Shown here piece by piece: positions 1-64,000 of a stretch of DNA of 64,000 bases. Source of the DNA: an uncultured Bacteroidales bacterium (lineage in GTDB: Bacteria > Bacteroidota > Bacteroidia > Bacteroidales > F082). Each line of letters begins with the position of its first letter. Within the stretch, counting starts at the first letter, position 1. The notes below the pieces were generated by a model, which saw only the letters and a program-made list of their open reading frames with translations, was not told the DNA's origin and did not search any database. The stretch lies in contig CAMJRR010000003.1 of NCBI GenBank assembly GCA_946408345.1, forward strand, positions 114,219 to 178,218, written 5' to 3'. The position numbers and the translations under genes were made by a program.

Positions 1-1017
1 TTCACGCTTCGATTTCTTGTCCTTTTTGCTCAGTTTCGGATTATCCTTCTGGCCTTTCTTACCGCCTTGATCAGCAGGTTTCTGACCCTTGCCTTGTTTA
101 TTGCCTTCTTGTTTCTTTCCGCCAGCGTTCACATTTGGACCTGTCGGGTTCTCTGACGAACCTTCAGGTTTGCCACCCATGATGCGTTTGCGTTTCTTCT
201 TCTTTGACTCACCAGGCTTGCCGCCTTTCTTCTCCACAGGCAATTCCAAAGTGCCCAAAACGGTGGGGCCCGTTAACTTGGGAGCTTCCAATTTGATTAC
301 CCTCGGCTCGATAGGCTTTTCCTCTTTAGCATGGGCAGCCTTGACAGGCTCTTCCTTCTTTTTCTCCACAGGTTTTTGCTGTTGTTGAGGCTTTTCCTGC
401 TTCTTTTCCTGAGGCTGGGCAGGCTGTTTTTCAGGTTTTTTCTCAGGTTTCTTTTCCTGTTTCTTTTCCTGACGAGGTTTAGGCTCAAGGTCTATTTTTC
501 CGAGAATATTCAGCGAAATGCCTGAAGTGCTTTCTTCTTTCTTTTCCGGCTCCACCTTTTTAGGCTCTTCCTTTTCTGGTTCCTTCTCCTCAGGTTCCTT
601 CTTTTCTGGCTCTACCTCTTGTTTCGGTGTTTCTTCCTTCACCTCTACCTGTTCCTGTTCTTCATCTACAGGTTTGGCCGTCTTCTTCGTCGGCGATGAT
701 ATCGTGGTCGTGCGGATGATCACCTCTTCATGGTCTTCCTCATCGACGGGTTTTTGCGATTGCAATGCCGAATCAACGGAAACACTACCACCCTTGTAAG
801 AGAGGTTACCCAATTTCATAGCCTCGTTCTTCACTTCCTTCTCGCCCTGATATTCCTTCACGAGCAGCGCATACATGTCTGACGTGAGCTTCGTGTTGGG
901 AGAGGGATCCACTTGAAATCCCTTTTTAGCAAGGAATTCCACAATGGTGTCCTTTCCCACATTGAATTCTTTTGCCGCTTTCGACAATCGAATTGAAAAA
1001 TTAGTTTCTTCGGACAT
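1..1017 (-). CDS. infB: Translation initiation factor IF-2, N-terminal part (runs off left edge)
   Basis: Minus frame from ATG at 1017 reads MSEETNFSIRLSKAAKEFNVGKDTIVEFLAKKGFQVDPSPNTKL..., then a K/E/P-rich linker; located downstream of nusA as in the rimP-nusA-infB operon. Confidence 0.9.
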   Translation of the reverse strand, partial: MSEETNFSIRLSKAAKEFNVGKDTIVEFLAKKGFQVDPSPNTKLTSDMYALLVKEYQGEKEVKNEAMKLGNLSYKGGSVSVDSALQSQKPVDEEDHEEVIIRTTTISSPTKKTAKPVDEEQEQVEVKEETPKQEVEPEKKEPEEKEPEKEEPKKVEPEKKEESTSGISLNILGKIDLEPKPRQEKKQEKKPEKKPEKQPAQPQEKKQEKPQQQQKPVEKKKEEPVKAAHAKEEKPIEPRVIKLEAPKLTGPTVLGTLELPVEKKGGKPGESKKKKRKRIMGGKPEGSSENPTGPNVNAGGKKQEGNKQGKGQKPADQGGKKGQKDNPKLSKKDKKSKRE

Positions 1018-1060
1018 AGTTTCTTCTCTTTGTTTCTCGTTTATTATTATTGCCTTGGCA

Positions 1061-2320
1061 TCATTCGGCATCTTGTTCAAACTCGGCCCTCAGGATGCGG
1101 AACACATCCTTGACGGTCTCAATTTCAAGGTCGGCACGGTTGGCCACCTCTTCAGGAGTGTACGACAACACAGCCTTAGCCGTATCGCAACCCATCCGGA
1201 TGAGCGAGTCAATGACCCACTGATCGATTTCGTCGGAGAACTCTTGCAGGTCGACGTCCTCTTCAGCGTTGTCGGCCTCACTGTTACGGTAAACGTCAAT
1301 TTCATAGCCTGTCAGCTTACCGGCAAGTTTGATGTTGTAGCCACCTTTACCGATGGCGAGGCTGATTTGGTCGTTCTCCATATACACATTGGCCATCGTG
1401 TTGTCGCTGCTCAATACGATGTTCGTAATCTTAGCCGGGCTAAGGGCGCGGGTGATGAGCAGAATGGGGTTGGTAGTCCAAGGAATGACGTCGATGTTCT
1501 CGTTGCGCAATTCGCGGACGATGCCGTGGATACGCGTTCCTTTCATACCTACGCAAGCACCGACAGGGTCGATACGATCGTCGTAAGACTCAACAGCAAT
1601 CTTGGCACGCTGGCCAGGTTCGCGGACAATCTTCTTAATAGTGATGAGGCCATCGTAAATCTCAGGCACCTCAGCTTCAAGCAAACGCTGCAAGAAGATT
1701 TCAGAAGTACGCGACAAGGTGACCACTGGCGAACCATTAACGCTCTCCACACTCTTCACAATGGCACGGATGGTGTCACCTTTACTATATTTATCAGCAG
1801 GAATCTGTTCCGCCTTGGGCAGAATCAATTCGATATTCTCATCATCAATGACCACGATTTCGCGTTTCCACACATGAGCCACCTCTGCAGTGATAATCTC
1901 ACCGACTTTCTCCTTGTACTTCTGAAAGATGTTTTCCTTCTCGTACTCAGAAACTTTGGTCTGGAGGTTCTGGCGCAGTGCAAGGATGTCGCGGCGACCG
2001 AAGCTCTCGATGCGTAGCTCCTCATTCACTTCCTCACCCACCTCGAAGTCGGGCTCAATCTTGATGGCATCCGACAATTTAATCTCACGTAGCGGGTCGG
2101 TCAATTCATCATCTTCAACCACAGTGCGGTTGTGGTAGATTTCGAAGTCACCCTTGTCGACATTCACGATGATGTCGATGAAGTCGGTGGTGTCGCAATC
2201 GAACTTCTTGTTCAGCATGCCACGGAACACATCCTCGATGATGCGCATCATGGCTTCGCGGTCGATGTTCTTGAATTCCTTGAATTCCGAGAAAGTTTCT
2301 ACTAATTTGTAGTTGTCCAT
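1061..2320 (-). CDS. nusA: Transcription termination/antitermination factor NusA
   Basis: 419 aa; S1/KH-type segments (GACVGMKGTRIHGIVRELRNENIDVIPW, SLAIGKGGYNIKLAGKLTGYEIDV). Confidence 0.95.
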   Translation of the reverse strand: MDNYKLVETFSEFKEFKNIDREAMMRIIEDVFRGMLNKKFDCDTTDFIDIIVNVDKGDFEIYHNRTVVEDDELTDPLREIKLSDAIKIEPDFEVGEEVNEELRIESFGRRDILALRQNLQTKVSEYEKENIFQKYKEKVGEIITAEVAHVWKREIVVIDDENIELILPKAEQIPADKYSKGDTIRAIVKSVESVNGSPVVTLSRTSEIFLQRLLEAEVPEIYDGLITIKKIVREPGQRAKIAVESYDDRIDPVGACVGMKGTRIHGIVRELRNENIDVIPWTTNPILLITRALSPAKITNIVLSSDNTMANVYMENDQISLAIGKGGYNIKLAGKLTGYEIDVYRNSEADNAEEDVDLQEFSDEIDQWVIDSLIRMGCDTAKAVLSYTPEEVANRADLEIETVKDVFRILRAEFEQDAE

Positions 2321-2332
2321 TTTTATATTGTT

Positions 2333-2374
2333 GATTTAAATATTCAAAGATTTAAAATTCAAAGATTTAAAAGA
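2333..2374. repeat. AT-rich 7-8 nt word array between rimP and nusA, overlapping rimP stop
   Basis: GATTTAAAT ATTCAAAG ATTTAAAA TTCAAAG ATTTAAAAG. Confidence 0.7.
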
Positions 2375-2822
2375 TTATTGCGGGTTTGACTTCCACTTTA
2401 TTGCGTTCAAAGAACAGGTTGACAGGGTCTTCAATAGGTTTTTTCTTTGAGGCTTTCTTGGGTGCGGGGGCAAATTCCACTTTCTCAGCATCGAAGCTCA
2501 CCAGTTTGCCTTGCATCTTGCCCGTCTCTTTCGTCTTCACTTCCACATCTTTGCCCACATATTTCTGCAACTGACGGTCCAGCTTCAAAGCACCCGAGAG
2601 ACCCCACGAGAACACGCTCAGCTCATAGTCTTCTACATCACGGTCAAGTTTCTCATTGATGTAACGGCTCAATTCGGCGCAATGGTCGATGTTGACCGCC
2701 GTGTCGGAGTCCACATAGACCTCGATCACGTTGTTGGGCTTCACCTTCACTTCCACGAGGAAGCGGTCGGTGTTTGCGAGGGATTCTTCGCAGAGGGTTG
2801 CTACTTGTTCTTTGTTAATCAT
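2367..2822 (-). CDS. rimP: Ribosome maturation factor RimP
   Basis: 151 aa, RimP-like sequence, upstream of nusA. Confidence 0.9.
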   Translation of the reverse strand: MINKEQVATLCEESLANTDRFLVEVKVKPNNVIEVYVDSDTAVNIDHCAELSRYINEKLDRDVEDYELSVFSWGLSGALKLDRQLQKYVGKDVEVKTKETGKMQGKLVSFDAEKVEFAPAPKKASKKKPIEDPVNLFFERNKVEVKPAIIF

Positions 2823-2870
2823 TTAAAATTCAAAGATTTAAAATTCAAAATTTAAGATTCTAACTTCAAA
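2821..2870. repeat. AT-rich 15 nt (7+8) word array abutting the rimP start codon
   Basis: ATTTAAAATTCAAAG ATTTAAAATTCAAAA TTTAAGATTC. Confidence 0.7.
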
Positions 2871-2900
2871 TAAAAAAACCTGTTACTCAAAGTAGCAGGT
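2871..2900 (-). terminator. Rho-independent terminator downstream of tRNA-Gln
   Basis: 10 bp stem acctgttact/agtagcaggt (one G-T), 3 nt loop, followed on the minus strand by a T-run. Confidence 0.75.
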
Positions 2901-2918
2901 CTTTTCTTCCACCTTAAG

Positions 2919-2989
2919 TTGTCGAGCAAGGATTCGAACCTTGACAGGCAGAACCAAAATCTGCAGTGCTGCCATTACACCACTCGACA
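2919..2989 (-). tRNA. tRNA-Gln (anticodon TTG)
   Basis: Acceptor TGTCGAG/CTCGACA, anticodon stem GCAGA-TTTTGGT-TCTGC, T arm GGTTCGAATCC. Confidence 0.93.
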
Positions 2990-3012
2990 TCATTCGTTCC
3001 CGAATGCGGCTG

Positions 3013-3020
3013 CAAAAGTA
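3013..3020 (-). promoter_or_regulatory. Bacteroidota-type -7 box (TACTTTTG) for tRNA-Gln
   Basis: TAnnTTTG match ~25 nt upstream of the tRNA. Confidence 0.45.
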
Positions 3021-3206
3021 CAACTAATTTCGTTACGCGCAAGCGTTTTTTTCATTTTTTTCGAAAAAAAGCAAATAATAATCATTTCATTTCATCGTTT
3101 ATAAGATTAAAACGCTGTATAAATGTAAGAAAACAGCCTAACATATTCCAAAAAACCCTATTTTTGCAAGCTATATTCGATTGAATTATCAATTACAAAC
3201 AATAAA

Positions 3207-4085
3207 ATGAAGAACGTCAGACTGATTCTTGCTGTTTTGCTCGTTGCAGCATTCAGCACCGTTTCATTTGCCCAAGAAGGCAAAACTTTGAAACGCAAAG
3301 TGGCCATCGGCCGATTCACCAATGAGACCCAATATGGGAAAGGCATTTTCTACGACCGCGAGAATGATCCCATGCGCAAGCAAGCCATGGACATTCTTTC
3401 GTCGAAACTTGCAGCCAGCGAAAAGTTCATCCTGTTGGAACGTGACGACCTTGATGTCATCGTCAAGGAAGCCGGAAGCGAAATGCAGAAGATTGGTGCC
3501 GACTATATCATTCTTGGCTCCATCACACAATTTGGTCGCAAGACGGAAGGCGACGAAGGCATCTTCAGCAGTACCAAGACGCAAACTGTTGAGGCTACCG
3601 TGAACGTGCGCCTCGTCGATGTGGCATCAGGCCTCATCATTTATTCCGATGAAGCAAAAGGCCAAGCCGAAACCTCTTCGAAAACCACTTTGGGCATTGG
3701 CGGCACAGCCGGATTCGATGCCACGCTGAGCGACAAAGCCATCTCGGCTGCACTCACCCAACTTGTCGAGAACATCATCAACAAATGTATGGACAAGCCT
3801 TGGAGAGGCTATATCTTAACCGTTGAGGATGGTGAATATGTCATTTCGGGCGGTGTCACACAAGGCATCACTCCTGGCACCACGTTTGGCTTATATAAAA
3901 AAGGTAAGATGGTCAACAACCCGCAAACGGGCGCCAACGTTGAGCTTCCTGGCAAGAGATTGGGCCAAGTCACTGTGACTGCCAACTTCGGCGATACCCC
4001 AGAAACGGAAATCTCCTTCGCCACCTACGAAGGCGAAGCCATCGATACCGACCATCTTGAACTTTATTATTTAATGGAGAAATAA
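3207..4085 (+). CDS. CsgG/HfaB-family secreted protein
   Basis: Signal peptide, then VAIGRFTNETQYGKG..., MQKIGADYIILGSITQFGRK..., NVRLVDVASGLIIYSDEAKG typical of CsgG. Confidence 0.85.
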   Translation: MKNVRLILAVLLVAAFSTVSFAQEGKTLKRKVAIGRFTNETQYGKGIFYDRENDPMRKQAMDILSSKLAASEKFILLERDDLDVIVKEAGSEMQKIGADYIILGSITQFGRKTEGDEGIFSSTKTQTVEATVNVRLVDVASGLIIYSDEAKGQAETSSKTTLGIGGTAGFDATLSDKAISAALTQLVENIINKCMDKPWRGYILTVEDGEYVISGGVTQGITPGTTFGLYKKGKMVNNPQTGANVELPGKRLGQVTVTANFGDTPETEISFATYEGEAIDTDHLELYYLMEK

Positions 4086-4088
4086 ACT

Positions 4089-4436
4089 ATGAAAAAGATA
4101 ATCATCGCAACCTTATGCCTTTTCGTGGCTACCCTGTTCAATTCATGTGGTGTGGGCAACTATACCGTAACCTCAGGCGTTGAAGATAAAGCTTCGGTGT
4201 GCTTCTCAGCCTCAAGTGCCTATGATATCAACGTCACCATCGACGACCAACATTATACCACAACCACTGTCAAAGATATCGCCCACAAAACCCGCCGTAA
4301 CATCAAGGAAACGGCCAAAAGTGCCATTCAGACCACTCCTGGCAGACACAAAGTTGAAGTGAAACGCAACGGTCAAACCATCTATTCCAAGGAAGTGATG
4401 CTCTCTACGGGCGACACCAAAATCATCGAGTTATGA
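4089..4436 (+). CDS. Small putative lipoprotein (115 aa) in CsgG operon
   Basis: Lipobox-like LFNSCG; short intergenic gap; overlaps next ORF by 4 nt. Confidence 0.7.
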   Translation: MKKIIIATLCLFVATLFNSCGVGNYTVTSGVEDKASVCFSASSAYDINVTIDDQHYTTTTVKDIAHKTRRNIKETAKSAIQTTPGRHKVEVKRNGQTIYSKEVMLSTGDTKIIEL

Positions 4437-4888
4437 AGAAATTGCTTATTCTCATAGGCATGACCTTGGCTCTTAGTTCGTGCATCGAAACCAAGCCGAT
4501 GCTATACAACTGGGGGTACAAAAACAGTTCAAAAAACGCCTCGGAATACGAAACACTGCTTTACGACAACTACCATTCACAAACTCCGGAGAGCGTTTGC
4601 GCCCTTTTGTGCCAATACGAGTACATGGTCACCCATCCCGGAGGCCAACGAGGCGTGATTCCTCCTGGCATCTGCGCCGAATATGGCTACCTTCTCCTCA
4701 GTTCAGGCACTGCCGAGACCTTCCTCAACCACGCCACAAAAAAGCAAAAAGAGACATTCGGCACTATGAGCGACTACGGCACATCATTCAGGGAGAAAGG
4801 AATCGAAATGCTGCAAAAGGAGATGGAGCTGTACCCCGAATCTTCTATTTTCATCCAACCTTTAGTCAAAAAATTCAGCCAACAATAG
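4433..4888 (+). CDS. DUF4810-like lipoprotein
   Basis: Lipobox LALSSCIE; motif PMLYNWGYKNSS...YE; position between CsgG and DUF799-like genes. Confidence 0.7.
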   Translation: MKKLLILIGMTLALSSCIETKPMLYNWGYKNSSKNASEYETLLYDNYHSQTPESVCALLCQYEYMVTHPGGQRGVIPPGICAEYGYLLLSSGTAETFLNHATKKQKETFGTMSDYGTSFREKGIEMLQKEMELYPESSIFIQPLVKKFSQQ

Positions 4889-4890
4889 CC

Positions 4891-5574
4891 ATGAAAAAGT
4901 TCCATTTCATCCTCATCGCATTTTGCGCGCTGCTGTTTGCATCGTGCGAGACATTGAACCATACACGCGGCGAGTTGTATCCCAAAATGTACGATGAAAA
5001 ACCCGTGACTTTGTTGGTCATGCCCCCTATCAATAACTCTAATAACGTAGAAGCCAAGGACTTGCTTTACACTTCCATCAGCCAGCCATTGGCTGAAGCA
5101 GGTTACTACGTCATCTCGCCCCACTTGGCCATGGAAATCTTCAAGGCGGAAAGTGCCTACGATGCAGAGAACTTCATTGAAGGAAACGTGGGCATGTTCG
5201 GCAAGGTGTTTGGTGCCGATGCCGTCATCTTCTCTGTGATTGACGAATGGAAGAAGAAAGGCTTCGGTATTGAGACCAAGATTACCTACATCGTGAAGTC
5301 GACGCGCACGAACGAAGTGCTGTTTGACCGCACCTGTGACCTTTACCTTGACCTGAGCGACAACAATTACTATGGTGGCGGCTTGGTAGGCTCGTTGGCC
5401 AACCTTGCCGTGTCGGCCATCAACACTGCCTTGACCGACCATATCGTGGCGGCTCGCAATTGCAACCAGTACATTTTCGCGGACATACCACAAGGCAAAT
5501 ACAGAGCCGAACACATGCAAGACCAAGAAACTCCTGCTCGCGACAAAAACATTTCGGCTACCGTTAAGAAATAA
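4891..5574 (+). CDS. DUF799 (GNA1162)-like lipoprotein
   Basis: Internal ATG 4891 of the longer ORF gives MKKFHFILIAFCALLFASCETLNHTRGELYPKMYDEKPVTLLVMPPINNSNNVEAKDLLYTSISQPLAEAGYYV. Confidence 0.75.
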   Translation: MKKFHFILIAFCALLFASCETLNHTRGELYPKMYDEKPVTLLVMPPINNSNNVEAKDLLYTSISQPLAEAGYYVISPHLAMEIFKAESAYDAENFIEGNVGMFGKVFGADAVIFSVIDEWKKKGFGIETKITYIVKSTRTNEVLFDRTCDLYLDLSDNNYYGGGLVGSLANLAVSAINTALTDHIVAARNCNQYIFADIPQGKYRAEHMQDQETPARDKNISATVKK

Positions 5575-5619
5575 AGGTTCGCACCTATCAAAGAATCAAC
5601 AAGTAATACAAATATCATT

Positions 5620-8600
5620 ATGACTTTCAAAAGGTTAAACAACATTACAGGATGGCTGGCAGGCTTGATTGCCACCATCGTGTATTTCCTCACGCTGGAA
5701 CCTACTGTAAGCTGGTGGGACTGCGGCGAGTACATTTCAACGGCTTACAAACTTCAAGTGGGTCACCCGCCTGGGGCACCGTTGTTCCAGATGATTGGGC
5801 GCTTCTTCTCTCTCTTTGCGGGTGGCGATGTCACCAAGGTGGCCATGATGGTCAACGTAATGTCGGCCATTTGTAGCGGTCTCACTATCGTATTCCTGTT
5901 CTGGACCATCACCATGATGGTGCAAAAGGTTTGGATGAAAGAAGGCGAAGACGCACCTTGGATTAATAAAATAGGTGTGCTGCTGGCTGGATTTGTCGGC
6001 GCAGTGGCTTACACCTTCACCGAGTCATTTTGGTTCAACGCCGTGGAGGGCGAGGTCTATGCCATGTCTTCACTTTTCACAGCCATTACCTTCTGGGCTA
6101 TCTTGAAATGGGAACAAGTGGCCGATGACCCCAAAAGCACACGTTGGATCATCTTCATCGCCTTCCTCATTGGCCTTTCCATCGGTGTACACTTGCTTAA
6201 CTTGCTGTGTATCCCCGCCTTCGTGTATGTAGTTTACTTCAAGAAATGGAAAAAGACCTCGTTCTGGGGCTTTGTGCTGGCGGGTGTTGTCTCCGTGGCT
6301 TTGTTGTGGTTCCTCAACATGTTCCTCGTGCCTCAAGTCATCAACATGGCGGGCAAGATGGAGTTGTTCTTTGTGAACTCGCTTGGCGCACCTTTTAACC
6401 TCGGCTCCATTGTCTATTTCGCCATCATCATCGGCCTCATCGTCTGGGGATTGTGGTACACGGGCAAGAAAGGAAAGGTGATTTGGAACACCGCCATCCT
6501 CTCCTTTATGTTCATCCTCATCGGCTATTCGTCGTTCTTCATGCTGATTATCCGTGCCAATACCAACACGCCCATCAACGAGAACGAGCCCAAGGATGCC
6601 CTTTCGATGCTGGCATACATCAATCGCGATCAATATGGCAGTTGGCCTTTGCTCTATGGGCCTTATTACAATGCCCCCGCTGTTGATTTGAAAGACGGCA
6701 AGCCTGTGTATGTCAAAGACAAAGAAGCAGGTCGCTACGTTATCACCGACGACAACAAACGTAGCGTTCCCGTATATCCCGACGAAATGAAGACCCTCTT
6801 CCCGCGCATGTGGAGCACGCAAAGAGGCTCACACTCAGAGATATACGAAAGCTATCGCAAGAATGAAAACGGTGTGGTCACAGGCACGCCCGTGCGCGTC
6901 AGGAACTACCGTGGAGAATCAGTCATGGTCAACAAACCCACTTTTGGACAAAACCTGAAATTCTTCATCAACTACCAATGCAATTGGATGTATTGGCGCT
7001 ACTTCATGTGGAACTTTGTGGGTCGTCAGAACGACATTGAGAGCCAAGGCGAACTCAGCCACGGCAACTGGCTCAGCGGCATCAGCTTCATCGACAACGC
7101 CCGACTCGGCGACCAGGACAACATCCCTGCCTGCATGCAAAACCCAGGACGCACTACCTATTATTTCCTGCCTCTCATCCTTGGTCTCATCGGCTTGTTT
7201 TGGCTACTTAAGAACGACCTGAAGCAGAGCTGGATCATCTTCCTGCTCTTCTTCCTGACAGGTTTGGCCATCATCATCTATCTGAACCAAACGCCGCAGC
7301 AGCCCCGTGAGCGCGACTACAGTTATGCAGGCTCATTCTATGCTTTCGCCATCTGGATCGGTTTTGGTGTTATCGCCATCATCGACTGGATCGGCAAACT
7401 GACCAAGAAGAGCAGCATGGTTACCACCGTAGCCGTCGGATTGGCCTGCTTCCTTGCTGTGCCTTGTGTTTTGGCCTCCAATGGTTGGGAAGAGCACAAC
7501 CGTTCGGGCAAGACCTCGGCCCGCGACTGGGCACGAAACTATCTTGCCCAATTGCCTCCTAACTCGGTTATTTTCACCAGAGGTGACAACGACACCTTCC
7601 CCTTGTGGTACGTGCAAGAGGTGGAAGGCTTCCGCACCGACGTGCGCGTGTGCAACTACATGCTTTCGAGCGGCTATTGGTATGTTCACCAAATGGGGCG
7701 CAAAGTGTATGAATCAGAGAAACTTCCGCTCACATTGACCCAGAAAGAATACAACAACGGCATCAACGAATCGATACCTGTCGAAGAGGAAGATTACTTC
7801 CAGGGCAAACAGGTGGAGCTGAAGCAGGTCATCGACTTCATCCACAACCCCAAGGCGGTGAAGCGTTACGTGGGCGGCACCTACAATTATATCCCCTGCC
7901 GCAATGTGAAGCTTACTGTCGACAAAGAGGCCTGCATACGTAATGGCATTGTTCCAGAAAGCATGAAAGACCAAATCGTTGATGAAATCACGTGGGAAAT
8001 CAAGGACAACTGGTTATACAAGAACTCCATCATGCTCTTGGACTTCTTCGCCACCAACAACTGGGAGCGTCCGGTGTATTTCACCTCGTTCAGCGACATG
8101 TCGAAAGTGCTGGGCATCGACAAGTACCTCCACATGGAAGGCTTGGCATACAGATTCATCCCTGTTGAGGCCGAAGATTACATCAAGGCCTATCGTGGCG
8201 GCGTGTATCGTGACGGCAGCTATGACCTCTTGGTCACCAAAGCAGACCAAGGCATCACCAATTGGGGTAGCCTGAATCAAGATGGTGTGGTGCCCGACCG
8301 CGAGAGCGTGCGCAACATGAGCTATGCCCAGTTGGCTTATTCGCGTTTGGCGCAGGCCCTGATCAACCACGACCAATTCGACTCTGCTGTCATCGTGATG
8401 GACAAATATCAGGAGTTCTTCCCCAACGAGAAATTCCCTGCCGAAATCCACACGTATCAGTTCCCGGAGATGTACTACATCTGTGGCGCCACCGACAAAG
8501 GCGATACCTACATGACCAACCTGGTGAACAACTATTGTGACAAGATAAGGTACTATGGCAACATGAAGCCCAAGTTCAGGAAATATTATGAAGAAGATAT

Positions 8601-8724
8601 CGACGAAGGCATGAGCCTGCTGAAGCACTTCGGCGACGTGGCCAAGAAATACGACCGCACCGAACTATCGCAGCTGGTTTCCGACCAAATGACGCAGTTC
8701 CTTTCCTTGTATTACACAGAATAA
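5620..8724 (+). CDS. DUF2723 family polytopic membrane protein (glycosyltransferase-like)
   Basis: 1034 aa; MTFKRLNNITGWLAGLIATIVYFLTLEPTVSWWDCGEYISTAYKLQVGHPPGAPLFQMIGRFFS is typical of the family. Confidence 0.9.
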   Translation: MTFKRLNNITGWLAGLIATIVYFLTLEPTVSWWDCGEYISTAYKLQVGHPPGAPLFQMIGRFFSLFAGGDVTKVAMMVNVMSAICSGLTIVFLFWTITMMVQKVWMKEGEDAPWINKIGVLLAGFVGAVAYTFTESFWFNAVEGEVYAMSSLFTAITFWAILKWEQVADDPKSTRWIIFIAFLIGLSIGVHLLNLLCIPAFVYVVYFKKWKKTSFWGFVLAGVVSVALLWFLNMFLVPQVINMAGKMELFFVNSLGAPFNLGSIVYFAIIIGLIVWGLWYTGKKGKVIWNTAILSFMFILIGYSSFFMLIIRANTNTPINENEPKDALSMLAYINRDQYGSWPLLYGPYYNAPAVDLKDGKPVYVKDKEAGRYVITDDNKRSVPVYPDEMKTLFPRMWSTQRGSHSEIYESYRKNENGVVTGTPVRVRNYRGESVMVNKPTFGQNLKFFINYQCNWMYWRYFMWNFVGRQNDIESQGELSHGNWLSGISFIDNARLGDQDNIPACMQNPGRTTYYFLPLILGLIGLFWLLKNDLKQSWIIFLLFFLTGLAIIIYLNQTPQQPRERDYSYAGSFYAFAIWIGFGVIAIIDWIGKLTKKSSMVTTVAVGLACFLAVPCVLASNGWEEHNRSGKTSARDWARNYLAQLPPNSVIFTRGDNDTFPLWYVQEVEGFRTDVRVCNYMLSSGYWYVHQMGRKVYESEKLPLTLTQKEYNNGINESIPVEEEDYFQGKQVELKQVIDFIHNPKAVKRYVGGTYNYIPCRNVKLTVDKEACIRNGIVPESMKDQIVDEITWEIKDNWLYKNSIMLLDFFATNNWERPVYFTSFSDMSKVLGIDKYLHMEGLAYRFIPVEAEDYIKAYRGGVYRDGSYDLLVTKADQGITNWGSLNQDGVVPDRESVRNMSYAQLAYSRLAQALINHDQFDSAVIVMDKYQEFFPNEKFPAEIHTYQFPEMYYICGATDKGDTYMTNLVNNYCDKIRYYGNMKPKFRKYYEEDIDEGMSLLKHFGDVAKKYDRTELSQLVSDQMTQFLSLYYTE

Positions 8725-8745
8725 GGTTCTGACAAGGCCATAAAC

Positions 8746-8787
8746 AAAGCCAGCGTTCGAGGTGTTCTGACGCTGGCTTTAGTTTTA
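8746..8787 (+). terminator. Terminator after DUF2723 gene
   Basis: Stem aaagccagcgt/acgctggcttt followed by T-rich agttttag. Confidence 0.6.
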
Positions 8788-8803
8788 GATGGTTTCCTCA
8801 TTG

Positions 8804-9054
8804 TTATGCCTCAATGGGGATTAAAGTGCAGTTGAAATGTGCATCGTAGTCAAGAAGAATCTTCATGGCATTGTTCGGTGCTATCGTGACGCTGTCCAGT
8901 TTCATGGTGTAAACATTCTCGTGGCGGTTCAGTTTTTCCACCATTTGAATAGTTTCCTCCAACGACTTCTGGGCTTGGGGTTCTTTCTTGAAATGTTGTG
9001 CCGAGGCCGACATGATGCAGCACATCAGGGTTGCGAAAACAATAACTTTCTCAT
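8804..9054 (-). pseudogene. Degenerate N-terminal copy of the YD-repeat/T9SS paralogs at 12.7-14.1 and 15.1-16.5 kb
   Basis: MCCIMSASAQ...SLEETIQMVEKLNRHENVYTMKLDSVT...LLDYDAHFNCT matches both paralog N-termini; ATG at 9054 is 1 nt out of frame and the body is truncated. Confidence 0.7.
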
Positions 9055-9084
9055 GATTATCATGTATTTATGGATTGACGATTA

Positions 9085-9314
9085 TCAATTAGATTTCCCA
9101 AAAGGGAATCTATAGGCATATTGCAAGAAAACGCCAAGCTTCAGGCAGTTTTTGACAAATGGATGAGAACCAGTCGCGCCGTCACTAAATTCAATCCTTT
9201 CGTCTTTAAGGTTGACAAGCGTCCACCAATGCCGAAGTCGGAATGGCCGATGGAATAGCTGAGAATATGTTGTAAGTAAAATCCTTCCACTGAATAAAGG
9301 ATACTCAAACAGTC
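9085..9314 (-). pseudogene. Frameshifted C-terminal remnant of an outer-membrane-type protein
   Basis: Minus frames read SVEGFYLQHILSYSIGHSDFGIG then, in a shifted frame, WWTLVNLKDERIEFSDGATGSHPFVKNCLKLGVFLQYAYRFPFGKSN*. Confidence 0.5.
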
Positions 9315-10103
9315 TTATTCTACAATAAACTTGTTGCTCACTCCATTGTATTCATAAACATAGATGCCAGGTGCATAGGTGCTCACATTGAGATGGATCC
9401 TATCGGCATCGGGCGAAAGCATCTTGGTGTCCACCAATCGGCCTTGTGAGTCGTAAACATGCATCTCGGTGGCTTTCCCATTCACAGTGTAAGGCAGTGC
9501 AATCATAAACTTGGCAGGGTTCGGATACGGATTTTGTTGGGTGATGACCATCTCTTCTGCCGAAAGATTGCCTTGGGTGGCATATATCTCAAGGTTGTAG
9601 TTTTCGCTGTAATCAACCAGATCGAATCTTAATTCATTGCCTACCCTATAAATTCCATTCAGCAAATATCCATTTTCACAAAACAGGATTTCACCCTCTT
9701 CGTTTATGAAAACCGTTGTTGCAGTACCGCCGCCGTACATTGACCTGACACAAAGGCCAATCTCAATCTTATCGTCAGTGTTAAACAAATGTTTTCCTGC
9801 GATAACCACATTGAAACCCGTAAAACTGGTAATCCATTCTCCATTCAAGGTGAAGGGAATCTCTTTCGTTAATTCAAAACTCGCATCATATACTGAAAAT
9901 CCCCTTAGGGCACCAGTATCATCATATTCGCCGAGAACATACGACACCTCGGGCAAGACCTCACAGACATATTCGCGAATCGATTGTTGGAAAACAGGCT
10001 GAATGTCTGATCCATGGTTGGTGAAAGAATGCAACAAAGTGGCTTGGGAGAAGGAAGTCAGGGTTGCAAATACGATAACTAAGGTCAAAATCATTTTTTT
10101 CAT
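9315..10103 (-). CDS. Secreted protein with C-terminal T9SS type A sorting domain
   Basis: Signal MKKMILTLVIVFATLTSFSQ; tail NPYPNPAKFMIALPYTVNGKATEMHVYDSQGRLVDTK...YAPGIYVYEYNGVSNKFIVE. Confidence 0.75.
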   Translation of the reverse strand: MKKMILTLVIVFATLTSFSQATLLHSFTNHGSDIQPVFQQSIREYVCEVLPEVSYVLGEYDDTGALRGFSVYDASFELTKEIPFTLNGEWITSFTGFNVVIAGKHLFNTDDKIEIGLCVRSMYGGGTATTVFINEEGEILFCENGYLLNGIYRVGNELRFDLVDYSENYNLEIYATQGNLSAEEMVITQQNPYPNPAKFMIALPYTVNGKATEMHVYDSQGRLVDTKMLSPDADRIHLNVSTYAPGIYVYEYNGVSNKFIVE

Positions 10104-10194
10104 TTTGTCGGATTGCCGGTTATATCCCATCGGCCCATCGGTTTTATTTATACTAAATTTGCTTGTCTACTTAGATTCAATATTACTCAATTAC

Positions 10195-10830
10195 TCACGG
10201 CATCCTATATAAACTCACCTTATTATCCAAGGTGCATTGTATCAACCCGAATTGTTTGGCATAATAGATCTCCGTCGGGAAATTCATGGTTCGCGGATAG
10301 GCAATGTCAATGAGTTTGAGGTGCATCACGCCTTCATAGTTCTTTCCGCTCACCCCGAAGGAATCAAGGTATTCCACTGTGTATTCCATCCCTCCATTGT
10401 AATCCGTCTCGTAGCATTTGTCGGGATAAAACTGGTTGCCGTCGATGCGCATGGCATAAATGGCTTCGTTGAAATACATCCTGAACTCGTCGGTGCCTTC
10501 GTGCTCGTCGTCATTTTTGTAGGCAGAGAGGGCGGTCGAAACCCGTATCGATCCGTAGGTGTTCGACCCGCTTTGGTCAATGTGCTCATGCACACCTTTG
10601 TCCGTTGGGATAATGAAAAGAATGGCAGCCCCTGTTTCCGTAGAATAGGAACTGGCGGCATCAAACCTGAACGATTGCATGATGCCATTGTCGTCCATCA
10701 TCGTGAAATGGAGGTTCGTAGTGTCGGCGAACCAGTCACGATTGGCATCGTTCACTTGATAGAATTTCGTCTTCACGCAAGAGGCCATCACCAAAGCCAA
10801 TGCACACACGATTATGATTCTATTCTTCAT
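10195..10830 (-). CDS. Uncharacterised lipoprotein
   Basis: Internal start MKNRIIIVCALALVMASCVKTKFYQ; lipobox ALVMASC. Confidence 0.65.
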   Translation of the reverse strand: MKNRIIIVCALALVMASCVKTKFYQVNDANRDWFADTTNLHFTMMDDNGIMQSFRFDAASSYSTETGAAILFIIPTDKGVHEHIDQSGSNTYGSIRVSTALSAYKNDDEHEGTDEFRMYFNEAIYAMRIDGNQFYPDKCYETDYNGGMEYTVEYLDSFGVSGKNYEGVMHLKLIDIAYPRTMNFPTEIYYAKQFGLIQCTLDNKVSLYRMP

Positions 10831-11485
10831 AGTACCAGTATTTTTCACCGTTCGACATGATGACTCCCAACAGGCCCTTCTCGTAGTTGTAGTAATACGT
10901 TTCAGCATAGATAGAGCCTTCCTCTACGTTGTTATAATAACACTCTTCTGCCTTCAGCTTGAATACATCATGGTAGTATTGGCCATTGATTTCCAAAGAA
11001 TCGACCACATTGTAGTTGGAATGGTCCTCACCGATGAAAGGAAACCTTGCGGCACCCACGGCATAAAGGTTAGCTTGTCTTTCTGATTCCCACCCTTCTT
11101 CTTCAAACATCATGTATAAATTCGAGAAATTGATTTCCACCTCGAAAAGAGGATAATTCGGTGTGCATTTCGTGATGTCCACCTCATAATCATAATAAAA
11201 GTTCGGGGCGGGCTTGTATTTTTCAAGATAGATGTAGTTGTCACCAGACTCTTTCTGGCGGTGGCGCGACACGGAGAAGTCGATAATCACGCGGTCGCTC
11301 TCGTGCTGCAAGCGGAACATGTCGCCGTTTTGGTAAGGCACAGTGGCTAAATAACGTTCTGGGATTTTCCCAAAATCCTTATAGATGGGTTCTTTGTGTC
11401 GAGGACAAGCTGTAAGCAACACCATCATGGCTCCTAAAACAATAGGAAGCAATACAATTCTGAAAACTTTATTCGTTTTATTCAT
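10820..11485 (-). CDS. Uncharacterised lipoprotein
   Basis: MNKTNKVFRIVLLPIVLGAMMVLLTACPRHKEP; lipobox; 11 nt overlap with the downstream gene. Confidence 0.65.
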   Translation of the reverse strand: MNKTNKVFRIVLLPIVLGAMMVLLTACPRHKEPIYKDFGKIPERYLATVPYQNGDMFRLQHESDRVIIDFSVSRHRQKESGDNYIYLEKYKPAPNFYYDYEVDITKCTPNYPLFEVEINFSNLYMMFEEEGWESERQANLYAVGAARFPFIGEDHSNYNVVDSLEINGQYYHDVFKLKAEECYYNNVEEGSIYAETYYYNYEKGLLGVIMSNGEKYWYYEE

Positions 11486-11563
11486 GGGTTGTGTTTTTGA
11501 ATTACAGCCGCAAAAAGGGCCAAATTTTTCTTATATGTTTGGTTTAGTTTTATCTTTGTCACA

Positions 11564-12694
11564 TTAGTAAATCAATCCCGAACCGCCCACTGAAATCATG
11601 TGGATGGCAGAGATGCCACCGCCAAAATTCGACAAACCGCAATGGTATTTTATTCCGATAGATCCCCCTTCGAAAGCACCATGCGTCTTGATACTTAACA
11701 ACAAACCTGCACGTGCAGTTTGATAAAATTTCTCCAACTCATCTATCTCATCATACGACAATTGCTTGTCGCTATAAGTCTCCCAACATCCACCGACACC
11801 CAACACAGGCGAAACGCTCAACCTTTTGCCCGAAAACACGGGATAAGAGGCATCCAAATAGAAATTAAACAGTGTATTGTGACGACCAGCTTCATAAACT
11901 CCTGTTGAATATGGTTTGTCCACCTTAGTTTTGCTCAGCACAATGTCGTAACCCAATTCCAACAATAGCTTTTTGTAAGCCAAGGCAAAGCTTAGTCCAA
12001 AACCAACGATGGGTGTCATGGTCTCGCTCAGCTTGCCCGTTACATAGCCACCACACAAGTCCAAGCCCATACCCCAGCCCCAATTATCTTTGTTGGCCCT
12101 GATTGCGTGTGTTGATATCACATGATGGACAAACCACATGTAGTCGCTGTTGGGATAGTTTTCCAAGAATTTTTCGGATTTATTGTCCAACTCATTTTGG
12201 TTTTTATAGGAAAACGGTGTCACAAGCCAATCCAAGAAGAGTGTCAAGAAAGCCTTGTCCTCGGCTGAAGCATCCGCTTCCTCAACATTGAATCGGAGCA
12301 GATGCTCATCCTCCACGCTACGCCGATAGAGCTGTGTTCTTAGTTCGTCGTTTGCTGGCATTATTTTGGCGTTCAAATTCGCATCAAAAGTGGAGTCTAT
12401 CTGCCGCATATAGACCGTTAAAGCATCAAATTCGCGTGTCCACATCAGGATTTGGCACAATTCCATCGGAGTAAGTGCGAAATAATGCTCATCCTCCAAA
12501 CCCAAAAGATAGTCTTTGACTTCCGTCACTTTTTCATAATCTCGGTCCAGAAGCTTCTCTAACAGGAAAGCTCGTCCTTTTTCAATCTTTGTGCCCTTCG
12601 ACTGAAGGATTTCTTCCTCGATCTGTGCATAGCAGCCAATGGGAACGGCAAACAAAACTGCCAATGCCATTGCAAATAATAACGTCTTTTTCAT
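11564..12694 (-). CDS. Uncharacterised secreted/outer-membrane protein
   Basis: Signal MKKTLLFAMALAVLFAVPIGCYAQ; barrel-like C-terminus. Confidence 0.6.
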   Translation of the reverse strand: MKKTLLFAMALAVLFAVPIGCYAQIEEEILQSKGTKIEKGRAFLLEKLLDRDYEKVTEVKDYLLGLEDEHYFALTPMELCQILMWTREFDALTVYMRQIDSTFDANLNAKIMPANDELRTQLYRRSVEDEHLLRFNVEEADASAEDKAFLTLFLDWLVTPFSYKNQNELDNKSEKFLENYPNSDYMWFVHHVISTHAIRANKDNWGWGMGLDLCGGYVTGKLSETMTPIVGFGLSFALAYKKLLLELGYDIVLSKTKVDKPYSTGVYEAGRHNTLFNFYLDASYPVFSGKRLSVSPVLGVGGCWETYSDKQLSYDEIDELEKFYQTARAGLLLSIKTHGAFEGGSIGIKYHCGLSNFGGGISAIHMISVGGSGLIY

Positions 12695-12699
12695 GGTTT

Positions 12700-14058
12700 T
12701 TATCTATTAACGACAATTTTCTGCGTGGAATTGCCCACCGTGACAAAATACATCCCCTCAGCCAATCCCGACACATCAATCTGCTGGGTTTCACCCATAA
12801 TTTGCCCCTGTAGCAACACCTGTCCCATCAGATTGCTGATACGATACGTCTGTCCCTGTAGAGACGCAATGCTCTGCGTCTCCAATACCAACACCCCATC
12901 CGTCGGGTTAGGATACATCCCCATCACACCCGCCGTCGGCTCGTCTATCCCGTCAGTCGATGAGTAATGGAAATCAAAATAGTAATAGTCGCCATCGTCA
13001 TCCATGATGAGCTGTTCCACCTTGTTACGAAGCGGGACTTCCCAGTCTAACAATTCCCAAAACAATGGAAGGCCTGAGATGTATTCGATTTCGGGCGTTC
13101 CGTAGGCGATATGATAGACTTCTTCCAATTCCCATGCTTCATCATAAGGATAATAGAAGTATTCATAATAGTCGGTGCAATTGTTGTCGTCATCATACAA
13201 ATACTCGAACTTGTCGCGATAAGTCCAGTCCTGTGCGCCTGGCTGATGATAATATGAGATTTCGGTAAGAAGATTCCCCGATGCATCATGGTCATAACTA
13301 TGTTTGTACTGCTCATACCATTCTTCCCCGTTCCATCCGTATTCAATCTCTTCATAACACTGCTGGGATTCATAATGGTAAACGGTTTTGCTTATCGTAT
13401 ACCAGTATCCCGTCCAGTAGCTATCAATTTCCTCGGTGCAAAGGCCTTCTTCGTAGTGGTATTCGGTTCTGCCATCGCCTACCCATTCCCCACTCTCATT
13501 GGGAATGTAGGTGGTCGTCACTTGAAGAAGCCCGTCCTCATAATCCCAGGTTTGCTTGTTCGTTTCCACCCAATTTCCACCCTCCATCCAGTATCTCATG
13601 GAAAGGACAACATGCTTGTCTTCATCGTATGACAGGACGATTTTCTCGTACATTTGCCATGTTTCATTGAAAAAGGAGTAATAGATTTCCTCCACAAGGT
13701 TTTGCGCATTGTAGTAATAATCTTCTTTATCCCCGGCGTCGTAGTCAATTATGGAGGTCAGACGGTCTTGCTCATCGTAGACGTACTCGTAGGCAAACTC
13801 CATTTCCCACTCGTCATCAAGATAATAAATGGCAAACCAAGTACAATTGGAATGCGTGTCGTAATCGAGAATGACTTTCATGTATTCGCTCGTGACGCTG
13901 TCCAATTCAGTAGTGTACACATTCTCGCGGCTGTTCATTTTCTCCACCAGCCGCAAGCTCTCTTCCCAAGACCTCGGTTTGGATTCTTTCCTGATAGGTT
14001 GTGCCGAAGCCGAAATAAGGCAGCACATCAAGGCTGCAATTAAAATGGTGTTTTTCAT
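12700..14058 (-). CDS. Secreted YD/RHS-like repeat protein with T9SS sorting tail
   Basis: MKNTILIAALMCCLISASAQ; repeated YDEQDRLTSIIDYD..., YNAQNLVEEIYY...; tail MYPNPTDGVLVLETQ...ISNLMGQVLLQGQI...GLAEGMYFVTVGNSTQKIVVNR. Confidence 0.75.
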   Translation of the reverse strand: MKNTILIAALMCCLISASAQPIRKESKPRSWEESLRLVEKMNSRENVYTTELDSVTSEYMKVILDYDTHSNCTWFAIYYLDDEWEMEFAYEYVYDEQDRLTSIIDYDAGDKEDYYYNAQNLVEEIYYSFFNETWQMYEKIVLSYDEDKHVVLSMRYWMEGGNWVETNKQTWDYEDGLLQVTTTYIPNESGEWVGDGRTEYHYEEGLCTEEIDSYWTGYWYTISKTVYHYESQQCYEEIEYGWNGEEWYEQYKHSYDHDASGNLLTEISYYHQPGAQDWTYRDKFEYLYDDDNNCTDYYEYFYYPYDEAWELEEVYHIAYGTPEIEYISGLPLFWELLDWEVPLRNKVEQLIMDDDGDYYYFDFHYSSTDGIDEPTAGVMGMYPNPTDGVLVLETQSIASLQGQTYRISNLMGQVLLQGQIMGETQQIDVSGLAEGMYFVTVGNSTQKIVVNR

Positions 14059-14085
14059 CGTATCAAAGATTTGAAATTCTTGCTG

Positions 14086-14093
14086 CAAAAGTA
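14086..14093 (-). promoter_or_regulatory. -7 box TACTTTTG for the T9SS protein gene
   Basis: TAnnTTTG match ~28 nt upstream of ATG 14058. Confidence 0.45.
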
Positions 14094-14184
14094 TAGCAAA
14101 AAAACGCTGTTTTTCCGATGCCAAAGCCCATTACAAACTTTTCCAAAACTTCATTGTTGATTATCAGTCACTTGAACTTCTTGA

Positions 14185-15027
14185 TTACAACATTTTTCCT
14201 CTTGCGTCCATACACTCCGTCTGTATGGCCGTCTCCAACGGCCTTGCAATCAGATCGCCGTTGACATTATACTCGATGATAATTTTTATCCAACCAAGGC
14301 GTGCCGTACTTTCTTCAATATACTTGAAGCCGATATAGGCTGCCTCGCCAATCGGAAGATTATAGCATTCTACCGAGGCAAGAACTTCTGATACATACAC
14401 GGTGGCTTCCGTCACTTCAGGGTTGAGAAGATACGGGAATTCCCTATTAGATTCGTATAAAACAAAATAAGGATAAGGACTTGACATAAAGGAATCATCC
14501 GAATTTAGCATGTCATCTTTCTCATGTTGAACAAGAACATCCAAATTGTAGGATTCTTGGAGCGGGTCAGATTCAAGCAGTTTGTTGCATGTCAGTCTGT
14601 AATCAAGATAAATCAAGGGAATGCTGTCGGTGGGATAAATGGTTGAGTCGACATGATAGTAAACTTCGTTCAAGACGGTTTGCGAATGAAATTTCAAGTT
14701 GCTGGAACTGTGCAGCGAAATGTTATACATATACCTTGGATGATTGAGGTCTTCGCTGTTGGGGTCAACGGACACTTCCGATACTATTGAAAAATCATTG
14801 GTTCCATCCCCATTCACGTCAAATTCCTTTGAGTAGTATGACATATCACTATTTAGTTCAAAGTACTCCCACTCAATGTTGTCGTAGATCACGACATCCA
14901 TGCCTTCATAATCACCGAAGGTGATTTGGTTAGTGGTAGGCTCTTCCCCTGGTTTCGGGTCTTTCCCGCACGACGGCATAATGCAAACCACCGCCAGTGC
15001 CATTGCGAATAATAACGTCTTTTTCAT
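14185..15027 (-). CDS. Uncharacterised lipoprotein
   Basis: MKKTLLFAMALAVVCIMPSCGKDPKPGEEP; lipobox IMPSC. Confidence 0.65.
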   Translation of the reverse strand: MKKTLLFAMALAVVCIMPSCGKDPKPGEEPTTNQITFGDYEGMDVVIYDNIEWEYFELNSDMSYYSKEFDVNGDGTNDFSIVSEVSVDPNSEDLNHPRYMYNISLHSSSNLKFHSQTVLNEVYYHVDSTIYPTDSIPLIYLDYRLTCNKLLESDPLQESYNLDVLVQHEKDDMLNSDDSFMSSPYPYFVLYESNREFPYLLNPEVTEATVYVSEVLASVECYNLPIGEAAYIGFKYIEESTARLGWIKIIIEYNVNGDLIARPLETAIQTECMDARGKML

Positions 15028-15085
15028 TGCTGTTGTTATTATTGGTTCTCTTTTTTCTTTTGTCGTTTCGTGTCACCGGAAATCT

Positions 15086-16480
15086 CTATTTCTTCACCGC
15101 CACCCGCGCCACATAATTTTTCCCATCCGCATCAGTAATCCTCACCAAATACACCCCTTCCACCAATCCACTCACATCAATCTCATTACTGTCTCTCACC
15201 GTCTTCACCAGCTGCCCAAGCGCATTGTAAACTCGCATTTCAGCAAATTCAGAACCTTCGATGTAAACCATTTCCGTGGCAGGATTGGGCCAAACGGCAA
15301 GATGGCTTTCGGTTGGTTCATCCAAACTGTTGTATTCGGAGTAATGGAAATCCATCAAATCAATCTCTATCCCCTCTTCCAACAATTTGAGTTTCAGTAG
15401 TTTGTTGTATACTGGAATATCCAAGCCCATCCTATTGAGAATTGGACCACCTATCTCCATTGTATTCCAAAACCTATTGAGACCTGCTATTTGGTCAATG
15501 CCTACAGATGGGTCGTAAGTCATTTCGTAGCCATCTTCCAATTGCCAATCTCCAGAAAAGTTGTCATATACATTGTAAGCCGTGCAGTTATAGTTGTCGT
15601 CGTATAAAAACTCGGTCTTTAAGTCGTAATAATACACTTGCGAGCCGATGTATTGGTCAAAACCAATCATGGAAAGAAGATGGCCTGCGGTATCATATTC
15701 AAACACGTATCTGCCATCGCCACTCCATTCATCATTGCTTGTGCGGTTATAATAAGCCATTTCAATGCACGAGCCTTGCTCGTTGTACGCATACTCAGTC
15801 TTGTAAACAAGATACCATTCACCTTCCCAAATGCTTGAAATCACCTGTGCACAAAGCCCTTGGGCATTGTAGTAGTAATCGGTCATGTAATGGGGCTGCC
15901 AATGGTTTTCAACGAAGTCATAATACACCTCGTTTTGGAGCAGGCCGTTTTCGTATTCGTAGACCCTTTTGGCCGATTCAATCCATCCGTCAAAATAGTT
16001 GTATCCAATATACAAAGTAAGGTTTCCGGCTTCGTCATACTCGTTGGTATGTTTTGTGTTCAGCTCCCATGTGTTTCCCGACAGGTAAGTGGAGATTGCT
16101 TCCACTATCAGGCTTTGTTCGTTGTAGGTGTATTCCGTCTTGTTGGTCTGTATACCGTCATAGTGCGTCACCGAAGTCAAGCGGTTTTGCTCGTCGTAGG
16201 TGTTTTCGAAGGATTGTTCGAGATACCATGAAGTGTTAGTCGGGTAATAACGCATTTCCTTGGTGCAGTTGAGACGGCTGTCGTATTCATATAGGAAACG
16301 AGCCTCATTCCCAGTGACGCTGTCCAATTTCAGGGTGAAATTGTTCTCATGACAGTTCAGCCGTTCCACATGCTGGATTTTGGCTTTCATAGACTTCAAA
16401 GTCTCCGGCTTTTGGGTTTGTTGTGCTGAGACTGACACGATGCAGCACATCAAAGCTACAATTAAAAGACTGTTTTTCAT
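15086..16480 (-). CDS. Secreted YD/RHS-like repeat protein with T9SS sorting tail (paralog of 12700-14058)
   Basis: MKNSLLIVALMCCIVSVSAQ; YDEQNRLTSVTHYDGIQTNKTEYTYNEQ repeats; tail VWPNPATEMVYIEGSEFAEMRVYNALGQLVKTV...GLVEGVYLVRITDADGKNYVARVAVKK. Confidence 0.75.
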   Translation of the reverse strand: MKNSLLIVALMCCIVSVSAQQTQKPETLKSMKAKIQHVERLNCHENNFTLKLDSVTGNEARFLYEYDSRLNCTKEMRYYPTNTSWYLEQSFENTYDEQNRLTSVTHYDGIQTNKTEYTYNEQSLIVEAISTYLSGNTWELNTKHTNEYDEAGNLTLYIGYNYFDGWIESAKRVYEYENGLLQNEVYYDFVENHWQPHYMTDYYYNAQGLCAQVISSIWEGEWYLVYKTEYAYNEQGSCIEMAYYNRTSNDEWSGDGRYVFEYDTAGHLLSMIGFDQYIGSQVYYYDLKTEFLYDDNYNCTAYNVYDNFSGDWQLEDGYEMTYDPSVGIDQIAGLNRFWNTMEIGGPILNRMGLDIPVYNKLLKLKLLEEGIEIDLMDFHYSEYNSLDEPTESHLAVWPNPATEMVYIEGSEFAEMRVYNALGQLVKTVRDSNEIDVSGLVEGVYLVRITDADGKNYVARVAVKK

Positions 16481-16550
16481 TGTATCAAAGATTTGAAATT
16501 CATATTTTGCAGAAGTAAAGCAATAAATTGCTGTTTTTTCAATGGGTTGT

Positions 16551-17000
16551 TTAAATCGGGAAATATATACCGATGCTGTAAAGCAACATCACAGGGACAT
16601 TCTTATTCGCCTCAGGGATATTAGGTCCTTCACCCACTTTAGCTCCGAGACCTATTTGGAATTGAAATACTTTTGGCGCCCTGAAGGTGTAGACAGGGCC
16701 AAGTAACGCTTGAGTGTAGGTGTTACCTATGCCTTGGTGCCAATATAACAGCGAAATCATGGAACTGTTGATGAAAGGCTTGAAGTGATAATTGATGCCT
16801 GCACCAAAACTTCTGAATCCAATTCCAGCCTGGGCACTGAAATGATTGCCAAACATGAACTCGAAGTCGGCCCCGACGATGCCGCCACCTCCTTGAAGAA
16901 CGCCCGCCGAGATAGACATTTTCTTTTCACTGGGAACACGTTGCGCCATCAATTGAACTGAAAACATGGCAACCAAAACGATTAAAACAAGTTTTTTCAT
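16551..17000 (-). CDS. Small outer-membrane beta-barrel-like protein
   Basis: MKKLVLIVLVAMFSVQLMAQ signal (internal ATG 17000), Gly/aromatic alternating strands, C-terminal SIGIYFPI. Confidence 0.55.
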   Translation of the reverse strand: MKKLVLIVLVAMFSVQLMAQRVPSEKKMSISAGVLQGGGGIVGADFEFMFGNHFSAQAGIGFRSFGAGINYHFKPFINSSMISLLYWHQGIGNTYTQALLGPVYTFRAPKVFQFQIGLGAKVGEGPNIPEANKNVPVMLLYSIGIYFPI

Positions 17001-17109
17001 AGGGATAAGTTTTTTTATGGTTAATACTTGATTTGATAATGTCTGCTCATGGTTTGATACGTTTTGGGCCTTTTCTCCGTCCACAAGCAATAAAGAAAGG
17101 CGTTTGCCA

Positions 17110-17280
17110 TTCGTTTGATTGCTTATTATCTTGGAGGCTCTGGTAAACCTTGACACTATAAGCACGAATTAGTTCACGCCCTAAAACGCGAACTTTCCGC
17201 TTGCTTATTCTCGTGTCGAAAATTTACCAGATTTCCCAAGAGAGAACAAGAGCGTAAAGCCCTTCATTATGTCTTTATTT
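17110..17280 (-). ncRNA. Candidate structured RNA: extended nested hairpin (possible Bacteroidales-1/6S-like RNA or long 5' leader)
   Basis: Nested complementary segments: 17129-17134/17236-17241, 17140-17147/17223-17230, 17152-17156/17213-17217, 17158-17163/17203-17208, 17171-17178/17187-17194; TACTTTTG box just upstream. Confidence 0.55.
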
Positions 17281-17285
17281 GTCTG

Positions 17286-17293
17286 CAAAAGTA
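17286..17293 (-). promoter_or_regulatory. -7 box TACTTTTG upstream of candidate structured RNA
   Basis: TAnnTTTG match on the minus strand. Confidence 0.5.
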
Positions 17294-17347
17294 ATACTTT
17301 TCCATTTTACAACGGTTAAATTCAATAAAAAATCACTTTTTGCCATC

Positions 17348-18079
17348 CTAATATCCTACAATTCTATCGGCGAACTGACTCCATCCCCAAGCGGACTTGT
17401 AGGCTTCCACGCTGGCTTGTGGAACCTTGATTTCCTGAAGACGAGACAGAAGATAATCCGATTCCACCAGCGCAAACGACGGAGGTGTAACAGCTCGACA
17501 AGTCATGGAAGTCAACGAAGCACAGTCTTCAAAAGCATGTACCTCTATCCACTTGATGGAAGCAGGCAAATCAACCGAAGTCAGGTTGCCACATCCATGA
17601 AATGCATCATATTCAATCTCTTCAAGCGATTCTGAAAGGGTGACGCTACTCAATTCCGTACAACCAAAGAAAGCGTAATTGCCAATTTTGGTGACCGTAT
17701 TGGGCAACACTATGGATGTCAGCTTATTACATCCCCAAAAAGCATCGCTCTTGATTCCTACTACCGAATAAGTCTGGCCAAGATGCGTGAACTCGGCAGG
17801 AATGACTTCCTTCCCATAATACTGCCTGTTGACCAGCTCGGGATTGAAATCCGTCGCTCTGGTGACGACGGCAGTGTTGGGCGAAACGAGGATGAAATAC
17901 ATCTTTTTCAAGTCGTTTCGATAACTGGCCTCAACTATTACTTGACCATCGCGGACCACTTCTTGTGTGGAAATGGTTTTCAGCGGGTCGTTTTCATCCT
18001 TTTGGCAAGCGGTCATGGCTAAGCCCAAAACAAGGACCAGCAAGCCTTTCCATAAATTCTTTGTATTCATCGATTTCAT
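17348..18079 (-). CDS. BspA-like leucine-rich-repeat (LRR_5) lipoprotein
   Basis: Lipobox LAMTACQKD; repeats AFWGCNKLTSIVLPNTVTKIGNYAFFGCTELSSVTLSESLEEIEYDAFHGCGNLTSVDLP. Confidence 0.85.
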   Translation of the reverse strand: MKSMNTKNLWKGLLVLVLGLAMTACQKDENDPLKTISTQEVVRDGQVIVEASYRNDLKKMYFILVSPNTAVVTRATDFNPELVNRQYYGKEVIPAEFTHLGQTYSVVGIKSDAFWGCNKLTSIVLPNTVTKIGNYAFFGCTELSSVTLSESLEEIEYDAFHGCGNLTSVDLPASIKWIEVHAFEDCASLTSMTCRAVTPPSFALVESDYLLSRLQEIKVPQASVEAYKSAWGWSQFADRIVGY

Positions 18080-18096
18080 TTTTTTAGTCCATAGAA

Positions 18097-19044
18097 TTAC
18101 ATTCCAACAATGATGTCCTTATACAATCGCCAGAAATAGCTCTCCTTGTATAGGTCGACACTTTGTGCCGGAACAAGGATACGCTCGATGGCGTTGCTCA
18201 GCATGAAATAGTCTTCATAATGCTGGCCATTGGGGTCTTTCTCAGGAGGGGTTGTTGGTCGGCATATTAAGGTGGTCAACGACGAACAATCATCCAAAGG
18301 ATTCACGCCCAGATAGTTCACCGATGCAGGAATCTCAAAACTGGTGAGCCCCGAGTCATAGAATGCGTCATCACAAATAGTGGTGACATGATCGTGCAAA
18401 GTGACGGATGTCAAAGAAAAACACATGGAGAACATGCCACAGGGAATCTTCTCCATCGACTCAGGAATCTCAACGCTGGTCAGGCACGTAGAAGAAAAGA
18501 CGCTATTTCCGAAACCGTTCACGGAACTGGGAATCACCACAGAAGTCAAGCCTGAACCAGCGAAAGCGGCATCACCAATGTATTTCACCGAATTGGGAAT
18601 GTCAATCGAGGTCAGATGAACACACTCACTGAAAGCCCAGTTTCGTATGGTGTCAATACTGTTGGGCATCTCGACTGAGGACACCAGACTGACAAGTTCA
18701 TGATTCTGGACAGAGGCTTTAAATGCGCCTTCGCCAATACAAGTCACCTTATAGGTCTTGCCGTTATGGACAAAACGGTCTGGGATGACGATGTCGCCGC
18801 GATAGATCCAAGGCGATTGCTCCTCTTGAACGGTATAAAACCTGTTATAACTGACCACCTCAGCAGTGGTATCAGAGAGAAGATGAAAATACATTTTGGT
18901 GTTGTCGGAATAGCTTACCTCAACCGTAGTGCCGAAATAGTTTTCAACCTCATCGGTGGAGACAATCCCCAGGATATCTGCATCGGACTTTCGGCATCCT
19001 GCAATGAGGATTGCTGTAATGAGGATTAGAAATGTCTTTTTCAT
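18097..19044 (-). CDS. BspA-like leucine-rich-repeat (LRR_5) lipoprotein
   Basis: Lipobox LIAGCRKS; repeats AFSECVHLTSIDIPNSVKYIGDAAFAGSGLTSVVIPSSV. Confidence 0.85.
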   Translation of the reverse strand: MKKTFLILITAILIAGCRKSDADILGIVSTDEVENYFGTTVEVSYSDNTKMYFHLLSDTTAEVVSYNRFYTVQEEQSPWIYRGDIVIPDRFVHNGKTYKVTCIGEGAFKASVQNHELVSLVSSVEMPNSIDTIRNWAFSECVHLTSIDIPNSVKYIGDAAFAGSGLTSVVIPSSVNGFGNSVFSSTCLTSVEIPESMEKIPCGMFSMCFSLTSVTLHDHVTTICDDAFYDSGLTSFEIPASVNYLGVNPLDDCSSLTTLICRPTTPPEKDPNGQHYEDYFMLSNAIERILVPAQSVDLYKESYFWRLYKDIIVGM

Positions 19045-19118
19045 ATCTGTTTAGATTAAAAACTTCCACAAAGGTAAGCATTAAAAATGCTTGTCAAGGG
19101 GGTATTGAGGGGCTGCAA

Positions 19119-19205
19119 GATTTTGTCCCTATGATTTTTTCAACTCATCATTGATTTTCAATAAATTGACCAAAAACAGTGTCCGATTTTGTCCCTATGA
19201 TTTTT
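19119..19205. repeat. Pair of exact 21 bp direct repeats GATTTTGTCCCTATGATTTTT
   Basis: Copies at 19119-19139 and 19185-19205. Confidence 0.85.
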
Positions 19206-19216
19206 GCAATAAACGA

Positions 19217-19254
19217 CAAAAAAAATAAGGCCAACCACTTTCGCAGCTGGCCTT
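19217..19254 (-). terminator. Terminator of lgt
   Basis: Minus strand AAGGCCAGC...GTTGGCCTT followed by TATTTTTTTT. Confidence 0.75.
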
Positions 19255-19258
19255 TTCT

Positions 19259-20167
19259 TCATTTTTCCTCAACTTTCTTTCGATGCACAAAGCTCCAAAC
19301 AATCACCCCTATGCCGATGAGCACAAAGGGAACACTAAGCCACTGACCCATGTCGAAGGTCATGTTACGCTCGAAATCGACTTGGACGTTTTTCAGGAAC
19401 TCAATAAGGATGCGCGAGCCGAAGATGATGACGAGGAAAGTGCCGAACATCAGGCCGGGCTGCTTGTGGCCGAGGTCGCGCTTGTAGTACATCCACAGGA
19501 GAATGCCCATCGCCACAAGGCAGAAGAAAGCCTCGTAAAGACCCGTCGGGTGGCAGGGCAGCCACTCGCTTGGCGGACATGGCGCATCCCAAGCATTACA
19601 AGCCGTGTAGTTGTCGACCGTGCCACAGAACTGCTCCGCACCGCGCATGAAGACAAAGCCCCAAGGCAGTGAAGTCGGCGTGCCATAAATCTCGTGGTTC
19701 ATCACATTGCCCACGCGAATCAGTGCCCCGACGAGGCACACGGCAACAACGATGCGGTCGAGGATCCAGATATAATTGATTTTCTGAAGATTCTCCTTCT
19801 CCTTTTTCGACTTGTTATAATTGCGCACATAAAACCACAATCCAATCAAGATGCCGATGGCGCCGCCATGGCTGGCCAAACCGCCTTCCCACACCGCCAG
19901 CATCTTCAAGGGATGCGAGAGGTAATAATCCGGCTCATAGAACAGACAATGACCGAGACGAGCTCCCACAACAGTGAAAAGCAACATGTAAATCAGCAAC
20001 TTATCTAACGATTCGTCTGTCATTTTCTCCCTGCGATAGATACGACGCATGATGAAATAGCCGATGAAAAAGCCCAAAGCCCACAGCAAGCCGTACCAGC
20101 GAATCTGCAATGACCCCAAATGAATCAGGACAGGGTCGACGTTCCAAGTGATGTAGTTTAACAGCAT
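19259..20167 (-). CDS. lgt: Prolipoprotein diacylglyceryl transferase
   Basis: 302 aa; IRWYGLLWALGF, GGLASHGGAIGI, RVGNVMNHEIYGTPTSLPWGF. Confidence 0.95.
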   Translation of the reverse strand: MLLNYITWNVDPVLIHLGSLQIRWYGLLWALGFFIGYFIMRRIYRREKMTDESLDKLLIYMLLFTVVGARLGHCLFYEPDYYLSHPLKMLAVWEGGLASHGGAIGILIGLWFYVRNYNKSKKEKENLQKINYIWILDRIVVAVCLVGALIRVGNVMNHEIYGTPTSLPWGFVFMRGAEQFCGTVDNYTACNAWDAPCPPSEWLPCHPTGLYEAFFCLVAMGILLWMYYKRDLGHKQPGLMFGTFLVIIFGSRILIEFLKNVQVDFERNMTFDMGQWLSVPFVLIGIGVIVWSFVHRKKVEEK

Positions 20168-20184
20168 GATTTTGAAATTTTCGG

Positions 20185-20192
20185 CAAAAGTA
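20185..20192 (-). promoter_or_regulatory. -7 box TACTTTTG for lgt
   Basis: TAnnTTTG match 18 nt upstream of lgt ATG. Confidence 0.45.
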
Positions 20193-20198
20193 GGAATA

Positions 20199-20337
20199 TT
20201 TGTTGATTGTTGATTGTTTAATTGTTTAATTGTTGGCTACTGGCTATTGGTCTCTGGCTACTGGCAGCTTCAACGAAAAGAAAAACCTTACTTTTTCATT
20301 ATGCTGCCAGAAGCCAAAAGTCAGAAGCCAGCAGCAA
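20199..20337. repeat. Degenerate 7-8 nt tandem arrays, with two inverted 5x7 nt arms
   Basis: TTGTTGA/TTGTTTAA units, then TGGCTAC TGGCTAT TGGTCTC TGGCTAC TGGCAGC (20234-20268); GCTGCCA GAAGCCA AAAGTCA GAAGCCA GCAGCAA (20303-20337). Confidence 0.8.
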
Positions 20338-20395
20338 AAATAATTTCATCAAAATGTAACTTTTTCGCCAAATCTCCGTATTACTTTCGTAAAAG

Positions 20396-20896
20396 ATGGA
20401 CAGAAGTCAGTACAACCAGTGCGTGGAGCAATATGCCGACCGGCTTTTCCGCTTCGCGTTCTCGAGCCTCCGCAACCGCGAGCAGGCCGAGGACGTGGTG
20501 CAGGAGAGCTTTGCCCGCGTTTGGGAGAAAGTCAAGACGATAGATTTTGCGAAGGCGAAATCCTACCTCTTCACCACCGCCCACCATGCCATGATTGATG
20601 AAGTCCGTCAGCGACAACACTTTGTGAGCACCGAAGACTACGCGCCCACCGAAGAGAAAGCCAATGGAATCCCCTACCCTGACGTCAACGATATCCTGCA
20701 CAAGGCCTTAACCGACCTTCCCGAGGCACAACGCAACGCCTTGCTGCTGCGCGACTATGAGGGATACAGCTACCAGGAAATAGGCGACATCACGGGGATG
20801 AGTGAGTCACAAGTGAAGGTGAACATCTTCCGCGCCCGCACTGCATTGAAAAACAAACTGAAAAGCATCGACAACCTAATTGACATAGCGCCATGA
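20396..20896 (+). CDS. ECF-type RNA polymerase sigma-70 factor
   Basis: FAFSSLRNREQAEDVVQESFARVWEKV...YSYQEIGDITGMSESQVKVNIFRARTALKNKL. Confidence 0.9.
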   Translation: MDRSQYNQCVEQYADRLFRFAFSSLRNREQAEDVVQESFARVWEKVKTIDFAKAKSYLFTTAHHAMIDEVRQRQHFVSTEDYAPTEEKANGIPYPDVNDILHKALTDLPEAQRNALLLRDYEGYSYQEIGDITGMSESQVKVNIFRARTALKNKLKSIDNLIDIAP

Positions 20897-21777
20897 GTAC
20901 GAACATCACTACCGACAACTACGAGGCCTACCTCCTTGACTACATGGAAGGTAACCTCAGCCCCGACGAGGCAGAGCAGCTGAAAGCCTTCGTCGCGGCA
21001 CAAGGCTTGGATTGGAACGAGCTCACCGAGGAACTTCCACATCTGGAGGCACCTCAAATCGAGTTTGAGAACAAAGAGCGCTTAATGCAAAGGTCCCTGA
21101 GCTCGTCGAAGGGCCGCTCTAATGATAGCAAGCGCGTCGTGCCGCTCTATGTCAAGATTGCCTCGGTTGCCGCTGCCGCCGGACTGCTGCTCACCGTCTC
21201 GTTGTGGCCTGAAAAGTCGATGCCGAAAGTGGAGCCCATTGCCAGCCTCAAGCCCATTGAGGTTAGCAGCATCAGCACCAATGAGCCCTTTGTCTTGTTG
21301 CCTAGGCGGGCTACAGAAAGCATAGATCCCTTGCCACGCACAGGCATACGTGGGGATGACATGCTTTCTGAAGGACACCTAACTACAGGAAGGAAGCCGA
21401 CACCTTTGTTGGCCGAATTACCGACCAAAGCAGCCACTGCTTTACAAACCGAGCAGCCTTGGACCGACTTTAACGAGCCCGACTTCGACTTGTTGGCCTA
21501 TCGCATGGACAAAGAACTGGCAATGATGTCATTAGATGGAAACGTCTTTTACGATGATGCAAAGGACGAACGCGACCTCTCGCTCATCGGCAAAGGCATC
21601 TACCTCTTGACCGACGGTCGCTACGACAGTTTTGAAGACCTCATCTTTTCCGGTTTAACCACAGCAAAGAAAGAACTGAGCTTAGCCGCCACCGACATGG
21701 CTTTGGCCGCTTACAACAACGTCAGCGAACAATATGAGGAAGCCAAGGAACGGTGGGAGGAGAAACACGGGGAGTGA
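20893..21777 (+). CDS. Putative anti-sigma factor-like membrane protein
   Basis: Overlaps ECF gene by 4 nt; N-terminal YLLDYMEGNLSPDEAEQLKAFVAAQ; single TM (VKIASVAAAAGLLLTVSLWP). Confidence 0.65.
   Translation: MSTNITTDNYEAYLLDYMEGNLSPDEAEQLKAFVAAQGLDWNELTEELPHLEAPQIEFENKERLMQRSLSSSKGRSNDSKRVVPLYVKIASVAAAAGLLLTVSLWPEKSMPKVEPIASLKPIEVSSISTNEPFVLLPRRATESIDPLPRTGIRGDDMLSEGHLTTGRKPTPLLAELPTKAATALQTEQPWTDFNEPDFDLLAYRMDKELAMMSLDGNVFYDDAKDERDLSLIGKGIYLLTDGRYDSFEDLIFSGLTTAKKELSLAATDMALAAYNNVSEQYEEAKERWEEKHGE
21092..21115. repeat. 24 nt dispersed repeat GGTCCCTGAGCTCGTCGAAGGGCC inside CDS
   Basis: Near-identical to 33472-33495 (GGTCCCTGAGCCTGTCGAAGGGTC). Confidence 0.75.
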
Positions 21778-21800
21778 CCTTACCTCACATTCTTTCTCGT

Positions 21801-21859
21801 GCAGAATACACAGAAATCGCAGAACTATGAGAATATTCCCATGATTCTGCGATTTCTGC
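21801..21859. repeat. 9 nt-period inverted array between convergent genes
   Basis: cagaaatcgcagaa (21811-21824) is perfectly complementary to ttctgcgatttctg (21845-21858); 9 nt units GCAGAATAC ACAGAAATC GCAGAACTA. Confidence 0.8.
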
Positions 21860-21883
21860 GTGCAATAATATCAGCGTGCAAAA

Positions 21884-23851
21884 TCAGAAATTGATGCTGA
21901 ACCCGAAGTTCGCCGTATGGCAGGTCGGCGCATGAGCCTCATCGAAAGTGGGCAGCAGGTTGTATTGGGCAAAGAAGCCTAGGTTATTGCCTCCAATACG
22001 CAATGTGGCATCCAGCTTGAATGGATTCACATAATAGTCGCTATGCACCTTGTTCACGTCTCCGCTTCGGAACACGATTTTGGTCCAAGTGTCGACACGC
22101 AAGCCACCTGTGACGCCAGCGGCAATATAGAATCGGCGGGTAGGACGCACTTCTATCATCAAAGGAGCCTGGACATACAACACACCGAGTTTACTTCTCT
22201 TCACGACAGACACTGCAGGGTCAATACACTCAACTTCAAGATGATTCTCACCCTTGGTCAGACGTACCGGGTTGTTGAAACTATAGTTGTTCCATCCCAA
22301 ACCAATACCCGTATAAAGACCAGCCGTATGACGACGGTCGAAAGCAATGCCCACATCGGCAATATTGAAATTGAACACCCAACTTCTCATGGGACGCAAC
22401 TCCAAATCATTATTACCCGTTGAGTTAGAGCCCATCAACATATTCAAGCCTGCTTCAAAGCCGTTCCAGTTGGCATCGTAAAGGAGGTTCTTTTTTACGG
22501 GACGCTTGTCTTTAGGTTTGTCTACCTTTGACGATGATGTTTCCCCGAAATTCGATTCAGCGACATTCAAACCATCGACTCTCAAGTCACCACTTCCCAG
22601 CACTGTGGCTTGCAACACGTTGCATCTGCCCTGAAGGATGATGTCACCCGAACCATTCAAGACAACATGGACGGTATCGTAATCCAACTTCATAACCATA
22701 TCACCAGAGCCACTATTATAAATATTGAGGTAGTCACCTTTTATAGTACCCTTACTGACGACATCAGCCGACGAAAGCAATTGGATATTCTCGAGTTGGG
22801 AGACTTCAACTTCATAGTCGTCCGAGCTCGAAAGGAGAAGCAGTTCCGACTCCAGTCGATAGTCGGAGACCTCCTTACCCTCTTTCTTCAACGAAAAATG
22901 GCCTGGGGTCTGGCTGATAACGACATCGCCCGAACCCGTTACCCGAATAATGCGAACTGGGGAATCATCTTTTTTCGCAGGACGAGAGTTATTCGGCATA
23001 TCATATTTTTTTTCAAACTCTGCGCCCCACTGTTCCATCTTTCGGCCCCATTCTTCCATATCGGCACCCCATTGTTCCATGTCTTGCTCAAACTTTTCCC
23101 AGTCTACCGAATCGGAAAGTTGTTGGAGGTTTACCCCAAGTTCGCGCATCAGTTCTTTAAATTGAAGCGTATCAAGAGGCTCATAACCTGCTTTGACGTT
23201 GAAAGAAGAGTCCCAAGAACGGTTCGACTCGGCCTCGAAGAAAGGAGCGGCGTTATTAACCAACCCATTCAGGAAATTCCGTTTAGAATCGGTAAGTTCA
23301 TCATCGATATTAATAGCCATGTTCCACTTATCGCCACTTTTCTCGACCAACACCATATAATTCAGGTTACTTGCATTCACTTTACCCAAACTCTTCACCT
23401 CGCTGCAAAAGACGTTACAGTCGCCGAGAAGAATCACATCGCCAGTCCCGCATGACCGGACATAGATGTTGTTATAGCCGACCTCAAGGCTTAATACGCC
23501 AGTACCCGTTTTGTTGATGGAAAGATTCTCACCTTTCAACTGACCCTTTGATCTGACTCCCGCCGTACCCAAAACCTTCAAATAAGCCAGATTTTGAAGA
23601 GTTAACTCACGAGCCCCCGTACCTTCAAGATACAAAACGCTATCTTCAACACGACACTTGGGATAGTGATGCCCATAATCATTAATCGTCAGTTTGTCAC
23701 CTTGTTTAAGCCACACACTGCCAGTGCCACTTACCACCAAAGTGTTGATTTTACTACCATCCCCATTGGGTGTAGGGATTGGTTTGTCTTGCGCCTTCAC
23801 GCTTCCGAAGGCCAGCAGCAGCATCGCTGCAAAAATCAATCGTTTTTTCAT
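21884..23851 (-). CDS. GIN-domain (DUF2807) putative adhesin-like exported protein
   Basis: 655 aa; repeated GSGDV/GSGDIILQGRCNVLQATVLGSGDLRVDGL motifs; C-terminal outer-membrane-like domain. Confidence 0.8.
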   Translation of the reverse strand: MKKRLIFAAMLLLAFGSVKAQDKPIPTPNGDGSKINTLVVSGTGSVWLKQGDKLTINDYGHHYPKCRVEDSVLYLEGTGARELTLQNLAYLKVLGTAGVRSKGQLKGENLSINKTGTGVLSLEVGYNNIYVRSCGTGDVILLGDCNVFCSEVKSLGKVNASNLNYMVLVEKSGDKWNMAINIDDELTDSKRNFLNGLVNNAAPFFEAESNRSWDSSFNVKAGYEPLDTLQFKELMRELGVNLQQLSDSVDWEKFEQDMEQWGADMEEWGRKMEQWGAEFEKKYDMPNNSRPAKKDDSPVRIIRVTGSGDVVISQTPGHFSLKKEGKEVSDYRLESELLLLSSSDDYEVEVSQLENIQLLSSADVVSKGTIKGDYLNIYNSGSGDMVMKLDYDTVHVVLNGSGDIILQGRCNVLQATVLGSGDLRVDGLNVAESNFGETSSSKVDKPKDKRPVKKNLLYDANWNGFEAGLNMLMGSNSTGNNDLELRPMRSWVFNFNIADVGIAFDRRHTAGLYTGIGLGWNNYSFNNPVRLTKGENHLEVECIDPAVSVVKRSKLGVLYVQAPLMIEVRPTRRFYIAAGVTGGLRVDTWTKIVFRSGDVNKVHSDYYVNPFKLDATLRIGGNNLGFFAQYNLLPTFDEAHAPTCHTANFGFSINF

Positions 23852-23895
23852 TTTGTTGAAGTTTAAGTTGTTGTTCGTATTACAAATTATTGACT

Positions 23896-23972
23896 CAAGA
23901 CTGGGGACTTGGGACTTAAGACTTGATACTTTGTCCTCTGTCCGTTGTCCTTTGTCTTCTTTCCTCTGTCAA
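23896..23972. repeat. Array of 11 degenerate heptamers in perfect register
   Basis: CAAGACT GGGGACT TGGGACT TAAGACT TGATACT TTGTCCT CTGTCCG TTGTCCT TTGTCTT CTTTCCT CTGTCAA. Confidence 0.85.
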
Positions 23973-24011
23973 CATCAGTAATACGGAGAAAGGGGGGAAA
24001 AGTTACAACCC

Positions 24012-26288
24012 TCACTCAAAAAAAGCAAAAAAATAGCATTTGCGCTCGGCGGTGAGGGTGTCGCCTTCGGCCAGTTCCAACTTCACATACACCTTCTTCA
24101 AGTCGGCCTTGCGCAAACATTCACTTAAACCTTCCACGACGAATTTACGATTCTCGTTGGCCTCCAACCGCACCTTCATTTTTTGCTCAAACAGCGGGCT
24201 GTCTTCAAGGTCGCACACCGCGACGGACAGCGTGCCATCAATGTTGCGAAGTAGGTCGGAAGTGACAAAAACTCCATAGTCTTTCTTGTCGAGACTTAAA
24301 AGCACCGGGGCATAGAGGGTCTTCAGTCTTTCGTGGAACACTTTGGGGTTGCCGTAATAGTCGATGGACGACCAGGAAGTCACGGGCCAAGCGTCGTTGA
24401 GCTGCCAATAGAGCGTGCCCATGTTGTAGGGCTTCGCCGTGCGGTGCGCCTCAGTCGCGACTTCCATACCGTAGGCTTGCGAAAGTTGGCTTAAATGCAC
24501 GTATTCTTCAAAGTCTTTCGGCTGAATGTTAGGGTAATAACGTTGGATGAAATCGTCGATTTGTCGGGTGCCACGGGCGTGTTTTTGGTGTGCTGCAATC
24601 ACCTCGGCATCCTTGCTCAACGCCTCGCCTTCTGCTATCTTCAGCAAAGTCGAATAATCGGGATAGCTTTGGTAGCCGTACTCGCTGTTGAAACGGCCCA
24701 CCTTCTCGCGGTACATCTCATAAGGCTGCTCGCCCCACCAAACGCCCCAATAATGAACATCGCCTTCGGTCAGACTCTCGGGGCGGCCCCAGCCTTTCGA
24801 GGGCGAGCTGGGCCAATAAGGTCGCGTGCCGTCAAATTTCGCAACAGCTTGAGGCAGAATATTTTCAAACAATCGGTCATAGCCGGCTTTGATGGCTTTG
24901 TCGTCTTCTTCGCTCCAACCCAATGACTGCTGCCAGCCCCAGTTGTAGTAGCCCTCCGAAATCTCGTTGCCGCCACACCACAAGGCCAACGACGGATGCG
25001 AAGCCAAACGTTTCACCTGCTCCTCCGCCTCGATTCGGGCGTTTTCGAGGAAAGCCTCGTCGTAGGGATACATCGTTCCTGCATACATGAAGTCCTCCCA
25101 AACCAAGATGCCATATTTGTCGCAAAGCGTGAAAAAGTCGTCAGAGGGATAAATGCCGCCGCCCCACACTCGCAACATATTGAAATGAGCGTCTTTGGCT
25201 TGCTCCAAGAGTTGAATCGTATGATCAACATCATTCCAGGTCTCAATCATCTCCTCCGGAATGTAGTTCGCGCCTTTGGCATAGAATGGCACACCGTTCA
25301 CCTTAAAATAGAACGCCCGCCCGATGCTGTCGGGTTCATCCACCATCTCGAAGGTTTTAATACCAGACCTTATTTTCTTGAAATCCAAAACCTTATCCCC
25401 GTCTTTTAGAAGAACATCAAAGACATAAAGCGGTTGTTCGCCCATCTCGTTGGGCCACCACAATTCTGGATTTAAGATTTCAAATTTAAAGATTTCAGAT
25501 TGGAAGCCCCTATCCAAATGAACATTTTTCTCACTGCTTCTCTCACCATTGACATAGATTTCCGCCACGTAATTTCCTTCAGCCTTGCTTTCCACATCAA
25601 GGCATAAACGCATCGTAGCCTTCTCGCTATCAAGGTTTTCTGTGACAATATATGCATTTTGCAATTTCGCATCCGACCAACCGATCAATTCCACCCGTTT
25701 CCAAATGCCCACATTCTTGTACTTCGGTGCCCAGTCCCAGCCATGCTGGTAAGGTGCTTTGCGCGAAACGGCATATTTCTCGGGCAATCGAGGCTGATGT
25801 TGCTCATACAAAGCCAGTTGTGTGCTGTCATAACGAAGGAAATGCACTTCCAAAAGGTTGTCTTTCTTTTTCAGCAAGTCTTTCACATCGTGTTTCCAAA
25901 CGCGGAATTGGTTGTCAGCAAAGAAGAGTTTTTCGCCGTTCAATTTCACTTCGGCGTATGTATCGATGCCATCAAATTCCAATTCAACCACTTGTTTTTC
26001 AAGCAAATCCTTGCTCGCATCGAAATGCAAGGTGTAATTCCAAGGATGGTCTGAAATCCAGAGCAATTGGTTTTCCACCGTGCCGAGATAAGGATGGAGA
26101 ATCAGGCCGTTGTCATAAAGGCTCTGCTGCACCACAGAGGGCACATCGATCTGCATATTAATATCTAAGGTGTCGCCCGTGAGCGTCCAGCCTTGGTTGA
26201 GGAGTTGCACAACGACGTTTTGCTTTTCAACTTGTTGACACGCTGTAAAAGCGATTATCAGGAGAATTAAAGGAAGTAGTTTTTTCAT
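24012..26288 (-). CDS. Glycoside hydrolase family 2, beta-mannosidase
   Basis: NMLRVWGGGIYPSDDFFTLCDKYGILVWEDFMYAGTMYP, LWCGGNEISEGYYNWGWQ, FNSEYGYQSYPDYSTL; lipobox IAFTACQQ. Confidence 0.92.
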   Translation of the reverse strand: MKKLLPLILLIIAFTACQQVEKQNVVVQLLNQGWTLTGDTLDINMQIDVPSVVQQSLYDNGLILHPYLGTVENQLLWISDHPWNYTLHFDASKDLLEKQVVELEFDGIDTYAEVKLNGEKLFFADNQFRVWKHDVKDLLKKKDNLLEVHFLRYDSTQLALYEQHQPRLPEKYAVSRKAPYQHGWDWAPKYKNVGIWKRVELIGWSDAKLQNAYIVTENLDSEKATMRLCLDVESKAEGNYVAEIYVNGERSSEKNVHLDRGFQSEIFKFEILNPELWWPNEMGEQPLYVFDVLLKDGDKVLDFKKIRSGIKTFEMVDEPDSIGRAFYFKVNGVPFYAKGANYIPEEMIETWNDVDHTIQLLEQAKDAHFNMLRVWGGGIYPSDDFFTLCDKYGILVWEDFMYAGTMYPYDEAFLENARIEAEEQVKRLASHPSLALWCGGNEISEGYYNWGWQQSLGWSEEDDKAIKAGYDRLFENILPQAVAKFDGTRPYWPSSPSKGWGRPESLTEGDVHYWGVWWGEQPYEMYREKVGRFNSEYGYQSYPDYSTLLKIAEGEALSKDAEVIAAHQKHARGTRQIDDFIQRYYPNIQPKDFEEYVHLSQLSQAYGMEVATEAHRTAKPYNMGTLYWQLNDAWPVTSWSSIDYYGNPKVFHERLKTLYAPVLLSLDKKDYGVFVTSDLLRNIDGTLSVAVCDLEDSPLFEQKMKVRLEANENRKFVVEGLSECLRKADLKKVYVKLELAEGDTLTAERKCYFFAFFE
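25470..25503. repeat. AT-rich 7-8 nt word array lying in-frame inside the beta-mannosidase CDS
   Basis: ATTTAAG ATTTCAA ATTTAAAG ATTTCAG ATTGG; similar words to intergenic arrays at 2.3 and 2.8 kb. Confidence 0.6.
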
Positions 26289-26302
26289 TTTGAGTTTTTT
26301 TG

Positions 26303-26400
26303 GCACGCAGAAATCGCTGAATTTTATGAACCTACCGGACGCCTATTATTGGTCGCTTCGCGCTTCTGCGTATTCTGCGTATTCTGCGTATTCTGCGTGA
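26303..26400. repeat. 9 nt tandem repeat (TTCTGCGTA)x4 with opposed CACGCAGAAATCGC arm
   Basis: 26364-26399 is four 9-mers; 26304-26320 is the inverted-type word. Confidence 0.8.
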
Positions 26401-26424
26401 GATAAATATTCCTGCGTGAGACAA

Positions 26425-27159
26425 TCAAAACGGATTCAATATCTTTTCCATCTCGTAAATCAAGTCCTTGTTCGACTCGGTCCAAACCATAGTGGCACCC
26501 GTGTTGTCCTTCTGGTTCGGATAGAGTTTCTCATTAAAGCGCGGCACCCAATGCGCCAGCGAGGCGTGGCAATGCACCGCGCCCGTCATGTCAAGAATCT
26601 CCTTCACGTTGCCGAGGTTAATGCCGCCACCTGGCATGATGCCGATTTTGTCGCCATAGCGCAACTGCATCTCTGCAATCATCGGAACACCTTCAAGGGC
26701 CGTAGGCTTGCCACCCGAGGTCAGGAGTTTATCGAAGCCGAGTTCAATCAATTGTTCAACCGCCTCGAATGGCTTCACGCAGGCATCGATGGCGCGATGG
26801 AAGGTGAACTTCAGTCCCTCGCCTGCCCCCATCAAGGCCTTAATGGTCTCCACATCGAGTTCACCCTTGTCGTTCAAGGCACCGATGACCACGCCCTCGA
26901 AACCGAGTTTCTTGCAGAGCATGATGTCTGTCTTCATCATCTCGACTTCTTCCTCATCGTAGATGTAGTTGCCAGGTCGCGGACGGATGAGTACCCGCAT
27001 CGGGATAAACGAAATATCGATGGCCTTGGCCAAGGTGCCGAAAGAGGGCGTCACGCCACCCACTTCGAGGCATTCGCACAACTCCACGCACTGGGCGCAG
27101 CCGTCCATCGCGTTCTGCAACGACTTGATGCCGTTGGCACAGATTTCTAATCGTATCAT
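26425..27159 (-). CDS. cutC: Copper homeostasis protein CutC
   Basis: MIRLEICANGIKSLQNAMDGCAQCVELCECLEVGGVTPS...VLIRPRPGNYIYDEEEVEMM...LTSGGKPTALEG. Confidence 0.93.
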   Translation of the reverse strand: MIRLEICANGIKSLQNAMDGCAQCVELCECLEVGGVTPSFGTLAKAIDISFIPMRVLIRPRPGNYIYDEEEVEMMKTDIMLCKKLGFEGVVIGALNDKGELDVETIKALMGAGEGLKFTFHRAIDACVKPFEAVEQLIELGFDKLLTSGGKPTALEGVPMIAEMQLRYGDKIGIMPGGGINLGNVKEILDMTGAVHCHASLAHWVPRFNEKLYPNQKDNTGATMVWTESNKDLIYEMEKILNPF

Positions 27160-27178
27160 AGTTTTAGAATTTTGGGGG

Positions 27179-27186
27179 CAAAGATA
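27179..27186 (-). promoter_or_regulatory. -7 box TATCTTTG for cutC
   Basis: TAnnTTTG match 20 nt upstream of cutC ATG. Confidence 0.45.
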
Positions 27187-27230
27187 TTGAAATTGTTGAA
27201 GTGTTGATTGTTGAATTGTTGAATTGTTGG
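27187..27230. repeat. Degenerate (A)TTGTTGA 7-8 nt array between divergent promoters
   Basis: ATTGTTGA AGTGTTGA TTGTTGA ATTGTTGA ATTGTTGG. Confidence 0.75.
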
Positions 27231-27261
27231 TGGAAAAGGACGCAAATTGTGAAAAAAACAC

Positions 27262-27269
27262 TATTTTTG
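27262..27269 (+). promoter_or_regulatory. -7 box TATTTTTG for zeta toxin-antitoxin operon
   Basis: TAnnTTTG match ~23 nt upstream of ATG 27292. Confidence 0.45.
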
Positions 27270-27291
27270 CGCAACATAAAGACAGAAAACC

Positions 27292-27474
27292 ATGTCAGAG
27301 AAAGAAATCAATGCCTACCGCTTGACTTCGTTGGAGGAACCGACGGACGAGATGTTGGCGTATATCATGCGGGAAGTGGCGGAGGAAGCCAATCAAAAAT
27401 ATGACGAGGCACTTGAACGCTATTTCAACGAAATCAAGGAGTTGTATCAAAAACAGTACGGCAATAGAGCATGA
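27292..27474 (+). CDS. Small protein, putative antitoxin of zeta-toxin pair
   Basis: 60 aa, overlaps zeta-toxin start by 4 nt. Confidence 0.65.
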   Translation: MSEKEINAYRLTSLEEPTDEMLAYIMREVAEEANQKYDEALERYFNEIKELYQKQYGNRA

Positions 27475-28070
27475 CCTTGCACGAAAGAAAACCGGTTCTG
27501 ATAGTTATTGCTGGTCCTAACGGCAGCGGAAAGACCTCAATTACTGGGAAAATCCTTCATCACGAATGGATGGAAGACTCGGTTTATATCAATCCTGACA
27601 TTGTGGCTCAAGAGCGGTTTGGAGATTGGAACTCAAAGGAAGCCATTATGCAAGCCGTAAAGTATTGCGAAGATTGGCGAGAACAATGCCTGAAAGAAAA
27701 GCAGAGTTTGATTTTTGAAACCGTTCTTTCTGCGACAGACAAAGTGGATTACATTATAAGAGCCAAAGAAGCGGGGTTCTTTGTCAGATTGTTTTTCGTT
27801 TGCACCAACTCTCCTATTATTAATGCATCTCGAATTGCAAAGCGAGTGATGGAGGGCGGCCATGATGTTCCTATCACAAAGGTTATTTCGCGTTACCAGA
27901 AGTCAATCGCGAATTGCAAGTTCCTTTCCGATAAGACCGACCGCACCTATCTATATGACAACTCCATTGACCGCGCCGATGCTTCGTTGCTTCTGCGCCT
28001 CTCTGACGGCATCATTGCGAAAAGATATGTAAAAGAACTGCCTGAATGGGCTAGACAGATTATCGAATAA
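27471..28070 (+). CDS. Zeta toxin family P-loop kinase
   Basis: VLIVIAGPNGSGKTSITGKIL; YINPDIVAQERFGDW; SLIFETVLS. Confidence 0.88.
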   Translation: MTLHERKPVLIVIAGPNGSGKTSITGKILHHEWMEDSVYINPDIVAQERFGDWNSKEAIMQAVKYCEDWREQCLKEKQSLIFETVLSATDKVDYIIRAKEAGFFVRLFFVCTNSPIINASRIAKRVMEGGHDVPITKVISRYQKSIANCKFLSDKTDRTYLYDNSIDRADASLLLRLSDGIIAKRYVKELPEWARQIIE

Positions 28071-28100
28071 ATGGCGCAAACTTAGAATTGTCGTATAACC

Positions 28101-30719
28101 ATGAAAGCCAAACTCCTTATCTCATTTCTTCTCAGCTTTTTCACGCTAAGCGCTTTTGCGCAAAACACCCATATCCTCCCTACCCCTCAGCAAGTCGAAA
28201 CCACCGAGGGGCAGTTTATTTGGGATGAAAGTGTCGTGCTGACATACGATGCCTCCGATGCCGAAATCAACCAAATCATTTTGCTCTTCCGCAACGACTT
28301 GGACCGCATCAGCGGCAAGCAAGTGCAGTTTTCGCGCGGCGTCATCAAAGGCAAGAACTTTATTGAGCTGATAAAAACCGACCATTTAGGCGTGAGCGAA
28401 AACGAGGACCAAGCCTATCGCTTGACCGTCAACAACAATTTCATTCGACTTGAAGCTACTACCAACACGGGGCTTTTCTACGCTGTCCAAAGCCTGAAAC
28501 AGCTCTACCGTTACTCCTTCCTGAAAAACAAAGGCGAGATCAATATCCCTTGCATGACTATTACTGACTGGCCCAACTTCAAGATTCGCGCCTGGCAGGA
28601 CGACATCAGCCGTGGTCCCATCGTCAGCATAGACTACCTGAAACGCCTCATCCCGCAGATGGCGGAATGCAAGCTTAACGCATTCTCGCTCTACACCGAA
28701 CACACTTTCAAGACCAAATGCCACCCCGACATTGCCCCCATCGATGCCTTCACTGCCGAGGAAATCAAGGAATTGGAGGATTTTTGCAAGCCATATCATA
28801 TCCAAATCATTGGCAACCAGCAATGTTTCGGACATTTCGAGGAGATTTTGTGCAATCCCTTCTACAGCCATTTGGCCGACACGAAATGGAACCTCAACCC
28901 CGCCAAGGAGGAAACCTACCAATTCCTTGAAGACCATCTCCGCGAAGTGGCAAGAGCCTATAAATCACCCTATTTCAATATCAACTGCGACGAGACCGAA
29001 AGCCTCGGCCAAGGCTATGCCAAGGCCTATGTCGATTCCATTGGAGAGGAAACTGTGTATTACCAACATATCAACCGCGTCAATCGGATGCTACGCCCCT
29101 ATCGCAAGCGCGTGATGATGTGGGGCGACATTGCTGACCAACACCCAGAAATCCTTGATAACTTGGACAAAGACATCTTCCTCATCGCTTGGAGCTATGT
29201 GGGTATCGACAGCTTCGACAACTTCCTGCAACCCTATGTCAAATCGGGACGCAACTACTTTGTAGCACCTGGCGTAAGCCTCTCCGAAAGGGTTTGGCCC
29301 AAGCATTATGAATTCAAGGCTAACATCACCAACCTGTGCCGCGATGGTTACAAAAACGGTGCATTGGGTGTCATCAACACCTGTTGGGACGACTTCGGTG
29401 AGTCGCTGATCAACTGCGCGTTATATGGTTTGGCCTTGGGCGCAGAAACAAGTTGGAACCCCGCCACGAAACAAGAACGCAACACCGAAGCCAACTTCAC
29501 AGCGCATTTCTTAGGAAGCCTTTCCGATGAAATCTGCCAACATTTGGATGAAATCTCCGAATGGTCGAAAATCGACGGCATCGGCAAATTCAGCACCATG
29601 ACCGAACCCATGGTACCCTTCTACCCTGCCCTTGTCAACGACTCCATCAAGGCATTGAACCAAAGGGCATCTGTGGCATTGTCCGTTTTAGAGAAGGCTT
29701 TGATCAACGACAAAAAACAGGTCAAGAAAAACGCCGACCTTTTCGATAACGCCCTTTATGCCGTGCATCGCATGCTGTGGTGTGCCAATCGCAACCTCAC
29801 CCGTTGCCAACTCTATCGCACTTTCAACGAACCCAGCAAGGCCAACATCACCGAAAGCCAACAGATGGTTCAAGAGCTGATTTCCTCGCTGCATGAGTTG
29901 AAAAAAGAGTATGTCATGGTATGGAACATCGAGAGTCGCCCCTATTGGCTTGATGTCAACATGAAGAAATATGATGACATTGCTATTGAGTTGCAACAAC
30001 TTGAATATGTCCCGTTTATTGAGCCAGCAACAAATGATGAAGGCAATGCCACTATGGCTTTGAAGACCGTTTTCGGTGACAAGGAAATCCACTATACCGT
30101 TGATGGAAAAGAAGTGAAGCGAAACGATTCCATTTATCACAATCCTATCGTCTTGGAGCGTCCATGCCTTTTGAAAGCGGCTTGTTTCGATGTCCTGGGC
30201 AAAGCCGTTTGCTCTGAGCGGTATTTCTGCTATCACAAGGGCATGGGGCGGCTGAAACAGCTCAACAGTCCAGCAGGCAACTACCGCCCCGAGTATTCGG
30301 GTGGTGGTGACAATGCCCTCGTTGACGGCAGCCTCGGCAGCGATGACTACACTGACGGACATTGGCAAGGTTTCTATGGTATCGACGCCGACCTCGAACT
30401 GGACTTCGGCAAATATCAAAAAGTCGATGCACTAAATATAGGTTTCCTGGTGAATGCCCACGATTGGATTTTGAGTCCCAACGAGATTGAAGTCTACACC
30501 TCAAATGATGGCAAGAACTACAAGCCTTACAAATCCTTCACCCTCACGACAGAAACACCATTGACAGGCAACCATACTTTCCGTGAGCGTTTCGAATTGC
30601 CTAATCTTCCGACGCGTTACCTGCGCATTGTGGTGAAAAACCCAGGAAAATTGCCCGAGGGCCTGCCTGGCAGCGGCTACGATTCTTGGATTTTTATGGA
30701 TGAGGTGATGGTGGAATGA
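28101..30719 (+). CDS. Glycoside hydrolase family 20 beta-N-acetylhexosaminidase with C-terminal discoidin-like domain
   Basis: 872 aa; HILPTPQQVETTEGQF, CMTITDWPNFKIRAWQDDISRGP, YFNINCDETESLGQG; C-terminal F5/8-type segment. Confidence 0.9.
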   Translation: MKAKLLISFLLSFFTLSAFAQNTHILPTPQQVETTEGQFIWDESVVLTYDASDAEINQIILLFRNDLDRISGKQVQFSRGVIKGKNFIELIKTDHLGVSENEDQAYRLTVNNNFIRLEATTNTGLFYAVQSLKQLYRYSFLKNKGEINIPCMTITDWPNFKIRAWQDDISRGPIVSIDYLKRLIPQMAECKLNAFSLYTEHTFKTKCHPDIAPIDAFTAEEIKELEDFCKPYHIQIIGNQQCFGHFEEILCNPFYSHLADTKWNLNPAKEETYQFLEDHLREVARAYKSPYFNINCDETESLGQGYAKAYVDSIGEETVYYQHINRVNRMLRPYRKRVMMWGDIADQHPEILDNLDKDIFLIAWSYVGIDSFDNFLQPYVKSGRNYFVAPGVSLSERVWPKHYEFKANITNLCRDGYKNGALGVINTCWDDFGESLINCALYGLALGAETSWNPATKQERNTEANFTAHFLGSLSDEICQHLDEISEWSKIDGIGKFSTMTEPMVPFYPALVNDSIKALNQRASVALSVLEKALINDKKQVKKNADLFDNALYAVHRMLWCANRNLTRCQLYRTFNEPSKANITESQQMVQELISSLHELKKEYVMVWNIESRPYWLDVNMKKYDDIAIELQQLEYVPFIEPATNDEGNATMALKTVFGDKEIHYTVDGKEVKRNDSIYHNPIVLERPCLLKAACFDVLGKAVCSERYFCYHKGMGRLKQLNSPAGNYRPEYSGGGDNALVDGSLGSDDYTDGHWQGFYGIDADLELDFGKYQKVDALNIGFLVNAHDWILSPNEIEVYTSNDGKNYKPYKSFTLTTETPLTGNHTFRERFELPNLPTRYLRIVVKNPGKLPEGLPGSGYDSWIFMDEVMVE

Positions 30720-31754
30720 TTATTTGATCCTCGTGCGACTATAACTCAATTCCACCTCATAGGATTGGGGCAGGACCTCGTCGCCCGTCACTTCTACCTG
30801 CATAATACAATTTTCCTTAATCAAACTCTTAAGCAAAAATGTTTCAGTGCGTTGTTGGCCTTCCTGCAGGTCATTGAGCCAATAGGATTCTTCGGCCAGC
30901 AAGCGGTTTCGTCTCCCTTTTTCTACAATCCACACATGCACCCGAAGTCCAGTCACTTTGCCTGGACCCAGATTGTGCAGGTCGAGTTCTAATGTGCAGT
31001 TGGCTTTCTCAAATACGAAGGTCGGCTGCGACTCAAAACGCACTCCTTGAATGAGTAGGCTCGGTGTGTCGTCGACAGGAACGGCCTCCATTTCAACATT
31101 ATAATAACCCTCTGGGATCTGTCCAATCCGCCAGCCTTCCATGGTGGTTTCCATATAATAATACCTCTTGTCTCGAAACGAAAGATAGCGGCTGGCTTCA
31201 ATCCCATCACAATGTACCCCGATGGCCATGTGCTCAGGTAGCACCAATAGGATGAAATCCACCTCCATTTCATAGAGCAAGGCTGTCAATAAAGCCACCT
31301 TGTCCTCGCAATCGCCGCAACCGTCCACCAAGGTCTCAATGGGGTAACGCAAGTATTCATCTGTACCTTTTGTGGTGGAATCGTATGCGTAAGGCAAAGA
31401 TTGCACAAACGTCAACGCCAATTCAACTTCTTCCTTCTCTGTAGTGCTGTTAGTGCTAAATTCATCAGCCAAAGCCCCTAACACAGAGCGGTCATGTTCG
31501 GAGAGCATGAAACCATAGTAATTCGGCGGTATCTCGCCACCATTGAACTGGTATCGATAAGCCAAATGTTCACGCTCGTTTTGGTAATAATCGTATAGAT
31601 TTGTGCTGATATTCAGTGTAATGGAACATTGTTTACCGTTGCACGTCCATGAATGCTCCACCTCATAAAAGCCGTCCTGCTCCACCACAGAATGGGCAAA
31701 GGCTGTGAGGCTGAAGAATGCAAAGACAATTATTAGATGCAAACGGAAACACAT
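30720..31754 (-). CDS. Transglutaminase-like exported protein
   Basis: Start chosen at MCFRLHLIIVFAFFSLTAFAHS (ATG 31754); TLVDGCGDCEDKVALLTALLYEMEVDFILLVLPEHMAIGV. Confidence 0.7.
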   Translation of the reverse strand: MCFRLHLIIVFAFFSLTAFAHSVVEQDGFYEVEHSWTCNGKQCSITLNISTNLYDYYQNEREHLAYRYQFNGGEIPPNYYGFMLSEHDRSVLGALADEFSTNSTTEKEEVELALTFVQSLPYAYDSTTKGTDEYLRYPIETLVDGCGDCEDKVALLTALLYEMEVDFILLVLPEHMAIGVHCDGIEASRYLSFRDKRYYYMETTMEGWRIGQIPEGYYNVEMEAVPVDDTPSLLIQGVRFESQPTFVFEKANCTLELDLHNLGPGKVTGLRVHVWIVEKGRRNRLLAEESYWLNDLQEGQQRTETFLLKSLIKENCIMQVEVTGDEVLPQSYEVELSYSRTRIK

Positions 31755-31811
31755 GGGAGAGTTGTTTTCCCATGCTAACGCAAGAATCGTGCTAAAATTG
31801 TAATAGAGCCA

Positions 31812-31870
31812 GCCTTCTATGTCATTCCGCGGGCTAAGTTTGTGGGCAGACAAAGGAATCTATAGAAGGC
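31812..31870. repeat. Imperfect palindromic (REP-like) element 1
   Basis: gccttctat...gtcattcc / ggaatc...atagaaggc. Confidence 0.7.
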
Positions 31871-31897
31871 ATTTCAAGAGGTAAAAACCTAATTTAC

Positions 31898-31967
31898 GGC
31901 CTCATCAGGTATAGATCCCATGCCTTCGCACACGTGTCTGCGTTGGGATGACATACCTGTTGAGGCC
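31898..31967. repeat. Imperfect palindromic (REP-like) element 2
   Basis: GGCCTCATCAGGTAT (31898-31912) vs ATACCTGTTGAGGCC (31953-31967), 14/15 complementary; inner ATCCCA/TGGGAT. Confidence 0.8.
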
Positions 31968-31980
31968 TTCAACACATTCT

Positions 31981-34900
31981 TTATTTTCCCCAATAATGGA
32001 AATCCTTTACCTCTTTCAGCAGTTCCTTAACGGCGGCCTCCAGCTGTTCGTCAACACCTTCAGCCATCTTCTCGGGCGTATTGCGCACCTTGATATCAGG
32101 TTCCAACTGTGTGTTTTCCAACCAGTTGCCTTGTTCGGTGCGGTAGCCGATGACGGGTAAGCCAAAATACAAGGAAGGATCTTGCAAGGTTTCCCATGTC
32201 ACGCTCGACATGGTGCCAGGCACAGGCATACCGACGAGGCTGCCCATCTTCTTGTACTTGTAGACCCAAGGCGTGCCATGCGCATTGCTGTAGTTAGCCT
32301 CGCCGATGAGCATAATCGAAGGCTTGTTGTAGCGTCGCGAAGGCATCACACAGGCCACGCTGTCGTTGATGACCTGTTCAAGATATTTCTCACCACTGAA
32401 GAGGATTTCGATGTCTTCATGCAGACGCCCACCGCCGTTGAAGCGTGTGTCGATGACAATACCATCACAGAGGTTGTACTTGCCAAGAATTTGTGAATAT
32501 ACATCGCGATAACTGGCGTCGCCCATGCTCTTGATGTGGACATAGCCCAAGCGACCGTTGGATAGCTTCTTCACCGTTTCCTCGTTATGCTTCACCCAAC
32601 GGTTGTAGAGCAAATCATTCATTGCGCCATGGCTGATGGGCTTCACGGTCTCATCCCAGGTCTTGCCGCCATCGGATAGAGTCACCAGGACAGTTTTGCC
32701 ACGCTTGTTGTTGAGGAGCGGATAGTAGTCCATGCCTTTCTTGATCTCCACGCCATCAATCTTTTTAATCACGGTTCCCGCTTTCACCTTTGAACTTTTC
32801 TTATCGAAAGGACCGCCTTCCACTACCTCAGCGATCTTCAGGCCGTCACCGTTGTAGTCGAGGTCGAGCAGCACGCCAAACTCAGCTGTGGCATCGCCTT
32901 TGTTCCCAGGCCGGTAACCCGAACCCGTGTGGGACACATTCAGCTCGCCGAGGATCTCACTCAGCATCTCGGAGAAGTCGTAGTTGTTGTTGATATGTGG
33001 CAGGAAAGGCTGGTAGGCCTCTTTCATCAGTGCCAAATCCACGCCGTGATGGTCCTTCATAAAGAAACGATTCTCTATTTGCAAAAACACATGGTTGAAC
33101 ATGTATTCGCGCTCTTCGGCAAGATTGAGTTCCATGGTAGCGTCGTATTTTATCGAAGAGGATTTGCCGCTCTTGTCGAATTTCTGCAAGTTGTTGCCTG
33201 AGAGCACAAAGAGGTTATCACCCTGCATCCTCAGCTGCGCACCACCCTGCCCCAGCTTTTTCGTAATCTTCATCGACTTTTCGCGCACATCCATTTCCCA
33301 CAGGTCATAACCCTTCTCGAAAGAAGTCATGAAATAGAACTTTTCTCCGTCATTAGTGAGTGCCATACCGCTTAAGTTCGATGACATCGGGGTCAGACGG
33401 ATAACTCGGTCTTGCAAATGCTCCAAGTCCACCTCAATCTTCTTGGTTTCCTTGGGCTTTTCATCTTTTGAGGTCCCTGAGCCTGTCGAAGGGTCATCTT
33501 TTTTATCGTCTTTCTTACCTTTTTTCTTGTCACTCTTCTCCTCTTTCTTCGCCTCGTCTTTCTTTTCATCCTTCTTGCCTTTTTCCGTCTCTTTCAGCAG
33601 GGCATATTCCTCTTTGCTGAGGCGGAATTTGTCGTAGGCATCCTGATTCAAGAAAGCGATGAAAGCGTCGTTTTGACTGCCCCACGAAGCATGGGAGCGC
33701 ATTCCATAACGATTTGAGCGATAAATGATGGCATTACCTTCCATAGCCCAATGAGGACTACCATCGATGTAGGCACTTTCGGTGATGTTGTAGATAGTCT
33801 TCGAGCCGTCAGCTTTCACGATGCCTATATCAGAATAAGGGTCGCGCATATGGGAAATCAAAGTCAGGGCAAACCATTGTCCGTCAGGCGACCACTCGTA
33901 GGAGAAGCCGTAGTCGTCGGTTTCGTAGTGCTGGCGTCCATCTGTGATTTGGCGCACCTGTTTTGAAGCCAAATTATAAACTTTCAAGACACTGCGATTC
34001 TCGATGAAGGCAATCTCCTTGCCATCAGGAGAATAGCAAGGGGCTATGCGCTCTATTCCATCGTTGTCGAACAGCGGCTTTTCTTCAATCAAGGTAGCGT
34101 AGGCGAAGTTATAGTCTTCTTTACGTTCGATTGTGGCTTGATAGAGGTTCCAGTAGCCATCACGCTCAGAAGCATAGACGATGGAACGACCGTCTTTCGA
34201 AAACGATGGGTTACGCTCAGCTTGAGCAGTGTGCGTGATTTGCTTGGTGGTGGCATATTCGTCGACACCTGTCACGAAGAGTTCTCCACGCGAGATAAAG
34301 GCAATCAACTTTCCATCCTGACTCAGATCAAAGTCGCCGATGCCTTTGAAATCCTGCTTGACCAACTGCTCCAACGCCTGGTCGTTCACAATTTCGATAT
34401 TCACCTTTTGTGGCTCACTACCAATGCGCTGGGTATAAATCTCACCCATGTAGCCGTAGCACAACAGACCATCGTTGGCCACACTCAAAAAACGCACCGG
34501 ATGGGTCTTGAAGTGGGTCACGGCCTCCACCTGTTCGAGATTGTTGGCAGGTGCCTTATAGACATTGAAGCTTCCATTGTTGCGTTCACTTAGGAACACG
34601 ACATCCTTATAGCCAGGCAAATAGCACGGGTCGCGGTCTTCACCGACATTGGTGGTGAGAATCGTATGAGTCTTTTTCTTTGCATTATAGTACACCACAT
34701 CGCGAGCCACGGAAGAGACATGATGCTTGCGCCACACATTTTCGCTGCCTTTGCGGTCGTAGTAAAGGAACGACTTGCCGTCCTTGTCGAACGACATGCT
34801 GCTCACGGGCACAGCCACCACCTGCTCGGGACGACCGCCTTCAGTGCTCACCTTATATAATTCAGTAATCCAGCCTGAGGCAAATTGCACATTCTCAGCC

Positions 34901-35283
34901 GATTTCTGAATCTGAGCTGAGAAATAGATTTCCTTGCCATCGGGTGAAAATGCCAAAGGAATTTCGGTGACTGAGTTAGTTGTAACGCGCTGGGCCACAC
35001 CACCTTCAGCAGGAACCAAATAAACATCAAAATTACCATTGCGGTCGGTGGCAAAGGCAATCTGTTTGCCATCGGGCGACCAAATCGGGTCGCCATCGTA
35101 TGCAGCGTTTGTTGTAATTTGCAGTGCTTTACCGCCATTGGTGTTCACTACATACACATCGCCTTTATAGCAAAAGGCAATCTTGTCGCCCTGAGGCGAA
35201 ATCACATTGTGGCGGAGCCACAGCGGTTGGGCAGAGAGGCTCAAACCTACCGCCATTAGAATGATTAGGAATAGTTTTTTCAT
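31981..35283 (-). CDS. Tricorn protease homolog / S41 family peptidase
   Basis: WD40-like TolB-type propeller (SPDGKQIAFATDRNGNFDVYLVPAEGG), PDZ, S41 catalytic region (DGIVIDTRFNGGGRLHEDI...MLIGEANYSNAHG). Confidence 0.92.
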   Translation of the reverse strand: MKKLFLIILMAVGLSLSAQPLWLRHNVISPQGDKIAFCYKGDVYVVNTNGGKALQITTNAAYDGDPIWSPDGKQIAFATDRNGNFDVYLVPAEGGVAQRVTTNSVTEIPLAFSPDGKEIYFSAQIQKSAENVQFASGWITELYKVSTEGGRPEQVVAVPVSSMSFDKDGKSFLYYDRKGSENVWRKHHVSSVARDVVYYNAKKKTHTILTTNVGEDRDPCYLPGYKDVVFLSERNNGSFNVYKAPANNLEQVEAVTHFKTHPVRFLSVANDGLLCYGYMGEIYTQRIGSEPQKVNIEIVNDQALEQLVKQDFKGIGDFDLSQDGKLIAFISRGELFVTGVDEYATTKQITHTAQAERNPSFSKDGRSIVYASERDGYWNLYQATIERKEDYNFAYATLIEEKPLFDNDGIERIAPCYSPDGKEIAFIENRSVLKVYNLASKQVRQITDGRQHYETDDYGFSYEWSPDGQWFALTLISHMRDPYSDIGIVKADGSKTIYNITESAYIDGSPHWAMEGNAIIYRSNRYGMRSHASWGSQNDAFIAFLNQDAYDKFRLSKEEYALLKETEKGKKDEKKDEAKKEEKSDKKKGKKDDKKDDPSTGSGTSKDEKPKETKKIEVDLEHLQDRVIRLTPMSSNLSGMALTNDGEKFYFMTSFEKGYDLWEMDVREKSMKITKKLGQGGAQLRMQGDNLFVLSGNNLQKFDKSGKSSSIKYDATMELNLAEEREYMFNHVFLQIENRFFMKDHHGVDLALMKEAYQPFLPHINNNYDFSEMLSEILGELNVSHTGSGYRPGNKGDATAEFGVLLDLDYNGDGLKIAEVVEGGPFDKKSSKVKAGTVIKKIDGVEIKKGMDYYPLLNNKRGKTVLVTLSDGGKTWDETVKPISHGAMNDLLYNRWVKHNEETVKKLSNGRLGYVHIKSMGDASYRDVYSQILGKYNLCDGIVIDTRFNGGGRLHEDIEILFSGEKYLEQVINDSVACVMPSRRYNKPSIMLIGEANYSNAHGTPWVYKYKKMGSLVGMPVPGTMSSVTWETLQDPSLYFGLPVIGYRTEQGNWLENTQLEPDIKVRNTPEKMAEGVDEQLEAAVKELLKEVKDFHYWGK
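33472..33495. repeat. 24 nt dispersed repeat GGTCCCTGAGCCTGTCGAAGGGTC inside CDS
   Basis: Encodes DDPSTGSGTSK at the end of a K/E/D-rich insertion; second copy at 21092-21115. Confidence 0.75.
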
Positions 35284-35326
35284 AAAGATTTTGAAACAAT
35301 TATTTTACAGCTCGTTAATTTCTTTC

Positions 35327-35380
35327 TCAGTAAGGCCCGTAATCTCCATACCTGCCCTTATCTCTGCTATGCTCTCTCAT
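35327..35380 (-). pseudogene. HEPN (HepT) toxin gene remnant
   Basis: ATG 35380 overlaps the MNT stop; reads MREHSRDKGRYGDYGPY*, beginning like HepT starts (MRExxRDKxRLEHI). Confidence 0.5.
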
Positions 35381-35669
35381 ATATCAGTTGTTTATCATTG
35401 TTGACACTTTCAACAGCCCAAGGACGAAGGGTACCTTCTTCGACAAGATCAACTTCCAAACCTAGTAAATCTTCAAGGTCAAGTTGCATCCCTGCTATTT
35501 TCAGGAGCCCTATAGGTTGTGTACGATCATATTGCACAAGAATATCCATATCACTCCATGGTTTCTCCTCTCCTCTGGCAAATGAACCAAAAAGCCATGC
35601 CTTCAACACCGGTTGGGTCTTGAAATAATCAGCAATAATCTGAATCATCGACAAAGTGTGCGTACTCAT
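35367..35669 (-). CDS. MNT-type nucleotidyltransferase (MntA-like antitoxin)
   Basis: AWLFGSFARGEEKPWSDMDILVQYD. Confidence 0.9.
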   Translation of the reverse strand: MSTHTLSMIQIIADYFKTQPVLKAWLFGSFARGEEKPWSDMDILVQYDRTQPIGLLKIAGMQLDLEDLLGLEVDLVEEGTLRPWAVESVNNDKQLIYERA

Positions 35670-35703
35670 TTCATTTAATTTTATGCCGCAAATATACTCA
35701 TTT

Positions 35704-36315
35704 TCAGTTTACTTGAAACATAAACATAGAATTCCCTTCCAAAAAAAGCTCCAGCCTATCCCCGACATGCACTTCACCTACACCTTGTGGTGTACCCGTG
35801 AAAATAATATCGCCTTCTTTCAGTGTTACGAAGCGCGAAACATGGGCAATGATTTTGTCAAAGCTGAAAATCATGTCCCGGCTATGGCCTTGCTGTACAC
35901 ATTCACCATTGAGTTTCATGCCGAAGGAAATATCGTCCGCATTTTTCAATTCGCTGATTTTCTTAAACTTTCCTATCGGAGCAGAATAATCGAAAGCTTT
36001 AGCGATTTCCCAAGGATGACCTTTGGCCTTACATTGGCTTTGCAAGTCCCGGGCGGTAAAATCAATGCCCACGGTGATGGCATCGTAGTATTCAGAAGCC
36101 AACTTCTCGTCAATCGCCTTGCCCGTCTTGCAGATGCGTAGCACAAGTTCCGTCTCATAATGGACTTTCTTACTGAAATCAGGATACGAGAAAGGCTCAC
36201 CAATAGGCAATAGTGCCGTCTCAGGCTTCATGAAAAACATGGGTTCAGTCGGTAAGTCGTTGTCTAGTTCTTTGACATGCGCCAGATAGTTACGGCCTAT
36301 ACAGATGATTTTCAT
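35704..36315 (-). CDS. Fumarylacetoacetate hydrolase family protein
   Basis: KIICIGRNYLAHVKEL...PMFFMKPETALLP...VHYETELVLRI...GIDFTARDLQ...GDIIFTGTPQGVG. Confidence 0.92.
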   Translation of the reverse strand: MKIICIGRNYLAHVKELDNDLPTEPMFFMKPETALLPIGEPFSYPDFSKKVHYETELVLRICKTGKAIDEKLASEYYDAITVGIDFTARDLQSQCKAKGHPWEIAKAFDYSAPIGKFKKISELKNADDISFGMKLNGECVQQGHSRDMIFSFDKIIAHVSRFVTLKEGDIIFTGTPQGVGEVHVGDRLELFLEGNSMFMFQVN

Positions 36316-36319
36316 GGTT

Positions 36320-37138
36320 TTATCGTTTTACATTCTTTCCGCCCATACGCAACTTGATGGCGGTCACCACCTTCTTCGTATAGCGCGGGAAATCGTTTTT
36401 CATAATCCAATCATAATAAGGCGGCTCTATGCGGAAGACATCTTCTACCCGCTTGCCTTTGTGCTTGCCAAACATGAAGACCTCCTTGCCCTCCTCATCG
36501 AAGATGATTTGTCCCGAAAGGTCAGCATTCTTATGATGCGCCGAAAACTCAGAAAGCTGCTTCATATCATTGACAGGGCCTTGCGACTTGTTTCCTTTAC
36601 CATCCTCGTATTCAACGCCTTGATATTTATCAAGCATCGCACGAAGCACGTCATAAGTGGCTTTGGTGTCGGCCATGGCTCCATGCGCGCCCTCCAATTC
36701 CGCATGACAGAAATATCGGTAAGCGCTTTTCAAGTTGCGTGGTTCCATCTTCATATAAATGTTCATCACATCGATGAAGTCGCGACTCTTGAGATCGAAG
36801 TCGTAGTCTACACGAAGGAATTCCTCCATCAGCATTGGGAGGTCGAACTTCAAGATATTATAACCCGCCAAGTCGGCATTACCGATAAACAAAGCGATTT
36901 CCTTAGCCTTATCGCGAAAGGTAGGTTTGTCAGCCACCATCTCGTCGGTGTAACCATGCACCGAGGTGGACTCCTCAGAAATGGGCATTTCGGGATTAAG
37001 CAGCCATACACGCTGCTCTTCTTCACCGTTTACATTGATTTTCAGCACACTCATCTCAACGATGCGATCATGCGAGGGATTAAGGCCTGTTGTTTCTAAG
37101 TCAAAAAAGGCGATAGGACGTTTCAGATTCAGTTCCAT
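36320..37138 (-). CDS. 3'-5' exonuclease (DnaQ/epsilon-like)
   Basis: IAFFDLETTGLNPSHDRIVEMSVLKI ... HGAMADTKATYDVL. Confidence 0.9.
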   Translation of the reverse strand: MELNLKRPIAFFDLETTGLNPSHDRIVEMSVLKINVNGEEEQRVWLLNPEMPISEESTSVHGYTDEMVADKPTFRDKAKEIALFIGNADLAGYNILKFDLPMLMEEFLRVDYDFDLKSRDFIDVMNIYMKMEPRNLKSAYRYFCHAELEGAHGAMADTKATYDVLRAMLDKYQGVEYEDGKGNKSQGPVNDMKQLSEFSAHHKNADLSGQIIFDEEGKEVFMFGKHKGKRVEDVFRIEPPYYDWIMKNDFPRYTKKVVTAIKLRMGGKNVKR

Positions 37139-37261
37139 AAAGATAGTAAATTTGAGTGCAAAAATAATACATAAAAGGCAGCAATATCCAATTTTTTCCT
37201 ATTTTTGCCCCACTTTTCAAACATAAAAGAACTATTAGAAAGTATCAAATTATTGAAAGAC

Positions 37262-37639
37262 ATGATGGAAGAAAATGAAATGAAAGGAAAAGAGGAGTTG
37301 TTCTCCAAGGCAGTGAAAGCAGGTAAGAGAACTTACTTTTTTGATGTCAAATCCACGAAGAACGACGAGAAGTACATCACCATAACCGAAAGCAAGCGCC
37401 GTTTTGACGAAGGTCTGAACCGTTTCTTTTACGAGAAACACAAGATTTTCCTCTACAAGGAAGACTTCGAGAAGGTTTCGAAAGGCTTGAGTGATGCCAT
37501 CAAATACATTGAAACAGGCGAATACCCTGCCGACTATTACGACCAGCCGGAGCCGCGTCGCTACGACCGTGAGAATGGCGAACAACACACCGAGATTGAC
37601 AACGCCATCGACAAATGGTTTGACGAATTGGAAAAATAA
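37262..37639 (+). CDS. DUF3276/PUR-family DNA/RNA-binding protein
   Basis: KRTYFFDVKSTKNDEKYITITESKRRF...KHKIFLYKEDFEKV. Confidence 0.85.
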   Translation: MMEENEMKGKEELFSKAVKAGKRTYFFDVKSTKNDEKYITITESKRRFDEGLNRFFYEKHKIFLYKEDFEKVSKGLSDAIKYIETGEYPADYYDQPEPRRYDRENGEQHTEIDNAIDKWFDELEK

Positions 37640-37660
37640 ACTTACATCAATCAAAAACAA

Positions 37661-37690
37661 AGGCCGCGGTCACAAGCTGCGGCCTTTTTT
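37661..37690 (+). terminator. Rho-independent terminator
   Basis: aggccgc...gcggcct + TTTTT. Confidence 0.85.
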
Positions 37691-37805
37691 GTTGAAATTT
37701 ACTTTGTCCATCTAAACTTTTCAACATTTTCATCCATTGTTGATAACTTTCCGTTTTGGGCGGCAATAAATCCCTTCAAAACTCGTAATTTTGTAGCGTA
37801 AATTT

Positions 37806-38594
37806 TTGACTGAAATGTGTAAGACCATAGCGATTGCAAATCAGAAAGGTGGCGTGGGCAAAACCACTTCCGCCATTAACCTAGCGGCCAGTTTGGCTGT
37901 TCTTGAATACAAGACTCTTCTCATCGATGCCGACCCTCAAGCCAACGCTACATCAGGCGTAGGCATCGACCCGAGAACCGTGGAGACTAGCATTTACGAG
38001 TGCATCATCGACCAGGTGGATCCAAAGACGGTCATCACAGAGACCGAGACACCCCATCTTTTCCTCTTGCCCGCCCATATCGACCTCGTTGGTGCCGAAA
38101 TTGAGATGATCAATCTGCCCGAGCGCGAGCTGATGATGAAGAAGTTGCTGGCCCCCATCAAAAAAGATTATGATTTCATCATCATCGATTGTTCTCCCTC
38201 CTTAGGTCTTGTCACTGTCAATTCGCTCACTGCTTCCGATTCAGTCATTATTCCTGTGCAATGCGAATACTTTGCCCTTGAAGGTCTTGGCAAACTGCTC
38301 AACACCATCAAGATTGTGCAAACCCGCTTGAACCCCAACCTTGAAATCGAAGGCATCCTGCTCACCATGTTCGATACGCGCCTGCGCCTGTCGAAACAAG
38401 TGGTGGAAGAAGTCAAGATGCACTTCCAAGACATGGTGTTCAACACCATCATCAACCGCAACACCCGCTTGAGCGAAGCGCCCAGCTTCGGCAAGACCAT
38501 CGTCATGTACGATGCCAACAGCACAGGAGCCATCAATTATCTCAACCTTGCTCGCGAAATCCTCGAAAAGAACAACTTAGCCACAACAGAATAA
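37806..38594 (+). CDS. parA: Chromosome partitioning ATPase ParA/Soj
   Basis: IAIANQKGGVGKTTSAINLAASLA. Confidence 0.95.
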   Translation: MTEMCKTIAIANQKGGVGKTTSAINLAASLAVLEYKTLLIDADPQANATSGVGIDPRTVETSIYECIIDQVDPKTVITETETPHLFLLPAHIDLVGAEIEMINLPERELMMKKLLAPIKKDYDFIIIDCSPSLGLVTVNSLTASDSVIIPVQCEYFALEGLGKLLNTIKIVQTRLNPNLEIEGILLTMFDTRLRLSKQVVEEVKMHFQDMVFNTIINRNTRLSEAPSFGKTIVMYDANSTGAINYLNLAREILEKNNLATTE

Positions 38595-38598
38595 CACC

Positions 38599-39489
38599 AT
38601 GCCTGACAAAAACAGAAGAGCCTTAGGGCGCGGCCTTGACGCCATCATGCAAAGCCCCGAAACCGACATCACCAGCAGAGACATCAGCGGCGATTTCGTG
38701 GCTGGTGCCATCGCCGAAATCGATATCAACCTCATTGAAACCAATCCTTTCCAACCCCGCACCGAATTTGACGAGACCGCTTTGCGTGAATTGGCACAAT
38801 CCATCAAAGAGCAAGGTGTGATTCAACCTGTTACCGTCAGGAAACTGGGCTACAACAAATACCAACTCATCTCCGGTGAACGCCGTTTGAGAGCCTCCAA
38901 GATGGCTGGCCTAGCCAAGATTCCCGCCTTCATTCGCGTTGCCAACGATGAGCAGATGCTCGAACTCGCCTTGATTGAAAACATTCACCGCGAGAACCTT
39001 AACGCCATCGAAGTGGCCATCTCCTACCAACGCCTCATCGATGAGTGCAACCTCACTCAAGAGGAAGTGAGCGAGAAGGTGGGCAAGAGCCGTAGCGCCG
39101 TAGCCAACTTCTTGAGATTGCTGAAGCTGCCACCAGAAATCCAGCTTGCCATCCGGGATGGACACATCACCATGGGACATGCCCGAGCACTCATCAACAT
39201 CAACGACAAGGAAGAGCAATTGAAACTTCTCCAACAAATCATCATGGAGGAGATGAATGTGCGCCAAACCGAGGAATTGGCCGAGAAAGCCAAGAACCCA
39301 GAGGCTAAGGAAAGAAAGCAGACCAACTTCATCCCCGAGCATTTCAAGAGCAAAATCAAGAAGCTCTCGCAAACGCTCAACACCAAGGTGAAGGTGAAGC
39401 GCAACATCAGTGGTCAAGGCAGCGTAGTCATCGACTTCAAGGACGAGGCCGAGTTTGACCGCATCATGGAACTGTTCAACAACAAATAA
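38599..39489 (+). CDS. parB: Chromosome partitioning protein ParB
   Basis: RALGRGLDAIM, NPFQPRTEFDETALRELAQSIKEQGVIQPVTVR, ISGERRLRASKMAG, ALIENIHRENLNAIEVAISYQRL. Confidence 0.95.
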   Translation: MPDKNRRALGRGLDAIMQSPETDITSRDISGDFVAGAIAEIDINLIETNPFQPRTEFDETALRELAQSIKEQGVIQPVTVRKLGYNKYQLISGERRLRASKMAGLAKIPAFIRVANDEQMLELALIENIHRENLNAIEVAISYQRLIDECNLTQEEVSEKVGKSRSAVANFLRLLKLPPEIQLAIRDGHITMGHARALININDKEEQLKLLQQIIMEEMNVRQTEELAEKAKNPEAKERKQTNFIPEHFKSKIKKLSQTLNTKVKVKRNISGQGSVVIDFKDEAEFDRIMELFNNK

Positions 39490-39494
39490 CTACT

Positions 39495-40142
39495 ATGCCG
39501 CGCCGCTTCCTGTTTCTTTTGGGCATCCTTATGTTTGTCGCCTTTCAGCAAACGGAAGCGCAAAACGTGGTGTTTGACACCGTTGGCAACGCCATCATCA
39601 CTGCAGATACCGTAATCAAGCAACAAAAGCCTGCCAAGTCCGCCAAAGCGAAAAAGCCACACAGCCCGACCAAAGCCACTATTATGTCGGCCTGTCTGCC
39701 TGGGTTAGGACAAATTTACAATGGTAAATGGTGGAAAGTGCCTATCGTGTATGCTGGTTTGGGCGGATTGGGCTATTTGGTTTACAGCAACTATTCTGAA
39801 TACAGCTCATATCTCCATGCCTACGAATTCAAAACCGGCGACCTACCCGAAGGCGTGACCCTCAATGAACATGAGACCGAGTTGGCCGGCAAATACTCTG
39901 ATAGTCAGTTGCAAACCTACAAGGAATCGTATCGCCGCGACTTTGAGTTTTATACCATTCTGACCGTCGCTTGGTATGGATTGAATATTCTTGACGCTTG
40001 TGTCGACGGGCATTTATATAGCTACGACATCAGTGATGACCTCAGCCTCAGCGTCGATCCGTATATACGGCAACAAATGGAATCACCAATAAAGATACCG
40101 CAATATGCCCAAGTCGGGCTGTCGTTTCAATTGAATTTTTAG
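39495..40142 (+). CDS. DUF5683-type membrane protein
   Basis: SACLPGLGQIYNGKWWKVPIVYAGLGGLGYLVYSN. Confidence 0.8.
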   Translation: MPRRFLFLLGILMFVAFQQTEAQNVVFDTVGNAIITADTVIKQQKPAKSAKAKKPHSPTKATIMSACLPGLGQIYNGKWWKVPIVYAGLGGLGYLVYSNYSEYSSYLHAYEFKTGDLPEGVTLNEHETELAGKYSDSQLQTYKESYRRDFEFYTILTVAWYGLNILDACVDGHLYSYDISDDLSLSVDPYIRQQMESPIKIPQYAQVGLSFQLNF

Positions 40143-40146
40143 TTTT

Positions 40147-40857
40147 ATGAAAATCGCTATAATCGGATATGGAAAGATGGGGCACGAGGTGGAAAAAGCC
40201 GCCCTCTCCCGTCAGCATGAAATAGTGGTCACTATTGACAACCCAAAAGAATGGGAAGAGCGCCATGACCAACTGAAACAAGCCGATGTCGCCATCGACT
40301 TCAGCCAGCCCGACCAAGTGGTGGGCAATATTCATCACTGTTTCGATTTGCACATCCCTGTTGTTGTTGGAACTACAGCATGGCAAAATCAATTTGAGGA
40401 AATCAAGGCGAGATGCTTGGCCGAAAAGCAGAGCTTATTCACCGCCCCCAACTTCAGCATCGGCATGAACATCATGTTTGTGCTCAACAAACAGTTGGCG
40501 AAATTTGCTGAGAAATACGGCTACCAACTCTCTATGGCCGAAACCCATCACATCCATAAATTGGACAAACCCAGCGGCACAGCTGTGAAACTGGCCAACG
40601 ACATCATTACTGTCAACCATGACTACAATAATTGGAGCATCGATGAGCCCGCCGACCACACATTATATATTAAGGTAACGCGCGAAGGCGAGGTGAACGG
40701 CATCCACAGCGTAATGGCAGAGTCGCCTGCCGACAAAATCACCCTCACCCATGAGGCATTTAACAGGCAAGGTTTTGCCATGGGCGCCCTTGCTGCCGCT
40801 GAGTTCCTCATTGGCAAAGTTGGGGTGTTTGGGATGGAGGATTTGTTCCAAGAATAA
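40147..40857 (+). CDS. dapB: 4-hydroxy-tetrahydrodipicolinate reductase
   Basis: MKIAIIGYGKMGHEVE; ETHHIHKLDKPSGTAVKLA. Confidence 0.95.
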   Translation: MKIAIIGYGKMGHEVEKAALSRQHEIVVTIDNPKEWEERHDQLKQADVAIDFSQPDQVVGNIHHCFDLHIPVVVGTTAWQNQFEEIKARCLAEKQSLFTAPNFSIGMNIMFVLNKQLAKFAEKYGYQLSMAETHHIHKLDKPSGTAVKLANDIITVNHDYNNWSIDEPADHTLYIKVTREGEVNGIHSVMAESPADKITLTHEAFNRQGFAMGALAAAEFLIGKVGVFGMEDLFQE

Positions 40858-40915
40858 TCCAAGCATCCAAATAATAATACACAATTAACATCGTTAAATT
40901 AGAAATTTACATAAA

Positions 40916-42430
40916 ATGTCACTATTACTTTTCATTTTAATCGTTCCGGCACTATTTACTATCCCGATTGCGTTCTGCTGGAAACAATTTGAGAAAGCTG
41001 GACAAAAGGGCTATTACAGCCTCATCCCCTATTACAACATCTATATCATGCTGAAAATCATCGGCAAACAGAAGAAATTTTGGTGGTGGTTCTTCATCAT
41101 CTTCCCCTACATCAACGTCTTCATGCTGCTACTCATGCTCGTCGAGTTAGGGAAGTGCTTCGGAAGGTTCAAGATTTGGGAGGAAGGCATGGCCGCCATT
41201 TTGCCTTTCATTTTCTTCCCCATCATCGCCAAAGACGACAAATACCAAGACCCTACCACAGCTACGAGACCCAAAAAATCTACGGCACGCGAATGGTTCG
41301 ATGCCATTATCTTTGCCGTGGTCGCTGCTTTAATCATCAGAACCTATGTCTTCGAGGCCTTCACCATCCCCACTTCGAGTATGGAAAAATCACTTTGCGT
41401 TGGCGATTATTTGATTGTCAGCAAGATACATTATGGCCCCAAACGCCCCAACACTCCGCTTTCATTCCCATTTGTACACAACACCTTGCCGGGCAGCAAG
41501 ACCGCGAAGTCGTATGTGGAATGGATTAAATTGCCCTATCACCGTTATCCTGGCGTGTCAACGATGAAGCGCTACGACCCCATCGTGTTCAACTACCCTG
41601 CTGGCGACACGGTCTGCGACATTTTCCAAAGCAGTATCAACTATTACGATCTTGTTAGAGAATACGGTCGACAAAGGGTATGGAACGACCATCAAAACTT
41701 CGGCAAGGTGATCTCTCATCCTGTCGACAAACGTGAGAACTATGTCAAGCGTCTCATTGGCATGCCTGGCGATAGTTTGAAAATCGTTGATGGCGTGGTG
41801 TTTATCAATGGCGAGAAGGCTTTTGAGCCCGAGAATATGCAACACAATTACACCGTGGTAACCACCAGTGGTGGCATCAATAAACAGACCTTGGACAAAT
41901 ACAGCATCACCGAAGGCTACCGTACCGCCGACCCCAACACTTTCATCCTTAACATCAGCGCGAAGGTGGCAGACGAGTTGATCAAGCTGCCTTACATCAC
42001 CTCAGTAATGCGCAACATACAAGCTCCTGGCGAAGGTACCAATACGAGCATCTTCCCCAACCGTCCCGACCTTTATCCTTGGAACGTCGACAACTTCGGA
42101 CCGCTCTACATCCCGAAGAAAGGCGTGACAGTGAAACTCAACCTCAACACCTTGCCGCTCTACGAGCGCATCATCCATGCTTATGAACTCCACGACTTGA
42201 AAGTGCAAGGCAACCAAATCCTCATTGACGGAAAACCTGCCGACAGCTACACCTTCGAGATGGACTACTATTGGATGATGGGCGACAACCGCCACAACTC
42301 CGCCGACTCACGCTATTGGGGATTTGTTCCTGAAAACCATATCGTTGGTAAACCCGTGCTCGTCTGGCTCTCTTTGGACAAGGAGAACGGCGGCATTCGC
42401 TGGAAGCGGATGTTCAGGATTCCTAAATGA
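40916..42430 (+). CDS. lepB: Signal peptidase I with N-terminal DUF5684-like membrane domain
   Basis: FTIPTSSMEKSLCVGDYLIVSK; YVKRLIGMPGDSL; WMMGDNRHNSADSRYWGFVPENHIVGK. Confidence 0.93.
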   Translation: MSLLLFILIVPALFTIPIAFCWKQFEKAGQKGYYSLIPYYNIYIMLKIIGKQKKFWWWFFIIFPYINVFMLLLMLVELGKCFGRFKIWEEGMAAILPFIFFPIIAKDDKYQDPTTATRPKKSTAREWFDAIIFAVVAALIIRTYVFEAFTIPTSSMEKSLCVGDYLIVSKIHYGPKRPNTPLSFPFVHNTLPGSKTAKSYVEWIKLPYHRYPGVSTMKRYDPIVFNYPAGDTVCDIFQSSINYYDLVREYGRQRVWNDHQNFGKVISHPVDKRENYVKRLIGMPGDSLKIVDGVVFINGEKAFEPENMQHNYTVVTTSGGINKQTLDKYSITEGYRTADPNTFILNISAKVADELIKLPYITSVMRNIQAPGEGTNTSIFPNRPDLYPWNVDNFGPLYIPKKGVTVKLNLNTLPLYERIIHAYELHDLKVQGNQILIDGKPADSYTFEMDYYWMMGDNRHNSADSRYWGFVPENHIVGKPVLVWLSLDKENGGIRWKRMFRIPK

Positions 42431-42436
42431 TAAACT

Positions 42437-42688
42437 ATGAATTTACTTGATTCAAATATTGCCGCTAACGAAACAATTCAAACAACATTAGGAATAATAG
42501 TTTTAATTGGGTTACTTATTTTATTATATTTTTACATTCCAATAAAAATGGCTCATAATCGAGGACGAAGCGGTTTTTGGTGGGTAGTCATTGCATTTGT
42601 GACAAGCCCAATTCTTGCTTACATATTTCTTGCAATCGCAGGTAATTCAGAAGAGAAAATTCGCGAGGAGTATAAACATAGGTATTAA
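42437..42688 (+). CDS. Small AT-rich membrane protein
   Basis: 83 aa, two TM segments (IIVLIGLLILLYFYIPI; WWVVIAFVTSPILAYIFLAIAG). Confidence 0.55.
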   Translation: MNLLDSNIAANETIQTTLGIIVLIGLLILLYFYIPIKMAHNRGRSGFWWVVIAFVTSPILAYIFLAIAGNSEEKIREEYKHRY

Positions 42689-42754
42689 AACACCATCGCC
42701 AAAAGCTCGCTCGTGATTTGAAATTCGCTTGAACAAAAGACAAAAAACGACCAG

Positions 42755-42787
42755 ACAGGCTACCATTTCAGGTGGCCTGTTTTTTTG
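42755..42787 (+). terminator. Rho-independent terminator
   Basis: acaggctacc...ggtggcctgt + T7. Confidence 0.8.
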
Positions 42788-42821
42788 CTCATAAAAGCCT
42801 CCATTAACCAACTATTTTGCG

Positions 42822-42829
42822 TATTTTTG
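42822..42829 (+). promoter_or_regulatory. -7 box TATTTTTG upstream of ftsK
   Basis: TAnnTTTG match ~18-24 nt upstream of the start. Confidence 0.45.
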
Positions 42830-42846
42830 CACTCCAATAATGAAGA

Positions 42847-45540
42847 TTGAAAATGGCAGAGAAAAACAACCGTAGAGAGAACACCTTTAAGACAAAAGGG
42901 ACTACCGATATTGAGCCTTTTGAGCCGCAATTAATTGATACAGAGGAGAATAAAAAAGAAGAAAAACCTAAAAAAAAGAGCGATAAATCACCTAAAAACA
43001 AGGAATCCAAGCCACAGAAAAACAAAGTGAAGCAAGAGTCAGATGGCCGACTCAGCAAAATCATCGGCATTTTGTTTCTATGCTTAGCAGTGTTCTTGGG
43101 CATTGCCCTAATTTCATACCTGGTAAGTTTCTTTAGCGGTCATCATCAAGAGTATGGATACCAAATCTTCAGCCAAAAGGTCAACATAGAAAACCGAACC
43201 GGTCGTGCTGGTGTATTCTTGGCTCAGACACTTATTAAAGAGTCTTTTGGTATTGGCGCATTCTTCTTTGTTTACCTACTGACCCTTATTGGATTACGAC
43301 TGAACGACTCGGCCAAAATAAAAATGTGGAGCCTTTGGAAATGGGCGCTCCTTTGTTTGGTATGGTTGCCATTATTCTTCGCATTCATCGCTACAGCTGC
43401 ACCCAAATGTGCCATTTTTGGAGGTGCAGTTGGTCAATGGCTCAACACTTTACTTACCCAATACGTCGGTAAAACAGGTGTCATCATCATCCTTGCTTTC
43501 TTGTTCTTGGTTTTCGCCGTATATCAGTTTAATCTTACGCTCAACTATTTCAAGCAATTGCGAGAGAAACGCGAGGATGAGCGTCGACACAAGGCCGCCC
43601 TCCTTGCCGAACAACGTATCCAGGAAGAGTTGGAAAGAGAGAGAAGCCACATGACCGACGATGGTGAAGACATCGACCCTGATTCCATTGATGATGAAGA
43701 GGAAGACCATATGCCTCCAGTCACTTCGTTCACTAAAGATCCTTCGTTTGAGATTGTCACTTCAGAGAACAACCCCGAAAAACAGTCACAAAAAGAAAAT
43801 GTTTTCATTCAGAACAATGATGACAAGCCAAAAGAAGCCCAAGACTCGGAAATAACATTGAACCCTGTTTCGACAACTACCAACGAGATCAAGACTCAAG
43901 ATGCAGTACCTCAAAAATCTGACACGGAATCCGAAAAAGTGGAGCTAGTTATCGAGGACACTCCTGCTGAAGAGACCGTCGACAAAGGCCAAGACCGTGT
44001 CCATCACACCATTGACACTCCTTTTGACCCGCGTTACGAATTGCGCGACTATAAGTTCCCCACCTTAGACATGCTCAACGACTACGGCGGCAAGAAGTCG
44101 GAAATTGATGAAGAGGAGCTCAATGCCAATAAGAACAAGATTGTGGAGACTTTGGGCAACTACGGCATCGCCATCGACAAAATCAAGGCTACCATTGGCC
44201 CCACGGTCACGCTGTATGAAATCGTCCCCGCAGCCGGTATTCGCATCTCGAAAATCAAGAACTTGGAAGACGACATTGCCTTGAGCTTGGCTGCTTTGGG
44301 CATCCGTATCATCGCGCCTATCCCAGGTAAGGGCACCATCGGTATCGAGGTTCCGAACAGCAAGCCTGAGACGGTTTCCATGCGTAGTGTTTTGAGCTCT
44401 GAAAAATTCCAAAACTCGAAATATGCCTTGCCTTGCGCTATCGGTAAGACCATTTCCAACGAGACCTACGTCTTCGACCTTGCCAAAATGCCGCACATTC
44501 TGATGGCCGGTGCTACAGGTCAAGGTAAATCGGTGGGACTGAACGCCATCATCGCTTCCTTGCTTTACAGCAAGCATCCTTCCGAGCTAAAGTTTGTCAT
44601 GGTCGACCCGAAGAAGGTGGAGCTGACGTTATATAACCGAATTGAGCGCCATTATTTGGCCAAGCTTCCAGACTCAGAAGATGCCATTATCACCGACGTG
44701 AAGAAAGTGGTACGCACGCTCAACTCCTTGTGCATCGAGATGGACCAACGCTACGACCTACTCAAAGCTGCTGAATGCCGCAACATCATCGAATACAACG
44801 AGAAGTTCAAATCACGCAGACTGCTGCCCACAGAGGGGCACCGTTTCCTTCCTTACATCGTGCTTGTCGTCGACGAGTTCGCCGACCTCATCATGACCGC
44901 CGGTCGCGAGGTGGAAGCACCTATTGCACGTATCGCTCAACTGGCCCGTGCCGTCGGCATCCACTTGATTATCGCAACACAACGTCCTTCCGTCAACATC
45001 ATCACGGGTTCCATCAAGGCCAACTTCCCCGCCCGTATCGCTTTCCGCGTCATCTCGCAAGTCGACTCCAAGACCATCCTCGACCAAAGCGGCGCCAACC
45101 AACTCATTGGTCGCGGCGACATGTTGCTCTCCACGGGCAACGACCTTGTGCGTCTGCAATGCGCTTTCATCGACACACCCGAAGTGGAAACCGTCACCGA
45201 GTTCATTGGAGCACAAAGAGGCTATGCTGAACCATTCCTGCTACCAGAAGTTCCTGATGAAGAAGGTGAAGGCATCGACATAGAAGAAGACGGTGAGCGC
45301 GACAGTCTCTTTGAAGAAGCAGCTCGTATCGTGGTACAGACCCAACAAGGCTCCACCTCGATGATTCAACGCAAACTGAAACTCGGCTACAACCGTGCGG
45401 GCCGCATCATCGACCAATTGGAAGCTGCCGGCATCGTCGGACCGTTCTCTGGTAGTAAATCGCGTGAAGTGAAAGTAGGCACGGAAGCTGCTTTGGAACA
45501 GATTTTGCAGGATCTTTACAACAAAGATAACGGAATTTGA
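42847..45540 (+). CDS. ftsK: DNA translocase FtsK/SpoIIIE
   Basis: HILMAGATGQGKSVGLNAIIASLLY; IARIAQLARAVGIHLIIATQRPSVNIITG; C-terminal gamma-like SMIQRKLKLGYNRAGRIIDQLEAAGIVGP. Confidence 0.95.
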   Translation: MKMAEKNNRRENTFKTKGTTDIEPFEPQLIDTEENKKEEKPKKKSDKSPKNKESKPQKNKVKQESDGRLSKIIGILFLCLAVFLGIALISYLVSFFSGHHQEYGYQIFSQKVNIENRTGRAGVFLAQTLIKESFGIGAFFFVYLLTLIGLRLNDSAKIKMWSLWKWALLCLVWLPLFFAFIATAAPKCAIFGGAVGQWLNTLLTQYVGKTGVIIILAFLFLVFAVYQFNLTLNYFKQLREKREDERRHKAALLAEQRIQEELERERSHMTDDGEDIDPDSIDDEEEDHMPPVTSFTKDPSFEIVTSENNPEKQSQKENVFIQNNDDKPKEAQDSEITLNPVSTTTNEIKTQDAVPQKSDTESEKVELVIEDTPAEETVDKGQDRVHHTIDTPFDPRYELRDYKFPTLDMLNDYGGKKSEIDEEELNANKNKIVETLGNYGIAIDKIKATIGPTVTLYEIVPAAGIRISKIKNLEDDIALSLAALGIRIIAPIPGKGTIGIEVPNSKPETVSMRSVLSSEKFQNSKYALPCAIGKTISNETYVFDLAKMPHILMAGATGQGKSVGLNAIIASLLYSKHPSELKFVMVDPKKVELTLYNRIERHYLAKLPDSEDAIITDVKKVVRTLNSLCIEMDQRYDLLKAAECRNIIEYNEKFKSRRLLPTEGHRFLPYIVLVVDEFADLIMTAGREVEAPIARIAQLARAVGIHLIIATQRPSVNIITGSIKANFPARIAFRVISQVDSKTILDQSGANQLIGRGDMLLSTGNDLVRLQCAFIDTPEVETVTEFIGAQRGYAEPFLLPEVPDEEGEGIDIEEDGERDSLFEEAARIVVQTQQGSTSMIQRKLKLGYNRAGRIIDQLEAAGIVGPFSGSKSREVKVGTEAALEQILQDLYNKDNGI

Positions 45541-45542
45541 AA

Positions 45543-46166
45543 ATGAAAACGAAAAACACCATCATTTGCCTGCTTTTTTTATTTGTAACACAGGTAATTA
45601 ACGCGCAAAACAATGCAGATGCGCTCATTAGTGGTTTGGTCGACCAAATCAAGAGTCACAAAAACGTGGAGATGACTTTCAACTATCAAATCAGCTCCCA
45701 AGGAGAAAAAGTGGGCAACAGTGAAAAAGGTCACGCATGGCTTCAAGGCGAAGCTTACAAAACAGAAATGACTGATCAACAGACCATTTCCGATGGCAAG
45801 ACCATTTGGACCTACTTCATTGACGCTGAGGAGGTCATGGTCAGCAATGCCAGCGAAGGCACCGATAACACGCCTTTGAAAATCCTCACCTCTTTGGATG
45901 AAAACTATGTGGCCACCCTTACCGGCATCAATGCGCAAGGCATAGCCACTGTTGAATTAGCCAATCCCGCGGGACAATACAAACGAGTAACCCTGAAAAT
46001 CAACACAAAAAAAGCTGAGCTTAAGAGTGCCGACATCTATTTCGAAGATGGCAACAAGTTTGTCATTGATGTGGAGGAAATGAAATTCGACCAGGAACTA
46101 GGCGACAAATTCTTCACCTTTGACACGAAAAAGCACCCTAATGTAGATGTGATTGACATGCGTTAG
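45543..46166 (+). CDS. LolA-like outer membrane lipoprotein carrier family protein
   Basis: Signal peptide; LISGLVDQIKSHKNVEMTFNYQI...GHAWLQGEAYKTEMTDQQTISDGKTIWTY; follows ftsK. Confidence 0.85.
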   Translation: MKTKNTIICLLFLFVTQVINAQNNADALISGLVDQIKSHKNVEMTFNYQISSQGEKVGNSEKGHAWLQGEAYKTEMTDQQTISDGKTIWTYFIDAEEVMVSNASEGTDNTPLKILTSLDENYVATLTGINAQGIATVELANPAGQYKRVTLKINTKKAELKSADIYFEDGNKFVIDVEEMKFDQELGDKFFTFDTKKHPNVDVIDMR

Positions 46167-46222
46167 CGCAATAAAAAACGATTGTTTACGTATTAAAAAA
46201 CGGCTGCCGCAGTGTGACAGGC

Positions 46223-46261
46223 CAACAATCAACAATTCAACAGATCAACAATTCAACAAAA
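46223..46261. repeat. Degenerate CAACAATT 7-8 nt array abutting the exbB start codon
   Basis: CAACAAT CAACAATT CAACAGAT CAACAATT CAACAAAA then ATG at 46263. Confidence 0.8.
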
Positions 46262-46262
46262 T

Positions 46263-46961
46263 ATGAATCTTCTTCAAATCCAACAAGCTGCCAATGATTT
46301 AGGTGCAGCCGCAACAGAAACCGTTGCCCAACCTACAGAAGTCAAACTTTCCCTCCTTGACCTTGCCTCCAAAGGCGGATGGATTATGATATTACTAGCC
46401 GTTTTATCCATCATTGCGGTTTATATTTTCATCGAACGCTACATCGCCGTTTCACGCGCCACGAAATACGACAACGGTTTCATGGAACGCATCCGCGAAT
46501 ACATGAAAGACGGCAAGTTGGATTCGGCAAAGGCTTTGTGCCGCGGCAACTCCACCCCTATCTCACGCATGATCGAAAAAGGTATCTCCCGCATCGGACG
46601 GCCTTTGGGCGACATCAACTCGGCCATTGAAAACGTGGGTAACCTTGAAGTGGCGCAACTGGAACGCGGTGTCAACATCCTTGCCATGATTGCCAGTGCC
46701 GCCCCGATGATTGGTTTCTTAGGTACTGTGATTGGCATGATTCGTGCTTTCTACGACATGTCGATGGCTGGAAACAACATCGATATCGAATTGCTTTCAT
46801 CGGGCATCTACGAAGCTATGGTAACCACCGTTGGTGGTTTGATTGTAGGCATCATCGCTTATTTCTTCCATGCTATCTTATCGACAAAAATCCAGAAAGT
46901 CGTCAACCTGCTCGAAGGCAAGGCTACCGAATTCATGGACGTTTTGAACGAACCTGCCTAG
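46263..46961 (+). CDS. exbB: MotA/TolQ/ExbB proton channel protein
   Basis: ERGVNILAMIASAAPMIGFLGTVIGMIRAFYDM. Confidence 0.9.
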   Translation: MNLLQIQQAANDLGAAATETVAQPTEVKLSLLDLASKGGWIMILLAVLSIIAVYIFIERYIAVSRATKYDNGFMERIREYMKDGKLDSAKALCRGNSTPISRMIEKGISRIGRPLGDINSAIENVGNLEVAQLERGVNILAMIASAAPMIGFLGTVIGMIRAFYDMSMAGNNIDIELLSSGIYEAMVTTVGGLIVGIIAYFFHAILSTKIQKVVNLLEGKATEFMDVLNEPA

Positions 46962-46973
46962 AATTAGTGCATT

Positions 46974-47387
46974 ATGGCTATCAGATCAAGAAATAAGGTC
47001 GAACCTACATTTAACTCCTCGTCCATGTCGGACTTGGTGTTTCTGCTGCTGATTTTCTTCATGCTGACTTCGACCTTGGTCGCGCCCAATGCCATCAAGC
47101 TCATGCTGCCTTCAAGCAACAGCAAGACCATGGCCAAGCAGACCGTCACGGTTTACATCAACGACCAATACCAATATTTCGTTGACGACAATCCCGCCGA
47201 TGAAACCCAACTCACCGACCTTATCAACAGCAAGATCGGCAACGACAGTCAAGCCACAGTGGTGCTCCGTTCCGACAAGACTGTACCCGTGCAATATGTT
47301 GTGAATGTGATTGATGCCGTCAACGAAATCAACAACGCCACTGGCAACAACCACAAAGTCATTCTCGCCACATCGCCAAAGAAATAG
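46974..47387 (+). CDS. exbD: ExbD/TolR biopolymer transporter
   Basis: SSMSDLVFLLLIFFMLTSTLVAPNAIKLMLP. Confidence 0.9.
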   Translation: MAIRSRNKVEPTFNSSSMSDLVFLLLIFFMLTSTLVAPNAIKLMLPSSNSKTMAKQTVTVYINDQYQYFVDDNPADETQLTDLINSKIGNDSQATVVLRSDKTVPVQYVVNVIDAVNEINNATGNNHKVILATSPKK

Positions 47388-47395
47388 GAGGTGAT

Positions 47396-48154
47396 ATGAA
47401 CAATAACGAAAAGAAAGACAAGAGCGTAGCTATAGCAGGGACGATCGTCGTCCATGCTTTGATTGTGCTCGTCTTGTTCTTGATGGCATTCAGGACACCT
47501 TTGCCACTTCCAGGAGAAGAAGGTGTTGAGGTCGACTTGGGCATGATGGATCAAGGCATGGGCAATATCCAACCCGAGAAGCCTGCCATTCCCATGGCTG
47601 CTCAACCTCAGCAACAACAAAACAAGAGCAAGGAAGATATCGTCACCCAAAATGACGATGAGGCACCTGCCATCGAAAAGCCCAAAAACACCAAGCCAAA
47701 GCAGGAAAAACCTACCGAAGAACCTAAACCTACCGTCAACCAAAGGGCTTTGTTCAAAGGCAACAACAATCCCCAAGCAGGCGGTTCGGAAGGCGTCACT
47801 GGGCAACCTGGCGACCAAGGTAATCCAAATGGACTAGCTGGCATCAAGAAATATGATGGAAATGGTGGCAAAGGCAACGGAACCGGTTACGACCTTGGAG
47901 GCCGTGGTGCCAAATCGTTGCACCGCCCCAATGATGACTTCAGTGAGGAAGGCATCGTGGTAGTAGATATCTGGGTGGATCGTCATGGCAAAGTGACGCG
48001 AGCTGAAGTCGCCACCAAAGGCACAACCGTAATCAACAGCGACATGCGTCAAAAGGCCAAACAGGCTGCTTTGCGCTCGTCTTTTGCTTCCGACCCCAAT
48101 GCTCCCGAAGAGCAACACGGCACCATCACTTATACTTTTGTCATCAATCAATAA
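47396..48154 (+). CDS. tonB: TonB-like energy transducer
   Basis: N-terminal TM, P/E/K-rich linker, C-terminal GIVVVDIWVDRHGKVTRAEVATKGTTV. Confidence 0.8.
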   Translation: MNNNEKKDKSVAIAGTIVVHALIVLVLFLMAFRTPLPLPGEEGVEVDLGMMDQGMGNIQPEKPAIPMAAQPQQQQNKSKEDIVTQNDDEAPAIEKPKNTKPKQEKPTEEPKPTVNQRALFKGNNNPQAGGSEGVTGQPGDQGNPNGLAGIKKYDGNGGKGNGTGYDLGGRGAKSLHRPNDDFSEEGIVVVDIWVDRHGKVTRAEVATKGTTVINSDMRQKAKQAALRSSFASDPNAPEEQHGTITYTFVINQ

Positions 48155-48162
48155 GAGAAATA

Positions 48163-48258
48163 TGGAATTATGAATGTGAAATGCTGAATGACGCGAAGCG
48201 ACGCTAGTCTTAGCCTCATTCAGCATTCATCATTCAGCATTCATCATTCAGCATTCAT
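48163..48258. repeat. Heptamer array CATTCAG/CATTCAT x6 with opposed ATGAATG TGAAATG CTGAATG arm
   Basis: 48217-48258 = six heptamers (14 bp x3); inverted-type heptamers at 48163-48190. Confidence 0.85.
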
Positions 48259-48277
48259 CATTATTAAATAATCGCCT

Positions 48278-49564
48278 ATGAATTACTCCGAGACTCTCGA
48301 CTGGATGTTCAACAAGCTCCCGATGTACCAACGCATCGGAGCCGCCGCCTACAAAGCGGACTTAAATAACACCATACAACTCCTCAATCTATTAGACAAC
48401 CCACAAAACAACTTCAAGTCGGTGCATGTGGCTGGCACCAACGGCAAGGGCTCCACTTCCCACATGTTGGCTTCTGTGTTTCAAGAAGCAGGTTATAAGA
48501 CAGGGCTTTACACCTCGCCTCACCTCCGTGACTTTCGCGAACGCATCCGCATCAACGGGGAGATGATCCCTGAAGAGAATGTGGTGCAGTTCATCGACAA
48601 CTACAAGGAAAAGTTTGAAGCCATGGAGCTCTCCTTCTTCGAGATGACCGTAAGCATGGCATTCGATTATTTCTCAAAAGAAAAAATTGACATTGCTATC
48701 GTCGAGGTGGGCATGGGTGGCAGATTAGACTCTACCAATCTCATCACGCCTGAACTAAGCATCATCACCAACATCGATTTCGACCACATGAAGTTTTTGG
48801 GTGACACAAGAGCCAAAATCGCCTACGAAAAGGCGGGCATCATCAAGCCCAACATTCCTGTTGTCATAGGAGAGACGCATCCCGAAACCCAGCAGGTTTT
48901 CATCGACAAGGCCAAAGAATGCAATAGTCCTATCTTCTTCGCCGATCAAATCTTTGATTGCGACAAAATCCATATCGAGTCGGACACCGAACAACAATAC
49001 GATGTTTGGAAAAACAGCGAGCTTTACATGGAAGCTCTTGAGATTCCGCTGATGGGTAACTACCAACAAAAAAACCTGACCACGGTGATGTGTGCCCTCG
49101 ATCTGCTGCGTGATAAGTTCAATCTCACCGAAGACAACATCCGCGACGGCATCGCCAAGGTTATTCGCAACACCCATCTGATGGGTCGCTGGCAAATCTT
49201 ATGCAAAGATCCACTCACCATCGCCGATACGGGACACAACGTGGCAGGTATCACCGAAGTCGTACGTCAATTGGCTGAAATGAGCTACGGAAAACTGCAT
49301 TTTGTCCTTGGCATGGTCAACGACAAAGACATCGAAAGTGTATTGCAATTGCTTCCTCGCGGAGCCGAATACTATTTCTGCAAGGCTGATATTCCCAGAG
49401 GATTGGATGCCAATGTCTTAGCACAGAAAGCCTTTGACATGGGCTTGCGTGGACAAGTGTTTGAGTCCGTCAACCATGCCTATCGTTCTGCTGTCAACAA
49501 CGCCCATTTCGGTGATGTGGTCTTCATCGGCGGCAGCAATTTCACCGTTGCCGAGGTGGTGTAA
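48278..49564 (+). CDS. folC: Folylpolyglutamate synthase / dihydrofolate synthase
   Basis: VHVAGTNGKGSTSHMLASVFQEAGYKTGLYTSPHLRDFRERIRING. Confidence 0.95.
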   Translation: MNYSETLDWMFNKLPMYQRIGAAAYKADLNNTIQLLNLLDNPQNNFKSVHVAGTNGKGSTSHMLASVFQEAGYKTGLYTSPHLRDFRERIRINGEMIPEENVVQFIDNYKEKFEAMELSFFEMTVSMAFDYFSKEKIDIAIVEVGMGGRLDSTNLITPELSIITNIDFDHMKFLGDTRAKIAYEKAGIIKPNIPVVIGETHPETQQVFIDKAKECNSPIFFADQIFDCDKIHIESDTEQQYDVWKNSELYMEALEIPLMGNYQQKNLTTVMCALDLLRDKFNLTEDNIRDGIAKVIRNTHLMGRWQILCKDPLTIADTGHNVAGITEVVRQLAEMSYGKLHFVLGMVNDKDIESVLQLLPRGAEYYFCKADIPRGLDANVLAQKAFDMGLRGQVFESVNHAYRSAVNNAHFGDVVFIGGSNFTVAEVV

Positions 49565-49579
49565 GCTTGTTTCTACTAT

Positions 49580-50356
49580 TTACGGGCAAAGATTCTTAGC
49601 ATCTTTCCAATATGAAATCATCTCTTCTAGGTTGAGGTGTTGTACACCTTTGCCTTGTTCGCGTGCGCGCTGCTCGACATGACCAAAGCGTTCACGGAAT
49701 TTCTTATTGGTTTTCTCCAAAGCATCGTCGGGGTTCACACCGATATAGTTGCCATAGGCAGCCAAAGCAAACAGCAAGTCGCCATATTCCGACTCAATCT
49801 TGGCCGTATTGTCTGGTTTTTGCAATTCTTCAAAGAGCTCGTCTTTCTCCTCTTCCACCTTTTGCCAAGCCTGACTTGTCTCGGGCCAACGAAATCCCAC
49901 GCCAGCGGTTTTCTGAGCCATACGGTAGGCTTTCAATAGTGAGGGCAAGCCGTCGGGGACTCCACCCAACACACTACGATTGTGTTCCCGTTCCAACTTG
50001 ATTTTCTCCCAATTCTGCTCCACCTGTTCTGCATTTTCAACTTTCTCGTTACCAAAGATATGCGGATGACGCACAATCATCTTCTCACAAATTCCATTGA
50101 GCACATCGGCAATGTCGAAGGCACCCTGTTCCTGCCCTATCTTAGCATAGAAGACAAGGTGCAACATGAGGTCACCGAGTTCCTTCTTTACCTCATTGAG
50201 GTCATCGTTAAGGATGGCTTGACTAAGTTCATAGGTTTCCTCGATGGTAAGATGGCGCAAGCTGTGGATCGTCTGGGTACTATCCCACGGGCAACCCGCA
50301 CGCACTGCGTCCATAATATCCAGCAAACGCTTGAATGCAACTAATCTTTCGTCCAT
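49580..50356 (-). CDS. mazG: Nucleoside triphosphate pyrophosphohydrolase MazG
   Basis: LLDIMDAVRAGCPWDSTQTIHSLRHLTIEETYELSQAI...GDLMLHLVFYAKI. Confidence 0.95.
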   Translation of the reverse strand: MDERLVAFKRLLDIMDAVRAGCPWDSTQTIHSLRHLTIEETYELSQAILNDDLNEVKKELGDLMLHLVFYAKIGQEQGAFDIADVLNGICEKMIVRHPHIFGNEKVENAEQVEQNWEKIKLEREHNRSVLGGVPDGLPSLLKAYRMAQKTAGVGFRWPETSQAWQKVEEEKDELFEELQKPDNTAKIESEYGDLLFALAAYGNYIGVNPDDALEKTNKKFRERFGHVEQRAREQGKGVQHLNLEEMISYWKDAKNLCP

Positions 50357-50411
50357 GACTACACTTGATTTTGAGCGCAAAAGTAAGGAATTTTGTATTT
50401 TTGCAGACTCA

Positions 50412-51608
50412 ATGGAAAAACAAAAGTTCCATATCTTATTCTTCCTCCTGTCCTTATTGGCATTTGTAAAGACAGCAGAAGCACAACTGAGTCACCGCAA
50501 CTATGAAATCGAGGCTCGGGTACACTATGGCTACATGTATTTCCAAAACGATGAATACCACTCTGCCTTAGGACGTTATAGCCGCCACACACCAAGTTAC
50601 GAATTCTCGCTGCACCGCAACACTTACGGGCAGCACCGCTGGGAAGTGTTGCACAACTACCCTTCCATCGGACTTACCTTCTACTATTCAGGCTTCGGCA
50701 ACGACAGCATCTCTGCCGAGCTGGGAAAAGTGTTTGCCCTTTATCCCTTCATCAATTTTCCCATCACTCCTGGCGAATCGAGTAGGTTGACCTTTAAATT
50801 GGGCGTGGGCGTGTCCTATCTCACCAACAAATTTGACCCCAAGGAGAATTACCACAACTATGCCATAGGCTCGCATGTGAACGCAGCCATTAACCTGTCG
50901 TTTGAGTACCGTCAGCGTATCGTTGACCGCTTGCATTGGGTAACCTCAGCTGGCTTGACCCACTTTTCCAACGGGGCCACACGCTCCCCAAACATGGGCA
51001 TCAACATCCTCAGTGCAGCCACAGGCCTATCGTGGTATCTGGCATCGCCCAAAAAGCACATCGACAAGAAATTGCGCCCTAAAAACTACCTCTTTGAATT
51101 TGACGGCAAGCGGCATTTCGTCACAGATTATCAATATACAATGGGCATCAAAGACATGAGCCAGCAATATGGCACACACGAGTATTTCCTTGTCCATGAT
51201 TTGGCCGCCAACTTTATGTTCCAAATCACTGAACGCGACCGATTGGGACTTGGAATCGAATTGGTTTACGACAACTCTGACAAAATCACCAAGCCCGATT
51301 GGGATATCTACCTGAAACCAGGCTTCCTGTTAGCTTACGAAATGATGCTCGACCGCGTCAGCTTCATGTTCAATCTTGGCATTCGCAACAACGTTCCCTT
51401 AAACTCACCGACATACGGGTTGCTGTTCTATCAAAAAGTCGCTGCCCGATACTATTTCAACGAGAACCTGTTTGCCACGCTTGCCTTTACCACCTATGAC
51501 ATCAAGGCCGACTTCATTAGCTTCGGCATTGGCTACCATATCCAACACAAGTACTATTTACCTCGCTATGAAAAGAAACGCCATCGTAGCCCTGTTTTTC
51601 CTCGTTAG
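50412..51608 (+). CDS. Acyloxyacyl hydrolase / PagL-like lipid A deacylase family outer membrane protein
   Basis: Signal peptide at MEKQKFHILFFLLSLLAFVKTAEAQ; AGLTHFSNGATRSPNMGINILSAATGLSWY. Confidence 0.75.
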   Translation: MEKQKFHILFFLLSLLAFVKTAEAQLSHRNYEIEARVHYGYMYFQNDEYHSALGRYSRHTPSYEFSLHRNTYGQHRWEVLHNYPSIGLTFYYSGFGNDSISAELGKVFALYPFINFPITPGESSRLTFKLGVGVSYLTNKFDPKENYHNYAIGSHVNAAINLSFEYRQRIVDRLHWVTSAGLTHFSNGATRSPNMGINILSAATGLSWYLASPKKHIDKKLRPKNYLFEFDGKRHFVTDYQYTMGIKDMSQQYGTHEYFLVHDLAANFMFQITERDRLGLGIELVYDNSDKITKPDWDIYLKPGFLLAYEMMLDRVSFMFNLGIRNNVPLNSPTYGLLFYQKVAARYYFNENLFATLAFTTYDIKADFISFGIGYHIQHKYYLPRYEKKRHRSPVFPR

Positions 51609-52356
51609 CCTGATAGTTGCGTCATGCAGTAAGGTGGAGACATTGTTCACCAATGGCGAACCCGTTACCGAGCAGCGCAGTCTTGGCCAACGTTTTAATG
51701 TCATCAAAATGTACAACAACGTGAATGTCAAGTTGGTGCACGATGATCATCCGCGTTTGGAACTGACTTGTCCCGAAAACCTCATCGATAAAGTAACAAC
51801 CGAAATCGATGACGATACCTTGGTCATCAAAAACGAGAATGACTACAACTGGCTTAGAAGTTTCGACTACAGCATCGACCTGACCGTGTATTACGATAGT
51901 CTGCGCCAAATCGACTTCGCCTCAGTCGGAAACCTCATTTGCACCGACTCTATCAGAGGCATCAGAGAGTCTACTATTGACACCATCGAGGCTATCATTG
52001 ATACCGTTTGGACGCAAGCTTTCAATCTCAACATTAAAGAAGGTTGTGGCGACATTGATTTGACTTTCAGCTGCGACGTGATAAAATGCGACTTCAGCAA
52101 TGGCACATCTTTGGTAACTCTGAGAGGCATTGCCCAATATACAGAAATCATGATGAGGAGTTATGGTGCAGTACATGCCGAAAACCTCAATTCCAACTTC
52201 GTCAGAATGCAATCGCATTCCACCAACGATGCCTACGTTTGGGCAAGATCCAAGCTTACCGTATGGCTCCATAGTATTGGAAACGTGTATTATAAAGGGA
52301 ACCCATGGGTCATACAAGAATGCACCAACGACGGTCGAGTTTATAAATTAGAATAA
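51568..52356 (+). CDS. DUF2807/GIN-domain lipoprotein
   Basis: MKRNAIVALFFLVSLIVASCSKVE; YNNVNVKLVHDDHPRLELTCPENLIDKVTTEIDDDTLVIKN. Confidence 0.75.
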   Translation: MKRNAIVALFFLVSLIVASCSKVETLFTNGEPVTEQRSLGQRFNVIKMYNNVNVKLVHDDHPRLELTCPENLIDKVTTEIDDDTLVIKNENDYNWLRSFDYSIDLTVYYDSLRQIDFASVGNLICTDSIRGIRESTIDTIEAIIDTVWTQAFNLNIKEGCGDIDLTFSCDVIKCDFSNGTSLVTLRGIAQYTEIMMRSYGAVHAENLNSNFVRMQSHSTNDAYVWARSKLTVWLHSIGNVYYKGNPWVIQECTNDGRVYKLE

Positions 52357-52456
52357 TTTTGTGAATCCGCATTTGAATATCAGATTTTGGTATGAAATTT
52401 GCATGTTTTAAACGAAAGATTTAACTATTTTCACGAACAAATAAATACTCAATAAA

Positions 52457-53857
52457 ATGAAAGCGTTAAGACTTATCCCTATCATTGCCTTGATGGTTTT
52501 CGCCAGCTGCTCAGCAAACCGTCAGATGGCTCAAGACGATGTCTACTATTCGCCTTATGGCAATACGGGCAATCGAATGGCTTCAGGTAACGGATCTTAT
52601 GTGAGTCCAAGCATCAGCAGCAACTCGGAATACGATTATCAAGCCTACTATTCCGACAGCAAGAATTACGTCAATAATGCCGAACCTGTTTATCAAACCA
52701 CGGAAACAGTGACCGACACCAACGGCGTAGTTTACACTACCACTGAGACTTATTATGATGCCGACTTTGCCACGCGCATCAAGCGTTTTGGCACGCAAGC
52801 ATCCTCTTCCTTAGACTATTATGACGATTATTATACTGGTGGCAGTGGCAACACCTACATCTATGTGGACAGCTACGATCCTTTCTATTGGGATTATTAT
52901 CCTAGCGTTTACGTCGGCTGGGGCTATCGTCCTTACTGGAGAACCTATTGGGGCTGGGATCCATATTGGAGCTACTCTTGGTATCCTTACTCCTACTGGG
53001 GTTATTCTTGGTATCCCTATTCCTACTATTGGAGCAATCCTTATTGGGCCTATGATTGGGGTTATCACGACCACTATTGGCATCACCCGCACCACCACTG
53101 GGATGGTCATGGTGGAAACCATGGCGGACACGGCGGAAGCGGTTTAAGCAACTATGTGGCTAGTGTACGTCACGGCAACAGCACGGCAGGCTCTATGAGT
53201 CACAGTGTGCAAAATGATCCCAGGACAATAAATGGTGGTAGCATGTCGGGCAGTGCCAGCAGTGCCAATGCAAGAGTAGGTAGCGGCGTATCTATGAGCC
53301 GTCCTACAGCCAACAGTAACACAACAGGACGTGTCGGTGCCAGTGCTTCAAGCCGGACTAATACAAGCAGACCCACGGTGAGCAGCCGTCCCGCTAGCAG
53401 TAACAGACCTACTGCAGGCACCAGCGGTCGCACGGGCAATGCATCGGCCAGCCGTCCTTCTGGCTCAAGCAGCGCCCGCACAGGCAGCCAAAGCAGCGAA
53501 CGTCAGAGCTACACCTCGCCCAGCAGTAGCCGTCCCTCACGCTCAAGCTCTGAATATGTGCGCCCGCAAAACTCATCCTCTTCACATTCCTCTTCAACGA
53601 GCATCAACAGAGGTAGCAGAAGCAACAGCTCAAGCGGTTCCTACAACAGAAGCAACTCATCAAGCAGCAGCTATAACAGAAGCAGTTCGCCTTCGAGAAG
53701 TTCCTCTTCAAGTTCGGGACGTAGTTCAAGCAGCAGCTACAGTGGCGGAAGCCGCAGCTCAAGCTCAAGCTCAGGTGTCAGCCGCGGCAGCTCAGGAGGC
53801 GGTGGCAGTCACAGTTCCTCTGGCGGTGGCCGTAGCTCAGGTGGTGGAAGAAGATAA
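52457..53857 (+). CDS. Low-complexity lipoprotein: Trp/Tyr/Pro-rich middle, His/Gly-rich hinge, Ser/Arg-rich C-terminus
   Basis: Lipobox MVFASCSA; YWGYSWYPYSYYWSNPYWAYDWGYHDHYWHHPHHHWDGHGG; Ser-rich tail to GGGRR*. Confidence 0.7.
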   Translation: MKALRLIPIIALMVFASCSANRQMAQDDVYYSPYGNTGNRMASGNGSYVSPSISSNSEYDYQAYYSDSKNYVNNAEPVYQTTETVTDTNGVVYTTTETYYDADFATRIKRFGTQASSSLDYYDDYYTGGSGNTYIYVDSYDPFYWDYYPSVYVGWGYRPYWRTYWGWDPYWSYSWYPYSYWGYSWYPYSYYWSNPYWAYDWGYHDHYWHHPHHHWDGHGGNHGGHGGSGLSNYVASVRHGNSTAGSMSHSVQNDPRTINGGSMSGSASSANARVGSGVSMSRPTANSNTTGRVGASASSRTNTSRPTVSSRPASSNRPTAGTSGRTGNASASRPSGSSSARTGSQSSERQSYTSPSSSRPSRSSSEYVRPQNSSSSHSSSTSINRGSRSNSSSGSYNRSNSSSSSYNRSSSPSRSSSSSSGRSSSSSYSGGSRSSSSSSGVSRGSSGGGGSHSSSGGGRSSGGGRR

Positions 53858-53885
53858 TTTGAGAGCCACATCAATTGATTGAGAA

Positions 53886-53930
53886 TAAAAGACTACCTTT
53901 GCGGTTTAAATTGCAAGGTAGTCTTTTTTT
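53886..53930 (+). terminator. Terminator with embedded TACCTTTG promoter box
   Basis: aaagactacctttgc / gcaaggtagtcttt + T7; TACCTTTG at 53894-53901. Confidence 0.75.
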
Positions 53931-53942
53931 ATTCTGTCGACC

Positions 53943-55409
53943 ATGAAGAGAATTTTTACGACCGTCATTACTCTCCTTTGTTTTCTGTCAGCCTTTGCCC
54001 AAGGTGCAGATGACGCTTGCCTGTTTTCGCAAACTTATTATCAAGGCACGGCCAAGGCTTTGGGCATGGGCAATGCCATGGGCGCTGTAGGAGGCGACAT
54101 GACCGCCATCAACATCAACCCCGCTGGAATGGGCATTTATCGCAGCAACGAATTCACCACTTCACTCAACCTGCTCGATAATTACCATTCATCACACTAT
54201 TATGGGACCCAAACAAGTGGGAACAAGACTCGCCTCTCGATTCCTAACATCGGATGGATCAGCACAAAACAAAGGAGCAACTACCGCCCTCTCCGTTCCA
54301 CCCAATTCGGCATAGGACTAACCCGTATCAACGACTACAACATCCGCACCTACGCCCAAGGGCTAAACCCTACCAGCTCGAGAACGAACAACCCCACTTT
54401 TCTATCGCAAATAGAAGGCATCCATTATGAGGACTTGCCGTCCGACATCTGGCCTTATTGGAACACATATCTCATCGACCATCAGTATAGCGACCACTGG
54501 TATTACACCAGCAACGTCCCAGAAAACAATGTTTGGCAATCGCTTGAGTGCGACTTCAAAGGCCGTTCCGAGGAATGGAGCTTTTCGGGAAGCGCCAATT
54601 TTTCCGAAAAGTTGTTTGTCGGCATCAGCCTCAATCTGACCCACATCAAACGGACAGGCAACATGGTTACAGGGGAAAACAAGAAACAAGGTGACAACGT
54701 CGACTTCGAGTCATGGAGTTTCTCAGAAGAACTCTGCAGCAACGCTATGGGTTGCAATGCAAAAATTGGAGTTATTTATCACCTTAACAGACTTATCCGA
54801 CTAGGTTGTGCTTTCCATACCCCTTCACTCTACTCTTTCGACGAATCGAGGCAAACCATGACGAAATCCCAATTTGAAACCTCAGGGCTGCACACTTATA
54901 CCAGCCAAGAATACAACTACGAATACACCTTCATCAAACCGCTGAAATGGGTGGGTAGCATGGCTTTCGTTATCGGACAGCAAGGTATTATCAGCCTCGA
55001 TGCGGAATACACCAATTTCGGTGCTGCGTATTTCAAAGACACAAAAGATGAAAACGATCCTGACTATTATGATTACACGCCAAAAAATGATAAAATAAGG
55101 GAAACCTACGGAAAGACATTCAATTTCCGTTTGGGCACTGAATGGTCGTTGGGTACTTCCTATCTAAGAGCAGGAGCTGCCTACTACGGCAGTCCCTTCG
55201 GCTTGGGTGAATCAGGCGGTAGCGTCAAAAAAGCTTCATGTGGCATTAGCGTTCCCGTTTCAGAAAGCACCACCTTTGATTTTGCATACGAGTTCAGCCA
55301 TGGAAAGACCTATACTTTCCTATATGATGCCGGTGACCTTGGTATTGAACCCATCACTCAAACGCAATTCAAGCATATTCTGACCACAACCCTCAAAGTG
55401 AGGTTTTAA
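53943..55409 (+). CDS. Outer membrane transport protein (OmpP1/FadL-like)
   Basis: FSQTYYQGTAKALGMGNAMGAVGGDMTAININPAGMGIYRSNEF. Confidence 0.75.
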   Translation: MKRIFTTVITLLCFLSAFAQGADDACLFSQTYYQGTAKALGMGNAMGAVGGDMTAININPAGMGIYRSNEFTTSLNLLDNYHSSHYYGTQTSGNKTRLSIPNIGWISTKQRSNYRPLRSTQFGIGLTRINDYNIRTYAQGLNPTSSRTNNPTFLSQIEGIHYEDLPSDIWPYWNTYLIDHQYSDHWYYTSNVPENNVWQSLECDFKGRSEEWSFSGSANFSEKLFVGISLNLTHIKRTGNMVTGENKKQGDNVDFESWSFSEELCSNAMGCNAKIGVIYHLNRLIRLGCAFHTPSLYSFDESRQTMTKSQFETSGLHTYTSQEYNYEYTFIKPLKWVGSMAFVIGQQGIISLDAEYTNFGAAYFKDTKDENDPDYYDYTPKNDKIRETYGKTFNFRLGTEWSLGTSYLRAGAAYYGSPFGLGESGGSVKKASCGISVPVSESTTFDFAYEFSHGKTYTFLYDAGDLGIEPITQTQFKHILTTTLKVRF

Positions 55410-55410
55410 A

Positions 55411-55442
55411 CAGGAAAGGCTGCCCGAAGACAGCCTTTCCTG
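55411..55442. terminator. Strong 12 bp hairpin between convergent genes
   Basis: caggaaaggctg cccgaaga cagcctttcctg. Confidence 0.7.
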
Positions 55443-55459
55443 ATCCACTTTTGTCACAA

Positions 55460-56395
55460 TCAATCTTTGTATTGCGCAATAATGCCTTTGTCGACAAGAA
55501 TTCGACCGCAATATTCGCAAACGATAATCTTCTTATGCGTACAGATGTCCAACTGATGTTGAGGGGGAATGCGATTGAAGCAACCTCCACAAGCCTCATC
55601 AAAGATGCCAACCACGGCGAGACCATTGCGGGCGTTCTTGCGGATGCGCTTGTAGGCCACCAAAAGACGATCCTCAACCAGCTTTTCGCACTCGGCTGAA
55701 CGTTGCAGCAACAGTTCTTCTTCTTTTTCAGTGCCTTCCACCAACGAATGCAGCTCGTCTTTCTTCTCTTTCAACGTGGCATTCAGCTCGGTAAGACGCA
55801 TTTGGGCATCTGCCACCTTAGCAGCCACCTCATTGTCCTTAGCCGTAATTTCTTTGATGCGCTTTTCTGAAAGTTGAATATCAAGGGTCTGATATTCGAT
55901 TTCCTTCGTCAAAGAATCGTATTCACGGTTGTTGCGGACGTTGTTCTGCTGTTCCTCGTATTTCTTGATGAGGGCTTCTGTTTCCTTAATCTTGATTTTA
56001 TAATCTGAGATGTCCTTTTGATGTTTCTTGCTCTCTTCCTTGAAGTTGGCGATACGGGTCTCCAAACCAGCAATTTCGTCCTCCATATCTTGGATTTCCA
56101 AAGGCAGATTGCCACGATAGGCTCTGATTTCGTCAATCTTAGAATCGACTTTCTGCAAAGTATAAAGGGCTACCAGTTTCCGCTCAACACTCACTTCTAT
56201 AGAATCTTCCGCCGGCTTGGGTTCTTCCTCTTTTACAGGTTGTACCTCTTCTTGAGGAGCAGCAGGAACTTCTTCTTCATCGGATTGTGCTTTAGCTTTA
56301 GTGGTTTTCTTTACCGTCTTCTTTGCTTCCTTAACCTCTTCTACTTCAGCAACTTCAGTTACCTCAGCAACTTCTTTATTTTCTTTCTTAGCCAT
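55460..56395 (-). CDS. Zinc-ribbon coiled-coil protein (CT398/DUF164-like)
   Basis: Coiled coil then GLAVVGIFDEACGGCFNRIPPQHQLDICTHKKIIVCEYCGRILVD. Confidence 0.9.
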   Translation of the reverse strand: MAKKENKEVAEVTEVAEVEEVKEAKKTVKKTTKAKAQSDEEEVPAAPQEEVQPVKEEEPKPAEDSIEVSVERKLVALYTLQKVDSKIDEIRAYRGNLPLEIQDMEDEIAGLETRIANFKEESKKHQKDISDYKIKIKETEALIKKYEEQQNNVRNNREYDSLTKEIEYQTLDIQLSEKRIKEITAKDNEVAAKVADAQMRLTELNATLKEKKDELHSLVEGTEKEEELLLQRSAECEKLVEDRLLVAYKRIRKNARNGLAVVGIFDEACGGCFNRIPPQHQLDICTHKKIIVCEYCGRILVDKGIIAQYKD

Positions 56396-56406
56396 ATTGT
56401 GATTAC

Positions 56407-57201
56407 TTATTTTTTTACAAAATAATGGACCGAATTTGTCTGCGTTTCGGCAATTTCGGCTGCAAAGGTAGGAAATTTTTTCCGAATCAACTCACATATT
56501 AATTCTTTCGTGAATTGCTCGGTCTCAAAATGACCGCCGTCAACCAGCAAAATATGTCCTTCCGGGACAAAAAAATCATGGTATTTGATGTCGGCGGTGA
56601 GATAGGCATCTGCTTTTTGATGTAAAGCATCCTGCATAAACGGAACTCCTGAGCCACCACAAAGTGCCACTTTTTGGATTTTACGGCTAGTCAAGGCGGA
56701 ATGACGCAGGCAAGGTGAGCCTATGGTTTTGGCAACGAGTTCAAGAAAATCGGCCTCTTCCATGGGATTTTCAAATTCACCAATCATTCCTGCACCACAT
56801 TGCTCAGGATCAGCAGCTGATGGTTGAAGAAGATGCAGATTTTTCAAGCCAAGCCGTTCCGCCAAAACACGACTCACGCCCAAATAGCTGTTGTCCAAAT
56901 TTGTATGCATCGAAATCATAGCGATGTCATGCTTGATGGCCTTCACCACGGCGCGCTCGATATAGGTTTCGGGCGTCAGATGCTTCAATCCACGAAAAAT
57001 CAAAGGATGGTGGCTGATGATAAAGTCACAGTTTTTGGCCACAGCCTCATCAACAATTTCTTCGGTAATGTCCAAGCAAATCAAGGCCTTACGGGCATCG
57101 GCATTGAGATCACCGACTTGTAGGCCAGCATTGTCGTAACTCTCCTGCCATTGCAACGGTGCGACCTCTGTAATACAATTCAAAATGTCTTTTACGGTCA
57201 T
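56407..57201 (-). CDS. Nif3-like dinuclear metal center protein
   Basis: LQWQESYDNAGLQVGD; CDFIISHHPLIFRGLKHL; MISMHTNLDNS; ALCGGSG. Confidence 0.92.
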   Translation of the reverse strand: MTVKDILNCITEVAPLQWQESYDNAGLQVGDLNADARKALICLDITEEIVDEAVAKNCDFIISHHPLIFRGLKHLTPETYIERAVVKAIKHDIAMISMHTNLDNSYLGVSRVLAERLGLKNLHLLQPSAADPEQCGAGMIGEFENPMEEADFLELVAKTIGSPCLRHSALTSRKIQKVALCGGSGVPFMQDALHQKADAYLTADIKYHDFFVPEGHILLVDGGHFETEQFTKELICELIRKKFPTFAAEIAETQTNSVHYFVKK

Positions 57202-57234
57202 ATTTTCAAAATTGAGGCTCAAAATTAGCAAATT

Positions 57235-58326
57235 TTGCCTAATTTTGACCCCATAATGAGAATTTTACTTTTGCCCATAGCACTAATTTATCATATTGTT
57301 CTGACTATCAGACACAAACTATACGATTGGCACATCTTGAAATCCACACGGTTCGAGAAGCCTGTAATTTGCGTGGGCAACCTCAACCTTGGCGGGACAG
57401 GCAAAACACCACATACGGAATACCTTATTGAATTATTGAAAAATGACTATCATTTGGCCACCCTCAGCAGTGGCTATGGACGACGGTCAAAAGGTTTCAG
57501 ATTGGCCGATGCGTCATGCACCTATGAGGATTTGGGCGACGAACCGCTTCAATATTTCACGAAATACCCTGATATTCAAGTTGTCGTTGACAAGAATCGT
57601 GCAGAAGGTATAGTGCACCTGCTTTGGGAGCAGGGGGTCGAAATCGTTCTTTTGGACGACGCCTTCCAACATCGCAGAATAGATGCAGGCTTAAACATCT
57701 TATTGACAGATTACCAACATCTTTACTGCGATGACTTTCTCTTCCCTGCCGGCAATTTGCGCGATGTGAAGTCTGCTGCCAAACGAGCCGACATCATTGT
57801 TGTCAGCAAGGCACCCAAATCCATGAATGAAGAAGAAAAACAGCAGGTTGCCAATAAGTTGAAGCCTACAGAGAAACAAAAGGTTTTCTTTTCCTATTTG
57901 GAATACAACCAACTGAAACCTTTGACTGCCAGCGCAAGACAATTTGATGCCGATTCCGCAGCATCTGTCCTTCTATTCTGTGGCATCGCAAACCCCAACC
58001 CGTTGATTGACAGTCTAAATAAACAATACAAGCATCTTGAGGTAATGACTTTTGCAGACCATCATCCCTATTCGGAAAACGATGTAAATGCTATCCTCAA
58101 GCTCTTTGAAAACATGAGCAGAGAAAAGAAAATCATCGTCACCACCGAAAAAGATGCCGCGCGATTGACAAATTCTCCCTATCTTTGTCAGTTTAAAACC
58201 ACACCGTTGTACGCATTGCCTGTCAGTGTGCGTTTCCATGAAGAAGAAAAGTTTAACAAAGAAATATTGAATTATGTACGAAAGAATTCTCACGACTGTT
58301 GGTTATATCAAACTAAAAACCAATGA
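57235..58326 (+). CDS. lpxK: Tetraacyldisaccharide 4'-kinase
   Basis: VICVGNLNLGGTGKTPHTEYLIELL; LATLSSGYGRRSKGF; VLLDDAFQHRRI. Confidence 0.95.
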   Translation: MPNFDPIMRILLLPIALIYHIVLTIRHKLYDWHILKSTRFEKPVICVGNLNLGGTGKTPHTEYLIELLKNDYHLATLSSGYGRRSKGFRLADASCTYEDLGDEPLQYFTKYPDIQVVVDKNRAEGIVHLLWEQGVEIVLLDDAFQHRRIDAGLNILLTDYQHLYCDDFLFPAGNLRDVKSAAKRADIIVVSKAPKSMNEEEKQQVANKLKPTEKQKVFFSYLEYNQLKPLTASARQFDADSAASVLLFCGIANPNPLIDSLNKQYKHLEVMTFADHHPYSENDVNAILKLFENMSREKKIIVTTEKDAARLTNSPYLCQFKTTPLYALPVSVRFHEEEKFNKEILNYVRKNSHDCWLYQTKNQ

Positions 58327-59110
58327 TTTTCAGCCTGAAGTCGGGGTGGTGTTGGGCTCTGGCTTAGGTGGCTTGGCCAGCGGCATCGACGTCGAATATG
58401 CCATTCCCTATTCGGACATTCCGAACTTCCCCGTTTCCACGGTGAAAGGACACCAGGGACAGTTGCTTTTTGGCACCATCGCAGGTCGAAAAGTCATCGC
58501 CATGCAAGGCCGTTTCCACTATTACGAGGGCTATCCGATGAGCGAAGTCGCCTTCCCCATCCGCATGATGATGCAACTGGGCATCCAGTTCCTCATCCTC
58601 AGCAACGCCGCTGGTGGACTCAACCCGACCTTCCACGTGGGTGATATCATGATCATCAACGACCATATCCATGCCATGCCCAATCCCTTGATTGGTCCGC
58701 ACGACGAGCGTTTTGGCGAGCGCTTCCCCGACATGAGTGAGCCTTACGACAAACGCCTCATCAAGTTGGCCGACGAGATTGCTTTGGAAAAAGGCATTTG
58801 GGTGCAGCACGGCGTATATTGTTCCACTTCGGGCCCGACCTACGAGACGCCTGCCGAATGCCGTTACTTCCGTATCATCGGTGCCGACACCATCGGCATG
58901 TCGACGACGCCTGAGGTCATCGTGGCAAGACAAGGCAAGTTGCCCGTCTTCGGTTTGTCCATCGTTTCCGACATGGCCAATATCTATGGTTTGGACCATC
59001 CTATCACCATTACGCATGAGGAAGTCATCAAGGCCGTAAACGCTGTCGAGCCCAAACTCATCACCCTCATCACGGAACTCATCCGCCGCTCGAAAGAAAT
59101 CCAGTTCTGA
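58274..59110 (+). CDS. punA: Purine nucleoside phosphorylase
   Basis: VGVVLGSGLGGLASGIDVEYAIPYSDIPNFPVSTVKGHQGQL; QGRFHYYEGYPMSEVAFPIR. Confidence 0.93.
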   Translation: MYERILTTVGYIKLKTNDFQPEVGVVLGSGLGGLASGIDVEYAIPYSDIPNFPVSTVKGHQGQLLFGTIAGRKVIAMQGRFHYYEGYPMSEVAFPIRMMMQLGIQFLILSNAAGGLNPTFHVGDIMIINDHIHAMPNPLIGPHDERFGERFPDMSEPYDKRLIKLADEIALEKGIWVQHGVYCSTSGPTYETPAECRYFRIIGADTIGMSTTPEVIVARQGKLPVFGLSIVSDMANIYGLDHPITITHEEVIKAVNAVEPKLITLITELIRRSKEIQF

Positions 59111-59886
59111 TGGCCGTTTATTTCGTCACCGACTTCCATTTAGGCATCCCCTCGCTTGAGGACAGCCAAATGCGCGAGCGCAAGTTACTGCGCTTCCTTG
59201 ATGGCATTCGTCCAAATTGTGAAGAACTTTACCTAATGGGTGACTTGTTTGACTTTTGGTTCGAATACAAGACGGTGATTCCCAAGGGCTTTGTAAGGCT
59301 CCAAGGTAAATTGGCTGAGTTCACTGACGCAGGCATCCCGGTGCATATGTTCATCGGCAACCATGACCTTTGGAGTTTTGGCTATTTGCATGATGAACTA
59401 GGACTTGAGATGCATCGCGAGCCGGTCGTCAAGAACATCAAGGGCAAGAAGTTCTTTTTGGTTCATGGTGACGGCAGAGGTCCTGGCGATAAGGGCTATA
59501 AGTTCCTGAAGAAAGTGTTCGAATGCAAGTTCAACCAATGGCTGTTCCGCTGGTTGCATCCTGATTTGGGCATCGGTTTGGCTTTGAAATGGTCGCATAA
59601 TCATCGCTTGAAAAAGCTTAAGAACGAAGTGGAGCGTGGCTATTACAACGACATCCCAAAAACGCGCCTATATCAGTACGCCCAAGAACAAGCAAAGCTC
59701 GACCCAACGATTGATTTCTTCGTCTTCGGCCACCAACACAAGCCCATGCAGTATAAAACTGGCAACCATGCCTTGACGACCGTCGTAGGAAATTGGATTT
59801 ATGATTTCACATACGCGGTTTTTGATGGAGAGTCAGTGGAGTTGAGGCGATTTGGAGAAGAAAAGCTTTCAGAATCAAAACTTTGA
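59110..59886 (+). CDS. lpxH: UDP-2,3-diacylglucosamine diphosphatase
   Basis: VYFVTDFHLGIPSLEDSQMRERKLLRFLD; LMGDLFDFWFEY; GNHDLWSFGY; FVFGHQHKP. Confidence 0.9.
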   Translation: MAVYFVTDFHLGIPSLEDSQMRERKLLRFLDGIRPNCEELYLMGDLFDFWFEYKTVIPKGFVRLQGKLAEFTDAGIPVHMFIGNHDLWSFGYLHDELGLEMHREPVVKNIKGKKFFLVHGDGRGPGDKGYKFLKKVFECKFNQWLFRWLHPDLGIGLALKWSHNHRLKKLKNEVERGYYNDIPKTRLYQYAQEQAKLDPTIDFFVFGHQHKPMQYKTGNHALTTVVGNWIYDFTYAVFDGESVELRRFGEEKLSESKL

Positions 59887-59966
59887 AACGAATTCATTGC
59901 AAAAAACACTCATTCACCTATTACCGCTCATTCAAAAACGTTATTTTTGCAAAAAATCTACGCGGC

Positions 59967-62279
59967 ATGTCAGTCAAACGGCTCCATATCATTCTTCTAT
60001 TGTTCGTGGCTGTCGCCATGTCTTCGTGCAATATCAACCGTTTTGTCCCTGAGGGGAAATATTTGGTGAAGAAAAACAGCATCGCCATCGAGGGAAAAAA
60101 GACCAAAATCAGCAAGTCGGGGCTGTCGTCCTATATCACCCTCAAACCCTATAAAGATGCATTCCAAACCAATTTTCCCACATGGATTTACTACAAGGCG
60201 GAACAAAGACCTAAGAGCAAGATGTGGGCTTGGATGAATGAAACTTTCGGTAAGGCACCCGTATATTACGATGTGAAAGAAGCCAACAATTCGTCCACCC
60301 AAATGATGCGTTATCTCGACAACGTAGGTTACTTCCATTCCAAAGTGAACCACACGGTGAAAACGAGTCGAAAAAAAGCTACTGTCACCTATCATGTCTA
60401 CCCCGCCAAGCCTTATCATATCAAACAGTTCGACTATGTCATCAATGACACACTCATAGAGAGATACATCATGCGTGACAGCACCAAATTTGAGCCCAAA
60501 AAAGGCGACATCTACAACGCCTATTCCCTTGACGACCAGCGCGAAATCATCACTGAAAGAATGAAAAACTCGGGGTACTTCTTCTTCAATCGGGACGACA
60601 TCTTTTTTGAAGTGGACAGCAACTTCATGAACCATAGCATGGACATCACCATGCGATTGAAAGACAACAAATTGTCATATAAGAAGTACTATATTCGCAA
60701 TATCAGTGTTTATCCTAACTTCAGTGTCTTAAGAATGGGTGAAAAACCTACCGATTCTATCAAGCTTGATGTAGAAGTGGGCCCAAGAAAACGAAAAAAC
60801 ACTTGGGATTTCTACTACTTTGGCAAACCCGATGTGGACCCTCAAACCTTCAAACAATCCATCCATATCATAGAAGGATTTCCCTATAACCTAAGGAGCA
60901 TCACCAGCACCTATCAATCTTTGGGCAATTTCAGATTGTTTCGAAATATCAACATTGAGTTTGATACCGTTTCGGGGCCAAAAGACACTCTCAATCTGCT
61001 TGACTGTCGCATCACCATGCAGCAAAATGATCGGCATTCGTTTACTGTGCAAGCTGAAGGCACCAATTCGGAAGGTGATTTGGGCATCAAAGGTAGCCTT
61101 TCCTATTCCAACAAAAACATTTTCCACGGGGCTGAGACTTTTCAACTCAGCCTAAAAGGCGGGCTGGAAGTCCAGAAACTGGCAGGTGGCGAAAACCCTG
61201 AATCTGGCAATAGTGTTTTCAACACATGGGAATTTGGACTGACAGCTAGTGTGCTCTTCCCAAGGTTTTTAGGTCCCTTCTCCTCGCTCACCTTCGCAAG
61301 AGACTATCAGCCCACCACCACGGTTTCATTGGGTTTCAACTCGCAGACCAGATTCTATTATTCCCGATATGTTACCACCGCTTCCTACAGCTATGACTGG
61401 AAAAAGAACTATCGGTTAGGGCAAACGCTCACTCCCTTTTATCTCAACAGCGTGAAAATCGACAACATTAATCCAATTTTCCAAGAATACCTTGATGCTG
61501 AGACCAGTCAAAGGAAGAAAGCCCAATACACGAGTCATTTGCTGTTTGGCACACGCTATTCGCTGACTTACAACACGCAAAGAATCAACAAAACTGGCAG
61601 CTTCTTTTACGTTAGAGCCGATTTTGAGACGAGTGGAAACCTGCTTTCCTTGTTCAACAAGACCAAACTCATTACTGAGAATGAAGATGGTTCCCACGAA
61701 ATCTTCGGCATTCGTTATGCCCAATACGTCAGAAGCAGTTTCGACTTTAGGCAGCACCTCGACCTTGGCAAAGACAACTGGTTTGTGTTTCGACAATTCG
61801 TGGGTATTGGCTTGCCCTATGGTAATTCACAAGACATGCCTTTCGAACGCAGTTTCTACGGTGGTGGTGCCAATGGCCTGCGTGGTTGGCTATATCGTAC
61901 GGTGGGACCAGGTGGTTATATTCCCGTTTCCGACGATATCGAAAAGACTGGTGACTTGCAGCTGGAGTTCAATGCCGAATATCGTTTTCCATTATACAAC
62001 ATCGTCAACGGTGCTATCTTTGTTGATGCCGGTAATGTTTGGACCTATCATCCCAACGAATCCATGCCCAACAGCGAGTTTAGATTCGATACCTTCTACA
62101 AACAATTCGCAGTTGACGCGGGCATCGGTTTCAGACTGGATGTTTCTTTCCTCATACTCCGCTTCGACATCGCTTACGCCATGCGCAATCCCTACATGAA
62201 CAATGAGACAGGTAGCCATTGGCGTTTCGGCCAAGGCAACAACTTCAGATTGCAAGCCGGAATTGGCTATCCTTTTTAA
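59967..62279 (+). CDS. BamA/TamA-family outer membrane lipoprotein (TamL-like)
   Basis: Lipobox VAMSSCNINRFVPEGKYLVKKN; POTRA-like region; C-terminal barrel FERSFYGGGANGLRGWLYRTVGPGGY. Confidence 0.85.
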   Translation: MSVKRLHIILLLFVAVAMSSCNINRFVPEGKYLVKKNSIAIEGKKTKISKSGLSSYITLKPYKDAFQTNFPTWIYYKAEQRPKSKMWAWMNETFGKAPVYYDVKEANNSSTQMMRYLDNVGYFHSKVNHTVKTSRKKATVTYHVYPAKPYHIKQFDYVINDTLIERYIMRDSTKFEPKKGDIYNAYSLDDQREIITERMKNSGYFFFNRDDIFFEVDSNFMNHSMDITMRLKDNKLSYKKYYIRNISVYPNFSVLRMGEKPTDSIKLDVEVGPRKRKNTWDFYYFGKPDVDPQTFKQSIHIIEGFPYNLRSITSTYQSLGNFRLFRNINIEFDTVSGPKDTLNLLDCRITMQQNDRHSFTVQAEGTNSEGDLGIKGSLSYSNKNIFHGAETFQLSLKGGLEVQKLAGGENPESGNSVFNTWEFGLTASVLFPRFLGPFSSLTFARDYQPTTTVSLGFNSQTRFYYSRYVTTASYSYDWKKNYRLGQTLTPFYLNSVKIDNINPIFQEYLDAETSQRKKAQYTSHLLFGTRYSLTYNTQRINKTGSFFYVRADFETSGNLLSLFNKTKLITENEDGSHEIFGIRYAQYVRSSFDFRQHLDLGKDNWFVFRQFVGIGLPYGNSQDMPFERSFYGGGANGLRGWLYRTVGPGGYIPVSDDIEKTGDLQLEFNAEYRFPLYNIVNGAIFVDAGNVWTYHPNESMPNSEFRFDTFYKQFAVDAGIGFRLDVSFLILRFDIAYAMRNPYMNNETGSHWRFGQGNNFRLQAGIGYPF

Positions 62280-62282
62280 TCC

Positions 62283-63704
62283 ATGTTAAGCCGCAGCGAG
62301 CTATATGGAAAACTGGTGCAATCCTTCGGTTTCGAGCCCACCGACGGACAGGCTATCGTAATGTATCATTTGTCCGCCTTCCTACTTTCACAAAAAGAAA
62401 ACCCGACCTATATCTTAAGAGGCTACGCAGGAACTGGCAAGACCACATTGGTCAAAACTTTGGTGAGGACTTTGCCTTCACTCGGAATGAAGTACGTATT
62501 GATGGCACCTACTGGAAGAGCGGCCAAGGTACTCAGCATCTATACGGGAAAAGATGCGTCCACCATCCATCGCAGAATCTATCAGGCCAAGACCTTCCCG
62601 GATGGGAGCATTCATATTACGCGAGCCGAAAACAAATACAAAAATGCGCTTTTCATCGTAGATGAGGCTTCCATGATTGGAGAAATGAAAGACTTTGGCG
62701 AATCAAGTCTGCTTGACGACCTCTTAGGCTATGTCTTCAGCGGCGAAAATTGTAGACTGCTGCTCATTGGCGACACGGCACAACTGCCACCCGTTGGAAG
62801 CGTAAAGAGTCCCGCCTTGGACTGCGAATACTTGAAATCCGAGTTTCCGATTACAGCAGCTACCTTTGAGTTGACTGAAGTCAAGCGTCAAGCCTTGGAA
62901 TCGGGCATCTTGTACAATGCGACAGATATTCGTCAATTGCTCGGTCAAAATCTCTACGAATACGAGTTGCCACTTTTTCATCTGCAAGGTTTCAATGACA
63001 TCCAAAAGATTGAGCCAGAGACCTTTGAAGAGATACTACACAATGTATTCTCCAACACTTCAGACAATGAAGCCGTTATCATCTGCAAATCGAATAAACG
63101 CGCCAACATGTTCAATCAAGCCATTCGCGGCCGCATTCTCAATATCGAAGGAGAAATAGCCACGGGGGACAAGCTGATGGTGGTAAAAAACAATTATTAT
63201 TGGACAGAAGGCAATGACACGATGAGTTTCATCGCCAATGGCGACATGGCTGAGATTAGAAAAATCAAGCATTTCGATGAAATGTATGGATTCAGTTTTG
63301 CCGATGTGGAACTCAGCTTCACCGACTATCCCGGCGCTCCGAATGTAGAAGCCAAAATCCTACTTGACACCTTGAATAGCAATAGTCCTTCGCTGACGGA
63401 AGAGGAAAACAAAAAAATGTATTCAGCCATTGAAGAAGACTATATGGACATACCGAACCGAAGGGAACGTTACAAGGAGATGAAGAAGAATCCTTGGTTC
63501 AACGCCTTGCAGGTGAAGTTTGCCTACGCCCTCACTTGTCACAAGACCCAAGGCGGGCAATGGGCAAGCATATTCATTGATTCTTCGTTGAACCAGAAGG
63601 AAACGCTTGAGGTGGAAGACCTTCGTTGGCTTTACACCGCATTAACGCGTGCACAGGAACGGGTATATTTCGTGAATTTCAAGGAGGAGTTCTTCGAGGA
63701 GTAA
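62283..63704 (+). CDS. RecD-like ATP-dependent helicase (AAA/UvrD C)
   Basis: YILRGYAGTGKTTLVKTLVRTL; LMAPTGRAAKVLS; ALTCHKTQGGQWASIFID; LRWLYTALTRAQERVYFV. Confidence 0.93.
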   Translation: MLSRSELYGKLVQSFGFEPTDGQAIVMYHLSAFLLSQKENPTYILRGYAGTGKTTLVKTLVRTLPSLGMKYVLMAPTGRAAKVLSIYTGKDASTIHRRIYQAKTFPDGSIHITRAENKYKNALFIVDEASMIGEMKDFGESSLLDDLLGYVFSGENCRLLLIGDTAQLPPVGSVKSPALDCEYLKSEFPITAATFELTEVKRQALESGILYNATDIRQLLGQNLYEYELPLFHLQGFNDIQKIEPETFEEILHNVFSNTSDNEAVIICKSNKRANMFNQAIRGRILNIEGEIATGDKLMVVKNNYYWTEGNDTMSFIANGDMAEIRKIKHFDEMYGFSFADVELSFTDYPGAPNVEAKILLDTLNSNSPSLTEEENKKMYSAIEEDYMDIPNRRERYKEMKKNPWFNALQVKFAYALTCHKTQGGQWASIFIDSSLNQKETLEVEDLRWLYTALTRAQERVYFVNFKEEFFEE

Positions 63705-63717
63705 CCATATCATCTAA

Positions 63718-63752
63718 AAACAGAAAGCCCCGGCAGCTTGCTGCTGTCGGGG
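63718..63752 (-). terminator. GC-rich terminator hairpin at end of rRNA operon
   Basis: ccccggcag cttg..ctgtcgggg; U-rich on the minus strand side. Confidence 0.65.
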
Positions 63753-63763
63753 TCTCCGTTTAG

Positions 63764-63874
<111 letters not shown>

Positions 63875-63944
63875 TTGTCTCTCTCGGTCCGGCCTCCCGG
63901 CCTTCCCGGATGGGGTGAAACCGGACACAAGGGCAACCGCACAC

Positions 63945-64000
63945 CCGGGCGGAAGCGCTCGGGCCATTAGTGCCGCTCGGCTCAACGTGTCGCCACGCTC
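63945..64000 (-). rRNA. 23S ribosomal RNA, 3' end (runs off right edge)
   Basis: Minus strand GAGCGTGGCGACACGTTGAGCCGAGCGGCACTAATGGCCCGAGCGCTTCCGCCC; exact 3' end approximate. Confidence 0.75.

Follow-up and report, generated by a model that had tools for sequence, protein, structure and literature searches.

We examined an array of short degenerate repeats in the gap separating two minus-strand genes, one for a GH2 glycosidase and one for a DUF2807 protein, in a 64,000-nucleotide stretch of DNA (the window, meaning the whole stretch analysed) from an uncultured Bacteroidales bacterium, an order to which its gene content and promoter style also point. The locus comprises the following features.

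21884-23851, minus strand: downstream gene, encoding a DUF2807 (head GIN) domain protein (ORF, Pfam PF10988)
23876-23985, no strand assigned: whole hairpin with outer stem CGTATTAC (23985-23978 minus) / GTAATACG (23883-23876 minus) (folding)
23892-23930, no strand assigned: GACT arm of the hairpin, GACTCAA GACTGGG GACTTGG GACTTAA GACTTGA TACT (sequence, folding)
23896-23972, no strand assigned: the array as reported, 11 degenerate heptamers, 5 of GACT type followed by 6 of GTCC type (sequence, lag-7 score, TRF)
23931-23972, no strand assigned: GTCC/GTC arm, inverted relative to the GACT arm, pairing mainly through GAC/GTC cores with the linkers mostly unpaired (folding)
23978-24006, minus strand: probable ECF-sigma promoter GTAACTTTT-N12-CGTATTAC, directly upstream of the hairpin (exact bipartite motif search)
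24012-26306, minus strand: upstream neighbour, glycoside hydrolase family 2 / beta-mannosidase-like, whose orthologues locate the site in relatives (Pfam, orthologues)

A sequence-only reading of the window had split the 77 nt at 23896-23972 into 11 heptamers, and the split proved exact, with the words as quoted. Scoring 45.9 bits (23892-23970), the array is the top lag-7 segment of the whole window; 64 kb of shuffled sequence yields 0.4 lag-7 segments scoring more than 14 bits. TRF reported period 7 in both halves, plus period 21. In the broad sense the array is therefore an intergenic heptameric tandem repeat, with 7-nt units far above chance between genes. Its words are close to unique: among 81 genomes GTCCNYTGTCCNYTGTCC was found in this genome and G001 only, essentially no further copies of the array's words occur in the genome, and the second BLAST match was the promoter motif rather than an array.

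The same reading had described two halves of opposite polarity. The halves are indeed inverse, and they fold back on each other into a long, imperfectly paired hairpin (-32.2 kcal/mol and z -4.76 for 23877-23986 on the minus strand, with 1 of 200 shuffles equally stable; -34.3 kcal/mol with the full outer stem on the same strand). What had been taken as perfect register across a polarity switch is better explained as the two arms of this hairpin. The 8-nt inverted CGTATTAC/GTAATACG at the base is a single case, seen at the array hairpin at 23876-23985 only. As a candidate intrinsic terminator the structure had no T-run 3' of its arms, the minus strand going on as AATAATTTGTAATACG. Rfam gave no family match over the array, sub-threshold matches included.

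The hairpin lies 45-121 nt upstream of the DUF2807 gene start. The motif that precedes it, GTAACTTTT-N12-CGTATTAC, occurs three times in the 3.07 Mb assembly (23978-24006, minus; 20356-20384, plus; contig C8:61679-61707) and not at all in the reversed control. The copy at 20356-20384 precedes the window's own ECF sigma gene (20396-20896). Because the 12-nt gap is constant and one copy stands before an ECF sigma gene, the motif is probably an autoregulated ECF promoter, and its three copies probably mark a small ECF regulon under its own control, with the DUF2807 gene among its members. Since the hairpin follows directly after CGTATTAC, the -10 of this probable promoter, it would begin at or beside the probable transcript start.

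Orthologous gaps in G003, G007 and G012 read '...CGTATTACGTTTGTTGATAAGAA(A/G)AACAACAAAC..ATG' without an array, and those of G004 and G008 are likewise array-free. Because the gap is empty in several related species and the array sits exactly after the promoter's CGTATTAC, comparison of the orthologous sites shows that it was gained in this lineage as an insertion, placed in what would be the 5' leader of the DUF2807 gene. No target-site duplication was seen on comparison with the empty sites. In G002 (L005) and G017 (L030) a different palindromic element of ~170 nt, reading TCATTGC(G/A)GGCTTTGACCCGC(A/G)ATCTCC..., occupies the identical point after CGTATTAC, which has thus been the target of two different insertions. 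This element, with TCATTGCGGGCTTTGACCCGCAATCTCC, was also observed upstream of rimP in G002 (L214).

The sequence-only reading had proposed a genome-wide comparison of lags against shuffled intergenic sequence. We carried this out on 1.258 Mb of the genome (about 41% of the assembly; 654 gaps, 134 kb intergenic), counting segments of at least 20 bits. The excess was specific to the step, with 73 intergenic segments at lag 7 compared with 1.1 in shuffles (maximum 2) and 28 at lag 8 compared with 0.7. Lags 4, 5, 6, 9 and 13 gave 0, 0, 0, 1 and 0 segments and hence no excess, lag 11 gave a smaller one (8 versus 0.6), and the excess at lags 14, 15 and 21 reflects multiples of the basic step. Arrays were present in 88 of the 654 gaps, where shuffles gave 2.4. 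Selection for helical spacing, which had been put forward as one cause, is not supported: lag 10 yielded just 3 segments versus 0.5 in shuffles, and a lag-21 excess is what three heptamers produce. Several arrays are AT-rich, as low-complexity composition or chance would have it, but a ~66-fold lag-7 excess over composition-preserving shuffles, with none at lags 4-6 and 9, leaves that explanation a negligible probability.

The pattern was replicated in 744 kb from eight genomes of the same genus, with 38 segments at lag 7, 11 at lag 8 and 0-3 at lags 4-6 and 9-13, and the class was found in all same-genus genomes sampled. Eight other families of the order gave 0-1 lag-7 segments per genome (8 genomes, 33-40 kb each); two further genomes yielded too short a sequence for a verdict. 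In our genome, convergent gaps held fewer arrays than expected (2 versus 10.5, p 0.0012); the same-genus relatives did not reproduce this depletion (3 versus 4.5).

The sequence-only reading had listed further arrays across the window. Those at 2.3, 2.8, 20.2, 27.2, 46.2 and 48.2 kb have period 7 or 8 and belong to the class:

2321-2366, minus strand: TTGAATC/TTAAATC leader-type array in the rimP-nusA gap, in the same sense as nusA
2821-2870, minus strand: TTGAATC/TTAAATC leader-type array upstream of rimP
20200-20340, no strand assigned: compound of a TGGCT/AGCCA heptamer hairpin and a CAACAATT leader array, in the gap that separates lgt from the ECF sigma gene
27191-27229, minus strand: CAACAATT 8-nt leader-type array, sense to a minus-strand CutC gene
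46217-46259, plus strand: CAACAATT 8-nt leader-type array, directly upstream of a MotA/TolQ/ExbB gene
48155-48277, no strand assigned: insertion of a GAATG/CATTC heptamer hairpin that separates a stop codon from a Mur-ligase start

Two entries dropped out. The 26.3 kb array is a perfect 9-mer (TTCTGCGTA x 3.9), and lag-9 arrays were rejected as class members on their genome-wide count (1 versus 0.8); the supposed array at 21.8 kb is a 14-bp inverted repeat, CAGAAATCGCAGAA...TTCTGCGATTTCTG. Words of TTCTGCG type at 21808-21860 (the inverted repeat) and 26364-26398 (the 9-mer) apparently belong to an element distinct from the heptamer class.

Comparison of orthologous gaps shows that the sister arrays, too, have been gained and lost. 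The compound at 20200-20340 is also present in G002 and absent from G003, G012 and G007. The mur hairpin stands between TAA and ATG in this genome and G002, and at the same site in G003, G007, G012 and G010 the genes lie 1-2 nt apart (G012 and G007 read TAACAATG). Between this genome and G002 (L257) the loop-proximal words of the mur hairpin differ, GCTGAATG..CATTCAGC versus GCGGAATG..CATTCCGC, in a paired change, and the loops differ as well. Across syntenic gaps of three species, an array was found in both genomes in 10 cases, in our genome only in 16, in the other only in 2 and in neither in 55, the own-only count being inflated by anchoring on own gaps of at least 40 nt. Own-only gaps were longer by a median of 65 nt, compared with 0 for array-free gaps.

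Two kinds of word family recur among the arrays: hairpins with a fixed order of arms, to which the array at 23896-23972 belongs, and unpaired sense arrays just before start codons. Arm order was conserved 27:2 for the hairpin kind in this genome and 8:0 in relatives. The families GGGACTACG, TGGCTAC, TCAGCAA and GAATGCT gave 3:0, 5:0, 13:2 and 6:0, respectively, nearly always with both arms present, and TGGCT hairpins have the loop-closing GGCAGCT/AGCTGCC in common. Leader-type families sit about 25-35 nt upstream of start codons and were sense rather than antisense 46:9 in this genome and 18:3 in relatives. These families are unpaired and AT-rich, with sense counts of 29:8 for TTGAATC (p 7.5e-4) and 17:1 for CAACAATT (p 1.4e-4). 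The word lists were drawn up after the first 858 kb had been viewed, which makes the relatives the fair test; there TTGAATC gave 11:1 and CAACAATT 7:2, and sequence of this genome added once the pattern had emerged gave 7:4 and 8:0.

Hairpin folding was rejected as a general hallmark of arrays: 19 array gaps and 17 control gaps of 75 fell below z -3. Array gaps fold no better than others because of the AT-rich kind, which lacks folding. We likewise rejected the idea that one arm is a simple fold-back copy of its partner, because the linkers of the two arms show no mirroring (mean permutation p 0.70), and a fixed core with a free linker is weak as a general rule, reaching p < 0.05 in just 5 of 31 arrays.

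The class extends beyond the order. In a scan of GTDB genomes for (GACTNNN)5, the 80 matches listed comprised 29 from Bacteroidota, 27 from cyanobacteria and 24 from others, as assigned by title. Near these listed arrays, which were themselves excluded, further lag-7 arrays occurred at 25 per 100 kb in cyanobacteria, 5.5 in Bacteroidota and 8.2 in others, compared with 0-1.5 per 100 kb at control lags 4, 5, 10, 11, 13 and 17. At cyanobacterial loci adjoining (GACTNNN)5 arrays the lag-7 class is equal to or stronger than that of this genome. Two-armed degenerate GACT hairpins were found in Mucilaginibacter (L150), a Falkowbacteria MAG (L142) and a cyanobacterium (L140). CpG is avoided in the arrays of this genome (rho 0.29 versus 1.00) and of cyanobacteria (0.26 versus 0.89; L074-L149). 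The vocabulary of our arrays overlapped that of cyanobacterial arrays in 0.628 of windows, compared with 0.403 expected from composition-matched background (difference 0.224, 95% 0.181-0.268); part of this overlap may be explicable by CpG avoidance alone. It is a long shot that the arrays of both Bacteroidota and cyanobacteria are the work of a cell machine with an intrinsic 7-8-nt step, dedicated or incidental (a polymerase/repair complex or templated enzyme), drawing on a restricted, CpG-poor vocabulary common to the two phyla. Contigs predicted to be viral also carry (GACTNNN)5 arrays, in at least 120 stretches.

Short tandemly repeated repetitive (STRR) sequences of cyanobacteria are intergenic tandem heptamers with several words per genome. 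The sequence-only reading had rightly named them as the nearest analogue, and the cyanobacterial loci scanned are rich in lag-7 arrays. The likeness to STRR, taken here by description, lies in intergenic tandem heptamers with many words per genome; the difference is that our units are degenerate and many form two-armed hairpins or strand-oriented leaders. The GGGNATC and GGGGA(C/T)T heptamers of Xanthomonas and Nostoc are degenerate, dispersed in non-coding DNA and sometimes inverted in pairs near ORFs (Rehm et al. 2015, PMC4692102). Our arrays resemble them in having degenerate heptamers with fixed and free positions, a non-coding location and inverted pairs. GGGNATC is, however, one G-rich word with proposed G-quadruplexes and a preference for four units (PMC4692102), whereas many words occur per genome here and the array at 23896-23972 holds only two G-runs of at least three (GGGG once and GGG once), short of four tracts.

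TAACTGA direct repeats are reported from Beggiatoaceae, from cyanobacteria and from five Bacteroidetes; in the principal genome of that study most of them closely precede a start codon and read forward, and indels between two close Cyanothece strains are mostly in 7-nt steps (MacGregor 2015, PMC4679880). This is a single nearly invariant word with one inverted repeat only and no hairpin class (PMC4679880). The 7-nt units, and the forward orientation near start codons, are shared with our leader class; the array at 23896-23972, in contrast, is a two-armed hairpin that has no single orientation and does not contain TAACTGA, and many words occur here. As proposed for TAACTGA repeats in Beggiatoaceae, our arrays could be selected regulatory elements, with a protein or RNA binding units spaced 7-8 nt apart in leaders. 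Their sense orientation near start codons, the like placement of TAACTGA repeats (PMC4679880) and the compensatory change at the mur hairpin between this genome and G002 all agree with such selection. We nevertheless consider it improbable, as presence at a given gene varies even among close species, words differ widely and arm linkers are not mirrored.

That unrelated words argue against copying, as the sequence-only reading had it, did not survive the wider census: 1.26 Mb contains recurring families with fixed arm order and near-identical copies. The arrays at C2:103721 and C4:36444 have 109 nt at 88% in common with the same order of variants, and their flanks and downstream genes are unrelated. 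Matching between array gaps extends well past single words. These observations are consistent with non-autonomous mobile elements, that is MITE- or REPIN-like hairpins moved whole by a transposase, in which the heptamers are internal structure that decays and re-amplifies. Arm order fixed inside families, the recurrence of the hairpin plus CAACAATT array compound at several loci and also in G002, the near-identical copies between unrelated flanks and the unrelated palindromic element at the exact same insertion point in G002 and G017 would all follow. We nonetheless judge this explanation somewhat unlikely. Transposons of independent origin would not account for a 7-8-nt step shared by families that have no sequence in common, and arrays built of other words in cyanobacteria and further phyla keep to that step too. 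We found no target-site duplication, common ends or enzyme that would account for dispersal.

Like the arrays, REP/REPIN sequences with their RAYT (Y1) transposases are short dispersed intergenic hairpins of fixed structure. REP arms, however, are not heptamer arrays, and RAYT-type genes of the genus carry their own, different REPs. The RAYT-type Y1 transposase gene of this genome (L281, C8:58035-58379) has CATCCC..GGGATG palindromes on its flanks, and Y1 genes across the genus are flanked by ordinary REPs (GCATCCC..GGGATGC, GCGTGTC..GACACGC and similar), with other REP types in other relatives. As the flanking palindromes are not heptamer arrays, RAYT/REPIN mobility was rejected.

Alternatively, arrays might originate purely in place by slippage or misaligned repair, with recurring words owed to a shared sequence preference only. 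Step specificity agrees with this, as do the near-uniqueness of the words at 23896-23972, CpG avoidance in this genome and cyanobacteria, and the drift of words along single arrays with register kept (GAATGTA to GAATTTT at C1:291292). The fixed order of hairpin arms and the ordered variant strings common to distant copies make it rather unlikely.

Our preferred reading, to which we assign a probability of about 0.45, is that the array is a degenerate-heptamer hairpin insertion of a genus-wide class with a 7/8-nt step, produced by stepwise duplication and by dispersal of finished arrays. Against it stand the near-uniqueness of this array's words and the failure to find target-site duplications, common ends or an enzyme for dispersal. 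Because unrelated words and distant phyla have the 7-8-nt step in common, it most plausibly comes from the way arrays are made; slippage or templating, as first suggested, is a possible source of the 7-nt unit. Finished arrays would also have to travel, because arm order is fixed and copies are ordered. Replication or repair would create arrays and alter their length by duplicating or slipping 7-8 nt at a time, and ready-made arrays would then be copied into new gaps. They would be retained wherever translation initiation, which in Bacteroidales works without Shine-Dalgarno pairing, can still use the leader. Bacteroidetes have no Shine-Dalgarno sequences, and their initiation is tuned by mRNA structure and by bases near the start (PMC6847099); this would let array DNA build up in leaders and would filter its orientation. 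At the extreme 5' end of an ECF-driven transcript the array hairpin would tune stability or translation, and any such effect on expression is probably a side effect, not the reason for its existence.

Heptameric intergenic repeats are already known in bacteria (PMC4692102, PMC4679880). New here, with no counterpart found in the literature searched, is that a single Bacteroidales genus holds a system of many words and two architectures for which empty orthologous sites exist. The detailed accounts of heptameric repeats that we found each treat essentially one word, whereas here there are dozens in one genus with a step of 7-8 nt. Empty orthologous sites, together with nearly array-free families of the same order, make the question of why seven testable by genome comparison. 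The richest genome seen was G009 of the same genus (L297 = C33, L296 = C1), with ~30 lag-7 and 23 lag-8 arrays per 100 kb, among them long GGTGACTT 8-mer arrays.
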